Assembly: GCF_947503125.1 (NCBI RefSeq)
Contig: NZ_CANNCR010000037.1
Span: 1-44,176 of the forward strand
Length of the DNA: 44,176 bases
Reading direction: 5' to 3'
DNA from: an uncultured Metabacillus sp.
Lineage (GTDB): Bacteria > Bacillota > Bacilli > Bacillales > Bacillaceae
Shown: in pieces, positions 1 through 44,176 of the stretch
How the letters are laid out: each line of letters starts with the position of its first letter
Position numbering within the stretch: position 1 is the first letter of the stretch
The notes under the pieces: model-generated
Database searches by the model: none
Seen by the model: the letters and a program-made list of their open reading frames with translations, nothing else
What the model was told of the DNA's origin: nothing
Translations under genes and position numbers: made by a program

Positions 1-212
1 GGTTTCCAATAGATTCCGGTGCTTTCCATGGCAATGTGTGTAATTTCTTTTTCTTCTAACCACTTTAATAAGTCAAATAAACTTTTAGTTAGCGTAGAAA
101 AAGTTTTTGTTTCTTTTTGAATGACGTCATCGTTTGTACCAGTGAGAGCACAAACTACTATTTCCTTTTGATGAACATCCATTCCAGCACAATGTGTTAA
201 TAAAGTGTCCAT
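1..212 (-). CDS. IS110-family transposase (element A), N-terminal part, cut by window edge
   Basis: The first 70 codons of an IS110-family (DEDD-type) recombinase. ATG at 212 is preceded by GGAG with a 10-nt gap. The protein begins MDTLLTHCAGMDVHQKEIVV and reaches AMESTGIYWK at the edge. The first catalytic Asp (GMDVHQ) and the Glu of MESTGIYW are both present, as in the N-terminal RuvC-like domain of the family. The C-terminal Tnp_20 domain with the catalytic serine lies outside the window. In this family the enzyme works with a bridge RNA made from the non-coding element end, and here the 5' non-coding end lies directly upstream (213-480). The gene sits inside another IS110-type transposase gene (477-806). 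No frameshift is visible in the part seen. Confidence 0.85.
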   Translation of the reverse strand, partial: MDTLLTHCAGMDVHQKEIVVCALTGTNDDVIQKETKTFSTLTKSLFDLLKWLEEKEITHIAMESTGIYWK

Positions 213-224
213 AAATGATCAACT

Positions 225-465
225 CCAATATTAAGTCTATGGAAAGAGGAATAAGCTTGAAAAAACAGCATTTTTCTGTACGTGATCACCTTCCAAAAAC
301 AGAAGAGTCAACAAAGGGGTGTACACAAGGCAAATTCCATACAGTTTCTTATACAGGGTTAAACCACCATTAAAGCGCATGTAAACATAACTTTCCATAG
401 TTTTATCAGTATGGACACAGAGGAAAAAACAAAAACCCAGGATGTATATTTTCATCCTGGGGTGT
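225..465 (-). ncRNA. Candidate bridge RNA in the 5' end of IS110 element A
   Basis: About 265 nt without a convincing gene separate the element boundary (near 477-484) from the transposase start at 212. Read on the minus strand it begins with a perfect 9-bp hairpin (CCCAGGATG at 436-444 pairs with CATCCTGGG at 453-461). Next is a loop of about 66 nt closed by CCATAC/GTATGG (409-414 with 337-342), then a second domain closed by GTACACC with GGT and GTAC (318-324 with 288-290 and 278-281). A 5' stem-loop followed by two guide loops is the layout known for IS110 bridge RNAs. The first loop contains GTTTCTTA (344-351, plus strand), also found in the interrupted target at 485-492. The second contains GAGTCAACAAA (305-315), matching 10 of 11 bases of the element end at 466-476. 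The fold is a reading by eye. Confidence 0.55.
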
Positions 466-476
466 GAGTAAACAAA

Positions 477-806
477 TCATGTGTGTTTCTTAACGTGCAT
501 TGGGTTTACGACCACGAAATCGTATCCTTTGGCTACTAAAAAGTAAGCTAGACTAAACCAGTAATGACCAGTTGGTTCTACGCCAAGAATGACGTGATCC
601 TTGGCATTTTCCTTCCGAAGATCTTCTGCCCAATTCACTAGTTTTTGAAAGCCATGCATTCGATTTTCAAAGATCAAGCGTTTCCCGAACTCGATGCCTC
701 GATCATCTTGGGCACGTGCTACGTGTTTGTCTTTGGCTATATCAATGCCGACAATGAGAGTTGAAGGTGTAATTTGAGAGATTTTGTGATTTTGTGTATA
801 ATTCAT
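477..806 (-). pseudogene. IS110-family transposase (element B), N-terminal 109 codons, interrupted by element A
   Basis: ATG at 806 follows AAGGAGGA with a good gap, so the 5' end is intact. The product shows the RuvC-like DEDD N-terminus of IS110 transposases: VGIDIAKDKHVA with the first catalytic Asp, LGVEPTGHYWFSLA with the Glu, and VVVNPMHVKKHT at the end. Family members continue after MHVKK for about 300 further residues; here the frame stops a few codons later at the junction with element A (about 477-484). The gene is therefore disrupted by insertion. It is a different subgroup from element A (little sequence likeness outside the motifs), so this is a nested insertion and not a tandem duplication. 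The C-terminal part would lie beyond the left edge, past element A. Confidence 0.8.
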
Positions 807-1191
807 TTTGAGTCCTCCTTGGTTACTTAATTAAGGGTCCTTAGTGCTGATCAGCTGCGGACACCTCGTACTATACCAAGAGGGCTCTTTTTGTTTCAAT
901 CCTCAAATTTCTTCATTACAGGAATGGCTCCTTAAATATTGTTGAACTCTTACCAAAAGTATACATGAGATTGACTAATTTATTGAAAAAATAAAGGAAA
1001 ATCTATAACTATACAGAACTATGTTTTTAGTCAGAAAGTTTTCTTTAATAAGGAAGTATGTACAATGGACTTAAGTAATATTCTTATTACAATAGTATAG
1101 TTAATTTTCTTTAAAATACTTTACTACATTTGCTTTTTGTAAAGTAAAGATAATAGAATAAAACTAAGTCATTTAAGTGGAGAAGATAGCA
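807..1191. other. Gene-free stretch: left end of IS110 element B and AT-rich spacer
   Basis: Positions 807-900 carry the ribosome binding site of the broken transposase and short inverted pieces around TGATCAGCTGCGG (848-860). They probably belong to the non-coding end of element B. From about 900 to 1191 the DNA is AT-rich spacer before the NUDIX gene, with no convincing ORF, RNA or terminator. Confidence 0.4.
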
Positions 1192-1599
1192 ATGAAAAAA
1201 ACGATAAAGGTAGTAGCAGCAATCATTGAGAATGATGAAAATGAAATACTTTGTGCTCTTAGATCCTCTCAAATGTCTTTACCAAATATGTGGGAATTCC
1301 CTGGTGGAAAGGTTGAGAAAGATGAAGATATCTTTCAGGCGATTAAAAGAGAAATAAATGAAGAATTGGGTTGCCAAGTGACTGGAGAGACTCTTTTTCA
1401 TGAGAATATATACGAGTACGATACATTCAAGGTTCATTTATTGTGCATTACATGTAAGATCACAGAGGGAATTCCGCTTCAAACTGAACACGCTAAGCTA
1501 ATATGGCTAAAAAGAGAAAATTTAGATTCATTAAGATGGGCGCCTGCAGATCTTCCAGCTGTGGAAAAATTAATTAATGAAAATAGCCTTTTTCTTTAA
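1192..1599 (+). CDS. NUDIX hydrolase, MutT/8-oxo-dGTP diphosphatase type
   Basis: A 135-residue protein with a complete Nudix box near residues 37-59: GGKVEKDEDIFQAIKREI followed by NEELG, fitting G-x5-E-x7-REUxEExGU. The catalytic Glu residues bind the divalent metal. Length and the start KKTIKVVAAII fit the MutT/CtfA-like (deoxy)nucleoside triphosphate pyrophosphohydrolases, which hydrolyse NTP or oxidised dNTP to the monophosphate and pyrophosphate, in the cytoplasm. A longer frame opens at GTG 1177, but GGAG at 1179-1182 lies inside it and is spaced 9 nt from ATG 1192, so the ATG is preferred. The gene stands alone between IS110 remains and a small minus-strand ORF. Substrate preference (8-oxo-dGTP, 5-methyl-dCTP, other) cannot be read from sequence. 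Confidence 0.9.
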   Translation: MKKTIKVVAAIIENDENEILCALRSSQMSLPNMWEFPGGKVEKDEDIFQAIKREINEELGCQVTGETLFHENIYEYDTFKVHLLCITCKITEGIPLQTEHAKLIWLKRENLDSLRWAPADLPAVEKLINENSLFL

Positions 1600-1652
1600 T
1601 AATGAAAGACTACTTTCATATCAGGAACAAATTTTTTAGAATGTCATCCTAC

Positions 1653-1823
1653 TTAAAGCCCGCCGCATTCAGAAGAGTTTCCTTTGTTCTCTTGATTTTG
1701 TTTCTGTTTTTCTGCATTTTCTTCCGAAACAGACTCCAATCCATATCCAGTTGAGCTGATTTCTAAAACTTCTTCCTTCCTTTTTAAAGGTTTAAAAGTA
1801 TCTTCGAATGGACCGTTTGCCAT
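1653..1823 (-). CDS. Small hydrophilic protein, 56 codons, unknown
   Basis: ATG at 1823 follows AAGGGGGGAC, a strong ribosome binding site 7-8 nt upstream. The product begins MANGPFEDTFKPLKRKEEV, is rich in Glu, Lys, Gln and Asn in its second half, and ends SSECGGL. It has no membrane segment or signal peptide. I do not recognise a family. The good ribosome binding site and clean stop argue for a real gene. It lies convergent to the NUDIX gene and divergent from ilvD, so it is monocistronic. Confidence 0.5.
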   Translation of the reverse strand: MANGPFEDTFKPLKRKEEVLEISSTGYGLESVSEENAEKQKQNQENKGNSSECGGL

Positions 1824-2016
1824 AAACTAGTCCCCCCTTCCTGTTTTTTCTATTGTTCTCTATAATATTTTGTTTTATTTATGACCAAATTAAAAATATT
1901 ATGTTTTCCAATTCAAAAATTCACTTTCAAAAAGTATTCCTATTATTTTTACAGAAAAGAATTGTGATTTAAAACTATGATAATAATAAAAATAATGTTA
2001 CAATATGAAATATTAA

Positions 2017-2031
2017 AATTTTCAGAAGAAT
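2017..2031 (+). promoter_or_regulatory. CodY box upstream of ilvD
   Basis: AATTTTCAGAAGAAT matches 13 of 15 positions of the CodY consensus AATTTTCWGAAAATT. It ends 34 nt before the ilvD start and lies just downstream of a possible -10 (TACAAT, 1999-2004). CodY, activated by branched-chain amino acids and GTP, is the known repressor of ilv/leu genes in Bacillaceae, so repression of ilvD in rich medium is expected. Confidence 0.6.
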
Positions 2032-2065
2032 TTTTTAATGGACTGTTTATTTGGAGGGATTAAAC

Positions 2066-3745
2066 TTGGCTGAACAACGTAGTAATATGATTAAACAAGG
2101 AATTGACCGTGCCCCACACAGAAGCTTGCTTCGTGCAGCCGGTGTAAAAGATGAAGATTTCGGCAAACCGTTTATCGCGGTCGTCAATTCATATATTGAT
2201 ATAGTTCCAGGGCATGTACATTTACAAGAATTCGGTAAAATCGTAAAAGACGCAATCCGTGAAGCTGGCGGTGTTCCATTTGAAATGAATACAATCGGTG
2301 TTGATGACGGGATTGCGATGGGCCATATTGGAATGCGCTATTCATTACCAAGTCGTGAAATCATCGCTGACTCAGTTGAAACAGTTGTTTCTGCCCATTG
2401 GTTTGATGGCATGGTTTGTATTCCAAACTGTGACAAAATTACACCAGGTATGTTAATGGCGGCTCTTCGTGTAAATATTCCAACGATTTTCGTTAGTGGT
2501 GGACCAATGAAAGCTGGTACAGATAAAGATGGTAATCCGCTTAACTTAAATTCAGTATTTGAAGGTGTTGGAGCCTACCAATCAGGTAAAATAACAGAAG
2601 AAAAACTTCAAGAAATTGAGCAATTTGCATGTCCAACATGTGGTTCGTGTTCAGGTATGTTTACAGCAAACTCAATGAACTGTCTAGCTGAAGGTCTTGG
2701 CCTTGCACTTCCGGGAAATGGAACCATTTTAGCTGTTTCTCCTGAACGTAGAGAATTTGTTAAACGCTCTGCTACACAGTTAATGGAACTTATTAAAAAA
2801 GATATTAAACCACGTGATATCGTTACGATTGATGCGATTGATAATGCTTTTGCATTAGATATGGCTATGGGTGGTTCGACCAATACTGTATTGCACACAC
2901 TTGCATTAGCACATGAAGCAGAAATTGATTATTCATTAGAACGTATCAATGATATTGCAAGCCGAGTACCACATCTGGCAAAAATTGCTCCTGCATCAGA
3001 TTACCATATTGAGGATGTTCATAACGCAGGTGGAGTAAGTGCAATCATTAATGAGGTCCTTAAAAAGCCTGGTGCTATTAATGGCGATTGCTTAACTGTT
3101 TCAGGCAAAACATTACGTGAAAATGTTGCAGGAGCAGATATTTTGGACAAGAATGTCATCCGTCCATTAGACAATCCACATTCTGAGCAAGGCGGTCTTG
3201 CCGTTTTATTTGGAAACTTAGCTCCAGATGGTGCGGTGATAAAAGTTGGTGCGGTTGACCCTGCTGTTGGCGGCTACCATAGAGGTCCTGCAATTTGCTT
3301 TGATTCGCAAGAAGAGGCACTTTCAGGAATTATTACTGGTAAAGTAAAAGAAGGCGATGTTGTTGTGATCCGTTATGAAGGTCCTAAAGGCGGACCAGGA
3401 ATGCCTGAAATGCTTGCCCCTACATCACAAATCGTTGGTAGAGGTCTTGGAGCAAAAGTAGGTTTAATTACTGACGGACGTTTCTCAGGTGCATCAAGAG
3501 GCATTTCAATCGGCCATATTTCACCAGAAGCTGCAGAAGGCGGTCCGATTGCATTTGTAGAAAATGGCGATATCATCGAACTTGATTTAAATAATCGTAC
3601 GATCACACTTGAAATTTCTGATGAAGAATTTGCAAAACGTAAAGCGAACTGGAAAGGCTTTGAACCTAAAGTAAAAAAAGGTTACTTAGCACGTTACTCT
3701 AAGCTCGTTACTTCTGCAAACACTGGTGGAGTAATGAAAATTTAA
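2066..3745 (+). CDS. ilvD: Dihydroxy-acid dehydratase
   Basis: 559 residues, the usual length for IlvD. It dehydrates 2,3-dihydroxy-isovalerate and 2,3-dihydroxy-3-methylvalerate to the 2-keto acids, the third common step of valine/isoleucine synthesis and a source of pantothenate precursor. Iron-sulphur cluster ligands are visible: [11 protein letters not shown] (about residue 122) and [18 protein letters not shown] (about 190-207); the motif [14 protein letters not shown] near residue 475 is also typical. A longer frame begins at TTG 2051, but GGAGG at 2053-2057 lies inside it and is 8 nt from TTG 2066, giving the N-terminus (M)[19 protein letters not shown] seen in Bacillus IlvD. Other ilv/leu genes are absent here, so ilvD is monocistronic, with its own CodY box and terminator. 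Confidence 0.97.
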
Positions 3746-3759
3746 TTAGAATGGGCTTG

Positions 3760-3802
3760 AACCTGTCAGTTACCCGAAAATTGGGATCTGAGAGGTTTTT
3801 TA
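3760..3802 (+). terminator. Rho-independent terminator of ilvD
   Basis: Imperfect hairpin: AACCT, CAG and CCC on the left arm pair with GGG, CTG and AGGTT on the right, followed by a T run (3796-3801). It begins 15 nt after the ilvD stop. Confidence 0.7.
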
Positions 3803-3831
3803 TTATAACCTCTAGTTAAACTCATTCGTGT

Positions 3832-3861
3832 AAAAAAAGCCTAACAATATTTTTGCTAGGC
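3832..3861 (-). terminator. Terminator of the GH127 gene
   Basis: On the minus strand GCCTAGCAA/TTGTTAGGC (one mismatch) is followed by seven T (3838-3832). It lies 19 nt beyond the GH127 stop. Confidence 0.8.
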
Positions 3862-3879
3862 CCTTATTAGAGGTATATA

Positions 3880-6168
3880 TTATTTCGAAATAACACTTTT
3901 GTCTTTTAAGATTCTAACCCGATAAACCCCTCCTGCAATTTTTCCATCTTCCGAAGCAAATTTCACTTCCACCTTTTCTTTTCCTTTTGTTAATGTAAGA
4001 GGGATATCGTAGCAAACATCAAAAAGCTTACCTGGATCGTTTCTTTTCAGAGTTTGATGAGTAATTTGTGACCCATCTATTAAAATATCAAATTCACGCT
4101 GATACGCTTTTCCGTCTTCATGCAAAATAGTATCATTCCCGCAGTAACTAACAAGCAGGTACATCTGATTATCCGGATGTACAGCCATTTCATAACTGAA
4201 ATAACCATCATTTTTACAATCTCTCCAGCCAGAATTGAAGAGGTTTAAAAAACCAGTCCTAGAATTTTTCGACTTAATTTCATGATCGACCTCTGGTTGC
4301 TGTTCATTTGGGTGAACAACATCAACCGTTATTTCTCTTAGTTTTTTCGCTTCCTCTTGTTCTTTGTCAACGAAAGACTGATAATCTGTTTCATCCATGA
4401 TATTCCAATAGATCGTATAGCGCTGATGATGCAGGTCATAAAAAGGAATGAGAGTGACGCTTACATTTCCAGGCTGTCCGATTTCAGCTGTTCGAAAGGC
4501 TAGCTTTTCTCCTGCAATTGGTGTAATCCACTTTGAAACTTCCTTTTCATTAGTAATAAGGTCTGGAACGTTTATTAAGGGATGGTCATTCAGCTTAACA
4601 TGATCAGAAATGATATCTGTTTCAGGGAATTTTTCTCTGCCTAAAGCCCCTGCCAACACAATCGGTCCATAAAGAATAGCAGCCTTTCTAGGATCATTTT
4701 TACTTCTTGAAAGGTGCAAACTCATCGGTATCTCGATATCAATGATATCACCTTCGCCCCATTGACCTTCAATGGTTATATAACCACGTTTTTGGGACTG
4801 GTATTGCTTTTGATCATTTACAAGGACAGTCATTGGTCCTGACGCCCAACCTGGTACCCTTATATGGAGCTTTACGTTTTCTTTTGTACCACTATTAAAT
4901 AATAGTTTTGTTTTATTAGATTCTGGAAAGTTTGTTACCTGCGTTAGCTTCAAATTTTTATTTTTTACATGAATTTCTGATGAGATAAAGAGATTTACAT
5001 ATAAATCATCTTGATTTACATAATAAATATGCCGATTATATCTTGCCGGATTTTCCATTCCTGTCCCAGTACAACACCAGAAAGACTCATCTGGCGTACA
5101 ATATACTTTGAAATGCCCAGGTTGTGTTGAGACAAAATATGTTTTCATTCCCGAATCAGGATCTTGTGAAGCTAGAATATGATTATAAAGCGCTTTTTCA
5201 TAGTAATCAGTGTATTCTGCTTTTTGTGACCATTGGAATAGTAATTCCGTTAACTTCAGCATATTATAGGTATTACACGTTTCGGTTGTTTGAATGCCAA
5301 GCTCTTCCGTATTTTCAGGGCCGAAATGCTCGTTTATACTATTACCGCCGATTACATACGATCGATGCTTTGTGACCTGTGTCCAAAAATACTCTGACAT
5401 TTGCTTATATGTTTCGTCACCGGTGATCATATAAAGCTTTGCAGCACCGATTACTTTCGGGATTTGTGTATTTGCATGCTTTCCTTGCAGATCATCTATT
5501 CCTTCTGCAAGAGGATCTAACACAGCCTTATGACAGAAACGAATGGCAAGATCCAAGTAGTTGCGATTGTTAGTAATAAGATAGAGATCTGCCATCGCCT
5601 CATTCATACCGCCGTGTTCACAGATAAGCATCCTTTGAAACTGCTCATCTGTTAATTGGTCTGTACCTTTTTTCGCCCAGTCGGCTAGCTTCATTACAAC
5701 GTCTAGTGCTTGTTCATTTCCTGTCAGCTGATACGTATCGATAAGACCCGCATAAATTTTATGAATGCTGTACCATGGGACCCATCCTCCGCCAAGGCTA
5801 AAATTTTCTACCTCAAAATCCCCGGTGAAAACCTTATCGAAACAGACTCTTGAAAACCCGCTTACATACCCTTCACCATCAAAGGCCTGGATAAGTGATA
5901 GCTCTTTTACTGCATAATCAAGTTTCTCCTTCAGTTTCTGCTCATTTGTTATTGAATACATCGTTGCTGCTGCCGAAAGCCAATGACCAATTGAATGACC
6001 ACTAATACCTGTTTTTTCCCAACCGCCATAACGGGGTTTTTTTGGTGTTTTCCCAGCAGCCTCATAGCAAGGTGCCAATAATCGATCAACATCAAGATAA
6101 AGAAGATATTCCTTTCCTTTTTCTTGTGATTGTTTAAACATGCCATCTAGTAATCGAACATTTTCCAT
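3880..6168 (-). CDS. GH127 glycoside hydrolase (beta-L-arabinofuranosidase, former DUF1680)
   Basis: 762 residues, an (alpha/alpha)6-barrel protein followed by beta domains. GH127 enzymes release L-arabinofuranose from beta-linked arabino-oligosaccharides using a zinc-bound cysteine nucleophile. The metal site of the family is visible: E296-T-C298 (in TTETCNTYN) and C365-C366 (in FWCCTGTGMENP), corresponding to Glu338, Cys340, Cys417 and Cys418 of Bifidobacterium HypBA1. HGGMNEAMADLYL (about 185-197) is also characteristic. No signal peptide, so it acts on imported oligosaccharides. The frame opens further upstream, but AAGGAGG is 8 nt before ATG 6168, which gives MENVRLLDGMF. It is divergent from an AraC regulator (6325), its likely controller. 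No transporter gene is adjacent. Some GH127-like proteins have other substrates, so the exact sugar is inferred. Confidence 0.88.
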   Translation of the reverse strand: MENVRLLDGMFKQSQEKGKEYLLYLDVDRLLAPCYEAAGKTPKKPRYGGWEKTGISGHSIGHWLSAAATMYSITNEQKLKEKLDYAVKELSLIQAFDGEGYVSGFSRVCFDKVFTGDFEVENFSLGGGWVPWYSIHKIYAGLIDTYQLTGNEQALDVVMKLADWAKKGTDQLTDEQFQRMLICEHGGMNEAMADLYLITNNRNYLDLAIRFCHKAVLDPLAEGIDDLQGKHANTQIPKVIGAAKLYMITGDETYKQMSEYFWTQVTKHRSYVIGGNSINEHFGPENTEELGIQTTETCNTYNMLKLTELLFQWSQKAEYTDYYEKALYNHILASQDPDSGMKTYFVSTQPGHFKVYCTPDESFWCCTGTGMENPARYNRHIYYVNQDDLYVNLFISSEIHVKNKNLKLTQVTNFPESNKTKLLFNSGTKENVKLHIRVPGWASGPMTVLVNDQKQYQSQKRGYITIEGQWGEGDIIDIEIPMSLHLSRSKNDPRKAAILYGPIVLAGALGREKFPETDIISDHVKLNDHPLINVPDLITNEKEVSKWITPIAGEKLAFRTAEIGQPGNVSVTLIPFYDLHHQRYTIYWNIMDETDYQSFVDKEQEEAKKLREITVDVVHPNEQQPEVDHEIKSKNSRTGFLNLFNSGWRDCKNDGYFSYEMAVHPDNQMYLLVSYCGNDTILHEDGKAYQREFDILIDGSQITHQTLKRNDPGKLFDVCYDIPLTLTKGKEKVEVKFASEDGKIAGGVYRVRILKDKSVISK

Positions 6169-6235
6169 ATTCATTTCCTCCTTGAATCCAACACATGTTG
6201 TCATATCCTTATTATTACAAGGCGATGGAGAAAAC

Positions 6236-6259
6236 GGAATTCACAATACAACTAATTCC
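6236..6259. promoter_or_regulatory. Inverted repeat between GH127 and AraC genes, possible operator
   Basis: GGAATT at 6236-6241 and AATTCC at 6254-6259 form a 6-bp inverted repeat with a 12-bp gap in the 156-bp divergent intergenic region. The position suits an AraC-type site serving both genes. The arms are short, so this is tentative. Confidence 0.3.
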
Positions 6260-6324
6260 ATATCTTTTTTTTGGTTTTTCTGTGATAAAATATAGAAAAC
6301 TTGAGTAGAGGGTGTGTTGGATAA

Positions 6325-7197
6325 ATGAATGAGGTCAATTTATTGTCATACAGTCTTCCTCTTATAAGAGAAATCGGTCATATGTGGGATGACAATGGAA
6401 CAAGCGGTCATCCAGATCGTCATATGGAAACGATAAATGTGTTTGTTTATGTAAAAAAAGGCAATATACAAGTGATAGAGGCCGGAACGGAATATACATT
6501 AACCGGCGGAGAATATCTTTTTCTTAGAAAAAATGTACCGCATTGGGGTACCTCCTTATATTCACCAGGCACAGAATGGTACTATATTCATTTTCACGAC
6601 ACATTAGATGAGATGGGCTTGGAGGATTCGCCGGAATTCTCTCATTACCAGCAATCATCTTTGATCTTAGAAGAAACCTATCATTCACATCTAAAATTAC
6701 CTAAGCAAGGGTCTGTAATAAACCCAGAGTATACCGAACTGCAGCTTAAGAAGCTTAATGAGGATTTTATTTCCCCGCACCCGCTTCGCCCACTCTATTT
6801 AAGTCTCATGACCTATCAATTTTTTATTGATTTATATATGAATCGATTAAAAGAGATGAAACAGACAAAACAAAGCAGGATTGTCGGCAAAATGATTGAA
6901 CTTTTTAGCCGCTCAGCTGCTACAAAATTAACAAGTAAGGAAATTGTAGATGAGCTCGGAATGAATTATGCCTATTTATCAACCTTATTTCGAAAAGAGA
7001 CAGGGAAAAGTATTACACAATTCCAGGATGAGCTATTAATTGAAAAAGCGATAAAGATGTTAAAAAAGGAATCTGTTAATATATCAGAGGTTAGTCATGC
7101 ATTAGGGTTCTCAAACCCCTTTTATTTTAGCAGAGTATTCAAGAAAGTAACCGGGGTATCACCAACTACCTATTTGAGTCAAACATATCGAAGCTAG
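6325..7197 (+). CDS. AraC-family transcriptional regulator (cupin + HTH)
   Basis: 290 residues. The first 150 or so form a cupin-like sensing domain (VYVKKGNIQVIEAG, GGEYLFLRKNVPHW), and the C-terminal 100 residues hold the two helix-turn-helix units of the AraC/XylS family: LTSKEIVDELGMNYAYLSTLF with KETGKSITQF, then VSHALGFSNPFYFSRVFKKV with TGVSPTTYL. Such proteins are usually activators of sugar-use genes that respond to a mono- or oligosaccharide. ATG 6325 has a modest GAGGGTG upstream. It is divergent from the GH127 gene, so the likely role is induction of arabinoside breakdown; this is inferred from position only. A hairpin with a T-rich tail closes the gene at 7199-7238. Confidence 0.88.
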   Translation: MNEVNLLSYSLPLIREIGHMWDDNGTSGHPDRHMETINVFVYVKKGNIQVIEAGTEYTLTGGEYLFLRKNVPHWGTSLYSPGTEWYYIHFHDTLDEMGLEDSPEFSHYQQSSLILEETYHSHLKLPKQGSVINPEYTELQLKKLNEDFISPHPLRPLYLSLMTYQFFIDLYMNRLKEMKQTKQSRIVGKMIELFSRSAATKLTSKEIVDELGMNYAYLSTLFRKETGKSITQFQDELLIEKAIKMLKKESVNISEVSHALGFSNPFYFSRVFKKVTGVSPTTYLSQTYRS

Positions 7198-7198
7198 C

Positions 7199-7238
7199 GT
7201 AACGTTAATGGAATTACTTACGTTACCGTTTTTATTTT
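7199..7238 (+). terminator. Terminator after the AraC gene
   Basis: GTAACG (7199-7204) pairs with CGTTAC (7221-7226), followed by CGTTTTTATTTT. It overlaps the stop of the convergent DUF454 gene. Confidence 0.5.
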
Positions 7239-7592
7239 CCAGATAAAATAATAGTATTTATATCCTACTATTATAAGTAAGATTACTCTGATCAGTATGC
7301 TATCTACCAAAAAAAATGGGATGGCGATCATACAATCAGCAAAGATAAGTATGGTTAGTTTCTGTTTTAGCGTCATTGCTTTGTTTTTGACAAAACCCTC
7401 TAGATGGTTTTTATAGACATCGGTACCTTTAAACCAGATCTCAAATTTTTCCGAGCCTTTGACAAAGAAAAATGAGGCTAATAATAGAAATGGAGTTGTA
7501 GGCAATAGCGGAAGAATAATTCCTAATAGACCAAGTCCAAAAAAGAAAAAGCCAAGGAAAATATAAAGAGATTTTACTATTTTGATCATCAT
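7218..7592 (-). CDS. DUF454 (YbaN-family) inner-membrane protein
   Basis: 124 residues with strong hydrophobic stretches near 8-42 and 84-118. The signature GLGLLGIILPLLPTTPFLLLA near residues 19-39 is typical of the YbaN/DUF454 family. Its function is not established. ATG 7592 is preceded by AAGGAATGAAAA, a fair ribosome binding site; the next codon is also ATG. It is convergent with the AraC gene and is probably transcribed alone. No sign of damage. Confidence 0.85.
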   Translation of the reverse strand: MMIKIVKSLYIFLGFFFFGLGLLGIILPLLPTTPFLLLASFFFVKGSEKFEIWFKGTDVYKNHLEGFVKNKAMTLKQKLTILIFADCMIAIPFFLVDSILIRVILLIIVGYKYYYFIWKIKTVT

Positions 7593-7755
7593 TTTTCATT
7601 CCTTTTTATTTTTAGCTTACTATCACTACTATAATCTTAACGATCTTAGTCAATTTCGCAAGTATCATTCAGCTTTATTTTTCTACCAGGGATACTAAGC
7701 GAAGGGAAAGTTATGATATAGTTAGATAGAAATGATAAACGAAGGAGTATATTAT

Positions 7756-8106
7756 ATGACGAAACAAGAAGAACAACATACATTACCGCCAAAAACATGC
7801 TCAGTTGACCGCCTAGTAACATTGAAGGAAGATGTAAAAAAAGTCCTCAAAGGAGAGAAAACGGCAACGCGACGAAATGGAAGATATGCTGATGTCGGCG
7901 AGATCATGGTATTAGAGGGCAAAAAATTCAAAGTAGATCGCGTTTATTCACAGAGCTTAGGTGAATTAACCGATGACCATGCAAAACAGGAAGGATATGA
8001 AACAGTAGAAGAATATAAGCAAGCGATCTTATCCTATCATCCAGGAATGCCTTGGCTTCCCCATATGAAAGTTTGGGTCCATGAGTTCAGTCCTATTCAA
8101 GAATAA
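7756..8106 (+). CDS. ASCH-domain protein
   Basis: 116 residues. The central part (VDRLVTLKEDVKKVLKGEKTATRR, then YADVGEIMVLEGKKFKVDRV) fits the ASCH fold, a PUA-like beta barrel whose members bind RNA or act on modified nucleosides. Charged residues KGEKTATRR sit where the family motif lies. A longer frame starts at 7732, but GAAGGAG (7741-7747) lies inside it and sits 8 nt before ATG 7756, so the shorter form is chosen. The next gene (8119) follows after 12 nt and may be co-transcribed. The substrate is unknown. Confidence 0.75.
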   Translation: MTKQEEQHTLPPKTCSVDRLVTLKEDVKKVLKGEKTATRRNGRYADVGEIMVLEGKKFKVDRVYSQSLGELTDDHAKQEGYETVEEYKQAILSYHPGMPWLPHMKVWVHEFSPIQE

Positions 8107-8118
8107 CTAGCAACAGAA

Positions 8119-8562
8119 ATGGACTATTTTTTCTACCGAATACTCATCTTTATTCATGTAGTAAGTGTCATCGTATCAATCGGTCCTTTTTTTATCCTTT
8201 TGCCTTTAGTACAAAAACTTAATGAAGCACGAGAAGCTGAGTTAGATACATACTTAAATACATTTCGATATGCTGTCAGTCTATCAAAGCATTCAGGACA
8301 TGTATTGGTTGGATCAGGAATATTACTTGTTATTTTTGGCCCCTGGACTTGGGGTACTCCCTGGATTATCATGACACTTATAATTTTGTTTTGTTCCTTG
8401 TTCTTTTTGGCCCGTGCCTTTTCACCGACACTTAGAAAGTTTCAAGAAAAGGACCAATTAAGAGAAAAATTAACAGCAAAACTCAACCGAACGATTTGGA
8501 TCTATATCTTATTATTAATGGCCATGCTATGGTTTATGGTTGTTAAGCCGGATGTATGGTAA
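8119..8562 (+). CDS. Four-helix membrane protein, DUF2269-like
   Basis: 147 residues with hydrophobic segments near 6-30, 54-74, 78-98 and 122-141. His residues lie in helix I (FIHVVSVIVSIGPFF) and just before helix II (SKHSGHVLVGSG), as in small DUF2269/CopD-like membrane proteins. The assignment to DUF2269 is from memory of the family's look, not a search. The ribosome binding site is weak, and the start lies 12 nt after the ASCH gene stop, suggesting translational coupling. The stop codon is joined directly to a dispersed repeat. Confidence 0.6.
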   Translation: MDYFFYRILIFIHVVSVIVSIGPFFILLPLVQKLNEAREAELDTYLNTFRYAVSLSKHSGHVLVGSGILLVIFGPWTWGTPWIIMTLIILFCSLFFLARAFSPTLRKFQEKDQLREKLTAKLNRTIWIYILLLMAMLWFMVVKPDVW

Positions 8563-8752
8563 GAAAAGCGCAAGACGCTTAGCATTCGCCGACAAGCATA
8601 AGGCGAAAAGGAATAGAAGGTGTTCTTTACCTTCTATTCCTATTTGACTAGACCCTAGAGGCAGTTAAAAACTAGGGCGGCCTTATCTCTTAACTGCACT
8701 GGCACGTCCTGTGCTTCGCCGATGGCGCCTGGAGCTAGACACTAAAACTAAG
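8562..8752. repeat. Dispersed intergenic repeat, long copy
   Basis: Begins at the last base of the upstream stop codon. It shares with 27850-27972 the blocks GCTTAGCATTCG, CGACAAGCATAAGGCGAA, AGGAATAGAAGGTGTTCTTT, ATGACTAGACCCTAGAG-like sequence and CGATGGCGCCTGGAGCTAGA. This copy has about 70 extra bases in the middle, including internal hairpins such as GGAATAGAAGG...CCTTCTATTCC and CAGTTAAAAACTAGG...CTTAACTG. It has no coding capacity. It looks like the palindromic, non-autonomous repeats scattered in many Bacillus-related genomes. Confidence 0.75.
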
Positions 8753-8775
8753 TAAAAATTTATACTTTATCTTTT

Positions 8776-8805
8776 AAAAAAAGGGTGACTAAATCGTCAC
8801 CCTTC
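8776..8805 (-). terminator. Terminator of the PTS / EEP operon
   Basis: AAGGGTGAC (8781-8789) and GTCACCCTT (8796-8804) form a perfect 9-bp stem. On the minus strand it is followed by seven T. It overlaps the stop codon of the EEP gene. Confidence 0.85.
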
Positions 8806-9594
8806 TTCGTTAATCACAACCTCCACTCCAAAATGATCAGAAATGACAGGCTTATTTTCCCCATTAAAAATAACAGTAGATTTGTTCACAGCAATAGGCA
8901 TATTCGTAAAAATATAATCAATGCGCAAATCTTGTTTATTTACATCCCATCCCGCAATTTTTCCTTTGACAGTTATCCCGTTATCCTTTATATTCGCTAA
9001 TTGATAAGTATCATATAATCCTTTATTTAGTAAATAATCATACCCCTCATTTTTTACATTGGCAGGATTATTAAAGTCACCCATTAAATAAAACTTGCGA
9101 TCCTTTTGAACTTGGGAAAGCAATGAATCTACTTGGCTTTGAAATGGTTCTTCTTCATCCCGCCACCACCCTAGATGGCAGGAATAAAAGGAGATCAGCT
9201 CATTGTTATAGCGAATTTTTGCCCCAACAATTTTCCTCGTTTTCCAGTAATTCGTGTCTTCTGATTGACTGATAAAAAACGAAACCTCTTCTTCAATTTG
9301 ATGCTTTGTTAATAATGCCAAGCCTTCTTCATATTTTTCATAACCGATGTGAGAAAAATCCCAGACATACTCATAATTTGTTACGCCAATTTCCTTAAGA
9401 TGATGTAAAAGAACCGCAATAAAGTTATCTTTTTTAACCTTTCCTTCACATTTTTCTTCACCAATTAACTGACTTACTTCCTGAAGAGCAATGACATCAT
9501 AAGATATTTCCTTAATTGTTTTAGCTAAACATTTTATTTTGTCCAGCTGATTTTCCTCTTGCCATGAATGACAATTTAATGTTAAAAGTTTCAT
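8797..9594 (-). CDS. Endonuclease/exonuclease/phosphatase (EEP) family hydrolase
   Basis: 265 residues with the DNase I-like fold. Visible motifs are LLTLNCHSW at the start (metal-binding Asn), IALQEVS near 35-41 (catalytic Glu), YLMGDFNNP near 172 (Asp and Asn), DYIFTN, and ISDHFGVEV near the end (catalytic Asp-His pair). Members cleave phosphodiesters or phosphomonoesters in nucleic acids, sphingomyelin or sugar phosphates. ATG 9594 follows GGAG with an 8-nt gap and overlaps the PTS stop by 4 nt (ATGA), so it is translationally coupled to the EIICB gene. That suggests work on the imported sugar phosphate or another phosphoester tied to it; this is inference. No signal peptide. Confidence 0.85.
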   Translation of the reverse strand: MKLLTLNCHSWQEENQLDKIKCLAKTIKEISYDVIALQEVSQLIGEEKCEGKVKKDNFIAVLLHHLKEIGVTNYEYVWDFSHIGYEKYEEGLALLTKHQIEEEVSFFISQSEDTNYWKTRKIVGAKIRYNNELISFYSCHLGWWRDEEEPFQSQVDSLLSQVQKDRKFYLMGDFNNPANVKNEGYDYLLNKGLYDTYQLANIKDNGITVKGKIAGWDVNKQDLRIDYIFTNMPIAVNKSTVIFNGENKPVISDHFGVEVVINEEG

Positions 9595-11249
9595 TGGTTA
9601 CGCTCCAAACGATCTTGAATATCTGATTTGAGGACATCAGCCTTTGGCCCGTAAATGGCTTGTACACCTTTATCTTTAATAATTAATCCTAATGCACCGT
9701 TTTTCTTCCATTCTTGTTCAGAAGCAACCGCTTCTACATCTTTAATTGTGACACGAAGTCTAGTCATACATGCATCAACATCTTCAATATTATCTTTTCC
9801 GCCTAATAAGCCGATGATCGCTGTTGCAAGAGAATCATCTGTTTTGTTTTTATCGTTGTTTTCGTTTACATGAGCTAGGTCACTATTTTCTTCTTCAATA
9901 TAATTTCCTAAACGTCCTGGTGTCGGCATTTTGAATTTTTTAATCATAAAGTTGGCAACAGTAAAGTTTAAACCGAAAAATACAAGACATGCTATAATAA
10001 AATTAACCAGATCCAGCCACAAACCAGCTTTGATAATCATAGGTGTTCTTGTCAATAATTCAATGATACCAAAGGAATGAACTCGTATATCAATTATATC
10101 TACTATGGCAAAGGAAAATCCTGTCATGACCGCATAAGCAACATAAAGAACTGGTGCTGCAAACATAAACATAAACTCAATTGGTTCCGTTACCCCTGTT
10201 AAAAATACAGCTAATCCTGCAGATAAGAACATCGATTTGTATTTTGTTCGCTTTTCTTTATCAACATTCCGATACATCGCTAATGCGATCCCGATTAATG
10301 CGGCACAAGATAAGATCATCTGTCCAACTTTAAAGCGGGCAGGTGTTACATCATTTAATAAAGCTTTATAACCTTCGATATCACCAGCGGCAAGGAAATT
10401 ATTTAAATCCGCAATCCATGCAAGCCATAAGGGATCTTGACCTGCAACCGTCTGACCGGCACTTGGACCTGTTAAGATCGTGTAGGTTCCTCCAAGCTCC
10501 GTATAATTCATTGGAACCGTCAACATATGATGTAAACCAAATGGAAGCAATAACCGCTCTAACGCACCAAATATAAATGGGGCGATAACAGGAGCAGTAT
10601 CTCGAGACGATGCAATCCATTTTCCAAAATCATTTAATAATCCTTGAACAAATGGCCAGATGATCGCCAAAATGATCGCTGTAATAACAGATCCAACAAT
10701 CACAACAAATGGAACAAAGCGTTTTCCGTTAAAAAAAGCAAGTGATTGTGGCAGTTTACTGTAGTTATAGTATTTATTAAAGATATTAGCACCTAAAAAA
10801 CCGGAAATAATGCCCACAAATACGCCCATATTTAATGCTGGAGCACCTAGTATCGATGTAAAATAATCCTTAACAACTAATTCGCTGCCGAATAAAGAAG
10901 TTACTGTTGCTGATTGATCACTCAACATGTCACTATTCACACCAAAAATAGCCCCAGTAATCCGATTAATTAACACAAAGGCAATTAATGCGGCAAAAGC
11001 TCCTCCAGCACGTTCCTTCGCCCATGATCCACCTATAGCTACTGCGAATAAAACATGTAAGTTACCAATAATCGCCCAACCGATTTCTTCCATCACAAGT
11101 GCAATCGTTTGCACAATAGACAAATCAACATCGACCATTCCTACTAACTTTCCAAGAGAAATCATAATTCCAGCTGCAGGCATAACTGCAACAACTACTA
11201 ATAAAGCTTTTCCAAACTTTTGCCAAAAATCAAATGATGTGATTTTCAT
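9591..11249 (-). CDS. PTS transporter subunit EIICB, glucose/maltose type
   Basis: 552 residues. The N-terminal EIIC domain (about 1-400) has some ten membrane segments and the motif LTGVTEPIEFMFMF near 350-363. After a polar linker (EEENSDLAHVNENNDKN) the C-terminal EIIB domain (about 465-552) carries the phosphorylated cysteine in DVDACMTRLRV. It imports and phosphorylates a hexose or alpha-glucoside using phosphate from HPr via an EIIA; no EIIA is fused or adjacent, so a Glc-type EIIA must come from elsewhere. The frame opens at 11291, but AGGAGG is 9 nt before ATG 11249 (MKITSFDFWQKFGKAL). It forms an operon with the EEP gene and has two LacI/CcpA-type operators upstream. The sugar (glucose, maltose, other) cannot be decided. 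Confidence 0.92.
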   Translation of the reverse strand: MKITSFDFWQKFGKALLVVVAVMPAAGIMISLGKLVGMVDVDLSIVQTIALVMEEIGWAIIGNLHVLFAVAIGGSWAKERAGGAFAALIAFVLINRITGAIFGVNSDMLSDQSATVTSLFGSELVVKDYFTSILGAPALNMGVFVGIISGFLGANIFNKYYNYSKLPQSLAFFNGKRFVPFVVIVGSVITAIILAIIWPFVQGLLNDFGKWIASSRDTAPVIAPFIFGALERLLLPFGLHHMLTVPMNYTELGGTYTILTGPSAGQTVAGQDPLWLAWIADLNNFLAAGDIEGYKALLNDVTPARFKVGQMILSCAALIGIALAMYRNVDKEKRTKYKSMFLSAGLAVFLTGVTEPIEFMFMFAAPVLYVAYAVMTGFSFAIVDIIDIRVHSFGIIELLTRTPMIIKAGLWLDLVNFIIACLVFFGLNFTVANFMIKKFKMPTPGRLGNYIEEENSDLAHVNENNDKNKTDDSLATAIIGLLGGKDNIEDVDACMTRLRVTIKDVEAVASEQEWKKNGALGLIIKDKGVQAIYGPKADVLKSDIQDRLERNQ

Positions 11250-11287
11250 AGAGCTGAGCCTCCTAAAATAAATAATATTAAAGATGA

Positions 11288-11299
11288 GCAACCGTTTGC
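11288..11299. promoter_or_regulatory. LacI/CcpA-type operator 1 upstream of PTS gene
   Basis: GCAACCGTTTGC, an imperfect palindrome centred on CG, 38 nt upstream of the PTS start. A near-identical element lies at 11383-11394. The shape fits operators of LacI/GalR-family repressors (MalR-like GCAAACGTTTGC) or a cre site. Confidence 0.55.
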
Positions 11300-11382
11300 A
11301 TTTATAGTTAAATGAAGTGTGCTCTTTACTTTTAAAGGGTTTTCTTTTCCTGTAAATAAAGTATCATAATTACTGATTAAGC

Positions 11383-11394
11383 GCAATCGTTTGC
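11383..11394. promoter_or_regulatory. LacI/CcpA-type operator 2 upstream of PTS gene
   Basis: GCAATCGTTTGC, 11 of 12 bases identical to operator 1 and 95 bp from it (about nine helical turns). Spacing and likeness suggest a looping pair bound by one LacI-family repressor. No such repressor is encoded in the window. Confidence 0.55.
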
Positions 11395-11434
11395 ATGAAA
11401 TTTTTTATATTATTTTTTTGCAAAAATGAACTCT

Positions 11435-11581
11435 TCAAGAAATAATATCAATTAATGGAGATAATATTCCTCCAGGTACATCATATCCATAAACAATCGA
11501 ACAAATGAGATAAACGATCACGATGGCAATTATTGCTGCTACAATATGATTTTCGATCCTACGAATCGATTCTTTCTTCAA
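11435..11581 (-). CDS. Small single-pass membrane protein, 48 codons
   Basis: TTG at 11581 follows GAGGAGG with a 10-nt gap. The product begins KKESIRRIENH and then has a hydrophobic helix (IVAAIIAIVIVYLICSIVYG), followed by a short tail ending SPLIDIIS. The charged N-terminus and single helix suit a small inner-membrane protein. I do not recognise a family. It lies between the PTS promoter region and a strong hairpin (11674-11722). Confidence 0.55.
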   Translation of the reverse strand: MKKESIRRIENHIVAAIIAIVIVYLICSIVYGYDVPGGILSPLIDIIS

Positions 11582-11673
11582 AACAAATCAGCCTCCTCTA
11601 CTCTTCTTTCATTATTTTGTTTCATTTTTTATAATTTAAACTATATTATTACTTATTGTTTTACATTAACTTT

Positions 11674-11722
11674 TTAAAATAATTAACCCCTCGTGTATTT
11701 CACGAGGGGTTAATTATTTTAA
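11674..11722 (-). terminator. Terminator of the GH105 gene, 22-bp perfect stem
   Basis: A perfect 22-bp inverted repeat around CCCCTCGTG/CACGAGGGG with a 5-nt loop. The outer arms are AT-rich, giving a T-rich tail in either direction. It lies about 75 nt after the GH105 stop and probably also insulates the small membrane-protein gene. Confidence 0.8.
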
Positions 11723-11796
11723 TGTCAAATGGTTTTAGTAAATAAATTTACTAGGTAACGGACCTGCAAATCAAAAAAATCAACTTAATAATGAAA

Positions 11797-12900
11797 TTAA
11801 ATATAATAATGTAAAAATTCAGACAAACAAAGCACAGCTAGCGATTGTCCGTACGGCATAGTGGTAATTTTTATTTCTTTATAGAAATCTAAACTGTCAC
11901 CCATACCTGTACCTACAGACACCTTTTGCAGGGCACCCTCATCATTAATTTCTTTTAAAATTCCTTGAATGGCTTTGTATGCTACTTCCTTGTATTCTTG
12001 ACTAACATATCGTTTATGGACAGATTTTAAGATTCCATAGGCAAAACCTGCTGTTGCTGATGCTTCCAAATAAGATGATTTATCGTTGATTAAGGTATGC
12101 CATAATCCGCTCTCATCTTGATAAGCTGCTAACGCTTCAATCTGTCTATTTAATGTATCAATTAGAAACTCTCTAAAGAAATCCCCTTCTTTTAAATCCA
12201 AAATTTCAATAATTTCTGGTATGGCAATGGTTATCCAGCAGTTTCCTCTTCCCCATAATGCTTCAGCATAATTGTGATTTTCTTCAAAGGTCCATCCATG
12301 GAACCATAATCCTGTTTTACGATCACTTAAATATTTAATATGAATTAAAAATTGTTTCTTAGCTTCTTCTATATATTCCGGTTTGTTGAAAAGCCTTCCA
12401 ATTTTCGCTAGGGGAAGCACAGTCATCATCAATGTATCATCCCAAAGCTGGTTTTTATTTTCAGGACCATATGTCATATGCTGAAGACCATCTTCCTTTG
12501 TACGCGGCATATCATACATAACCCACTCTGCCCAATCTTCTAAATAAGGCACAAATGTCTGATCCTTCGTTTCTTCATATAAAAAAGCTAAAGTTAATAG
12601 CGGAGCCATTGTATTTACATTTTTAGGTGGGACTCCTTCTTCAAATCTAGCTTTAAACCAATCTGTAATAATCTTAATAGCCTTTTGGTTATTTGTTAGC
12701 TTCCAATATTTAAAAATTCCGTATAACCCAACACCTTGTGGCCAGTTCCAAACGTTCCAGCTCTTATCATCAACAACCAAACCATCGAAGTTTAATAGAA
12801 ATTCACCTGTATTATCTTTTATTTGAGAAAGATTATCCATCAGCTTATCAATATGATCGATGACTTCTGTTCTTTGAATAAAAACTTCTTTTTGAATCAT
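11797..12900 (-). CDS. GH105 unsaturated glycuronyl (rhamnogalacturonyl) hydrolase
   Basis: 367 residues, an (alpha/alpha)6 barrel of the GH88/GH105 group, like Bacillus YteR/YesR. These enzymes hydrate the 4,5-unsaturated uronic acid left by pectin lyases and so release it from the oligosaccharide. Family features are NVWNWPQGVGLYGI near 48-61, LWDDTLMMTVLPLA near 151-164 with the catalytic Asp, WFHGWTF, YAEALWGRGNCW near 211-222 and SASATAGFAYGI-like EASATAGFAYGI near 278-289. No signal peptide, so cytoplasmic. TTG 12915 opens the frame, but GGAGGG is 7 nt before ATG 12900. It has its own promoter (13091-13119), a cre site in the leader and a strong terminator, so it is a monocistronic, carbon-controlled gene. 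Intact length. Confidence 0.88.
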   Translation of the reverse strand: MIQKEVFIQRTEVIDHIDKLMDNLSQIKDNTGEFLLNFDGLVVDDKSWNVWNWPQGVGLYGIFKYWKLTNNQKAIKIITDWFKARFEEGVPPKNVNTMAPLLTLAFLYEETKDQTFVPYLEDWAEWVMYDMPRTKEDGLQHMTYGPENKNQLWDDTLMMTVLPLAKIGRLFNKPEYIEEAKKQFLIHIKYLSDRKTGLWFHGWTFEENHNYAEALWGRGNCWITIAIPEIIEILDLKEGDFFREFLIDTLNRQIEALAAYQDESGLWHTLINDKSSYLEASATAGFAYGILKSVHKRYVSQEYKEVAYKAIQGILKEINDEGALQKVSVGTGMGDSLDFYKEIKITTMPYGQSLAVLCLSEFLHYYI

Positions 12901-12953
12901 GTATATTCCCTCCAACTGAATAATAAATTGAGTGCTTACTTAAAACATGCCCA

Positions 12954-12967
12954 ATTAAACGTTTTCA
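12954..12967. promoter_or_regulatory. cre (CcpA) site in the GH105 leader
   Basis: On the minus strand TGAAAACGTTTAAT matches 13 of 14 positions of the cre consensus TGWAARCGYTWNCW. It lies 54 nt upstream of the GH105 start and about 120 nt after the predicted transcription start, so CcpA would act as a roadblock. Confidence 0.55.
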
Positions 12968-13090
12968 AATTACATATAACATAGCTTTTCTTTTCTCTTT
13001 TCCCTGAAAGTAATTCCGTTTTAGTTCAAAAATTTCTTTTCTTTTGTTCTTTTACTACCCTTTTTGTTTATTTATTTCCTTTTGTTTTTG

Positions 13091-13119
13091 ATTATAGTGA
13101 ACTTATTGGAATTGGTCAA
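13091..13119 (-). promoter_or_regulatory. Sigma-A promoter of the GH105 gene
   Basis: On the minus strand TTGACC (13119-13114), a 17-nt spacer and TATAAT (13096-13091). This predicts a leader of about 185 nt, with a purine-rich stretch around 13000-13080. Confidence 0.7.
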
Positions 13120-13152
13120 TGAAAATTAATAAAAAATTTGAGAAAAAATTCG

Positions 13153-13183
13153 CAAAAAAAGTAGAAGAAACTTTCCTCTACTT
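13153..13183 (-). terminator. Terminator of acoR
   Basis: On the minus strand AAGTAGA (13183-13177) pairs with TCTACTT (13165-13159), with further pairing inside, followed by a T run and GCG. It begins 6 nt after the acoR stop. Confidence 0.75.
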
Positions 13184-13189
13184 ATATTA

Positions 13190-15079
13190 TCAAAGATTAA
13201 ATTTTCGTACCCGCTTATAAAATGTACTTCTTGGAATGTTTAAGTATTCAGCTGCTAATGTTACATTTCCATTTGTTTTCTGCAATGCCTGAATCATCTG
13301 TTCTTTTTGGATTTTTTCACGTAGGGTTAATTTTTCTGAATTCGAATTTATTAGTGAACTTGGAGAGTTACGATCAAAAATAAGATTTTTTTGCTTACTT
13401 TCAAATAAAGAAGGTAAAAAATGCTGTAATTGTTCGGTTTGCTTTACTCCTCCTTTAACTAAAATATTTATTCTCTCAATGACATTTAATAGCTCTCGTA
13501 TATTCCCTGGCCAATCGTGTTTCATCATTGCAAGGTGAATTTCCTCTGGAATCTCGAAATCCCAAGCATGTTTTTGACAAAAATATCGAATTAGGTATGG
13601 AATATCTTCTTTTCTATCTCGTAACGCTGGTACAGTAATTGGATAGACATGAAGTCTGTAATACAAGTCCTCCCGGAAGGTTCCTTCACAAACCATTTGG
13701 TAAAGATCGCGATTAGTAGCTGCAATTACCCTAATATTTAGAGGAATTTCCTTTGTACCGCCAATAGGTGTTATTGTCCGCTCTTGAAGGACTCTTAATA
13801 AAGACACTTGCATGGATTCTGAAATTTCACCAATTTCATCTAAAAAAATCGTTCCATTGTTCGCTTGTTCAAATTTACCTTTATACCCTTGCCGACGCGC
13901 ACCTGTAAAAGCTCCTTCTACATAACCAAATAGCTCACTTGCCATTAATTCTTTATGGATGGCTCCACAATTCACCGCAACAAAAGGTCCATTTTTTCTT
14001 GAACTATTTTCATGAATTGATCGTGCACAAAGTTCCTTGCCTGTTCCCGTTTCCCCATAAATACAAACACTCGCATCTGTTTTGGCTACAAGCTTCATTT
14101 CAACAAGTGCTTTTTGAAAAGCATTGCTTGTTCCTGTTTCACCTTTAAAATGAAACTTTTCTATTTCAACACTAGGAATGAAAAAAGAGTTGGCCCTCGT
14201 TGTTAACTGATCTTTTAAATAAATGGCCCGGCCGATCAAATGAGCATGTCTATAATCAGAATAAATCGGTATGTCTAATTGAATGGTCAGGCCGAATTCC
14301 TGTAAATCCTCAAGATTAGTACCTATGAAAGTCATAAATCTTTCCCGCAATGAATTACTTGCAAACACTATTTCATGTTGATTATTACAAATAATAACTA
14401 GTTCGTTGGTTTCCGTATATTTAATTGATTTTTGCATTAATTCATATTCATCTTTATGTACATTGAAACTTAATTCACGTTCAATCGCATATGCAACAGA
14501 AGTTACCATTCCAAGCATAAACGGATGGGAGCGCTCAACTGGACAAGAAACATCAATAACTCCCAGCAATTTCCCACCAGCATCCCGGATGGGCGCAGCA
14601 GCACAGCTCCAATAATGCGAAGCGATTGTGTAATGCTCTGAACCAGTTATCATGATTGGTTCTCCAATTTGCAGAACAGTTCCAATCGCATTCGTCCCAA
14701 CTTCATTCTCCGTCCAGCGGATCCCTTCGACAAAATTAATGGCACTCGCCCTATGGAGTATCTCTTTATTACCGGAAACCGATAATACATAACCATCCGG
14801 ATCTATAATAAGAGCCATCATTCCTAAGGATGTAATAGAATCATATAAACGATGAATGTGAGGCTGTGCGACATTCAAAAGAGATTTATTTTTTTCCTTT
14901 TGTGTTTCAAACTCTTCCTTCGAAAGAATAGTTGTCCCTTCATGTTGATATGGATTGACATCAGCTTTCTTACAACGGTACCAGGATTCGCTAATTTGCT
15001 TAGAAATACGTGATGAATCAAGTGTACCTTCATTAACAAACCGTTTCCACGTGTTTAATGGGAGTACAGTGTCCATCAT
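13190..15079 (-). CDS. acoR: Sigma-54-dependent activator of acetoin catabolism
   Basis: 629 residues with AcoR architecture. The N-terminal GAF-type sensor (about 70-210) includes WTENEVGTNAIGT and SCAAAPIRDAGGKLLGVIDVS. The central AAA+ domain (about 310-540) has Walker A GETGTGKELCARSIH, the sigma-54 contact loop GYVEGAFTGARRQGYKGKFE (GAFTGA intact) and Walker B GTIFLDEIGE. The C-terminal Fis-type HTH is GNVTLAAEYLNIPRSTFYKR. It activates -24/-12 promoters of acetoin genes in response to acetoin. ATG 15079 has GAGGAG 9 nt upstream. The gene is last on the strand after acoABCL and bdhA, with its own promoter at 15164-15193. Its likely site is the inverted repeat at 21693-21726. In B. subtilis acoR is the step through which CcpA represses the aco operon; a cre-like site lies upstream here too. 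Confidence 0.92.
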   Translation of the reverse strand: MMDTVLPLNTWKRFVNEGTLDSSRISKQISESWYRCKKADVNPYQHEGTTILSKEEFETQKEKNKSLLNVAQPHIHRLYDSITSLGMMALIIDPDGYVLSVSGNKEILHRASAINFVEGIRWTENEVGTNAIGTVLQIGEPIMITGSEHYTIASHYWSCAAAPIRDAGGKLLGVIDVSCPVERSHPFMLGMVTSVAYAIERELSFNVHKDEYELMQKSIKYTETNELVIICNNQHEIVFASNSLRERFMTFIGTNLEDLQEFGLTIQLDIPIYSDYRHAHLIGRAIYLKDQLTTRANSFFIPSVEIEKFHFKGETGTSNAFQKALVEMKLVAKTDASVCIYGETGTGKELCARSIHENSSRKNGPFVAVNCGAIHKELMASELFGYVEGAFTGARRQGYKGKFEQANNGTIFLDEIGEISESMQVSLLRVLQERTITPIGGTKEIPLNIRVIAATNRDLYQMVCEGTFREDLYYRLHVYPITVPALRDRKEDIPYLIRYFCQKHAWDFEIPEEIHLAMMKHDWPGNIRELLNVIERINILVKGGVKQTEQLQHFLPSLFESKQKNLIFDRNSPSSLINSNSEKLTLREKIQKEQMIQALQKTNGNVTLAAEYLNIPRSTFYKRVRKFNL

Positions 15080-15163
15080 TTAAAATCTCTCCTCTATTAT
15101 TTTCTTCATAATGAGAATCCTAAAAATAGATTTGTTTCAAAAGTATATGTTACAAGGATGTAT

Positions 15164-15193
15164 ATTATAGGAGTTAAGTTAGGTGGATGTTCA
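15164..15193 (-). promoter_or_regulatory. Sigma-A promoter of acoR
   Basis: On the minus strand TGAACA (15193-15188), an 18-nt spacer and TATAAT (15169-15164), about 85 nt before the acoR start. Confidence 0.6.
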
Positions 15194-15243
15194 TTTAAAG
15201 TGTTAAAACAATGAGGGTTTATACTTTAACAATTGTTGTCATT

Positions 15244-15364
15244 AATTACCTGTACAATTTGATTCAGCTATCGGTATTCGTTAATAAGTTTATTATAACG
15301 ATATATGTAAGCACTTACAACTGATTTTTCATTTTTATCAATCTTCAAGATTGTACAGGTAATT
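15244..15364. repeat. 15-bp inverted repeat enclosing a cre-like site, acoR upstream region
   Basis: AATTACCTGTACAAT (15244-15258) is repeated inverted and perfect at 15350-15364, with 91 bp between. The enclosed DNA holds TGTAAGCACTTACA (15306-15319), a near-perfect palindrome matching 13 of 14 cre positions. The pair lies in the 315-bp gap between bdhA and acoR, upstream of the acoR promoter. It may be a paired operator, a large hairpin at the bdhA 3' end, or the ends of a small non-autonomous element. Confidence 0.6.
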
Positions 15365-15394
15365 CTATTACGTAATGCTATAATAGCTCCAAAA

Positions 15395-16444
15395 TCATGT
15401 TGGGGAAACAAGAATTTTAATATGGTTTTTGTTTTTGATTAATTCTTCAAACCCGCCTTCTATTATATTCTGTAAAACTATTTTTTCGGTTATAACCTCT
15501 TCAACAGGTAATCTCCCTTCAGCTATTAATCGAATCGTCATTGGGAATACATTTCGATAACCCAAGATCCCTTTCAATTGCCGTTCTTTTAAGACAAGAC
15601 TATTTGGTGAAATACTTGACTCTTTTTCCCATATACTTACAATAAGTACCTGTCCCCTCGTTTTTGCACATTCAATCGCATCGTTTAAACAAACATCCAC
15701 ACCCGTTACCTCAAAGCAAACATCTGCCCCGCCATTGGTTAACTCATTAACAGCTTCTATTACGTTTTCCTTAATAGGGTTAATAACAAAATGTGCTCCA
15801 ACATTTTTTGCAAGTTTTTGTCTTTCTTCAGAAATTTCAACAGCAATTATTTTACTAGCACCTGCTGAAACTGCTGCCTGAATAATCAGTAATCCTATCG
15901 GTCCTGCACCAAAAACAACGCAAGAATCACCTGCTTTTAAGGCACTTTCCCTAACTGCATGAACAGCAACAGCTGTAGGCTCAACCAATGCACCTTGTTC
16001 ATATGTCATATAATCTGGCAAAATATGAACCATTTCTTCGTTTACTGTGACAAATTCTGAAAAGCCGCCTCCACCGCCAGCTAATCCTAAAAACCCCAAT
16101 TGTTCACAGACATTATATGTTCCCGCTTTACAAGCCTTACACATACCACAGGCGAAAATGGGCTCTACTGTTACCTTATCGCCAACCTTAACTCTTGTTA
16201 CACCATCGCCTATTTCAGTCACTATACCAGAGAATTCATGACCTAATATAACCGGGACTTCCTCTCCTGTTAAAGGATGAGGCTGGGTGGGTAGAAAGAT
16301 GGGACCTGCAAGATATTCATGTAAATCTGTACCGCAAATACCGCACCATTTCACACGAATTTTTACCATACCAGACTGAATCATTGGTTCTTCTACTTCT
16401 TCAATCCGAATATCTCGAACTCCATACCATTTTGCAGCTTTCAT
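15395..16444 (-). CDS. bdhA: 2,3-butanediol dehydrogenase, zinc-dependent (MDR family)
   Basis: 349 residues, the medium-chain dehydrogenase fold. Catalytic zinc ligands: Cys in CGICGTDLHEY (about 37) and GHEFSG; the structural zinc loop is CGMCKACKAGTYNVC (about 100-114). The NAD-binding Rossmann motif is VVFGAGPIGLLIIQ (about 175-188). The insert LAGPIFLPTQPHPLTGEEVPVILGHE is typical of (R,R)-butanediol dehydrogenases of Bacillus. It interconverts 2,3-butanediol and acetoin with NAD(H), supplying acetoin to the neighbouring Aco complex. GGAG is 9 nt before ATG 16444; the frame opens slightly upstream. It follows acoL by about 200 nt with a possible terminator between, so read-through or a separate promoter are both possible. 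Stereochemistry is inferred. Confidence 0.88.
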   Translation of the reverse strand: MKAAKWYGVRDIRIEEVEEPMIQSGMVKIRVKWCGICGTDLHEYLAGPIFLPTQPHPLTGEEVPVILGHEFSGIVTEIGDGVTRVKVGDKVTVEPIFACGMCKACKAGTYNVCEQLGFLGLAGGGGGFSEFVTVNEEMVHILPDYMTYEQGALVEPTAVAVHAVRESALKAGDSCVVFGAGPIGLLIIQAAVSAGASKIIAVEISEERQKLAKNVGAHFVINPIKENVIEAVNELTNGGADVCFEVTGVDVCLNDAIECAKTRGQVLIVSIWEKESSISPNSLVLKERQLKGILGYRNVFPMTIRLIAEGRLPVEEVITEKIVLQNIIEGGFEELIKNKNHIKILVSPT

Positions 16445-16565
16445 GAACATCAACTCCGTATCATCTTATTATTTTAAATAATAGGACTTCAGTAAATTTA
16501 CCTAACTGAATATAGTTAGTGATCTTTCTTTCTTCTATAAACTTTTCGAACAAATAAAGCATGGT

Positions 16566-16602
16566 AAAATGCCCTGATAATACTTACATGCTTGGGCATT
16601 TT
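16566..16602 (-). terminator. Hairpin after acoL, partial terminator
   Basis: AAAATGCCC (16566-16574) pairs with GGGCATTTT (16594-16602), a 9-bp perfect stem with a 19-nt loop. The T run lies in the stem itself, so termination may be partial. It separates acoL from bdhA. Confidence 0.5.
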
Positions 16603-16640
16603 CCTGCTCTCATGTTACATATTAAAAGTATGGGAGTTTC

Positions 16641-18020
16641 CTAGAAATGAACGGTATGGCCAACCGAACCAAGAATCGCTTCATGAACAGCTTCACCCAA
16701 AGATGGATGTGCAGCTACAAAGTTTTCTAGAACATCAACTGTTAACTCGGTATGTAACATTAATGTCGCTTGTCCAATTAACTCTGTAGCACGAGGACCA
16801 ATAATGGATACCCCAATAATCGATTGATATTCTGGTTCAATGATGATCTTGACTTTTCCGTTCTGCTCATTAAGTATAAGTGCTTTACCGTTTGCTGCAA
16901 AAGGAAATTCTCCGATTTTCAAGTCATGAAATTGATTTCTCGCTTCCTTTTCTGTTAAACCAACACTCGCTATTTCAGGTGCTGTATAAATACAGCGCGG
17001 CACTGCTTGATAATTTACACTAGTCTCGTGACCACAAGCATGATTAGCAGCAACTGTTCCTTCATGAAAAGCAACATGTGCAAGCTGTATTCCTCCTATA
17101 ACATCACCACACGCATAGATATGAGAATAAGAGGTTTGCATATATTCATTTACATGAATTCCTTTTTCACAAAAAGAAACGCCGATCTTTTCGAGTCCAA
17201 GCTCGTTCACACGCGGTTTTCTTCCTACCGATACAAGCACATAATCCCCACCAAAAGTCCTATTTTCTTCTCCTTGTCGAATTGTCACTTCTTTTAAATT
17301 TCTATTAACATGCTTTAATGCTGTATCTGTATATATTGTGACACCTTCTTTTTCAAGCTCCTGTGTTAAAAATGAAACAATATCCGGATCCTCTGCAGGC
17401 AGGAGCTGGTTTGCCATCTCAATAATCGTAACTTTTGTTCCCATCCGGCTAAAAATGCTTGCAAATTCGCAGCCAATTACCCCGCCGCCAATAATAATGA
17501 TTGATTCTGGGACTGAAGGCAAATCAAGTGCTTGACGACTATCTATGATCCATTCTCCATCAAAAGGAGCAAAAGGAAGCTGGATCGGTTCTGAGCCAGT
17601 GGCAATAATAATATTATCTGCATCGATTTCTTCCTGTGAAACACCTTTATCGATTAAAAGTCGATGGCTTGTAAGAAATGAAGCTGAACCATTTATCACA
17701 TTTATTTTATTTTTTTTCATTAAGTAGCCAATTCCATTTACGAGATTATTTACAATGTTATTTTTATATGATAATACTTGTGTCCAATTAATTGAGACAC
17801 TCCTGTTATCAAGCTGCACCCCAAATTTATTGGCTTTTTTTACCTTCCCATAAATATCCGCACTTTCTAAAAGAGATTTGGTAGGCATACACCCCTCATT
17901 TAAACAAGTACCACCTAAACTTTTTTGTTCTACTAAGATTACCTGTTTACCCTGCTGGGCAGCGACAATTGCCGCTACATACCCAGCAGGACCTCCTCCA
18001 ATAATGACAAGCTTTGACAA
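16641..18020 (-). CDS. acoL: Dihydrolipoyl dehydrogenase (E3) of the acetoin dehydrogenase complex
   Basis: 459 residues, normal for E3. The FAD motif is VIIGGGPAGYVAAIVA at the N-terminus, the redox-active disulphide is GGTCLNEGCMPTKSLL (about 36-51), the NAD motif is IIIGGGVIGCEFASIFSRMG (about 175-194), the second FAD contact is YACGDVIGG, and the C-terminal catalytic pair is in AAHPSLGEAVHEAI. It reoxidises dihydrolipoamide on E2 with NAD. The start is TTG 18020 after GGTGGTG. In contrast to the tight acoA-acoB-acoC spacing, acoL is separated from acoC by 213 nt of structured non-coding DNA. It is last in the aco operon. Confidence 0.93.
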   Translation of the reverse strand: MSKLVIIGGGPAGYVAAIVAAQQGKQVILVEQKSLGGTCLNEGCMPTKSLLESADIYGKVKKANKFGVQLDNRSVSINWTQVLSYKNNIVNNLVNGIGYLMKKNKINVINGSASFLTSHRLLIDKGVSQEEIDADNIIIATGSEPIQLPFAPFDGEWIIDSRQALDLPSVPESIIIIGGGVIGCEFASIFSRMGTKVTIIEMANQLLPAEDPDIVSFLTQELEKEGVTIYTDTALKHVNRNLKEVTIRQGEENRTFGGDYVLVSVGRKPRVNELGLEKIGVSFCEKGIHVNEYMQTSYSHIYACGDVIGGIQLAHVAFHEGTVAANHACGHETSVNYQAVPRCIYTAPEIASVGLTEKEARNQFHDLKIGEFPFAANGKALILNEQNGKVKIIIEPEYQSIIGVSIIGPRATELIGQATLMLHTELTVDVLENFVAAHPSLGEAVHEAILGSVGHTVHF

Positions 18021-18233
18021 GCGATTTCACCACCCTTATAAAATGAGAATGCTATCAGTGGGGATTTTCCTTGAGTACAAAATATATAAGTGCCGACATT
18101 GCCAAAGGACATGGCGAAGGTTAGTCGGCGTCCCCCCTGAAGGCTTGCGAACATATCTGATCTTTACTGGCAGTTATCCTCCACTTTTCTTATTAGCTAC
18201 CTTGAATCTTGAAGTTTGGGTTTTTACAGCCCG
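18021..18233. other. 213-nt structured spacer inside the aco operon (acoC-acoL)
   Basis: No convincing gene; a plus-strand frame through it is antisense to acoL and reads through hairpins. The core folds as GCCGAC (18092-18097) with GTCGGC (18124-18129), enclosing GCCA/TGGC (18101-18104 with 18112-18115), then a GGGGGG-rich segment on the minus strand. The local GC is higher than in the flanking genes. It resembles an inserted intergenic repeat or an RNA element that processes or attenuates the aco mRNA. Confidence 0.5.
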
Positions 18234-19454
18234 TTAAGATTGAGATAAAAGAATTTGATAAGGTTTTTCAAGCAGTTGTTTGATTGATTTTAAAAACTCT
18301 GCAGCAGGTGCACCATCAAGTACCCGATGGTCAAATGTTAGACTAAGAGGCAGAATACTTCTTCTTTGTAGTTCCTCTCCAACAAATACGGGTGTTTCTG
18401 TTACAGCTCCAACCCCTAAAATTCCTGTCTCTGGTGTATTTAAGATTGGTGTAAAATGTTCTACCCCATAAGAACCTAAGTTCGTAATCGTAAAGGTAGA
18501 ACCTGAAATTTGTTCTGTAGTCAACTGACCTGCTCTTGCCTGTTTTGCAAGGGTTTTAATTGTCTTTGAAAGCTCAAGTAAAGAACATGTTTCAGCATGA
18601 CGAACAACTGGTACTACTAAGCCGTTTTCCAGCGCCACTGCGATACCAAGATGAACATGCTCAAAGCTTTCAATGGCATCATTAATAAGCGCACTGTTCA
18701 TGTTTTTATGCTTCATCAAGGTTAGAACCACAGCACGTGAAATAAAATCATTTAATGATAGTTTACTTTCGTCTTGAAGTTCCTCGCGAAGTGACTTTTG
18801 TAAATGGATAAGATCCGTTACATCTGCCTTCATATTGATTGTTAGTTGTGCTGAATGTAAAAGGCTTTCCTGCATTCGTGTCGCAATCACCTTCCGCATT
18901 CCTGAAATCGTTGTTTTATTTACACTCCTTGGGTCATGAGTGTTGACGGGTTGTTCCTGTTCAAGCTTTTGTTTTTTTCTTTCCTCTATAGCATGGAGAA
19001 CATCTTCTTTTGTGATTCTTCCATTTGGTCCTGAACCTTTTATTTGTTCAAGATTCAATCCCGCTTTTTCAGCCATTTTTTTCGCAATAGGTGAAGCTTT
19101 TATTGACTGCTTTTCATTGCTTGTATCCTGTATAGAAGTAGTTTCCTCCTCAACGTTTGTTCCCATATTTTCAGCTGCTTCTGTTTGCGGGGTTACAAGT
19201 GTAGCAAGCTTTTCATCCGGGTTACCAATGAAGCAGATCGGAGTCCCGGGAGGAACGCCATTTCCCTCTTGAACTGCTATTTCTAAAAGAGTTCCATCGA
19301 CTGGTGCCTCAAGGTCTGTTTCAATTTTTTCAGAGCTAATTCCTGCAAGTAACTCCCCTTTGTTAACAACATCCCCAACATGTTTATTCCAATAGCTAAC
19401 AGTTCCCTCTTTCATAGACATCCCGAGCTTAGGCATCACAACTTCTACTGCCAT
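18234..19454 (-). CDS. acoC: Dihydrolipoyllysine acetyltransferase (E2) of the acetoin dehydrogenase complex
   Basis: 406 residues. N-terminal lipoyl domain with the lipoylated Lys in GISSEKIETDLEAP (about 42-55), one lipoyl domain only. A linker rich in Glu and Thr follows, then the peripheral-subunit-binding domain SPIAKKMAEKAGLNLEQIKG with GPNGRITKEDVL (about 120-150). The C-terminal catalytic core ends in LTFDHRVLDGAPAAEFL, with the active His and Asp. It transfers the acetyl group from E1-bound hydroxyethyl-TPP to CoA. ATG 19454 follows AAGGAGG with a 10-nt gap; the gene lies 21 nt after acoB. No damage. Confidence 0.94.
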   Translation of the reverse strand: MAVEVVMPKLGMSMKEGTVSYWNKHVGDVVNKGELLAGISSEKIETDLEAPVDGTLLEIAVQEGNGVPPGTPICFIGNPDEKLATLVTPQTEAAENMGTNVEEETTSIQDTSNEKQSIKASPIAKKMAEKAGLNLEQIKGSGPNGRITKEDVLHAIEERKKQKLEQEQPVNTHDPRSVNKTTISGMRKVIATRMQESLLHSAQLTINMKADVTDLIHLQKSLREELQDESKLSLNDFISRAVVLTLMKHKNMNSALINDAIESFEHVHLGIAVALENGLVVPVVRHAETCSLLELSKTIKTLAKQARAGQLTTEQISGSTFTITNLGSYGVEHFTPILNTPETGILGVGAVTETPVFVGEELQRRSILPLSLTFDHRVLDGAPAAEFLKSIKQLLEKPYQILLSQS

Positions 19455-19475
19455 ATGGGCATTCCTCCTTCTTCT

Positions 19476-20510
19476 TTAAACGATTTGCAGCGATTTATCT
19501 CCGAGCATTTCTGAGACTACAGCAATGATTTTTTCCGGTGTTGGCAGGTAAAGATCTTCTAATGGAGGTGAAAAGGGAACCGGCGTATGCGGAGCAGTAA
19601 TTCGCTTTATTGGTGCATCTAGCAAATCAAAACCCTCATCAGCCACCATTGCTGCGATATCTGTTGCTATACTGCATCGAGGATTTGCCTCATCAATGAC
19701 AATAAGTCGGTTTGTTTTCTCGACAGAATTTAAAATTGTCTCTGAATCTAGCGGTGACAAGCTTCTAGGGTCAACTACCTCCAACTCAATTCCTTTTTTC
19801 GCCAGTTGCTCTGCAGCAGTAAGAGCGGTATGAACTTGTTTGCCGATAGCAACGATTGTTACATCTGAACCTTCTCTTTTCACATCTGCTTTTCCTAATG
19901 GTATTGTGTAATAGCCTTCAGGTACTTCACCTGTCGTATTGTATAATGTTTTGTCCTCAAAATAGATAACTGGATCATTATCTTCAATAGCAGCAAGCAA
20001 TAAGCCTTTTGCATCATAGGCCGTAGAAGGAACAACCACTTTAATCCCTGGCATGCTTGTGAATAATGCATACAAGCTTTGCGAATGCTGTGCAGCGGCA
20101 CGGAATCCTGCACCATGGGTAGTACGGATGGTCACTGGAACTTGAGCTTTTCCGCCAAACATATAACGAAACTTGGCACCTTGATTAAGCACTTGGTCCA
20201 AGCAACTTCCAATAAAGTCATTAAACATTAATTCTGCAATTGGACGTAAACCAGTTGCCGCTGCAGCCATTGCAGCCCCCATATATCCCGCTTCGGCAAT
20301 TGGTGTATCAAGAATACGGTCCCTTCCAAATTCTTGAACTAATCCCTTCGTCACGCCTAGTACACCACCCCATGCTTCATCATCTTGTAGATGATCCACT
20401 GCAGCTCCTCCTGCAACATCTTCACCTAATAAAATGACATTCTCATCCTTACGCATTGCTAGCTTTATCGCTTCATTAATTGCATTTGATACACTGATTA
20501 TTCTTCCCAT
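19476..20510 (-). CDS. acoB: Acetoin dehydrogenase E1 component, beta subunit
   Basis: 344 residues, the transketolase-like pyrimidine-binding and C-terminal domains of an E1 beta chain. Typical segments: ILLGEDVAGGAAVDHLQ near 25-41, DTPIAEAGYMGAAMAAAATG near 70-89, GGKAQVPVTIRTTHGAG near 118-134, and EVVDPRSLSPLDSETIL near 243-259. With AcoA it forms the TPP-dependent E1 that cleaves acetoin into acetaldehyde and an enzyme-bound hydroxyethyl group. ATG 20510 follows CAGGAGG. It starts 34 nt after the acoA stop, in the same operon. Confidence 0.94.
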   Translation of the reverse strand: MGRIISVSNAINEAIKLAMRKDENVILLGEDVAGGAAVDHLQDDEAWGGVLGVTKGLVQEFGRDRILDTPIAEAGYMGAAMAAAATGLRPIAELMFNDFIGSCLDQVLNQGAKFRYMFGGKAQVPVTIRTTHGAGFRAAAQHSQSLYALFTSMPGIKVVVPSTAYDAKGLLLAAIEDNDPVIYFEDKTLYNTTGEVPEGYYTIPLGKADVKREGSDVTIVAIGKQVHTALTAAEQLAKKGIELEVVDPRSLSPLDSETILNSVEKTNRLIVIDEANPRCSIATDIAAMVADEGFDLLDAPIKRITAPHTPVPFSPPLEDLYLPTPEKIIAVVSEMLGDKSLQIV

Positions 20511-20544
20511 ACGAATTCCTCCTGTTTATTTAGTAGATTTATCA

Positions 20545-21540
20545 TTAATAAGATACATAAACATCTGTTAACAATTCAGATGGGTCAGGGTAATCACTTT
20601 CTTCAGCAAATGTAACCGCATTTTGCACAGCTTCTTTTACCTTATTCTCATAGTTTTCAATCTCATTAATAGTAAGAAGCTGATTTTCAATAGCAAACTC
20701 CTTAAAAAGCTTTATCGCATCTCGTTCATCACGATGCTGCGCTTTATCCTCATCGGTCTTATATTTTTGAGCATCTCCCTCAAAATGTCCGTAATTTCTA
20801 TACGTCATACACTCAATTAATGTTGGACCTTCTCCACGTCTGGCCCGATCGATCGCTTCTCCTGCCGCTTTATAAACAGCCATTACATCTTTTCCATCTA
20901 TCCGAACACCAGGAATATTATAAGCGCTTGCACGGTCTGAAATTTGTTTACATGCCGAAGCATATTCAAATGGCGTTGCTTCACCATAGCCGTTATTCTC
21001 GGCAACGAAAACAACTGGGAGCTTCCAAATCGCTGCTAAATTTATTCCTTCGTGGAAGGTCCCTTCGTTATTTGCACCATCGCCAAAGAAGCATACAGCT
21101 ACAGCATTTGTTTTCTTATATTTCGCAGTTAAGGCTGCCCCTGCTGCGAGCGGAAAGCCTCCGCCAACAATTCCATTTGCCCCAAGCATTCCTTTATCTA
21201 AATCAGCAATATGCATGGATCCCCCCTTTCCTTTACAAAGTCCTGTTGCCTTACCAAACAACTCAGCCATCATGCCATTTAAGTCACAACCCTTTGCTAT
21301 ACAATGTCCATGACCGCGATGTGTACTAGTAATATAATCCCTTTCATTTAAATGTGCACAACAACCAACTGCTATCGCTTCCTCACCTGCATAAAGGTGG
21401 ACAAATCCAGGCAAAACTCCTTTTGCAAATATATTGTGGACCTCATCCTCAAAATAGCGAATCTCCAGCATTTTTTGATAGATCCACTCTACTTTTTCTT
21501 TTGTGATCATACTGCTTACTTTTTCCCTTGTTTTTTCCAT
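20545..21540 (-). CDS. acoA: Acetoin dehydrogenase E1 component, alpha subunit
   Basis: 331 residues. The TPP-binding motif is GDGANNEG followed by TFHEGINLAAIWKLPVVFVAENN (about 160-190), and the E1-alpha loop includes STHRGHGHCIAKG (about 73-85) and GGSMHIADLDKG (about 115-126). The latter run, with KGMLGANGIVGGGFPLAAGAA, is typical of AcoA and pyruvate-dehydrogenase alpha chains; the neighbours acoB, acoC, acoL, bdhA and acoR fix the acetoin role. ATG 21540 has AGGAGGGG 8-9 nt upstream. First gene of the operon, driven by the -24/-12 promoter at 21624-21639. Confidence 0.94.
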   Translation of the reverse strand: MEKTREKVSSMITKEKVEWIYQKMLEIRYFEDEVHNIFAKGVLPGFVHLYAGEEAIAVGCCAHLNERDYITSTHRGHGHCIAKGCDLNGMMAELFGKATGLCKGKGGSMHIADLDKGMLGANGIVGGGFPLAAGAALTAKYKKTNAVAVCFFGDGANNEGTFHEGINLAAIWKLPVVFVAENNGYGEATPFEYASACKQISDRASAYNIPGVRIDGKDVMAVYKAAGEAIDRARRGEGPTLIECMTYRNYGHFEGDAQKYKTDEDKAQHRDERDAIKLFKEFAIENQLLTINEIENYENKVKEAVQNAVTFAEESDYPDPSELLTDVYVSY

Positions 21541-21562
21541 GATTTTTCCCCTCCTGTTTTTA

Positions 21563-21576
21563 GTAAATCGTTTACA
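21563..21576. promoter_or_regulatory. Possible cre site in the acoA leader
   Basis: On the minus strand TGTAAACGATTTAC matches 12 of 14 positions of the cre consensus. It lies between the sigma-54 promoter and the acoA ribosome binding site. Direct CcpA repression would add to control through acoR. Confidence 0.35.
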
Positions 21577-21623
21577 TTTTTACTGTGAGGCATTTAACAT
21601 AGAATGCTCTACACATTTATCAA

Positions 21624-21639
21624 TGCAAAAACCGTGCCA
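21624..21639 (-). promoter_or_regulatory. Sigma-54 (-24/-12) promoter of acoABCL
   Basis: On the minus strand TGGCAC (21639-21634), 5 nt, TTGCA (21628-21624): a perfect match to TGGCAC-N5-TTGCW. The predicted start is about 70 nt before acoA. Confidence 0.9.
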
Positions 21640-21692
21640 AAGTTGTGTACCACTAGCAAAAGTGAATTTTATAGAATTTACTTTTTATCTTT

Positions 21693-21726
21693 TAGACAAA
21701 ATGAGATAGATGTCTCGTTTTGTCTA
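21693..21726. promoter_or_regulatory. Probable AcoR upstream activating site
   Basis: TAGACAAAATGAGA (21693-21706), a 6-nt spacer and TCTCGTTTTGTCTA (21713-21726), pairing at 13 of 14 positions. The centre is about 72 bp from the acoA -24 element and about 103 bp from the divergent -24 element at 21812. Position and symmetry fit an enhancer-type site for a sigma-54 activator. That AcoR binds it is inferred. Confidence 0.65.
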
Positions 21727-21811
21727 CTTTTTTATCCAGAAAATAGAGAAGGAACGAAAGCATTACACTATATTTGAAGTTCAGATAAGTCATTTTTCCT
21801 TCAAGTCAATT

Positions 21812-21827
21812 TGGCATACTATTTGCA
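21812..21827 (+). promoter_or_regulatory. Second sigma-54-type promoter, divergent, facing the Spo0E-like gene
   Basis: TGGCAT (21812-21817), 5 nt, TTGCA (21823-21827): one deviation (T for C) from the consensus, a common variant. The predicted start is near 21839, about 42 nt before the Spo0E-like GTG start. Confidence 0.7.
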
Positions 21828-21880
21828 AGCATTTATTTTAAAAAAATAGAAAGTGATTATCTTTGGAGGAGGGTGGTCAA

Positions 21881-22042
21881 GTGGAGATTAACGACCTTTT
21901 ACTTATTGAAATTGAAGAGATGTCTACTCAATTACTTAATCTTTACCGGGAATGCAATGAAAATCTTTTGCATCCTCAACTTATACATGCAAGTCAAAGA
22001 TTAGATCAATTAATGAATACGTACAGATCCATTACAAAATGA
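21881..22042 (+). CDS. Spo0E-family aspartyl-phosphate phosphatase (53 codons)
   Basis: GTG at 21881 is preceded by GGAGGAGGG (21865-21873). The product ends with LLHPQLIHASQRLDQLMN followed by TYRSITK and has IEEMSTQLLNLY before it, a two-helix hairpin with the SQxLD signature of the Spo0E/YisI/YnzD family. These small proteins dephosphorylate Spo0A~P and so delay sporulation. No sign of damage. The gene is transcribed away from acoA and is preceded by a sigma-54-type promoter and a site shared with the aco operon; a terminator follows at 22065-22095. Family membership is read from the motif; the target (Spo0A) is known for the family, not shown here. Confidence 0.82.
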   Translation: MEINDLLLIEIEEMSTQLLNLYRECNENLLHPQLIHASQRLDQLMNTYRSITK

Positions 22043-22063
22043 AGGAATGGATTGTTAATGAGG

Positions 22064-22096
22064 AAAGGGTACACATTATTGTGCACCCTTGTTTTC
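22064..22096 (+). terminator. Terminator of the Spo0E-like gene
   Basis: AAGGGT and CAC (22065-22074) pair with GTG and ACCCTT (22081-22090), followed by GTTTTC. The convergent LysR remnant ends at 22114. Confidence 0.65.
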
Positions 22097-22113
22097 TGAA
22101 AAGGAGGTTCGCG

Positions 22114-22985
22114 TTATAAAGCTGCCATCTCTTCTTCTAAAAATTCGCTAAAAGTAAGAACTTCATTGGTTTGCAGTTTCGTGATCAAATAAGTTGAAGA
22201 AGTAGGAAGATTAATTTTATCTGCTTTAATTTCCACTAATTTTTTTAACATTAGTTCTTCCTTGATCATTGTAGTCGGTAAATACGAAATGCCCAGCCCT
22301 TGTTCAATAAATCGTTTCGTAATTTCAATTTGATTAACTTTCATTGTTCGAACGAACGGATAGCTATTTTTAATTATCTTTAAAAGACCGTCCCAATATT
22401 CAGGGTGATTATGGGTGATTAGCCTGTATTTTTGTAATACATTACTTTCGTTATTGTCCGTGATATTTTCGTTTGCAGGCCCAACTAAAATGACTGAATC
22501 TTCATGGATAGTTTTGCAATGTACATTTGGGTGGATCGTCCTTATTCTAGAAAGTCCTATATCAGCTCTCCCACTACTAATTTCTTCACCAATTTCAAAA
22601 GAAGGAATTATGTTTATTAACACTTCAATCCCAGGATATTTTTCCATAAATCTCCGCAATATTGCAGGCAGGATCGACGATGCAATTTGCGGGGCTGCTG
22701 CAATGATGACCTTTTGTTGATAGCCTTGTTTCCAAGATTCAAATGTTTCTAATCCCTCTTCATATTTCTTTACAATTTCCCTTGCTATTGGTAAAAATCG
22801 ATAACCGGCTGGCGTGAGAATAATTGATTTTCCATTTCTTTCAAACAACTTACTACTTATGCTTTCTTCAAGTCTTTGAATATGTTTTGTGATCGCAGGC
22901 TTGTTAGAAAAAGTTCTTCTGCTGTTTTTCGAAAATTTTCATAGCTTGCTGCGACAATAAATGTTTTGAGCCATTTTATCTCCAT
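22114..22985 (-). pseudogene. LysR-family regulator, broken by a -1 frameshift in the HTH
   Basis: ATG 22985 has AGGAGATC upstream and reads MEIKWLKTFIVAASYENFRK then TAEELFLT, the normal LysR N-terminus. The frame then fails at about 22902: the continuing HTH (PAITKHIQRLEESISSKLFE) is found in another frame, as though one C were missing where family members have LTQPAI. The rest is intact in the second frame to 22114: a substrate-binding domain with AAAPQIASSILPAILRRF and QGLGISYLPTTMI. A single lost base in an otherwise clean gene suggests recent inactivation or a sequence error. It is convergent with the Spo0E-like gene and divergent from the methyltransferase. Confidence 0.8.
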
Positions 22986-23127
22986 TACGATCTCCTCTAA
23001 TAACACTTCGTTATCAATCTTGCTTAAATTCGTTAATTTTTATTATTTATCGTTTCAATTATAATCTAATTAACAGAAATATACAGATTTTTTCTTTTCA
23101 AACAAAATTAAGAGGGAGAGAGTAAAC

Positions 23128-23904
23128 ATGGAAAAAACCTATAGCAAAAAGGATCAGTGGAATGCGGATTTATATGATGGTAAACATTCCTTTGTCTCAA
23201 AATATGGTGAGGATCTTCTTGATTTATTAGCTCCAAAGCCAAAAGAAAAAATTCTTGACCTTGGATGTGGAACAGGAGATTTAGCCCAAAAAATCGTTGA
23301 TTATGGTTCAGATGTTGTTGGGGTCGATAAATCTGAAAATATGATTGCACAAGCTAGAAGCAAATACCCAGATATTCATTTTGAAATAAGAGATGCAACA
23401 AATCTAGCTTTCAACCAGCAATTTGATGCAGTTTTTTCAAATGCAGCTCTTCATTGGATAAAGCCGCCTAAGGCAGCCGTCACAAATATTTATAGCAGCT
23501 TAAAACAGAAAGGACGATTTGTTGCAGAATTTGGCGGAAAAGGGAATGTTAAAATGATTACTGATGAAATCATCAATCAATTAGAAAATGCAGGTTTTGA
23601 TTATCAACAAGACAAATTCCCTTGGTATTTTCCAAGTATTAGCGAATATACAACGATAATGGAGAAAGCCGGATTTACCGTAGTATATGCTCAGCTTTAT
23701 GATCGGCCTACTCCCTTAAATGATAGAGAGGGATTAAGAGGTTGGATCAACATGTTTTGCGATGCTTTTTTTGAGGAGATTGACCAAGATCAGATAGACA
23801 TGATGATGAAAAAAATTGAGAAGCAATTAAAAAACCGTATGTATGTAAATGGTCATTGGCTTGCTGATTATAAAAGAATTCAAGTCATCGGAATAAAAGA
23901 GTAA
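23128..23904 (+). CDS. Class I SAM-dependent methyltransferase
   Basis: 258 residues. Motif I is ILDLGCGTGDLAQKI (about 41-55), the acidic end of beta-2 is VVGVDKSENMI (about 63-73), and motif IV is FDAVFSNAALHWIKPP (about 99-114). The N-terminal stretch WNADLYDGKHSFVSKYGEDL and the LHWI motif resemble trans-aconitate methyltransferase-like or ubiquinone/biotin-synthesis-like (Methyltransf_11/25) proteins; the substrate cannot be told. ATG 23128 follows AGAGGGAGAG. The LysR remnant upstream is divergent and may once have controlled it. Confidence 0.85.
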   Translation: MEKTYSKKDQWNADLYDGKHSFVSKYGEDLLDLLAPKPKEKILDLGCGTGDLAQKIVDYGSDVVGVDKSENMIAQARSKYPDIHFEIRDATNLAFNQQFDAVFSNAALHWIKPPKAAVTNIYSSLKQKGRFVAEFGGKGNVKMITDEIINQLENAGFDYQQDKFPWYFPSISEYTTIMEKAGFTVVYAQLYDRPTPLNDREGLRGWINMFCDAFFEEIDQDQIDMMMKKIEKQLKNRMYVNGHWLADYKRIQVIGIKE

Positions 23905-23907
23905 AAA

Positions 23908-23980
23908 GAAACAGCTCAGCAAATGATAAATGTACACGAATACTATCAAATTATTCGTGTGCATTTATCAAATTGTTTCC
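23908..23980. terminator. Long hairpin between convergent genes
   Basis: GATAAATG and ACACGAATA (23925-23942) pair with TATTCGTGT and CATTTATC (23952-23969) with one G-T pair, giving 18 bp; outer GAAACA/TGTTTC adds to it. T runs are short on either side. It lies between convergent genes and is a probable bidirectional terminator. Confidence 0.5.
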
Positions 23981-23983
23981 TAT

Positions 23984-25156
23984 TTATTCTAGGCCGCCAT
24001 AAATTACTGATCGTAATCGCGGCTGATGATATGCCTCAAAGTTAGGCATCATTTGCTGCATATAGACTGCTGAAAGTTTTTCCTTCGGATCAATTAATAC
24101 CCAAGTTCCAAGTAGTCCAGACCAGCCAAATTCCCCGATTGAGCTATTGGCTCCACCTAATGCCGGATTTACCATGACTCTTACACCTAATCCATAACCA
24201 TATCCGCCGAGATAGTTCCAACTATAATTCTTCGCGTTTTCTTCAGTTAAATGATTCGAAGCCATAAGCTTAATTGTTCTACTTCCAATGATGCGCTCCC
24301 CATTTAACTCACCGCCGTTAGCAAGCATATGTGCGAAAGTACTATAATCACCTAATGTTGACAGTAATCCGCCACCACCGCTTTCAAATGCTGCATCTTG
24401 TTGAATATGTGCATCCATGGCAGTATTTTTTGTTAATAGTCCCTCTTCATTCCGGTTGTATACGCTGCAAAGACGATGTTTTTTATCGCTAGGAATTCTA
24501 AAGAACGTGTCCTTCATCGAAAGAGGTTCAAAAATTTCATCATGTAAAAATTGTCCGAACGATTTTCCTGAAAGTACTTCAATAAACGCCCCTAACACAT
24601 CATGATTCAAACCGTAATGCCACCTTGTTCCGGGATCGAACGCTAAAGGAATGGATGCTAATGCTTTTGACATTCCGCGGGCCGTCATTTTCTTACCGTG
24701 ATCCTCTTGCTGTTGCATAGCATGCATGGCTTTGGCAACTTGCCGTTCCGTTTCATTCGACTCTCCCGGATAGGTTATCCCAGATGTCATGGTAAAGAGA
24801 TCTTTTACTGTTATTGATCTTGATGCAGGGACAGTAACAATATCTCCCTTTTCATTCTCCCGATATACGTGAGGGTTTTTAAACTCCGGTAAATATTCTT
24901 CTAGAGGATCATTCAGTAAAAAAAGTCCTTTTTCATAAAGCATAAGTGCTGCAGTACAAGTTACTACCTTTGTCATTGAATAGATGCGATAAATCGTATC
25001 CGGAGCGATCGATTTTTGCGTTTCAATATCTGCAAGACCAACGAAGTCTTCAACAATTGTTTTACCATGATGGGTAACTGACAATGCACATCCTGCCGGC
25101 CCCTTTTCAACGAAACTTTTTAGCAGCTGGTTTAGTTTATTTTGCAATGAATTCAA
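23984..25156 (-). CDS. Serine hydrolase, beta-lactamase class C / EstB fold
   Basis: 390 residues with the penicillin-binding / class C beta-lactamase fold. Active-site motif SxxK is S60-M-T-K63 (IYSMTKVVTC); the YxN-type motif is in WHYGLNHDVLG (about 180-190); a GGGG segment (AFESGGGGLLSTLGDYSTF) and FGWSGLLGT near the C-terminus complete the pocket. Family members are esterases, D-aminopeptidases or transesterases more often than true beta-lactamases. No signal peptide is seen, so it is probably cytoplasmic. TTG start at the N-terminus (NSLQNKLNQLL) after GAAGGGG. Function beyond hydrolase is not predictable. Confidence 0.85.
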   Translation of the reverse strand: MNSLQNKLNQLLKSFVEKGPAGCALSVTHHGKTIVEDFVGLADIETQKSIAPDTIYRIYSMTKVVTCTAALMLYEKGLFLLNDPLEEYLPEFKNPHVYRENEKGDIVTVPASRSITVKDLFTMTSGITYPGESNETERQVAKAMHAMQQQEDHGKKMTARGMSKALASIPLAFDPGTRWHYGLNHDVLGAFIEVLSGKSFGQFLHDEIFEPLSMKDTFFRIPSDKKHRLCSVYNRNEEGLLTKNTAMDAHIQQDAAFESGGGGLLSTLGDYSTFAHMLANGGELNGERIIGSRTIKLMASNHLTEENAKNYSWNYLGGYGYGLGVRVMVNPALGGANSSIGEFGWSGLLGTWVLIDPKEKLSAVYMQQMMPNFEAYHQPRLRSVIYGGLE

Positions 25157-25301
25157 TATTACAACCCCTTCGTTAACGTTTTCATTTTTATAAGATTCTT
25201 TCTTCGCTGAAAAACTCCTCTTTATAAAACGAAGATAACTAACAAATTTTTTATCCAGCTGCCAAAGAGCTCGTTCTTCTAATGAAAATAAAACTGCTTT
25301 A

Positions 25302-25649
25302 TTAAGAAAGCTTTACCAGCTTCACACCATGTGCAGGAATAGCCGCTTCAAAAACTTGTTCAATTCTCCCTTCGTCTGTACGGTTCCATATATCAATTGC
25401 ATTTTTAGAAGAGGATAATCCCAATTGCTCAAGTGTCACGCTGACAGTTCTCGTTTCATTTCCCGCATTAAACAGTGCAGCATACGTATAACGTTCATCC
25501 TTTGCTGCCCAAACGATTTTGTCATTTTCACGATAAACCAGCCTATTGCTATGACTGTTTCGATGCATAGCAAGCACGTCCTTGTTTGTTAATAATGACA
25601 ATGTCCACTCATCATTATCACGTACCTGGACCAACTTGAAATGTTTCAC
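25302..25649 (-). pseudogene. C-terminal fragment of a GH27-like alpha-galactosidase
   Basis: About 108 residues matching the C-terminal beta-sandwich of GH27/GH36-type enzymes: WTLSLLTNKDVLAMHRNS, then IVWAAKDERYTYAALFNAGN, IDIWNRTDEGR, and IPAHGVKLVKLS at the end. The catalytic barrel is missing. Its reading frame meets the AraC fragment near 25618-25630, and the two frames overlap, so this is a deletion scar and not a start. The cytosolic ALFN-type segment is normal for the fold. Without the barrel it cannot be an active glycosidase. Confidence 0.7.
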
Positions 25650-25842
25650 CGTTCATTTCGACACACCCAAATCCCGAAATCGTATATTGAAACAAGAATA
25701 ATGGTCCATCAATCCTTGTTAATCCATCCCAATAATACTTATGGTCATTCACATATTCATGTCCCACTGCAAATAACTGACAAAATGGACCGTTTACCGT
25801 GTCAAGAAAACGAAACCCGTATGTTTTATAATCTTCATTCAT
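25618..25842 (-). pseudogene. N-terminal fragment of an AraC-family regulator (cupin part)
   Basis: 74 codons: MNEDYKTYGFRFLDTVNGPF and then WDGLTRIDGPLFLFQYTISG with FGCVEMNGETFQVGPGT. This is the start of the sugar-sensing cupin domain of AraC-type activators; the rest of the cupin and both HTH units are gone. It joins the GH27 fragment at GGTACG/TGATAATG. The pair points to a lost galactoside-use locus in which a regulator gene preceded a GH27 gene on the same strand; a single deletion would have removed everything between. Confidence 0.7.
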
Positions 25843-25919
25843 CCAGACATAACACCTCCATTGATTGCTTTCATTTTTAATGTTTCATGTTAAACATACA
25901 ATAATGAGCGTTTCACTAT

Positions 25920-25948
25920 TTGACAATTCTATTGAAATTGTTTAAAAT
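25920..25948 (+). promoter_or_regulatory. Strong sigma-A promoter of the Fbp-like gene
   Basis: TTGACA (25920-25925), a 17-nt spacer and TAAAAT (25943-25948). The -35 is consensus, and the predicted start falls on the cre site that follows. Confidence 0.75.
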
Positions 25949-25954
25949 ATTATT

Positions 25955-25968
25955 TGTAAACGCTTACA
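25955..25968. promoter_or_regulatory. Perfect cre (CcpA) site
   Basis: TGTAAACGCTTACA matches all positions of TGWAARCGYTWNCW. It covers the predicted transcription start of the downstream small gene, so CcpA should repress it. It may also be a leftover of the deleted sugar locus on the other strand. Confidence 0.75.
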
Positions 25969-25984
25969 GTAAGGAGTGATAATC

Positions 25985-26158
25985 ATGTCAGAAATCACAA
26001 AACAAAAAAATAACACCAAAAGTGAAATCATCGATGCCCTCCTACATAAGAATTTATACAAAATGCCTGATGGCCGCCAATTTTATGAAGCTACTGAAAA
26101 AGAATTAAAACATATCCTTTGTTCCCAAGCAGGCTCTGAAAACCTATGTACATTATAA
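25985..26158 (+). CDS. Fur-regulated basic protein (FbpA)-like small protein
   Basis: 57 codons. ATG 25985 follows AAGGAG; a GTG 9 nt upstream is within the ribosome binding site. The segment KSEIIDALLHKNLYKMPDGR followed by QFYEATEKELKHIL fits the FbpA-type pattern (a short helix, IYK-GRQLYE, a second helix). In B. subtilis FbpA is a Fur-controlled helper of the iron-sparing sRNA FsrA. No Fur box is obvious here; instead a cre site covers the start, so the control may be by carbon source. Family assignment is by pattern only. Confidence 0.6.
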   Translation: MSEITKQKNNTKSEIIDALLHKNLYKMPDGRQFYEATEKELKHILCSQAGSENLCTL

Positions 26159-26182
26159 ACATTATGATAAACTCATTTCTTT

Positions 26183-26224
26183 AATAAACCACTTTCATGA
26201 ACACATCATGATGGTGGCTTATTT
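26183..26224 (+). terminator. Terminator after the Fbp-like gene
   Basis: AATAA and CCAC pair with GTGG and TTATT, with an inner CATGA/TCATG stem. The tail is TGCTTT, so it is moderate. Confidence 0.45.
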
Positions 26225-26337
26225 GCTTTACCCTTATTTTAACAAAATCGAGTACATACTAGGAGTCAATTCTTGATGTATACATGTAAGGTTTTTAAAG
26301 CAAAATAATTGTTAAAACAAGAGGAGATTTAATAACG

Positions 26338-26466
26338 ATGAAAGACAAGGACGACATCATTTGTGAGGAAACAGATTATTTACATCATATGCTTAATGAG
26401 CAAATTACTCGTATTTGTGTGTTGGAGGAAGAAGAGCGAATAAGGGAAGAAATGAATAATAAGTAA
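26338..26466 (+). CDS. Small acidic protein, 42 codons, unknown
   Basis: ATG 26338 follows GAGGAG with an 11-nt gap. The product is MKDKDDIICEETDYLHHMLN and then EQITRICVLEEEERIREEMNNK, a highly charged, probably coiled-coil helix. No family is recognised. It may be a small spore or regulatory protein, but nothing in the sequence settles this. Confidence 0.45.
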   Translation: MKDKDDIICEETDYLHHMLNEQITRICVLEEEERIREEMNNK

Positions 26467-26500
26467 ACAAAAGAGGAAACTAATAAAGAATTTGTCTTTT

Positions 26501-27220
26501 TTAGTTTCCTAAACCTTTGTCTATCCTTCTCCATAAACGAATTAGCTTTTCTCCGCCATCGCGCATCCAATGAGGATTTGCGGCTGTTTTATCAATTTGC
26601 TCTTTAAGGATCTCTTCTTTATCAATTCCATCCATATATCTTCCTAAAAAATGAACAAGAACATCTAATCTTCTTAATTGAATTAATATAGGCAGTGCCT
26701 CTATTTCAAGCTTTGTTAACGTAATGACAGTTGAAAATCCCGAAATAAATGAACGAATTTTCTCCCAAAGCTGTGATTCGTTTTGTTCTTTGATTATTAT
26801 TTCTGATAAACAAACTGCTGCTTCCATTACACGTACATCGTTTGTTACAAATTCAAAATCTAAAATCGCATGGATGGTCCCGTTTATACATAATACATTA
26901 GATTCATTTAAATCTCCATGTATCAGTTGGTGTGGTAATGCTTTTAACTGCGGTACAAATTGTTGAAATGCTACCAATTGTTCTGCAATCCATGTTAATT
27001 TTGATCGATATTCTTCAAATACCTTTGGGGGATGTTTACACCAATCTACAACAACATCAATGCCACAATTAGGATGTGTATGTTCAATTTCATAATATGG
27101 CCGATAAACAAGAGACTGCTTTACCGAAAGCTTACTTAATGCATCTAATAAAAACCCCGTTTTTTGTCCATAAGAATATAGCAGCTTGCCTTTTTCAAAA
27201 TTAGAATAAAGCACTTTCAC
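26501..27220 (-). pseudogene. APH-family phosphotransferase, N-terminus lost in a fusion
   Basis: About 235 residues of the C-lobe of an aminoglycoside/homoserine-kinase-like (APH) phosphotransferase. The Brenner motif is LIHGDLNESNVL (about 98-109) and the metal-binding segment is AILDFEFVTNDVRVMEAA (about 118-135). The C-terminal helices are intact. The N-lobe with the ATP loop is missing: the frame begins within a GH18 fragment at 27215-27220. Similar fusion scars lie at 25618. The substrate is unknown; the fragment is unlikely to be active. Confidence 0.7.
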
Positions 27221-27419
27221 CGTTCATTAAAACACTGCCATCTTTTTCTGGATGAGCAAATGAAAAGATAATATGTGACAATTTTGAATAATCAATTGCG
27301 GAAGGATCGCGAAAATCTTGAACATAGCCAATCAATACGTTTGGTTGTGTCTGTTGAATGTTAGGTAATTGCTTTTGCTTTGGTTGTTTAGCTGATTTAG
27401 GAGCCTGTTCCATATTCAA
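27201..27419 (-). pseudogene. N-terminal fragment of a GH18 (chitinase-like) hydrolase
   Basis: 72 codons ending at the junction with the APH fragment. A Gln/Lys/Pro linker (APKSAKQPKQKQLPN) precedes PNVLIGYVQDFRDPSA and IDYSKLSHIIFSFAHP, the first two strands of a GH18 TIM barrel. The catalytic DGxDxE strand is absent. Upstream, an in-frame hydrophobic run (GGFLSGIFYSNFKIEHLN) looks like the remains of a signal peptide, with no start codon in the right place. Both ends of the gene are damaged. Confidence 0.65.
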
Positions 27420-27709
27420 ATGCTCTATTTTGAAATTAGAATAGAATATTCCTGATAAAAATCCTCCAATAAATTATTATGAATGGAATTGTTAGGAGGA
27501 GAAAGCGGTTCTTCATCTTGTTCAATCCTTTCACTAACCTTTAGTCTATAAAATAGTAACAAAAAAGAGTCTGTGAAAGGGATGGTAATATACCCCTATT
27601 TGTAATTCAGCAATAATTGAATGAGAAAATTTTTTAGTAAATATCATATTTTTATTGGATATAGGAAAACTAAGCAAGTTACTAATGTTGATTAAAGGAG
27701 GTTTTTAAC

Positions 27710-27850
27710 ATGCCGAAGGATAAACAAACACCGTCTCAAGAGGTTGATCAAAAACAAATAATCAATGACAAAGTTGAAAAATTACGTAATAATAATTTTG
27801 AAGATGATCACGTCCGTAAAGTGACACAAAATGGTGCAGATGGTCAATAA
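27710..27850 (+). CDS. Small hydrophilic protein, 46 codons, unknown
   Basis: ATG 27710 follows AAAGGAGG, an excellent ribosome binding site. The product is MPKDKQTPSQEVDQKQIIND and then KVEKLRNNNFEDDHVRKVTQ with NGADGQ, rich in Gln, Asn, Asp and Lys, without membrane or Cys residues. Composition resembles small spore or stress proteins, but I cannot assign it. The stop codon is fused to the dispersed repeat at 27850. The 290 nt upstream (27420-27709) show nothing else convincing. Confidence 0.5.
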   Translation: MPKDKQTPSQEVDQKQIINDKVEKLRNNNFEDDHVRKVTQNGADGQ

Positions 27851-27972
27851 GAAAATCGCAAGGCGCTTAGCATTCGGCGACAAGCATAAGGCGAACAGGA
27901 ATAGAAGGTGTTCTTTACCTGTATGACTAGACCCTAGAGCCGATGGCGCCTGGAGCTAGACACCAAAACTAA
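27850..27972. repeat. Dispersed intergenic repeat, short copy
   Basis: Same blocks as 8562-8752 in the same order, but lacking about 70 nt from the middle. It begins at the last base of the stop codon of the preceding gene, exactly as the other copy does. Non-coding. Confidence 0.75.
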
Positions 27973-28035
27973 GTTGAAAATTTCTTTCTTAAACTTTAAA
28001 AAATCACAAGTTCTGGTTCTTGAAAATAAGCCATG

Positions 28036-28063
28036 CCGAGAATAGAAGGCATTCTATTTTCGG
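28036..28063. repeat. Hairpin downstream of the sorbitol-dehydrogenase-like gene
   Basis: CCGAGAATAGAA pairs with TTCTATTTTCGG at 11 of 12 positions, loop GGCA. There is no T run in either direction. It may belong to the neighbouring repeat. Confidence 0.45.
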
Positions 28064-28130
28064 TAGGGCTAGGATCACAGTGCAAAGCACGGATAGTCAA
28101 AATATAAACAATCGTTTGGAGAACTTTCTG

Positions 28131-29228
28131 TTAAAGTACTCCATTTGGATAAACCATCACCTTTAAACTTGCTTTTTTGTTTAGGCGAGCTCTTTCCATT
28201 GCTTCCTTCGTTTCTTCTAGCGAAAATTTATCTGTTATTAGACTCTTTACATCCACATTTTTTGATTGCAAAAATTCTATACCCTGAGGGTAAGTGTTAG
28301 AATATCTAAAGATTCCAAAAATATCCAATTCATTATCAGCGATAAGTGGGACATTTATAGCAATCTCATCTTGCGGAGGAAGACCTACGATGGCCATTTT
28401 TCCTCCTCGTTTTACAGCTTTAAGTGCTGACTGCAATGCTTTAGGATTTCCAGCTGTCTCAAAAGCAACGTCTACCCCTTTGCCATCGGTAATATCCCTA
28501 ATAACTTCATTAGGGTCCTGCTCCAACACATTGATCACATGTGTCGCACCAAGCTTTTTTGCCGCCTCTAAACGATTATCTTCAAGGTCTGTTACGATAA
28601 TTTTTGTGGCACCAAACGCTTTTACCGCTGATATTGCGGTTAATCCAACAGGACCCATTCCCATAATTGCGACAGTTGATCCAGGTTTCAGATTTGCTCG
28701 ATTTGCAGCATGGATACCAACAGAGAATGGTTCTACCAATGCAGCTTCTTCATATGAGAGGTCATCGGAAATTGGAAATAAAAAATCCTCACGATGTTTT
28801 ATGTATTGTACAAACGCCCCATCAACAGGCGGTGTCGCTAAAAATTGAACATCTGGACAAAGATTATATCTGCCCTCTTTACAATAATCACAACGTCCGC
28901 AAGTAATGCCCGGCTCAATTGCTACACGATCTCCAACCTTCACTTTTGTTACATGTTCTCCAACTTCTACAACAATTCCGGCACATTCATGTCCCAAAAT
29001 AATTGGTTTTTCCACGACATAACGTCCAATTTTACCGTGTTCATAATAATGGATATCTGAGCCGCAAACCCCCACAGCCATTACTTTTAATAACACTTCA
29101 TTACCTTGAATCTCGGGTACGGGAACTTCCTGAATTTCAATGTCAAAAGGCTTGTTCATAACTGCTGCTTTCATAACTGTTGGAACTTCTAAACTTTCTA
29201 CTAGACTTAGATTTGATTTCGTTGTCAC
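28131..29228 (-). CDS. gutB: Zinc-dependent polyol dehydrogenase, sorbitol dehydrogenase (GutB)-like
   Basis: 365 residues, the medium-chain dehydrogenase fold. Catalytic zinc ligands: GVCGSDIHYYEHG and ILGHECAGIV; structural zinc loop CGRCDYCKEGRYNLC; NAD motif AIMGMGPVGLTAIS. Runs such as GRYNLCPDVQFLATPPVDGA and YEEAALVEPFSVGIHAA closely match Bacillus GutB, which oxidises sorbitol (also xylitol, iditol) to the ketose with NAD. GTG 29228 has GGGAGG 8 nt upstream; an alternative ATG at 29174 lacks a good site. A cre-like site is at 29267-29280. No sorbitol transporter or kinase is beside it, so the polyol is inferred; the gene symbol rests on likeness only. Confidence 0.82.
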   Translation of the reverse strand: MTTKSNLSLVESLEVPTVMKAAVMNKPFDIEIQEVPVPEIQGNEVLLKVMAVGVCGSDIHYYEHGKIGRYVVEKPIILGHECAGIVVEVGEHVTKVKVGDRVAIEPGITCGRCDYCKEGRYNLCPDVQFLATPPVDGAFVQYIKHREDFLFPISDDLSYEEAALVEPFSVGIHAANRANLKPGSTVAIMGMGPVGLTAISAVKAFGATKIIVTDLEDNRLEAAKKLGATHVINVLEQDPNEVIRDITDGKGVDVAFETAGNPKALQSALKAVKRGGKMAIVGLPPQDEIAINVPLIADNELDIFGIFRYSNTYPQGIEFLQSKNVDVKSLITDKFSLEETKEAMERARLNKKASLKVMVYPNGVL

Positions 29229-29266
29229 GATGATTTCCTCCCATGCCACTCGTTTTAAAAGATCAT

Positions 29267-29280
29267 TGAGAACGTTTTCA
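29267..29280. promoter_or_regulatory. cre (CcpA) site upstream of the polyol dehydrogenase gene
   Basis: TGAGAACGTTTTCA, 13 of 14 positions of the cre consensus, nearly palindromic. It lies 39 nt upstream of the GTG start. Confidence 0.6.
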
Positions 29281-29543
29281 CACCCCAAAATGGTTCACCC
29301 CATTAATGACGATGTAACAGCATCCCTCACTTGCGTTCTTAAATAAAGAATACCATCATTCTATGAAAAGGAAAAGCTAGAGTCATAGATTAGATCGTAA
29401 CAGCTTTTTTATGAGTTTTAAGATATTATGATTTAACTATTTTCAGGAATCCTCTACATTCAACCGAACACAAAATCCGATTATGAATATCTTATTACCA
29501 AATATATTCAGGTAAGGGTTGTGTTTTAATTGAAGAAGTACGC

Positions 29544-30143
29544 TTGCCAGTCCCAATCCAAACAATGATGATTTTAGCGCCGACAGGTATCATTTATTAT
29601 CCCCAGGTGCAATGGCCAAAAAACCCTGTGATCCAAAACAAGTTGAATAAAGCGCTTCTTAGGAAGGTAAACCATTTATTTAATAAAAGCTATCAACAAA
29701 CATACATTACAGAATTAGCCGGAGATTATGAAGTAAAAAATAATCTGCGCGGGATTATCAGTATTAGCTTAAATAATGTTGCTACAGGCCCTAAGCTGGC
29801 ACATCCATTTGACAATCTTTCTTCTTTCACCGCCGATATTCGAACAGGTAAAATCTTCGCTTTATCCGACCTCTTTAAACCAAATAGTGATTATCTGCAA
29901 CGTCTCTCATCTTTAGTAAAGGAACAGATATCTAACAGAAACATAAACACCTTTCATCCATTTGAAACTATCCGTCCCAACCAAGACTTTTATCTTGCTG
30001 ACAAAACGCTCGTTATTTATTTTCAACGTTTTAAAATTGCACCACGACCGACTGGCTATCCAATTTTTCCTATTTCGATATATAACATTCTCGATATCAT
30101 TGATAAAAAAGGGCCACTCGCAAAAATGCTGGCTGATTTTTAA
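29544..30143 (+). CDS. DUF3298/DUF4163-type protein
   Basis: 199 residues. The N-terminal part (IIYYPQVQWPKNPVIQNKLN, then AGDYEVKNNLRGIISISLNN) and C-terminal part (SSFTADIRTGKIFALSDLFK, then FYLADKTLVIYFQRFKIAPR) fit the DUF4163 + DUF3298 pair found in RsiV-like anti-sigma and lysozyme-binding-type proteins. Here there is no membrane segment and no sigma-factor gene nearby, so it is a soluble stand-alone version. The start is uncertain: TTG 29544 has only GAAGAAG upstream. Convergent with the gene at 30204. Confidence 0.7.
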   Translation: MPVPIQTMMILAPTGIIYYPQVQWPKNPVIQNKLNKALLRKVNHLFNKSYQQTYITELAGDYEVKNNLRGIISISLNNVATGPKLAHPFDNLSSFTADIRTGKIFALSDLFKPNSDYLQRLSSLVKEQISNRNINTFHPFETIRPNQDFYLADKTLVIYFQRFKIAPRPTGYPIFPISIYNILDIIDKKGPLAKMLADF

Positions 30144-30163
30144 TTTAAGACCCAATTAACTAT

Positions 30164-30199
30164 AAAAAAGCAGCGGAAATAGTATGCCACTGCTTTTTT
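30164..30199. terminator. Bidirectional terminator
   Basis: AAAAAAGCAG (30164-30173) and CTGCTTTTTT (30190-30199), a perfect 10-bp repeat with T runs on both strands, between convergent genes. Confidence 0.8.
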
Positions 30200-30203
30200 G
30201 ATA

Positions 30204-31034
30204 TCACAATTCCCCAAACACCTTATCAAAACCAATCTTTGACCTTCTCATAAGCTCTTCAGCTGATTGCATTGGTATATTTTGAGTTAACACCTCTTGT
30301 GACACAGAACCTTTATATCCGGTTTGTTTTATACTTCGTAAAAACACTGGTAAGTCGATTACACCCTCACCTGTATATAAACGGTCATTATCCTTTAATT
30401 CTTCAATAGGTAGTTCGGAAGCATCATTAATATGGACATGAACAATCTGATTTTCGTTTAATTTTACTAAATCCTCACCTGATAAGCCTGTTGTATACCA
30501 ATGATAGGAATCAAGCAACAAGCCAACATTAGGTAGACCAATGGCATCGATTAAATCCAATGTTTCTGCTTGTGTCCATATGAATGGATTTTGCCATGCA
30601 GTTCTTAAATGATGTGGACCAACATATTCTAAACCTAAGCGAATCCCGTATGTCCCTAAAATTTCCGAACAGATTCTTAACCGTTTTACTGCTAAACTCA
30701 TCAGACTTGCGGCCTTAAGATCAGTTGACGGCAAAATATAGGTGCAGCAACGAGTACATCCTAGTTCATTCGCCGCTTTTGCTGCAGAAACTAGCTTAGG
30801 CAGATCAGCATTAAATTGATCAGTTGATTGACGCCATTCAACAGGCAGTCCTATCGCCCCGATGACGATATTATTTTTGTGTAAAATTTCCTTTGCGTTT
30901 TCCAAGCCATATTTATCAATAAGGCTTTTTGCATCTAGATCAACGGATTGAAAACCGAATTCTGCCGCTAATTCAATGAACTTTTTATCATCAGTGATCT
31001 CCCCTAATCCCGCTTTAGTAATTCCTTTTAACAT
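30204..31034 (-). CDS. Sugar phosphate isomerase/epimerase (AP endonuclease 2-like TIM barrel)
   Basis: 276 residues, the xylose-isomerase-like TIM barrel fold. Metal ligands characteristic of the family are visible: Glu in IRLGLEYVGPHH, Asp and His in GLLLDSYHWYTTG, His in IVHVHINDASEL, and Glu near SVSQEVL. Members act on inosose, ketohexoses or inositol derivatives. AAGGGTG is about 8 nt before ATG 31034. The neighbours (a Gfo/Idh/MocA oxidoreductase at 31231 and a second protein of this fold at 33399) form a set typical of inositol or oxidised-sugar pathways. The actual substrate is unknown. Confidence 0.83.
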   Translation of the reverse strand: MLKGITKAGLGEITDDKKFIELAAEFGFQSVDLDAKSLIDKYGLENAKEILHKNNIVIGAIGLPVEWRQSTDQFNADLPKLVSAAKAANELGCTRCCTYILPSTDLKAASLMSLAVKRLRICSEILGTYGIRLGLEYVGPHHLRTAWQNPFIWTQAETLDLIDAIGLPNVGLLLDSYHWYTTGLSGEDLVKLNENQIVHVHINDASELPIEELKDNDRLYTGEGVIDLPVFLRSIKQTGYKGSVSQEVLTQNIPMQSAEELMRRSKIGFDKVFGEL

Positions 31035-31230
31035 ATCGTTCACACCCTTTGTATTTTTATAATCGAGGCTTTATGAAACGGTTGATCTCAGTCCACAGAT
31101 ACTCACGTTTTTTGTGATTGAACTGGAAGCAATTAAGTAACGGTTGTAAATCAACATCTTGGCAAATTCAACAATGGAACTTGACCATAGCTGAACGGTA
31201 CCCGAATTCAAGACCGTAACTTAATTTTAA

Positions 31231-32301
31231 TTAAATATTCCAATCTAATATCACTTCACGACCAGTTTTTGAAGATTCATAGATTGCATCAAGTATTAGA
31301 TTATTTGTTAACCCCGACATTGCTGAGGTTATTGGCTGCTTACCTTCATGAATGCATTCAATAAAATGCTTGCTTAAACGGATGCGGTCATCTTCATAAT
31401 TTTCAGTAGGAGATAGGTCTATATCAAGGGCACGATCGAATTGTTCAGTTAAAATTTTCGCACGGCTGCCGCTAAGTGATGCACCACCTTCTGAGCCCAT
31501 TAAATGGATAAACGGTTCATTGCTCGTATCCATATGAACAGCCCAGCTAACCTCTAGAGACAGCGTCGAACCATCCTCCATTTTAATTAAAGCTGTCGCC
31601 AAATCCTCCACATCGTAGTGACCATTCCAGTTCGGTGTTCCCCATGTTCCAATTCCTTTTTTCTTCGGTCCAAATTCAGCATATGTTGAGCCGAATACAG
31701 ATACCGGCTTTGGATTTCCCATTAAATAAAGAGCTAAATCCAGCATATGAACACCGATATCAATTAATGGCCCTCCGCCTGCTTCGGATTTTTGCGTAAA
31801 CCAGCTTCCCCATCCTGGAATTCCTTTTCTGCGAAACCATCCAGTTTTTGCATTATAGATTTTTCCTAATGCACCTTTATCAACTTGTTCCTTCACTTGC
31901 TGAATTTGCCATTGCCATCTCATTTGATGTCCGACCATTACAACTTTGCCGGACTCACGTTGTGCTCTCACAATTTCCTTAGCTGCTTCACTATCTATTC
32001 CCATTGGTTTTTCTACAAGAACGTGCTTTCCTGCTTTTAATGCATGAATCGCAAGCGGGGCATGCCATTTATTCGGTACACCGATAATAACAGCATCGAT
32101 TTGCGAGTCGTGAATCAATTCCTCGGCACTAGTAAAAACTTGTGAAATTCCAAATTCTTCTGCACGTTTTTCAGCTAAAGGCTGGTAAACATCTGTAATC
32201 CCTTGAAGTACAACATCTTCTGTTAACCGATTAAATGCCTCTAAGTGGACACTTCCAATTGCCCCTGCTCCAATCATTCCTAATCTAATTTTATTTTTCA
32301 T
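31231..32301 (-). CDS. Gfo/Idh/MocA-family oxidoreductase
   Basis: 356 residues. The N-terminal Rossmann motif is LGMIGAGAIGSVHLEAF, and the EKP motif of the family is LVEKPMGID (about 96-104). The C-terminal alpha/beta dehydrogenase domain carries GGGPLIDIGVHMLDLALYLM (about 175-194), with the catalytic Asp and His in DIGVHMLD. It oxidises a sugar or inositol hydroxyl with NAD(P). GGAGG is 6-7 nt before ATG 32301; the frame opens four codons earlier. It lies about 200 nt upstream of the isomerase gene on the same strand; the gap holds nothing obvious. It is divergent from the AraC gene at 32470. Confidence 0.9.
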   Translation of the reverse strand: MKNKIRLGMIGAGAIGSVHLEAFNRLTEDVVLQGITDVYQPLAEKRAEEFGISQVFTSAEELIHDSQIDAVIIGVPNKWHAPLAIHALKAGKHVLVEKPMGIDSEAAKEIVRAQRESGKVVMVGHQMRWQWQIQQVKEQVDKGALGKIYNAKTGWFRRKGIPGWGSWFTQKSEAGGGPLIDIGVHMLDLALYLMGNPKPVSVFGSTYAEFGPKKKGIGTWGTPNWNGHYDVEDLATALIKMEDGSTLSLEVSWAVHMDTSNEPFIHLMGSEGGASLSGSRAKILTEQFDRALDIDLSPTENYEDDRIRLSKHFIECIHEGKQPITSAMSGLTNNLILDAIYESSKTGREVILDWNI

Positions 32302-32469
32302 ATGTACCTCCATTTATTAATTGTTTTATTAGTATGAAGCCCTTTTTGGTTGCAACCTCCAAAGAAATGATAACAACGCTTACAAATATGATAAAATAAA
32401 AGCAGTAAAAAAACTGATCAATTTTTCATCTATTTATCTCATTTTTTCTGTAAAGGAGGAACGGCTTAT

Positions 32470-33339
32470 ATGACAATTTTTCCAATGTACTTATCTACTT
32501 ATCCCAATATGGACACCACCTTTCCGTTTCACCTATCCATTAATGAGATAAAATCATCCTTCCCTTCCCACCGCCATGATTATCTTGAATTTTCGTTAGT
32601 GATTGAGGGGCAAGGCCATGAAGTGTTAAATGGAAAGAAGCATGAAATGGAAGCTGGTACATTTACGTTTATATTGCCTTATCAAATTCATGAGATTGTA
32701 GCCGAAAAAGACAGACCTCTAATTTTATTTAATTGCATATTTGATTTAGGACTTATCCATGATATTGGTCTGCAAGGTTTATTATCTGAAACAGGAGAAA
32801 GTGAACTCAACCCTTACCTTAAGCTAAATGATGAGTATTTTTATAAAATAAAGCGTAATTTAGAAGAAATGTATGAAGAATATAACGGTAACAAACCATA
32901 TAAAGAAATTGTAATTAAGGCAAAATTAACAGAAGTACTTATATTATTTGAACGGAACAGAAAAGGGAAGCAAATACATTCTATTTCGAATAATCACTCA
33001 GCAAAAAAGGGCATCATTTGGGACATTATTCAATATATCCATTTACATTATCAAGAAGATATTACTCTATCAAAATTAGCAAAGCAATTTCATGTTAGCG
33101 TCCCTTACTTAAGTGAACTTTTTAAAGAACATGTTGGACTTAATTTCGTTCATTTTTTACATGAAATTCGGATTCGCCATGCATGCAGTTTATTAACATC
33201 AACGACGATTCCGGTTACAGAAATTGCACTGGAGGTAGGTTATCAGTCTTTTCAAACGTTTTCACGTGTTTTTAAGGAACAAAAAAAGATCTCCCCTTCA
33301 GCATTTCGAAAAATTAATAACGGTCAGGGCAAGCAATAG
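32470..33339 (+). CDS. AraC-family transcriptional regulator (cupin + HTH)
   Basis: 289 residues. The N-terminal cupin includes FPSHRHDYLEFSLVIEGQGH and GTFTFILPYQIHEI. The C-terminal AraC HTH pair is DITLSKLAKQFHVSVPYLSE then LFKEHVGLNFVHFLHEIRI, and VTEIALEVGYQSFQTFSRVF with KEQKKISPSAFRK. ATG 32470 follows AAAGGAGGAA. It is divergent from the oxidoreductase gene and convergent with the isomerase gene at 33399, so it probably controls this sugar or inositol set. The ligand is unknown. Not similar to the AraC protein at 6325 beyond the family motifs. Confidence 0.88.
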   Translation: MTIFPMYLSTYPNMDTTFPFHLSINEIKSSFPSHRHDYLEFSLVIEGQGHEVLNGKKHEMEAGTFTFILPYQIHEIVAEKDRPLILFNCIFDLGLIHDIGLQGLLSETGESELNPYLKLNDEYFYKIKRNLEEMYEEYNGNKPYKEIVIKAKLTEVLILFERNRKGKQIHSISNNHSAKKGIIWDIIQYIHLHYQEDITLSKLAKQFHVSVPYLSELFKEHVGLNFVHFLHEIRIRHACSLLTSTTIPVTEIALEVGYQSFQTFSRVFKEQKKISPSAFRKINNGQGKQ

Positions 33340-33353
33340 ATGCAACCTATATA

Positions 33354-33388
33354 AAAGGGTCAGTCCCTGTTTTGGAACCCGACCCTTT
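33354..33388. terminator. Bidirectional terminator
   Basis: AAAGGGTC (33354-33361) pairs with GACCCTTT (33381-33388), with some inner pairing, between convergent genes. Confidence 0.65.
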
Positions 33389-33398
33389 GCATCATTGT

Positions 33399-34151
33399 TT
33401 ATTCGATTTTAGGTAAAGTCTCTTTTAAATAATTCATACTTATTTCAATACTTTCAAAAGGAGAGCGTTTTGATCGATCTTGCTCAACAACAAACCATTG
33501 AATTTGCGTTTCCTTGCTCTTTCTTAAAACACCTTCAATATTAACTCCACCAGTACCTAATTCGGCAAAGGTTCTTTCACTATCTGTCGTCATGTCCTTC
33601 AAGTGGATTAATGACATACGGTCTGAATACTTATCCATCCATTCAAGCGGATCTTCGCCTGCCAACGTTAACCAATAAACATCCAATTCTGCTTTCACAA
33701 ACTTAGGGTTTGTTTCTTCAAAAAGGAACTCAAGATTTGATTTCCCATTATTTTTTTCAAGCTCAAAATCATGATTGTGATAACTTAACGAAATTCCATC
33801 CTTTTGGCTTTTTTCACCAATCTCATTTAACCGCTTAACTAACCCTGCATAATCGCTGCGTCTTTCTTCAACTAAGTAAGGGATTACAATATTTGCACAG
33901 TCAAGAACTTTTAAATACTCTAATTCACCTTCGAGATTTTCTTCCATTTTCTCTAAAGGTACATGGCTGCTAACAGCTTTAAGTCCAAGGCGATCAAGCG
34001 TAGCCTTTAAATCTTTTGCATCCTTTCCCCAATAACCCGCCAATTCTACTCCATTAAAGCCTAATTCAGCAACTTTTTCTAATGTACCGTAAAAATCTTT
34101 CTCACATTCTCCATGTAAAGTATACAATTGAACTGCAATTCTATTATTCAT
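33399..34151 (-). CDS. Sugar phosphate isomerase/epimerase (second copy of the fold)
   Basis: 250 residues, xylose-isomerase-like TIM barrel: MNNRIAVQLYTLHGECEKDF, LGFNGVELAGYWG (Glu), LSYHNHDFELEK (His/Asp), VKAELDVYWLTLAG (Glu-Asp) and LIHLKDM. VQLYTL and the YHNHDFE run are typical of the family members found with Gfo/Idh/MocA dehydrogenases. ATG 34151 has AAAGGAAG upstream. A cre-like site lies at 34222-34235. Little residue identity with the protein at 30204, so not a recent duplication. Confidence 0.87.
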   Translation of the reverse strand: MNNRIAVQLYTLHGECEKDFYGTLEKVAELGFNGVELAGYWGKDAKDLKATLDRLGLKAVSSHVPLEKMEENLEGELEYLKVLDCANIVIPYLVEERRSDYAGLVKRLNEIGEKSQKDGISLSYHNHDFELEKNNGKSNLEFLFEETNPKFVKAELDVYWLTLAGEDPLEWMDKYSDRMSLIHLKDMTTDSERTFAELGTGGVNIEGVLRKSKETQIQWFVVEQDRSKRSPFESIEISMNYLKETLPKIE

Positions 34152-34221
34152 CTATGTACTTCCTTTCCCCAATTAGGATAGTATTCGTTATAATCATACC
34201 AAAAAAATTCCGATAATCAAT

Positions 34222-34235
34222 TGAAAACGTTTTAT
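34222..34235. promoter_or_regulatory. cre (CcpA) site upstream of the isomerase gene
   Basis: TGAAAACGTTTTAT, 13 of 14 positions of the cre consensus with a palindromic core GAAAACGTTTT, about 70 nt upstream of ATG 34151. Confidence 0.55.
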
Positions 34236-34251
34236 TTTTTGAATTTTATTT

Positions 34252-35019
34252 CTACTTTGAAGTAATTGTTACCTTTCTTTCATGCGCAGGCGTTTGATGA
34301 AACGCTTCGAGTATCCCATTATGACTCAAAAGCTCTTTCGTAACCTTTCGCATTGGAATCGAAACCTCAAATTCGCCTCTAAAAGGAAATGGCTGAACAC
34401 TGATTTCAACTTCGTTTTTCCATTTTACCATAAACATGTCTTCTTTAAAAAATGAAAATGGCTGTAAAATCCCCTTTTTAAACCAACTGTGAACCTTTTC
34501 CTCAACAGCGCCCGCCTCTTGCATACATACAAATAGCGATAGATGATCACAAAATTTAAGTAGTTGATAATGAAACATCATATTTTTATCGTTTTTTATA
34601 AGGTTTAAAGCAGAAAATATACGATCTTGTCTCTTATATTCCTTGTTAAGATAGGAGGTCATTCGTTTATCTAACTTCATTCCATCAAAAAATTGTGTAT
34701 AGTGAATACTGCACATCAATGCCGCATAAGCGTCCTTCTCTTCAATTTCATCAATTCCCTTCTCATAAAAATGCAATTTCATGGAATGTGGAAAATCAAT
34801 AAAGGTATAAGGTTTATTGACTTTATCGTTCCATACAGGTGACACATCGACATCAATCCATGAACGATCATGCTGAGCTATTGCATATAAAACTGACTCT
34901 CTTTTTTCTTCGCCAAGAAAACATTCAGATTTCCAGTTTTGTGCAAAGCCTTCAGCTAATAATGCATGCTCATGTTGTTCAGTCATTATAAAGGAAGTCT
35001 TGTCTTCATATACAATCAT
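34252..35019 (-). CDS. DUF3891-family protein
   Basis: 255 residues. MIVYEDKTSFIMTEQHEHAL, then LYAIAQHDRSWIDVDVSPVW and YAALMCSIHYTQFFDG, are typical of DUF3891. The conserved His/Asp pairs (QHEH, QHDRSW) recall HD-type metal sites, but no activity is established. ATG 35019 follows GAGGGG. Separate from its neighbours; not obviously part of the sugar set. Confidence 0.8.
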   Translation of the reverse strand: MIVYEDKTSFIMTEQHEHALLAEGFAQNWKSECFLGEEKRESVLYAIAQHDRSWIDVDVSPVWNDKVNKPYTFIDFPHSMKLHFYEKGIDEIEEKDAYAALMCSIHYTQFFDGMKLDKRMTSYLNKEYKRQDRIFSALNLIKNDKNMMFHYQLLKFCDHLSLFVCMQEAGAVEEKVHSWFKKGILQPFSFFKEDMFMVKWKNEVEISVQPFPFRGEFEVSIPMRKVTKELLSHNGILEAFHQTPAHERKVTITSK

Positions 35020-35212
35020 AAGATCCCCTCACGATTTTTCTTTAGCTTTATTGCTTAACCTTATATAATTTATTCTCCCTGAATTCATAAAAGTCCTTTA
35101 CAAAATCTAAGAAAGGATAGATTTAATTTAGAAACACATCTTAGTTAATGTGCATGATAGCTGCAAAGGAAAACATACTAATAACATCATCCTATAAGAA
35201 AGGTAAGGAATT

Positions 35213-37019
35213 ATGAGACGCTTACTTACGATCTTGGCGATTATTTCAGTAGTACTTGTTAGTATTTATATCGAATAAGTAAATTATCATTAGAATATGC
35301 CTTACTGCCTTCCGATGAAATGCTTGTTCAAAAAAGCATGACGGAACTCTCTTGCCCCTTTCCACAGCATCAACTAACAATAGCACATCTACACAAATTG
35401 ATTTAGGAAAAGAAATGTTTTTCAAGGAGACGTTTGGAAATGAAGTTTTTTTCACAGATATTATGGGCATATTTGAAGGGCCAGTCACACTAAAGGGGAT
35501 CACTCAGGCCATATTAGCTCTTAATGGTAAAGGTACTTCAAATCTGCAAGTAAAAGCGGAAGAGAATTTTCAAGCTGGTGAAACGAAAATAAACAAAGGT
35601 GATTTAATTAATACTGGTATTGATGTGGCTAAGGATACATATATCCCGATTGGTGTAAAGGTCGTGTTTGATGAAGGAAGATTAAAGGCCGGGATTAGCT
35701 GCGCCTTATGCCATGCTACAGTAAACCAATCTGGAAAGGTGATTGCAGGTGCACCAAATACTGATTTAAATATGGGACTGATGCTTGCAATGGGCTCCAA
35801 TACTGCCGCTTATTTTACCCACACAGAAATGGAATCGATTAAAGAGTTTATAAAAAAAGATGGAAAAGTCATTCCTGGTACTCAAAAAGAAAAACTTCCT
35901 GATCCAGATTTACTGGAGCAATTTGTTGATCAAGAAATAGTGAAATATCCAACAGGAAGTGTCGACACGACCATCGATTTTGCAAATAACCCGGTTCAAA
36001 CTCCTGATTCCTATACATTTGGCGATCATCCATTTGGCTGGAGCGGCCAAGGACAAATCGGTCCTTTTAAAGGGTTAAGTGCGGCGATAAATAATGCTCA
36101 TTCACAAAATATGGATGCACTTTCTTAATCAGAAATCAGTGAACCTGTCTTTCATATCAATAAAGAGGTTTATATGGGAACGTTATTACAACGGGCTGCA
36201 TCTAAAAAATATCGTTATGATATAAATTCAGGCATTAAACCATCTGAGTTCTTTGCACAGGTCGACCCGACACCAAATGCTCCAGGTGTAAATCGATTAA
36301 TTAAAGCTCCAACCTTTCCTAAAATATCTTATATGACAAGTATCGGCCTTTTCTCAAGCTCAGATAACTATAAGGCTTGGGAGCAGGTTAATGCAATGTC
36401 AGCATACATGAATACACTAGCACCGCCAGCCACAGAATTAAAAAAGGATAAGGCAACATTTGAAAAAGGAAGATCCGTTTTTGCAAAAGCTGGATGCATA
36501 TCCTGTCATGGAGGAACCTATTTAACAAATAATCAACTTATTAGTACAGAAGAAATCAAAACAGACTCTTCCCGTGCTAAAGGTTTTCATGTAACTGAAC
36601 ATTATTTTACAAAGCCTGAAATCTTTGCACCAAATACACCTGTCCCGCTACCTAAACACCCAGAAACAATAGCGGTAGAGATGAATGACAAAGAAAAACA
36701 GTCACTAAAAAAAGCATGGGCGCATGGAAATTCTTCTGGAGTATATAAAACTCCAAGCTTATATGGCCTATACTGGAGTGCCCCTTATTTACATGATGGG
36801 GGTGTAGCTGTTGGGCCATCACTAGAATTGGGCATCCCTAATACCTTATTCAAAGGAATTCATCCTGACCCTGTTAACAGCTTAAAAGCATTGCTTGATT
36901 CCAAGCTGCGTCAAAAGGTGATCAAGGCTAATCTTGAAAATGATCAGCTTTCCTCGGCACATGTTTCCGGAAAGGGTCATGACTTTTACATCGATGTAAC
37001 GACAGGTTTTACAAAGTAG
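35213..37019 (+). pseudogene. Di-haem cytochrome c peroxidase-like protein, several disabling changes
   Basis: The gene starts at ATG 35213 with a membrane anchor (MRRLLTILAIISVVLVSIYI), then loses frame at about 35270. A second frame (EYALLPSDEMLVQKSMTEL) fails at CTCTCTTG (about 35348), which looks like a two-base TC duplication. The long frame from 35352 then carries CALCHATV (first CxxCH haem site) and is stopped by TAA at 36126-36128. The same frame continues without shift to 37019 and carries CISCHGGTYL (second haem site) and a C-terminal YLHDGGVAVG segment, as in CcpA/MauG-like di-haem peroxidases and related electron-transport proteins. Two frameshifts plus a stop mean the protein is not made. 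The original length is about 600 residues. Confidence 0.8.
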
Positions 37020-37084
37020 GAACAGGCTGCGGTTATTCACTATTTGCTCCGAGTGACAGATTGATTTTCATGGAGGCTTATGTT

Positions 37085-38221
37085 ATGAAAGCTGTTACGT
37101 ATCAAGGATTTAAACATGTTAAGGTAAAAGAGGTTCAGAATCCTAAGCTAGAAAAAGATGATGATATTGTAATCAACGTTACATCTACATCGATTTGCGG
37201 TTCTGATCTTCATTTATATCATGGATTAATCCCAAGTCTTGAAAAAGATTATATTATTGGTCATGAAACAATCGGTATTGTTTCAGAGGTCGGCAAAGCT
37301 ATTGACCATGTAAAAAAGGGTGACAAAGTCATTATTCCTTACACCATAGGTTGTGGTGAATGTTTTTATTGTCATCATTCATTGGATAGCCAATGTGATA
37401 ATGCCAATATAGAGGGTGAGATTGGAGCTTGCTATGGATATTCTCGGCTTTTAGGTGATTTTGACGGCTGTCTAGCAGAGCAGCTTCGAGTACCATTTGC
37501 TAATTTTAACCCAATCTTAGTCCCTAATAATTGTGAAATTGATGATGACTTGTTGTTGTTAATGACAGATGCGCTCCCCACTGCCTACTGGGCGATTGAA
37601 AATTCTGGCCTTAAGTCTGGGGACACTGTCATTATACTAGGGTCGGGACCGATCGGCCTTCTCACCCAAAAACTTGCATGGCTAAAAGGAGCCGAAAGAG
37701 TCATTGTAGTGGACCGTGTTGACTATCGTTTACAACATGCCCAAAATACCAATAAGGTCGAAACCTATCACTTTGACAAAACGAAGTAACTACCATTCAT
37801 TCTTAAAGAGATAACTAATGGTGGAGCAGACGTTGTAATTGATTGTGTTGGAATGAGCGGCAAGATGAAACTAGTAGAAATCGTAGAAACGGCTTTAAGA
37901 TTACAAGGCGGCTCTCTACAAACCATCGAATTAGCCTCACAAATAGTTCGTAAAGGTGGAACTGTTCAGCTTATCGGAATTTACGGGACAAGGTATAACA
38001 CATTTCCATTAGGTGATTTCTACATCAGGAATATTACCTTAAAGATGGGGCTTGCACCTGTTAAGCCATCTTTTCAACCTCTTTATGCAATGCTAAACAA
38101 TGAAAAATTGGATCCACGTGATATCATTTCCCATCGAATATCACTTGAAGCAGCGGAAGAAGGTTTTCAGATGTTTAATAATAGGAGTAATAACTGTTTA
38201 AAAATTATTTTAAAACCTTAA
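37085..38221 (+). pseudogene. Zinc-type alcohol dehydrogenase, interrupted by one in-frame TAA
   Basis: ATG 37085 has GGAGG 9 nt upstream. The N-terminal part has TSICGSDLHLYHG and IIGHETIGIV (catalytic zinc), CGECFYCHHSLDSQC (structural zinc) and VIILGSGPIGLLTQ (NAD motif). It stops at TAA 37787-37789 after FDKTK. The same frame runs on with LPFILKEITNGGADVVIDCV and GMSGKMKLVE to 38221, so only one codon separates a full 378-residue enzyme from this. The family includes glutathione-independent formaldehyde dehydrogenases (YycR-like). It could be a fresh nonsense mutation, or a read-through stop; the neighbour is broken in the same way. Confidence 0.8.
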
Positions 38222-38319
38222 AAAAGACTTCCTTGAGTCGGGATTATTACCCGTTAAGTTTGATATCTTACCTTTTAATAAATATTTGGGCTTTACCTGG
38301 CATAACCCTCTATGATAAT

Positions 38320-38427
38320 GTATAAAGTATTAATGTTCCTTCCGAATCATTCGCTTGTTGCGGGACACTTAACCATGTACGGATCGGAAGGAACGGGTGC
38401 CTGATTTTAAATCAGGCATTTTTTTAT
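38320..38427 (+). ncRNA. Candidate small RNA with its own promoter and terminator
   Basis: In the 319-nt gap between genes a possible promoter (TTTACC about 38292, GATAAT about 38314) is followed by an 11-bp perfect stem, GTTCCTTCCGA (38335-38345) with TCGGAAGGAAC (38384-38394), enclosing a 38-nt loop. Directly after it comes a strong terminator: TGCCTGATTT/AAATCAGGCA (38398-38418) and seven T. No ORF fits inside. It could be a trans-acting sRNA of about 105 nt, or a leader terminator for the gene at 38541. I do not recognise a known riboswitch or RNA family. Confidence 0.6.
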
Positions 38428-38540
38428 TTATATAGAGTGAAAATCTTTGTGCTATCTGCTATTATTGAAGTAGATATCCTTTTTTTTCAAAAAAATTTAT
38501 GCATTTGTACATAATAGTGGATTTCTAGGAGGAGCCGATG

Positions 38541-38747
38541 ATGGTACGTACTTGTGAATTTGTTTATCTGCCCACAGATGCTGGGACAATACGACTTGAT
38601 ATTTACTATAAACATTCAATATTCCATGTTCAAGCTGAATTAAATGAATTAATGACTTCATCCTATGACCGTAAAAAGGTTGAAGCAGTCAAGAAAGCAT
38701 TGCTCCTCTTAGCAAAAGAACATCATGCTTATGGTCATCAAGAATAG
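38541..38747 (+). CDS. Small protein of 68 codons, unknown
   Basis: Two consecutive ATG codons (38538 and 38541); GGAGG spacing of 8 favours the second. The product begins MVRTCEFVYLPTDAGTIRLD and has a probable amphipathic helix (YDRKKVEAVKKALLLLAKEH) and no membrane segment. The N-terminal half looks like a short beta unit. I do not recognise a family. It follows the candidate RNA terminator by about 110 nt. Confidence 0.55.
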   Translation: MVRTCEFVYLPTDAGTIRLDIYYKHSIFHVQAELNELMTSSYDRKKVEAVKKALLLLAKEHHAYGHQE

Positions 38748-38793
38748 TTTTCACCTTTACTATCCATGTGTATAATAAGAATTAATCGAGAAA

Positions 38794-38859
38794 AACAAGG
38801 CAGTTTTGTCCCCCCCTTTTAGAACCATTTGTTCGAAAGACGGAGACAAGCTGCCTGTT
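38794..38859 (+). promoter_or_regulatory. Hairpin in the leader of the DUF2621 gene
   Basis: AGGCAG and TTGTC (38798-38810) pair with GACAA and CTGCCT (38845-38856) with a small bulge. The loop includes a C7 run. It lies 40 nt before the gene, without a T run after it, so a leader structure is more likely than a terminator. Confidence 0.35.
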
Positions 38860-38896
38860 AATATGGTACAAGTTTTTTTCATACGAGGTGATAAAA

Positions 38897-39322
38897 TTGC
38901 TGGAAGGCTGGTTTCTATGGTTTATCCTGTTTTGGACCGTTTTTTTACTCTCGATGTTAGCAATCGGCGGATTTTTCATGTTCCGAAAGTTTCTTAAAAG
39001 ACTGCCAAAAGAAGATGGCAAATCAGACTTAGATTGGCAGGATTATTATTTAGACAAAACAAGACATTTATGGAATCAGGATGAGAAAAAATTGCTGGAG
39101 GAACTAGTAGAACCTGTTCCTGAGCTTTTTCGGGATGTTGCCCGGCAAAAAATCGCCGGCAAAATTGGGGAGCTTGCGTTAAATGAAAATGCCTCAAAAA
39201 TAACATTGGATTTAGTGATCAGAGGATATATTATGGCAACCCCAAAACGTGATCATAAATTTCTAATTAAGCGATTGAAAGAGAAGCAAATCGATTACAC
39301 AGCATATAAAGCCCTCTTTTAG
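38897..39322 (+). CDS. DUF2621 (YneK-like) membrane protein
   Basis: 141 residues. One N-terminal membrane helix (GWFLWFILFWTVFLLSMLAI), then a cytoplasmic domain with KRLPKEDGKSDLDWQDYYLD, EPVPELFRDVARQKIAGKIG and ITLDLVIRGYIMATPKRDHK. This fits DUF2621, the family of B. subtilis YneK, encoded beside ccdC there. GAGGTG is 6 nt before TTG 38897; the frame also opens at GTG 38888. It is convergent with ccdC here, whereas in B. subtilis they are co-directional. The function is unknown. Confidence 0.75.
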   Translation: MLEGWFLWFILFWTVFLLSMLAIGGFFMFRKFLKRLPKEDGKSDLDWQDYYLDKTRHLWNQDEKKLLEELVEPVPELFRDVARQKIAGKIGELALNENASKITLDLVIRGYIMATPKRDHKFLIKRLKEKQIDYTAYKALF

Positions 39323-39351
39323 ACTCGATATGTTTAGTCTATAATAGCAAA

Positions 39352-39403
39352 AAGAGGCTGTCTCAAAGGGGTTCCTTTTTTAAAGGGTTTGAGACAGCCT
39401 CTT
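39352..39403. terminator. Bidirectional terminator with 16-bp perfect stem
   Basis: AAGAGGCTGTCTCAAA (39352-39367) and TTTGAGACAGCCTCTT (39388-39403) with a 20-nt loop, between convergent genes. Its arms contain GAGGCTGTCTC, which recurs at 40175-40185. Confidence 0.8.
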
Positions 39404-39491
39404 CTTCATGTGTAAGCAACTAAGATAATCGGAGCGAAAGACGCTAGATACTTCATCTCGAACACTTGGGCGTGTGAGAGCCTGCAAAAAT

Positions 39492-40001
39492 TTATATCGT
39501 TGGTATATTTGTCGATGAATCAAGCTGTTCCTTAACTCGTTTATAAGAAATATACATCGCGATTCGCCATGGAACAATCATCCCAAATGCAAGTATCCAA
39601 AACATACCACTTAACTCTCCAAAATCTATCGTACTACTTAAATAAGATTTCATGATAATACGAATGAGTAACAATCCGATTAGTATAAATGCAAACGCTT
39701 TAGAGCGTTTCAGATAAATGTTATTCTCCCTGATTTCAAAATTCGAAGTTTTAATCAAAAAGATCGAAAAGAGCATTCCTACTATTAGAGCTTCAAAAAA
39801 TTCAGCAACAGTTACTCGAAACATTGGATGGATAAACATAAGTGCACCAGTACTCATAAAAATTGGCGGCAAAATAATTTTCTTTGCGGTTGCAGGCTTT
39901 TTAGCTGATTTCATTCGAACGAATAAAACGAGCAAAGCCATTCCTATGGCAACAAAGGAAGAAATAATTGTAAACAAACAAATCAATCCTTTACTCAACA
40001 A
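39492..40001 (-). CDS. ccdC: CcdC-like membrane protein (cytochrome c biogenesis-associated)
   Basis: 169 residues, with about five membrane segments (near 5-27, 45-59, 72-85, 105-117, 130-150). KSAKKPATAKKIILPPIFMS followed by TGALMFIHPMFRV is typical of the CcdC (YneJ, DUF1453) family. In B. subtilis ccdA-ccdB-ccdC lie together; only CcdA is essential for cytochrome c maturation, and the role of CcdC is unclear. ccdB is upstream here (40197); no ccdA is present. The gap to ccdB (195 nt) holds a terminator-like hairpin (40073-40184). Confidence 0.75.
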   Translation of the reverse strand: MLSKGLICLFTIISSFVAIGMALLVLFVRMKSAKKPATAKKIILPPIFMSTGALMFIHPMFRVTVAEFFEALIVGMLFSIFLIKTSNFEIRENNIYLKRSKAFAFILIGLLLIRIIMKSYLSSTIDFGELSGMFWILAFGMIVPWRIAMYISYKRVKEQLDSSTNIPTI

Positions 40002-40072
40002 CTAACTAGTCTTAGTATAAACGATATTTCCATAATTACCTACACATATTTCTATTTGATTTTTAGACAGTT

Positions 40073-40184
40073 AAAAAGACTGCCTCATACCAAAAGGTCA
40101 GATCCGTAAAACAACATAAATTGAACCGCGATGAGTCCATATATGATTGTTCATTAATAGGATTAGACCCCTGTTGAGACAGCC
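40073..40184 (-). terminator. Long hairpin between ccdB and ccdC
   Basis: GGCTGTCTCA (40184-40175, minus strand) pairs with TGAGGCAGTC (40087-40078) with two G-U pairs, enclosing 87 nt, and is followed by TTTTTA. The arm repeats the motif of the terminator at 39352-39403, which hints at a repeat-derived or small mobile origin. Confidence 0.45.
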
Positions 40185-40196
40185 TCAAATGTCCTC

Positions 40197-40556
40197 TTAA
40201 TTTAGCACACGTTTAACTGCTTCGATCACACGGCTTTCATCAAAGGGCTTTACAATGAAATCCTTAGCACCAGCCTCAATTGCATCGACAACCATTTTTT
40301 GCTGACCCATTGCCGAGCACATTATAATTTTTGCATCAGGATATTCTTGCTTAATCTCTTTAAGTGCTTCGAGTCCATTTTTTTCTGGCATTGTTATATC
40401 CATCGTTACTAAGTCTGGCTTTTCTTTAACAAAAAGATCAACCGCCTCTATTCCATTTTCTGCTTCTCCAACGATTGTATGGTTCGCCTTTATTAAGATA
40501 TTTGATAACGTCATTCTCATAAACTTGGCATCATCAACAATTAAAATTCTAGCCAT
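40197..40556 (-). CDS. ccdB: CheY-like single-domain response regulator, probable CcdB
   Basis: 119 residues, a receiver domain only. The phosphorylated Asp is in DLVTMDITMPEKNG (about 49-62), the acid pocket is in LIVDDAKFMRMTL, and the Thr/Ser and Lys switch residues are in IIMCSAMGQQKMV and DFIVKPFDES. AGGAGG is about 9 nt before ATG 40556, although the frame opens much further upstream. The sequence is also close to CheY itself; the neighbour ccdC favours CcdB (YneI), but a stand-alone CheY copy is possible. Confidence 0.7.
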   Translation of the reverse strand: MARILIVDDAKFMRMTLSNILIKANHTIVGEAENGIEAVDLFVKEKPDLVTMDITMPEKNGLEALKEIKQEYPDAKIIMCSAMGQQKMVVDAIEAGAKDFIVKPFDESRVIEAVKRVLN

Positions 40557-40728
40557 GCCTAGTTCCTCCTGAAAAAATGATAAGGAAGCCTGATAAAAGT
40601 CAAACTTCAAATGTGAAGGCGATTGCATATAAGAAGTATGAAAGTCCGAATCCTTCACAACAAAAGCAATCGTATACACTCTTAATATCATTATATCAAA
40701 AAGTTCCCTTAAGCATAGTAAAATCGAC

Positions 40729-41333
40729 TCAAAAAGATTGTTCTTGCTGCTTGGTCAAAAAATAGGATCCACTAATAAACCTATCGCAATCATTGAATGG
40801 AGATACTAAAAATTCAGATGGGTCGAATAACTCATCTATATTTGTATGGTGCTCTAATTTTTGACTAACTAGAAGTAGTTCTAAAGTAGAGAAATCTGTT
40901 GGTTGAAAAAGCTCATCGTCATTTAATAAATACAACCTATTCTCTTCTGCAACGTATGTAAACAACTTAGTTTCTTTGCCTAAAGAGGATAAATAATATT
41001 TATTTTTCACTAATTGCATTCGAGCTTTTTCTTCATTTAATATAGTTTTAATCTCTATATTTAAAATAGTTTTAATCTCTATATTTAAAATATAGTCCTT
41101 TCCTAACCTCAGTAAATCAAACTCTTTATCAATTTGTGGTATTTTATAGCCTACAAAAAATAGCCCAGATATTTGCTTTTTACAGATAAGTTTTCGATAA
41201 AAGAAGCAATTTGGTCGATTTCATCATTTTTCATAGAAAAACTAAAAAAATCTTGCAAAAGTTCAAAATTTTCTATTGGTAAGTCTCTATAACTACTTAT
41301 CAAAGAATTTAAATCAATTGGCTTTTTCATCAT
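40729..41333 (-). pseudogene. N-terminal fragment of a nuclease-helicase (DUF2075-type) protein, frameshifted
   Basis: Two minus-strand frames make one protein. The first (from ATG 41333, after GAAGGTG; KKPIDLNSLISSYRDLPIEN) ends KSKYLGYFL at a stop; the second continues FVGYKIPQIDKEFDLLRLGK, DYILNIEIKTI, LVKNKYYLSSLGKETKLFTY and ISGSYFLTKQQEQSF. The join is at a run of six T (six A on the plus strand), so one base lost by slippage explains it. EFDLLRxGxDYIxNIEIK looks like a restriction-type nuclease core, and YFLTxQQE is where a P-loop helicase domain would start; that helicase part is gone. Such proteins occur in phage-defence contexts. The family call is by pattern only. Confidence 0.55.
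41042..41089. repeat. Two exact tandem copies of 24 bp within the nuclease fragment
   Basis: The 24-bp unit starting ATAGTTTTAATCTCTA occupies 41042-41065 and 41066-41089. On the minus strand it encodes ILNIEIKT twice, in frame, so it duplicates part of the presumed nuclease strand. Confidence 0.85.
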
Positions 41334-41381
41334 TTCACCTTCTAACATATATTTCTGTAAGTTTGTACCTATCTATTTAGT

Positions 41382-42033
41382 ATGCAAGAAAATGAACCAT
41401 TCCTACTAAGTAGTATTTTACGCTGTTCTGAAGGAATGGTACCATCCATTACTACAACTAAAAGAAAAGATGGAACCAAAATAAAGTACCGTTATTCTGT
41501 TTGTTCTAATTTCCATAATAAAGGTGTTGCAGCATGTAAAGCTAACTCTGTAAAGGCTTATGAAGCAGAGAACTTTGTGTTAAAGAAAATTGAGTGTTTT
41601 TTGAAGGAAAAAGAACACTTCTACAATAAAATTCAGGCAATTAATTCATCCACGGACGATTCTCTAACCGAACTTCAACAGGAACTAATGCAGGTGAGGA
41701 TCGTCTTTCCGAGATACAAGTCCTTCAGGATAAATACCGTGAAGCCATTGAACAGAACACATTTCCAACTGCCATTTTACAATGTAGTTTGCAAAAGATT
41801 GCTCATGAAAATACTGAGTTAGAAAATAGGAAAAACAAATTTACCTTAAAACTTAATTCCTCTAAATCAGTATTCATTCAATCAGAACTTATTGAGATGC
41901 TCTTGGTGGTTCATTTTAGAATACAGACAGGCATATCAAAGGAAAAATAAAAGCAACTGCTCCATCTCCTGGTTCACAAAGTCACTATTAAGCAAGAAGT
42001 AGGAAAGTCACGTACTGTCAATGAAATGAATTA
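41382..42033 (+). pseudogene. Large serine recombinase, C-terminal remnant
   Basis: The frame from 41382 carries the zinc-ribbon domain of large serine recombinases: PFLLSSILRCSEGMVPSI (first Cys), YRYSVCSNFHNKGVAACKAN (further Cys) and VKAYEAENFVLKKIECFL, followed by a coiled-coil start. At about 41695 the frame shifts and continues as DRLSEIQVLQDKYREAIEQN and QKIAHENTELENRKNKFTLK, then shifts again to LLHLLVHKVTIKQEVGK near 41955. The catalytic N-terminus with the active Ser is absent. It marks a lost phage or integrative element. Confidence 0.7.
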
Positions 42034-42219
42034 AATTTTGACTTTTCAGAAGTTAACCTTTCAAAGACCTTCACGCTTATTCACTTATTGTATCGACGGA
42101 TAGAGAAGATCTTTCTTCTACATTCATATCCGCTTCCGTTAACAAAATATCACCTTATCTTCAACCTTTTTTGCCTCTAATTATGGTACGGTTCACCGTG
42201 ATGTTTATTAAAATGGTTA

Positions 42220-42759
42220 TCATCCCATTAGAAACCTATTCCTATTAATATCCTTAAGTTCTGGATATTTTTCCATCAATTCTAACGCCAAACTAAAGCT
42301 TTCATCTTTTGAAAAAATATACTTATAGGATTGAAATACTTGAAGTTCATTATAGAAATTTATGTAATCTTCAGGAATATGAATAAATCTATTGTATAAA
42401 GACAAATCACTTTGAAAATGTTCAACTTCTCTCATCACTAAAGCTAATTTCGGTGTAATAGGAAAAATTATTTCTACACCTTTACTGCCTATCCCTTGAT
42501 GTTCTTCATGACCATACAAGACCAATGGATTGTCGGATGTATAAAATAAGTTATCTGTTTCGTTAACAGCAAAAATCCAAATATGTTTTAAAAATATCTT
42601 TGCAAAAGATTCTAATAGTTCTGTGTCTATCAATTGATCATTATGAATTAAATTAATCCTATTTTCTTTCAACTTTATTTCTAAACTATCCAGAAATTCA
42701 GAGTTAATTTCATCTTTTAACCCCTTCTGGAGTAATAACTTTGTACCTTTTTCATACAT
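42220..42759 (-). pseudogene. DUF4238-family protein, N-terminus cut by an IS21 element
   Basis: About 180 residues of the C-terminal half of a DUF4238 protein: FAVNETDNLFYTSDNPLVLY then GHEEHQGIGSKGVEIIFPIT and PKLALVMRE, with FYNELQVFQSYKYIFSKDES near the end. Full proteins are about 280-300 residues. The upstream part is replaced by the terminus of an IS21-type element at 42760, so this is an insertion-truncated gene. DUF4238 proteins are common in accessory and defence-rich regions; no activity is known. Confidence 0.7.
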
Positions 42760-42795
42760 TGTAAGCGTCAAGTGAAATTGAACACTTTTTGCTAA

Positions 42796-43563
42796 TTAAT
42801 TTTGAACAGTTTCTTCTTCAAAAATGGAAGAACGATGTTTCATTCTATAGCTATCTCCATTTAAATACAGAATTTCTGAACGATGAACAATTCGGTCTAA
42901 GATTGCCGTTGTAATAGCTGGATCTCCTATCAGTTCTCCCCAATCAGATGGACCTTTATTTGAAGTTAGAATAATTGATGCATTGTTATAAAGGTCATTG
43001 ATTAAATGAAAGAATAAGTTTGCTTCTCTTTGGTCCATAGCCATAAACATAAGGTCATCAATGATGATTAAATTTGAACCGCGAATTCTTTTTAAACGGT
43101 TTTGGGATTTCCTTGTTATTTCCTCCGTTTTTAAAGTGTGTACTAGTTCTCCCATAGAGATAAAAGAAACTTTGTAGCCCTTATATATTGCCTCTAGACC
43201 TAGCCCTACGGCCAAGTGAGTTTTACCTACACCTGGCGGTCCAAGTAGGATTAGGTTAAACATTTGATCAAGCCATGATAGCTCTCCTAATTGCTTAAAT
43301 TGCCTTCGGCTTAAGGATTGCTGCTCTTCAATATCAAATTCATTTAATGTTTTATGGAAAGGGAAAGCAGCCCATTTTAAGCGCTTTTCAACTTGTTTCT
43401 CTTCTCTTCGTTTTTGTTCATAGCCCAATAATTCCCGAAGGAATTGGTGATAGGTCCAATCATCTAATTCTGCTTTTTGAATTAAATCGGGTACAATTTT
43501 GGCTGTCTCTGCAAAATTTAACGACTTTAATTGCTGTTGAATAGAAACTATATTGTTATGCAT
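42796..43563 (-). CDS. istB: IS21-family helper ATPase
   Basis: 255 residues, the AAA+ helper of the IstA transposase. The N-terminal IstB domain is followed by Walker A LLGPPGVGKTHLAVGLG (about 101-117) and Walker B LIIIDDLMFMAMDQREA (about 163-179). The sensor region IILTSNKGPSDWGELIGDPA with TTAILDRIVHRSEIL is typical. ATG 43563 overlaps the istA stop by 1 nt (TAATG), so translation is coupled. Full length, no frameshift. Confidence 0.93.
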   Translation of the reverse strand: MHNNIVSIQQQLKSLNFAETAKIVPDLIQKAELDDWTYHQFLRELLGYEQKRREEKQVEKRLKWAAFPFHKTLNEFDIEEQQSLSRRQFKQLGELSWLDQMFNLILLGPPGVGKTHLAVGLGLEAIYKGYKVSFISMGELVHTLKTEEITRKSQNRLKRIRGSNLIIIDDLMFMAMDQREANLFFHLINDLYNNASIILTSNKGPSDWGELIGDPAITTAILDRIVHRSEILYLNGDSYRMKHRSSIFEEETVQN

Positions 43564-44176
43564 TACTGTACTCCTTTAAAAAAGTTCATGTAGTCATCCA
43601 AATCTCGAACTGCAGGTTTTGCTTCAATCAAAGCTTTGTCCATTTCGTGCAAAGGTTTTATAAGCGTATCTGTTAAAATTTGATGCGACTGTTCAGTGTT
43701 CAATGAGCGGTGTCGTTTTATATACTGAATGACATCGCTAAAATCATTTGCACTAAACAACTTTCGTTTTATACATTCCTGAAGTGCCTCATTTTTTAGG
43801 GTTTCTTCTAATCCTTCAATTGTTCTGCTTATTAATTGAAGTTGGTCCCGAATGTATCGTGGATAATTTCGATGAACATTTTCCAAAAAGTACGTTGCCT
43901 GTTCTAAATTGCTAAATTTCGAGGCAATAGTAGCGATATACTCTGGTATACCTTTGGTTCTATCTCGAGTATGTTGCCGGTCTTGAATTAGCTTTCCTCG
44001 TCCATTATCAAGTGTGTGGACTGCTATAATTGGACCATCATGATTTTCTCTAATCTCGAGACGATTATCTTCATTAATTGTTAAATAGATGATTTTATCT
44101 TTTTTGTATGTTCCGAGAGGAACTGAATAGCGGTTGGATTTATATAAAATCGTATTGTCCTTACGGACGTATCTTG
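43563..44176 (-). CDS. istA: IS21-family transposase, C-terminal part, cut by window edge
   Basis: About 204 codons to the edge. Read from the right edge: RYVRKDNTILYKSNRYSVPL with GTYKK, then GPIIAVHTLDNGRGKLIQDR, and the C-terminal helices RSLNTEQSHQILTDTLIKPL with YMNFFKGVQ. RYxVP and the following beta domain match the C-terminal Mu-like segment of IstA; the catalytic DDE core lies beyond the window. It is followed by istB with a 1-nt overlap. A shorter in-frame start at 43886 is internal and is not the real start. Confidence 0.88.
   Translation of the reverse strand, partial: RYVRKDNTILYKSNRYSVPLGTYKKDKIIYLTINEDNRLEIRENHDGPIIAVHTLDNGRGKLIQDRQHTRDRTKGIPEYIATIASKFSNLEQATYFLENVHRNYPRYIRDQLQLISRTIEGLEETLKNEALQECIKRKLFSANDFSDVIQYIKRHRSLNTEQSHQILTDTLIKPLHEMDKALIEAKPAVRDLDDYMNFFKGVQ

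Follow-up and report, generated by a model that had tools for sequence, protein, structure and literature searches.

Divergent sigma-54 promoter elements between acoABCL and a Spo0E-family gene in an uncultured Metabacillus sp.: a possible link between acetoin use and Spo0A

How carbon overflow products are tied to the sporulation decision is the question addressed by a locus of an uncultured Metabacillus sp., in which the acetoin operon acoABCL lies divergent from a small gene of the Spo0E family. The stretch of DNA analyzed here, referred to as the window, comprises 44,176 nt of contig NZ_CANNCR010000037.1 (assembly GCF_947503125.1). The 5.44 Mb source genome (G000) also encodes Spo0A, and a PF04552 match on contig C27 marks its sigma-54. 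The analyses below suggest, with moderate probability, that one bidirectional region lets AcoR and sigma-54 induce acetoin breakdown together with a brake on Spo0A~P.

Layout of the aco locus

The features of the locus are summarized in Table 1. The three ORFs that follow acoA were taken to be acoB, acoC, and acoL after the known operon, and the name of the butanediol-dehydrogenase-like gene is likewise presumptive. The activator gene, whose product combines GAF, sigma-54 AAA+, and Fis-type HTH domains, is presumably acoR, judging by its gene context. The nearest relative of acoA was found in Bacillus sp. SA1-12 (G011), with 94% identity. Within the genus, AcoA matches at E 1e-100 or better were found in 5 of 21 genomes. 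A second acoA-like gene of the source genome (contig C18, 32767-33732; L035) is 53% identical to acoA, and has neither the aco repeat nor a matching sigma-54 element upstream. The LysR-type gene adjoining the Spo0E-like gene (22114-23006, minus strand) is present as two ORFs in the window and as a single 294-aa ORF in Bacillus sp. SA1-12.

Two cre-like sites were also located, one in the aco leader and one in front of acoR. The latter resembles the cre box listed for B. subtilis acoR; both acoR and acoA of B. subtilis are listed with cre boxes (PMC3463425). The cre pattern scan gave 36 matches, versus 25.7 expected. Together, the two sites hint that aco might be subject to glucose repression as in B. 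subtilis.

Table 1. Coordinates of the features at the aco/Spo0E-like locus (positions in the window)
Feature	Position	Strand	Basis or remark
acoR, GAF + sigma-54 AAA+ + Fis-type HTH activator (presumed name)	13190..15079	-	Pfam matches; GAFTGA at residue 389
Palindromic cre-like site ATGTAAGCACTTACA in the gap separating acoR from the butanediol-dehydrogenase-like gene	15305-15320		one mismatch
Butanediol-dehydrogenase-like gene (presumed name)	15395-16453	-	ORF
acoL (presumed name)	16641-18020	-	ORF and gene order
acoC (presumed name)	18234-19454	-	ORF and gene order
acoB (presumed name)	19476-20510	-	ORF and gene order
acoA, first gene of acoABCL	20545..21540	-	331-aa ORF
cre-like site TGTAAACGATTTAC in the aco leader	21563..21576	-	weak, departing from the cre pattern at two or more bases; 14/14 columns kept in Bacillus sp. 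SA1-12
Sigma-54 -24/-12 promoter of acoA, TTGGCACGGTTTTTGCA	21624..21640	-	strict genome pattern search
Imperfect inverted repeat, proposed AcoR enhancer (UAS) for both promoters	21693..21726	.	15 base pairs, G-T included; 4-base loop
Sigma-54 -24/-12 element facing the Spo0E-like gene, TTGGCATACTATTTGCA	21811..21827	+	strict genome pattern search
Ribosome binding site GGAGGAGGGTGG	21865..21876	+	read in the sequence; GGGAGGG at the same place in Bacillus sp. SA1-12
Spo0E-family gene, divergent from acoA	21881..22042	+	GTG start, 53 aa
Possible terminator of the Spo0E-like gene: imperfect hairpin GGGTACACATTATTGTGCACCC followed by a T-rich stretch	22067..22088	+	identical in Bacillus sp. SA1-12; no call in the terminator scan

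Two divergent sigma-54 elements

A strict sigma-54 pattern (TTGGCAYN5TTGCW) was searched in the source genome, with the reversed pattern as control. Thirteen sites were found in the 5.44 Mb, versus none in the control, and two of the 13 flank the aco/Spo0E-like intergenic region. A first-pass annotation had described this pair, with a promoter of acoABCL at 21624-21639 and a second element at 21812-21827 carrying one deviation. Both elements are present, each one base longer than described, and both match the pattern exactly. The deviation, a T for C at the seventh base, is ordinary: it is present in a number of other aco promoters, and the same T for C is found in the kam and sox promoters of the B. 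thuringiensis sigma-54 table (PMC4428206). A strict match like that of the acoA promoter is present in 78 of the 115 aco loci, window included.

The 17-mer of the plus-strand element has an identical copy on contig C20 of the source genome, 44 bp before a FAD-oxidoreductase-like ORF that has a catabolic look (labeled by eye). This copy is one of three strict sites within 5 kb (2704-7055; L023-L025), and the surrounding genes resemble, by eye, a hydroxyproline/proline catabolic cluster.

Is the plus-strand element a promoter, or is it a chance match beside a small gene that uses an ordinary promoter or is silent? Three of the 13 strict sites lie inside long ORFs (L018, L019, L022), and for two others (L028, L029) the ORF listing shows no sense ORF that begins nearby; a strict match alone is thus no proof of a promoter. 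A chance match would also suit the occurrence of the element in two species only, and the 9-of-12 sigma-70-like match that overlaps it, one of four such matches in the region versus 2.7 in shuffles. However, at the genome rate, the arithmetic chance that a strict site falls on a specified strand of a specified stretch of about 150 bp is about 2e-4. Thirty Spo0E-like loci were scanned upstream, 28 of them with a parsed ORF, and no sigma-54 element was found within 350 bp at 26 of these 28; the exceptions were the window and Bacillus sp. SA1-12, in which the consensus positions are kept. A chance match is therefore considered improbable.

The order of acoABCL, the Spo0E-like gene, and the LysR and methyltransferase-like genes is the same in Bacillus sp. 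SA1-12 as in the window. The two intergenic regions are 74% identical over 342 columns, gaps counted. The plus-strand element is identical at 15 of 17 positions, and both changes fall in the spacer. The aco promoter is kept at 14/17 and the inverted repeat at 29/34, the stretch between the repeat and the plus-strand element at 56/85 (66%), and the leader of the Spo0E-like gene has drifted (31/53 columns identical). Among the 137 17-base windows on that side of the repeat, one was better kept than the element and seven were equal; therefore, conservation supports the plus-strand promoter without being decisive. Rarity in the genome and conservation in a second species together support a second sigma-54 promoter facing the small gene.

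The inverted repeat and the proposed control region

The inverted repeat between the two elements had been annotated at the same position with arms of 14+14 bp, and at distances of about 72 and 103 bp from the promoters. It was found to have one pair more, counting G-T. Measured from its center, the aco -24 is 70.5 bp away and the plus-strand -24 is 102.5 bp away, about three helical turns farther than on the aco side. The corresponding distances in Bacillus sp. SA1-12 are 69.5 and 103.5 bp, and the promoter-to-promoter distance is 173 in both.

The repeat scores 25/26 against the consensus GACAAAAYGAGAC..GTCTCRTTTTGTC. When the 400 bp upstream of acoA were scanned, a score of at least 20 was obtained in 98 of 114 aco loci, compared with none of 114 mononucleotide shuffles (best shuffle 18); these loci are partly redundant, with 106 distinct 300-bp upstream sequences among 115. 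Among the 16 loci that fall below this score are five distant acoA genes from the genus (L032-L036). With up to three mismatches allowed, whole-genome scans located the repeat at one place each in the source genome and Bacillus sp. SA1-12. A half-site scan of the window with at most two mismatches gave eight matches versus 5.6 expected by chance; since this is near chance, only the exact pair that forms the arms of the repeat is meaningful. The repeat is thus common to aco loci, usually about 70 bp behind the -24, absent from the shuffles, and confined to a single place in either genome; very probably, it is the AcoR enhancer.

The same structure could also be read as a transcription terminator. 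Its 15-pair stem and 4-base loop are followed by a T-rich stretch on the plus strand, and no other terminator-like site was found in 21500-22150 (0.2 expected). However, no known plus-strand gene ends at the repeat, and its half-site consensus recurs upstream of acoA in 98 of 114 loci, at stepped distances. We regard the terminator as highly improbable, and the repeat is treated below as a candidate enhancer.

Spacing was compared in 88 aco loci that have both a repeat and a -24 element, duplicates removed. The distance from repeat center to -24 is 68.5-72.5 bp in 65 loci, 59.5-60.5 in eight, 80.5-83 in five, 91-92.5 in three, 103-106 in two, and longer in five. The spacings thus step by roughly one helical turn, and 102.5 bp is near this ladder. 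Depending on the period assumed, a distance drawn at random would match the ladder no worse than 102.5 or 103.5 with a probability from about 0 to 0.33, so that helical phasing proves little alone. The distance of the plus-strand promoter counts against co-induction, at 102 bp versus about 70 bp at most aco promoters. It would suit a different arrangement, in which the repeat serves aco alone, and the plus-strand promoter, 32 bp farther away than the aco side, works with sigma-54 weakly or through another activator. This arrangement is doubtful, although slightly less so than a chance match: there is no second such repeat in the genome within three mismatches, and 102.5 bp lies close to a natural aco spacing, for what the ladder is worth.

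Co-induction, which the first-pass annotation had proposed together with a delay of spore formation, therefore remains the preferred reading; that proposal is partly supported. In this reading, the intergenic region would control sigma-54 transcription in both directions. AcoR, whose gene lies in the cluster, would sense acetoin, bind the repeat, and activate sigma-54 RNA polymerase at the two divergent promoters. On one side, the acoABCL promoter would be reached from a repeat center 70 bp away. On the other side, an apparently monocistronic Spo0E-family gene would be reached from 102 bp, on the same helical face. Its 53-aa product would be expected to bind Spo0A~P and remove the phosphate, which would lower Spo0A activity during acetoin consumption.

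The Spo0E-family gene, its distribution, and known systems

The small ORF, which had been described as a 53-codon Spo0E-like gene with a good ribosome binding site, is preceded by GGAGGAGGG, and its product passes Pfam PF09388 (SpoOE-like) with 30.8 bits, against a curated cut-off of 23. The SxxxD signature is present as SQRLD at residues 38-42; S, Q, L, and D are invariant in an 11-row alignment, and the motif is intact in both species. The AlphaFold2 model (mean pLDDT 93.6) has helices at 3-24 and 32-52, so the product has the size and the predicted fold of the family (40-100 aa, two-helix hairpin). The top Foldseek match in the PDB was 2c0s, titled as a protein aspartic acid phosphate phosphatase of Bacillus anthracis (prob 0.96, TMq 0.80), with a weak E of 0.83; none of the Foldseek matches was as good as E 0.001, and no Spo0E chain was recovered when solved structures were searched by sequence (best E 0.82). 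The proteins of the window and Bacillus sp. SA1-12 are 81% identical. The NG86 dN/dS between the two is 0.14 for the Spo0E-like gene and 0.07 for acoA, and the former value indicates purifying selection on the small ORF. These data support membership in the Spo0E family, from which a Spo0A~P phosphatase activity may be predicted.

The small protein might also be induced by AcoR together with aco while acting on another response regulator or regulatory protein, which would shift the effect to something besides sporulation entry. It is a divergent paralogue: six other PF09388 matches above the cut-off are encoded in the genome, and matches outside Bacillus sp. SA1-12 are at most 44% identical. 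C. difficile Spo0E has been modeled with RstA as well as with Spo0A (PMC11115286). The same paper describes the aspartate of the SxxxD motif as critical for Spo0E function in B. subtilis, and the intact motif argues against another target. A target other than Spo0A~P is thus rather unlikely, and Spo0A~P is kept as the presumed substrate.

The distribution of the layout was analyzed in 115 aco loci: the window (L030), two copies of the Bacillus sp. SA1-12 locus (L031, L065), and 112 others, a set that leaves out 13 AcoA matches without a locus and 387 of 467 relatives. The upstream flank covered at least 1 kb in 113 of the loci and at least 3 kb in 75, and the Spo0E HMM was built from 11 Spo0E-like proteins, including those of the window and Bacillus sp. 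SA1-12. No Spo0E-like ORF was detected by the HMM in the upstream flanks of the 112 other loci, which indicates that the wiring is narrow. Nor does a strict sigma-54 element in divergent orientation occur within 450 bp at any of the 112. The first-pass annotation had proposed that the divergent layout be sought in related aco loci, with absence from all relatives counting against it; it is not absent from all, since Bacillus sp. SA1-12 has it. Protein searches of 60 relatives, 397 genomes of the order, and 398 of the class (overlapping sets) found a close relative of the Spo0E-like protein only in Bacillus sp. SA1-12, and no match was found among PLSDB plasmids. The layout was found in these two related species only.

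A looser sigma-54 pattern adds divergent elements at two loci, L108 and L111. At L108 (Paenibacillus sp. P25), the gene divergent from aco looks by eye like a sigma-54 gene, presumably rpoN/sigL. A divergent -24/-12-like element lies near -301, with the aco repeat in between. In this organism, AcoR might possibly raise its own sigma factor.

The small protein resembles the Spo0E family members Spo0E, YisI, and YnzD in size, in the SxxxD motif, and in the two-helix fold predicted here. YisI and YnzD are Spo0E-family Spo0A~P phosphatases. To our knowledge, no member of the family is under sigma-54 or beside a catabolic operon. In the titles and abstract openings of the open-access papers searched, we found no Spo0E-family gene described under sigma-54 or AcoR, and no direct link described from acetoin sensing to Spo0A. 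If the proposal is true, the Spo0E family would come under metabolite control through sigma-54, with this gene the first such member known to us, and sporulation would be delayed while acetoin is consumed, via a direct acetoin-sensing link to Spo0A. It is in our judgment an even call whether, from one enhancer, an enhancer-binding protein that senses a metabolite switches on both a catabolic operon and a dedicated Spo0A~P phosphatase, so that acetoin directly tells the cell not to sporulate yet.

In B. velezensis, the consumption of acetoin and butanediol keeps pace with spore production, and the two compounds raise sporulation efficiency and total spore number (PMC12532671). The raised efficiency argues against a simple stop-signal role of acetoin across Bacillus. 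The same treatments extend the sporulation period (PMC12532671), which is compatible with a delay, the layout being known from the window and Bacillus sp. SA1-12. In the portion of that paper drawn on here, AcoR/SigL induction is described as merely coinciding with Spo0A activation, and Spo0E is mentioned once, in the context of sporulation bistability (PMC12532671).

The closest known systems are the AcoR/sigma-54 acoABCL of B. subtilis and B. thuringiensis, which share the operon, the GAF activator, and the -24/-12 promoter (PMC4428206). Other aco loci analyzed here share the upstream inverted repeat as well, whereas the window differs in its strict divergent -24/-12 element facing a Spo0E-family gene. 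In B. thuringiensis, the sigma-54 promoters of soxB and soxC depend on a single SoxR site, which acts for soxR as well (PMC4941409). The sox locus is similar in that its sigma-54 promoters share a binding site; its targets are different, comprising sarcosine genes and the activator's own gene, with no developmental regulator named in the part of that account used here (PMC4941409). The sharing of an enhancer among sigma-54 promoters is therefore already known from sox (PMC4941409), and the new part of the present locus seems to be its Spo0E-family target.
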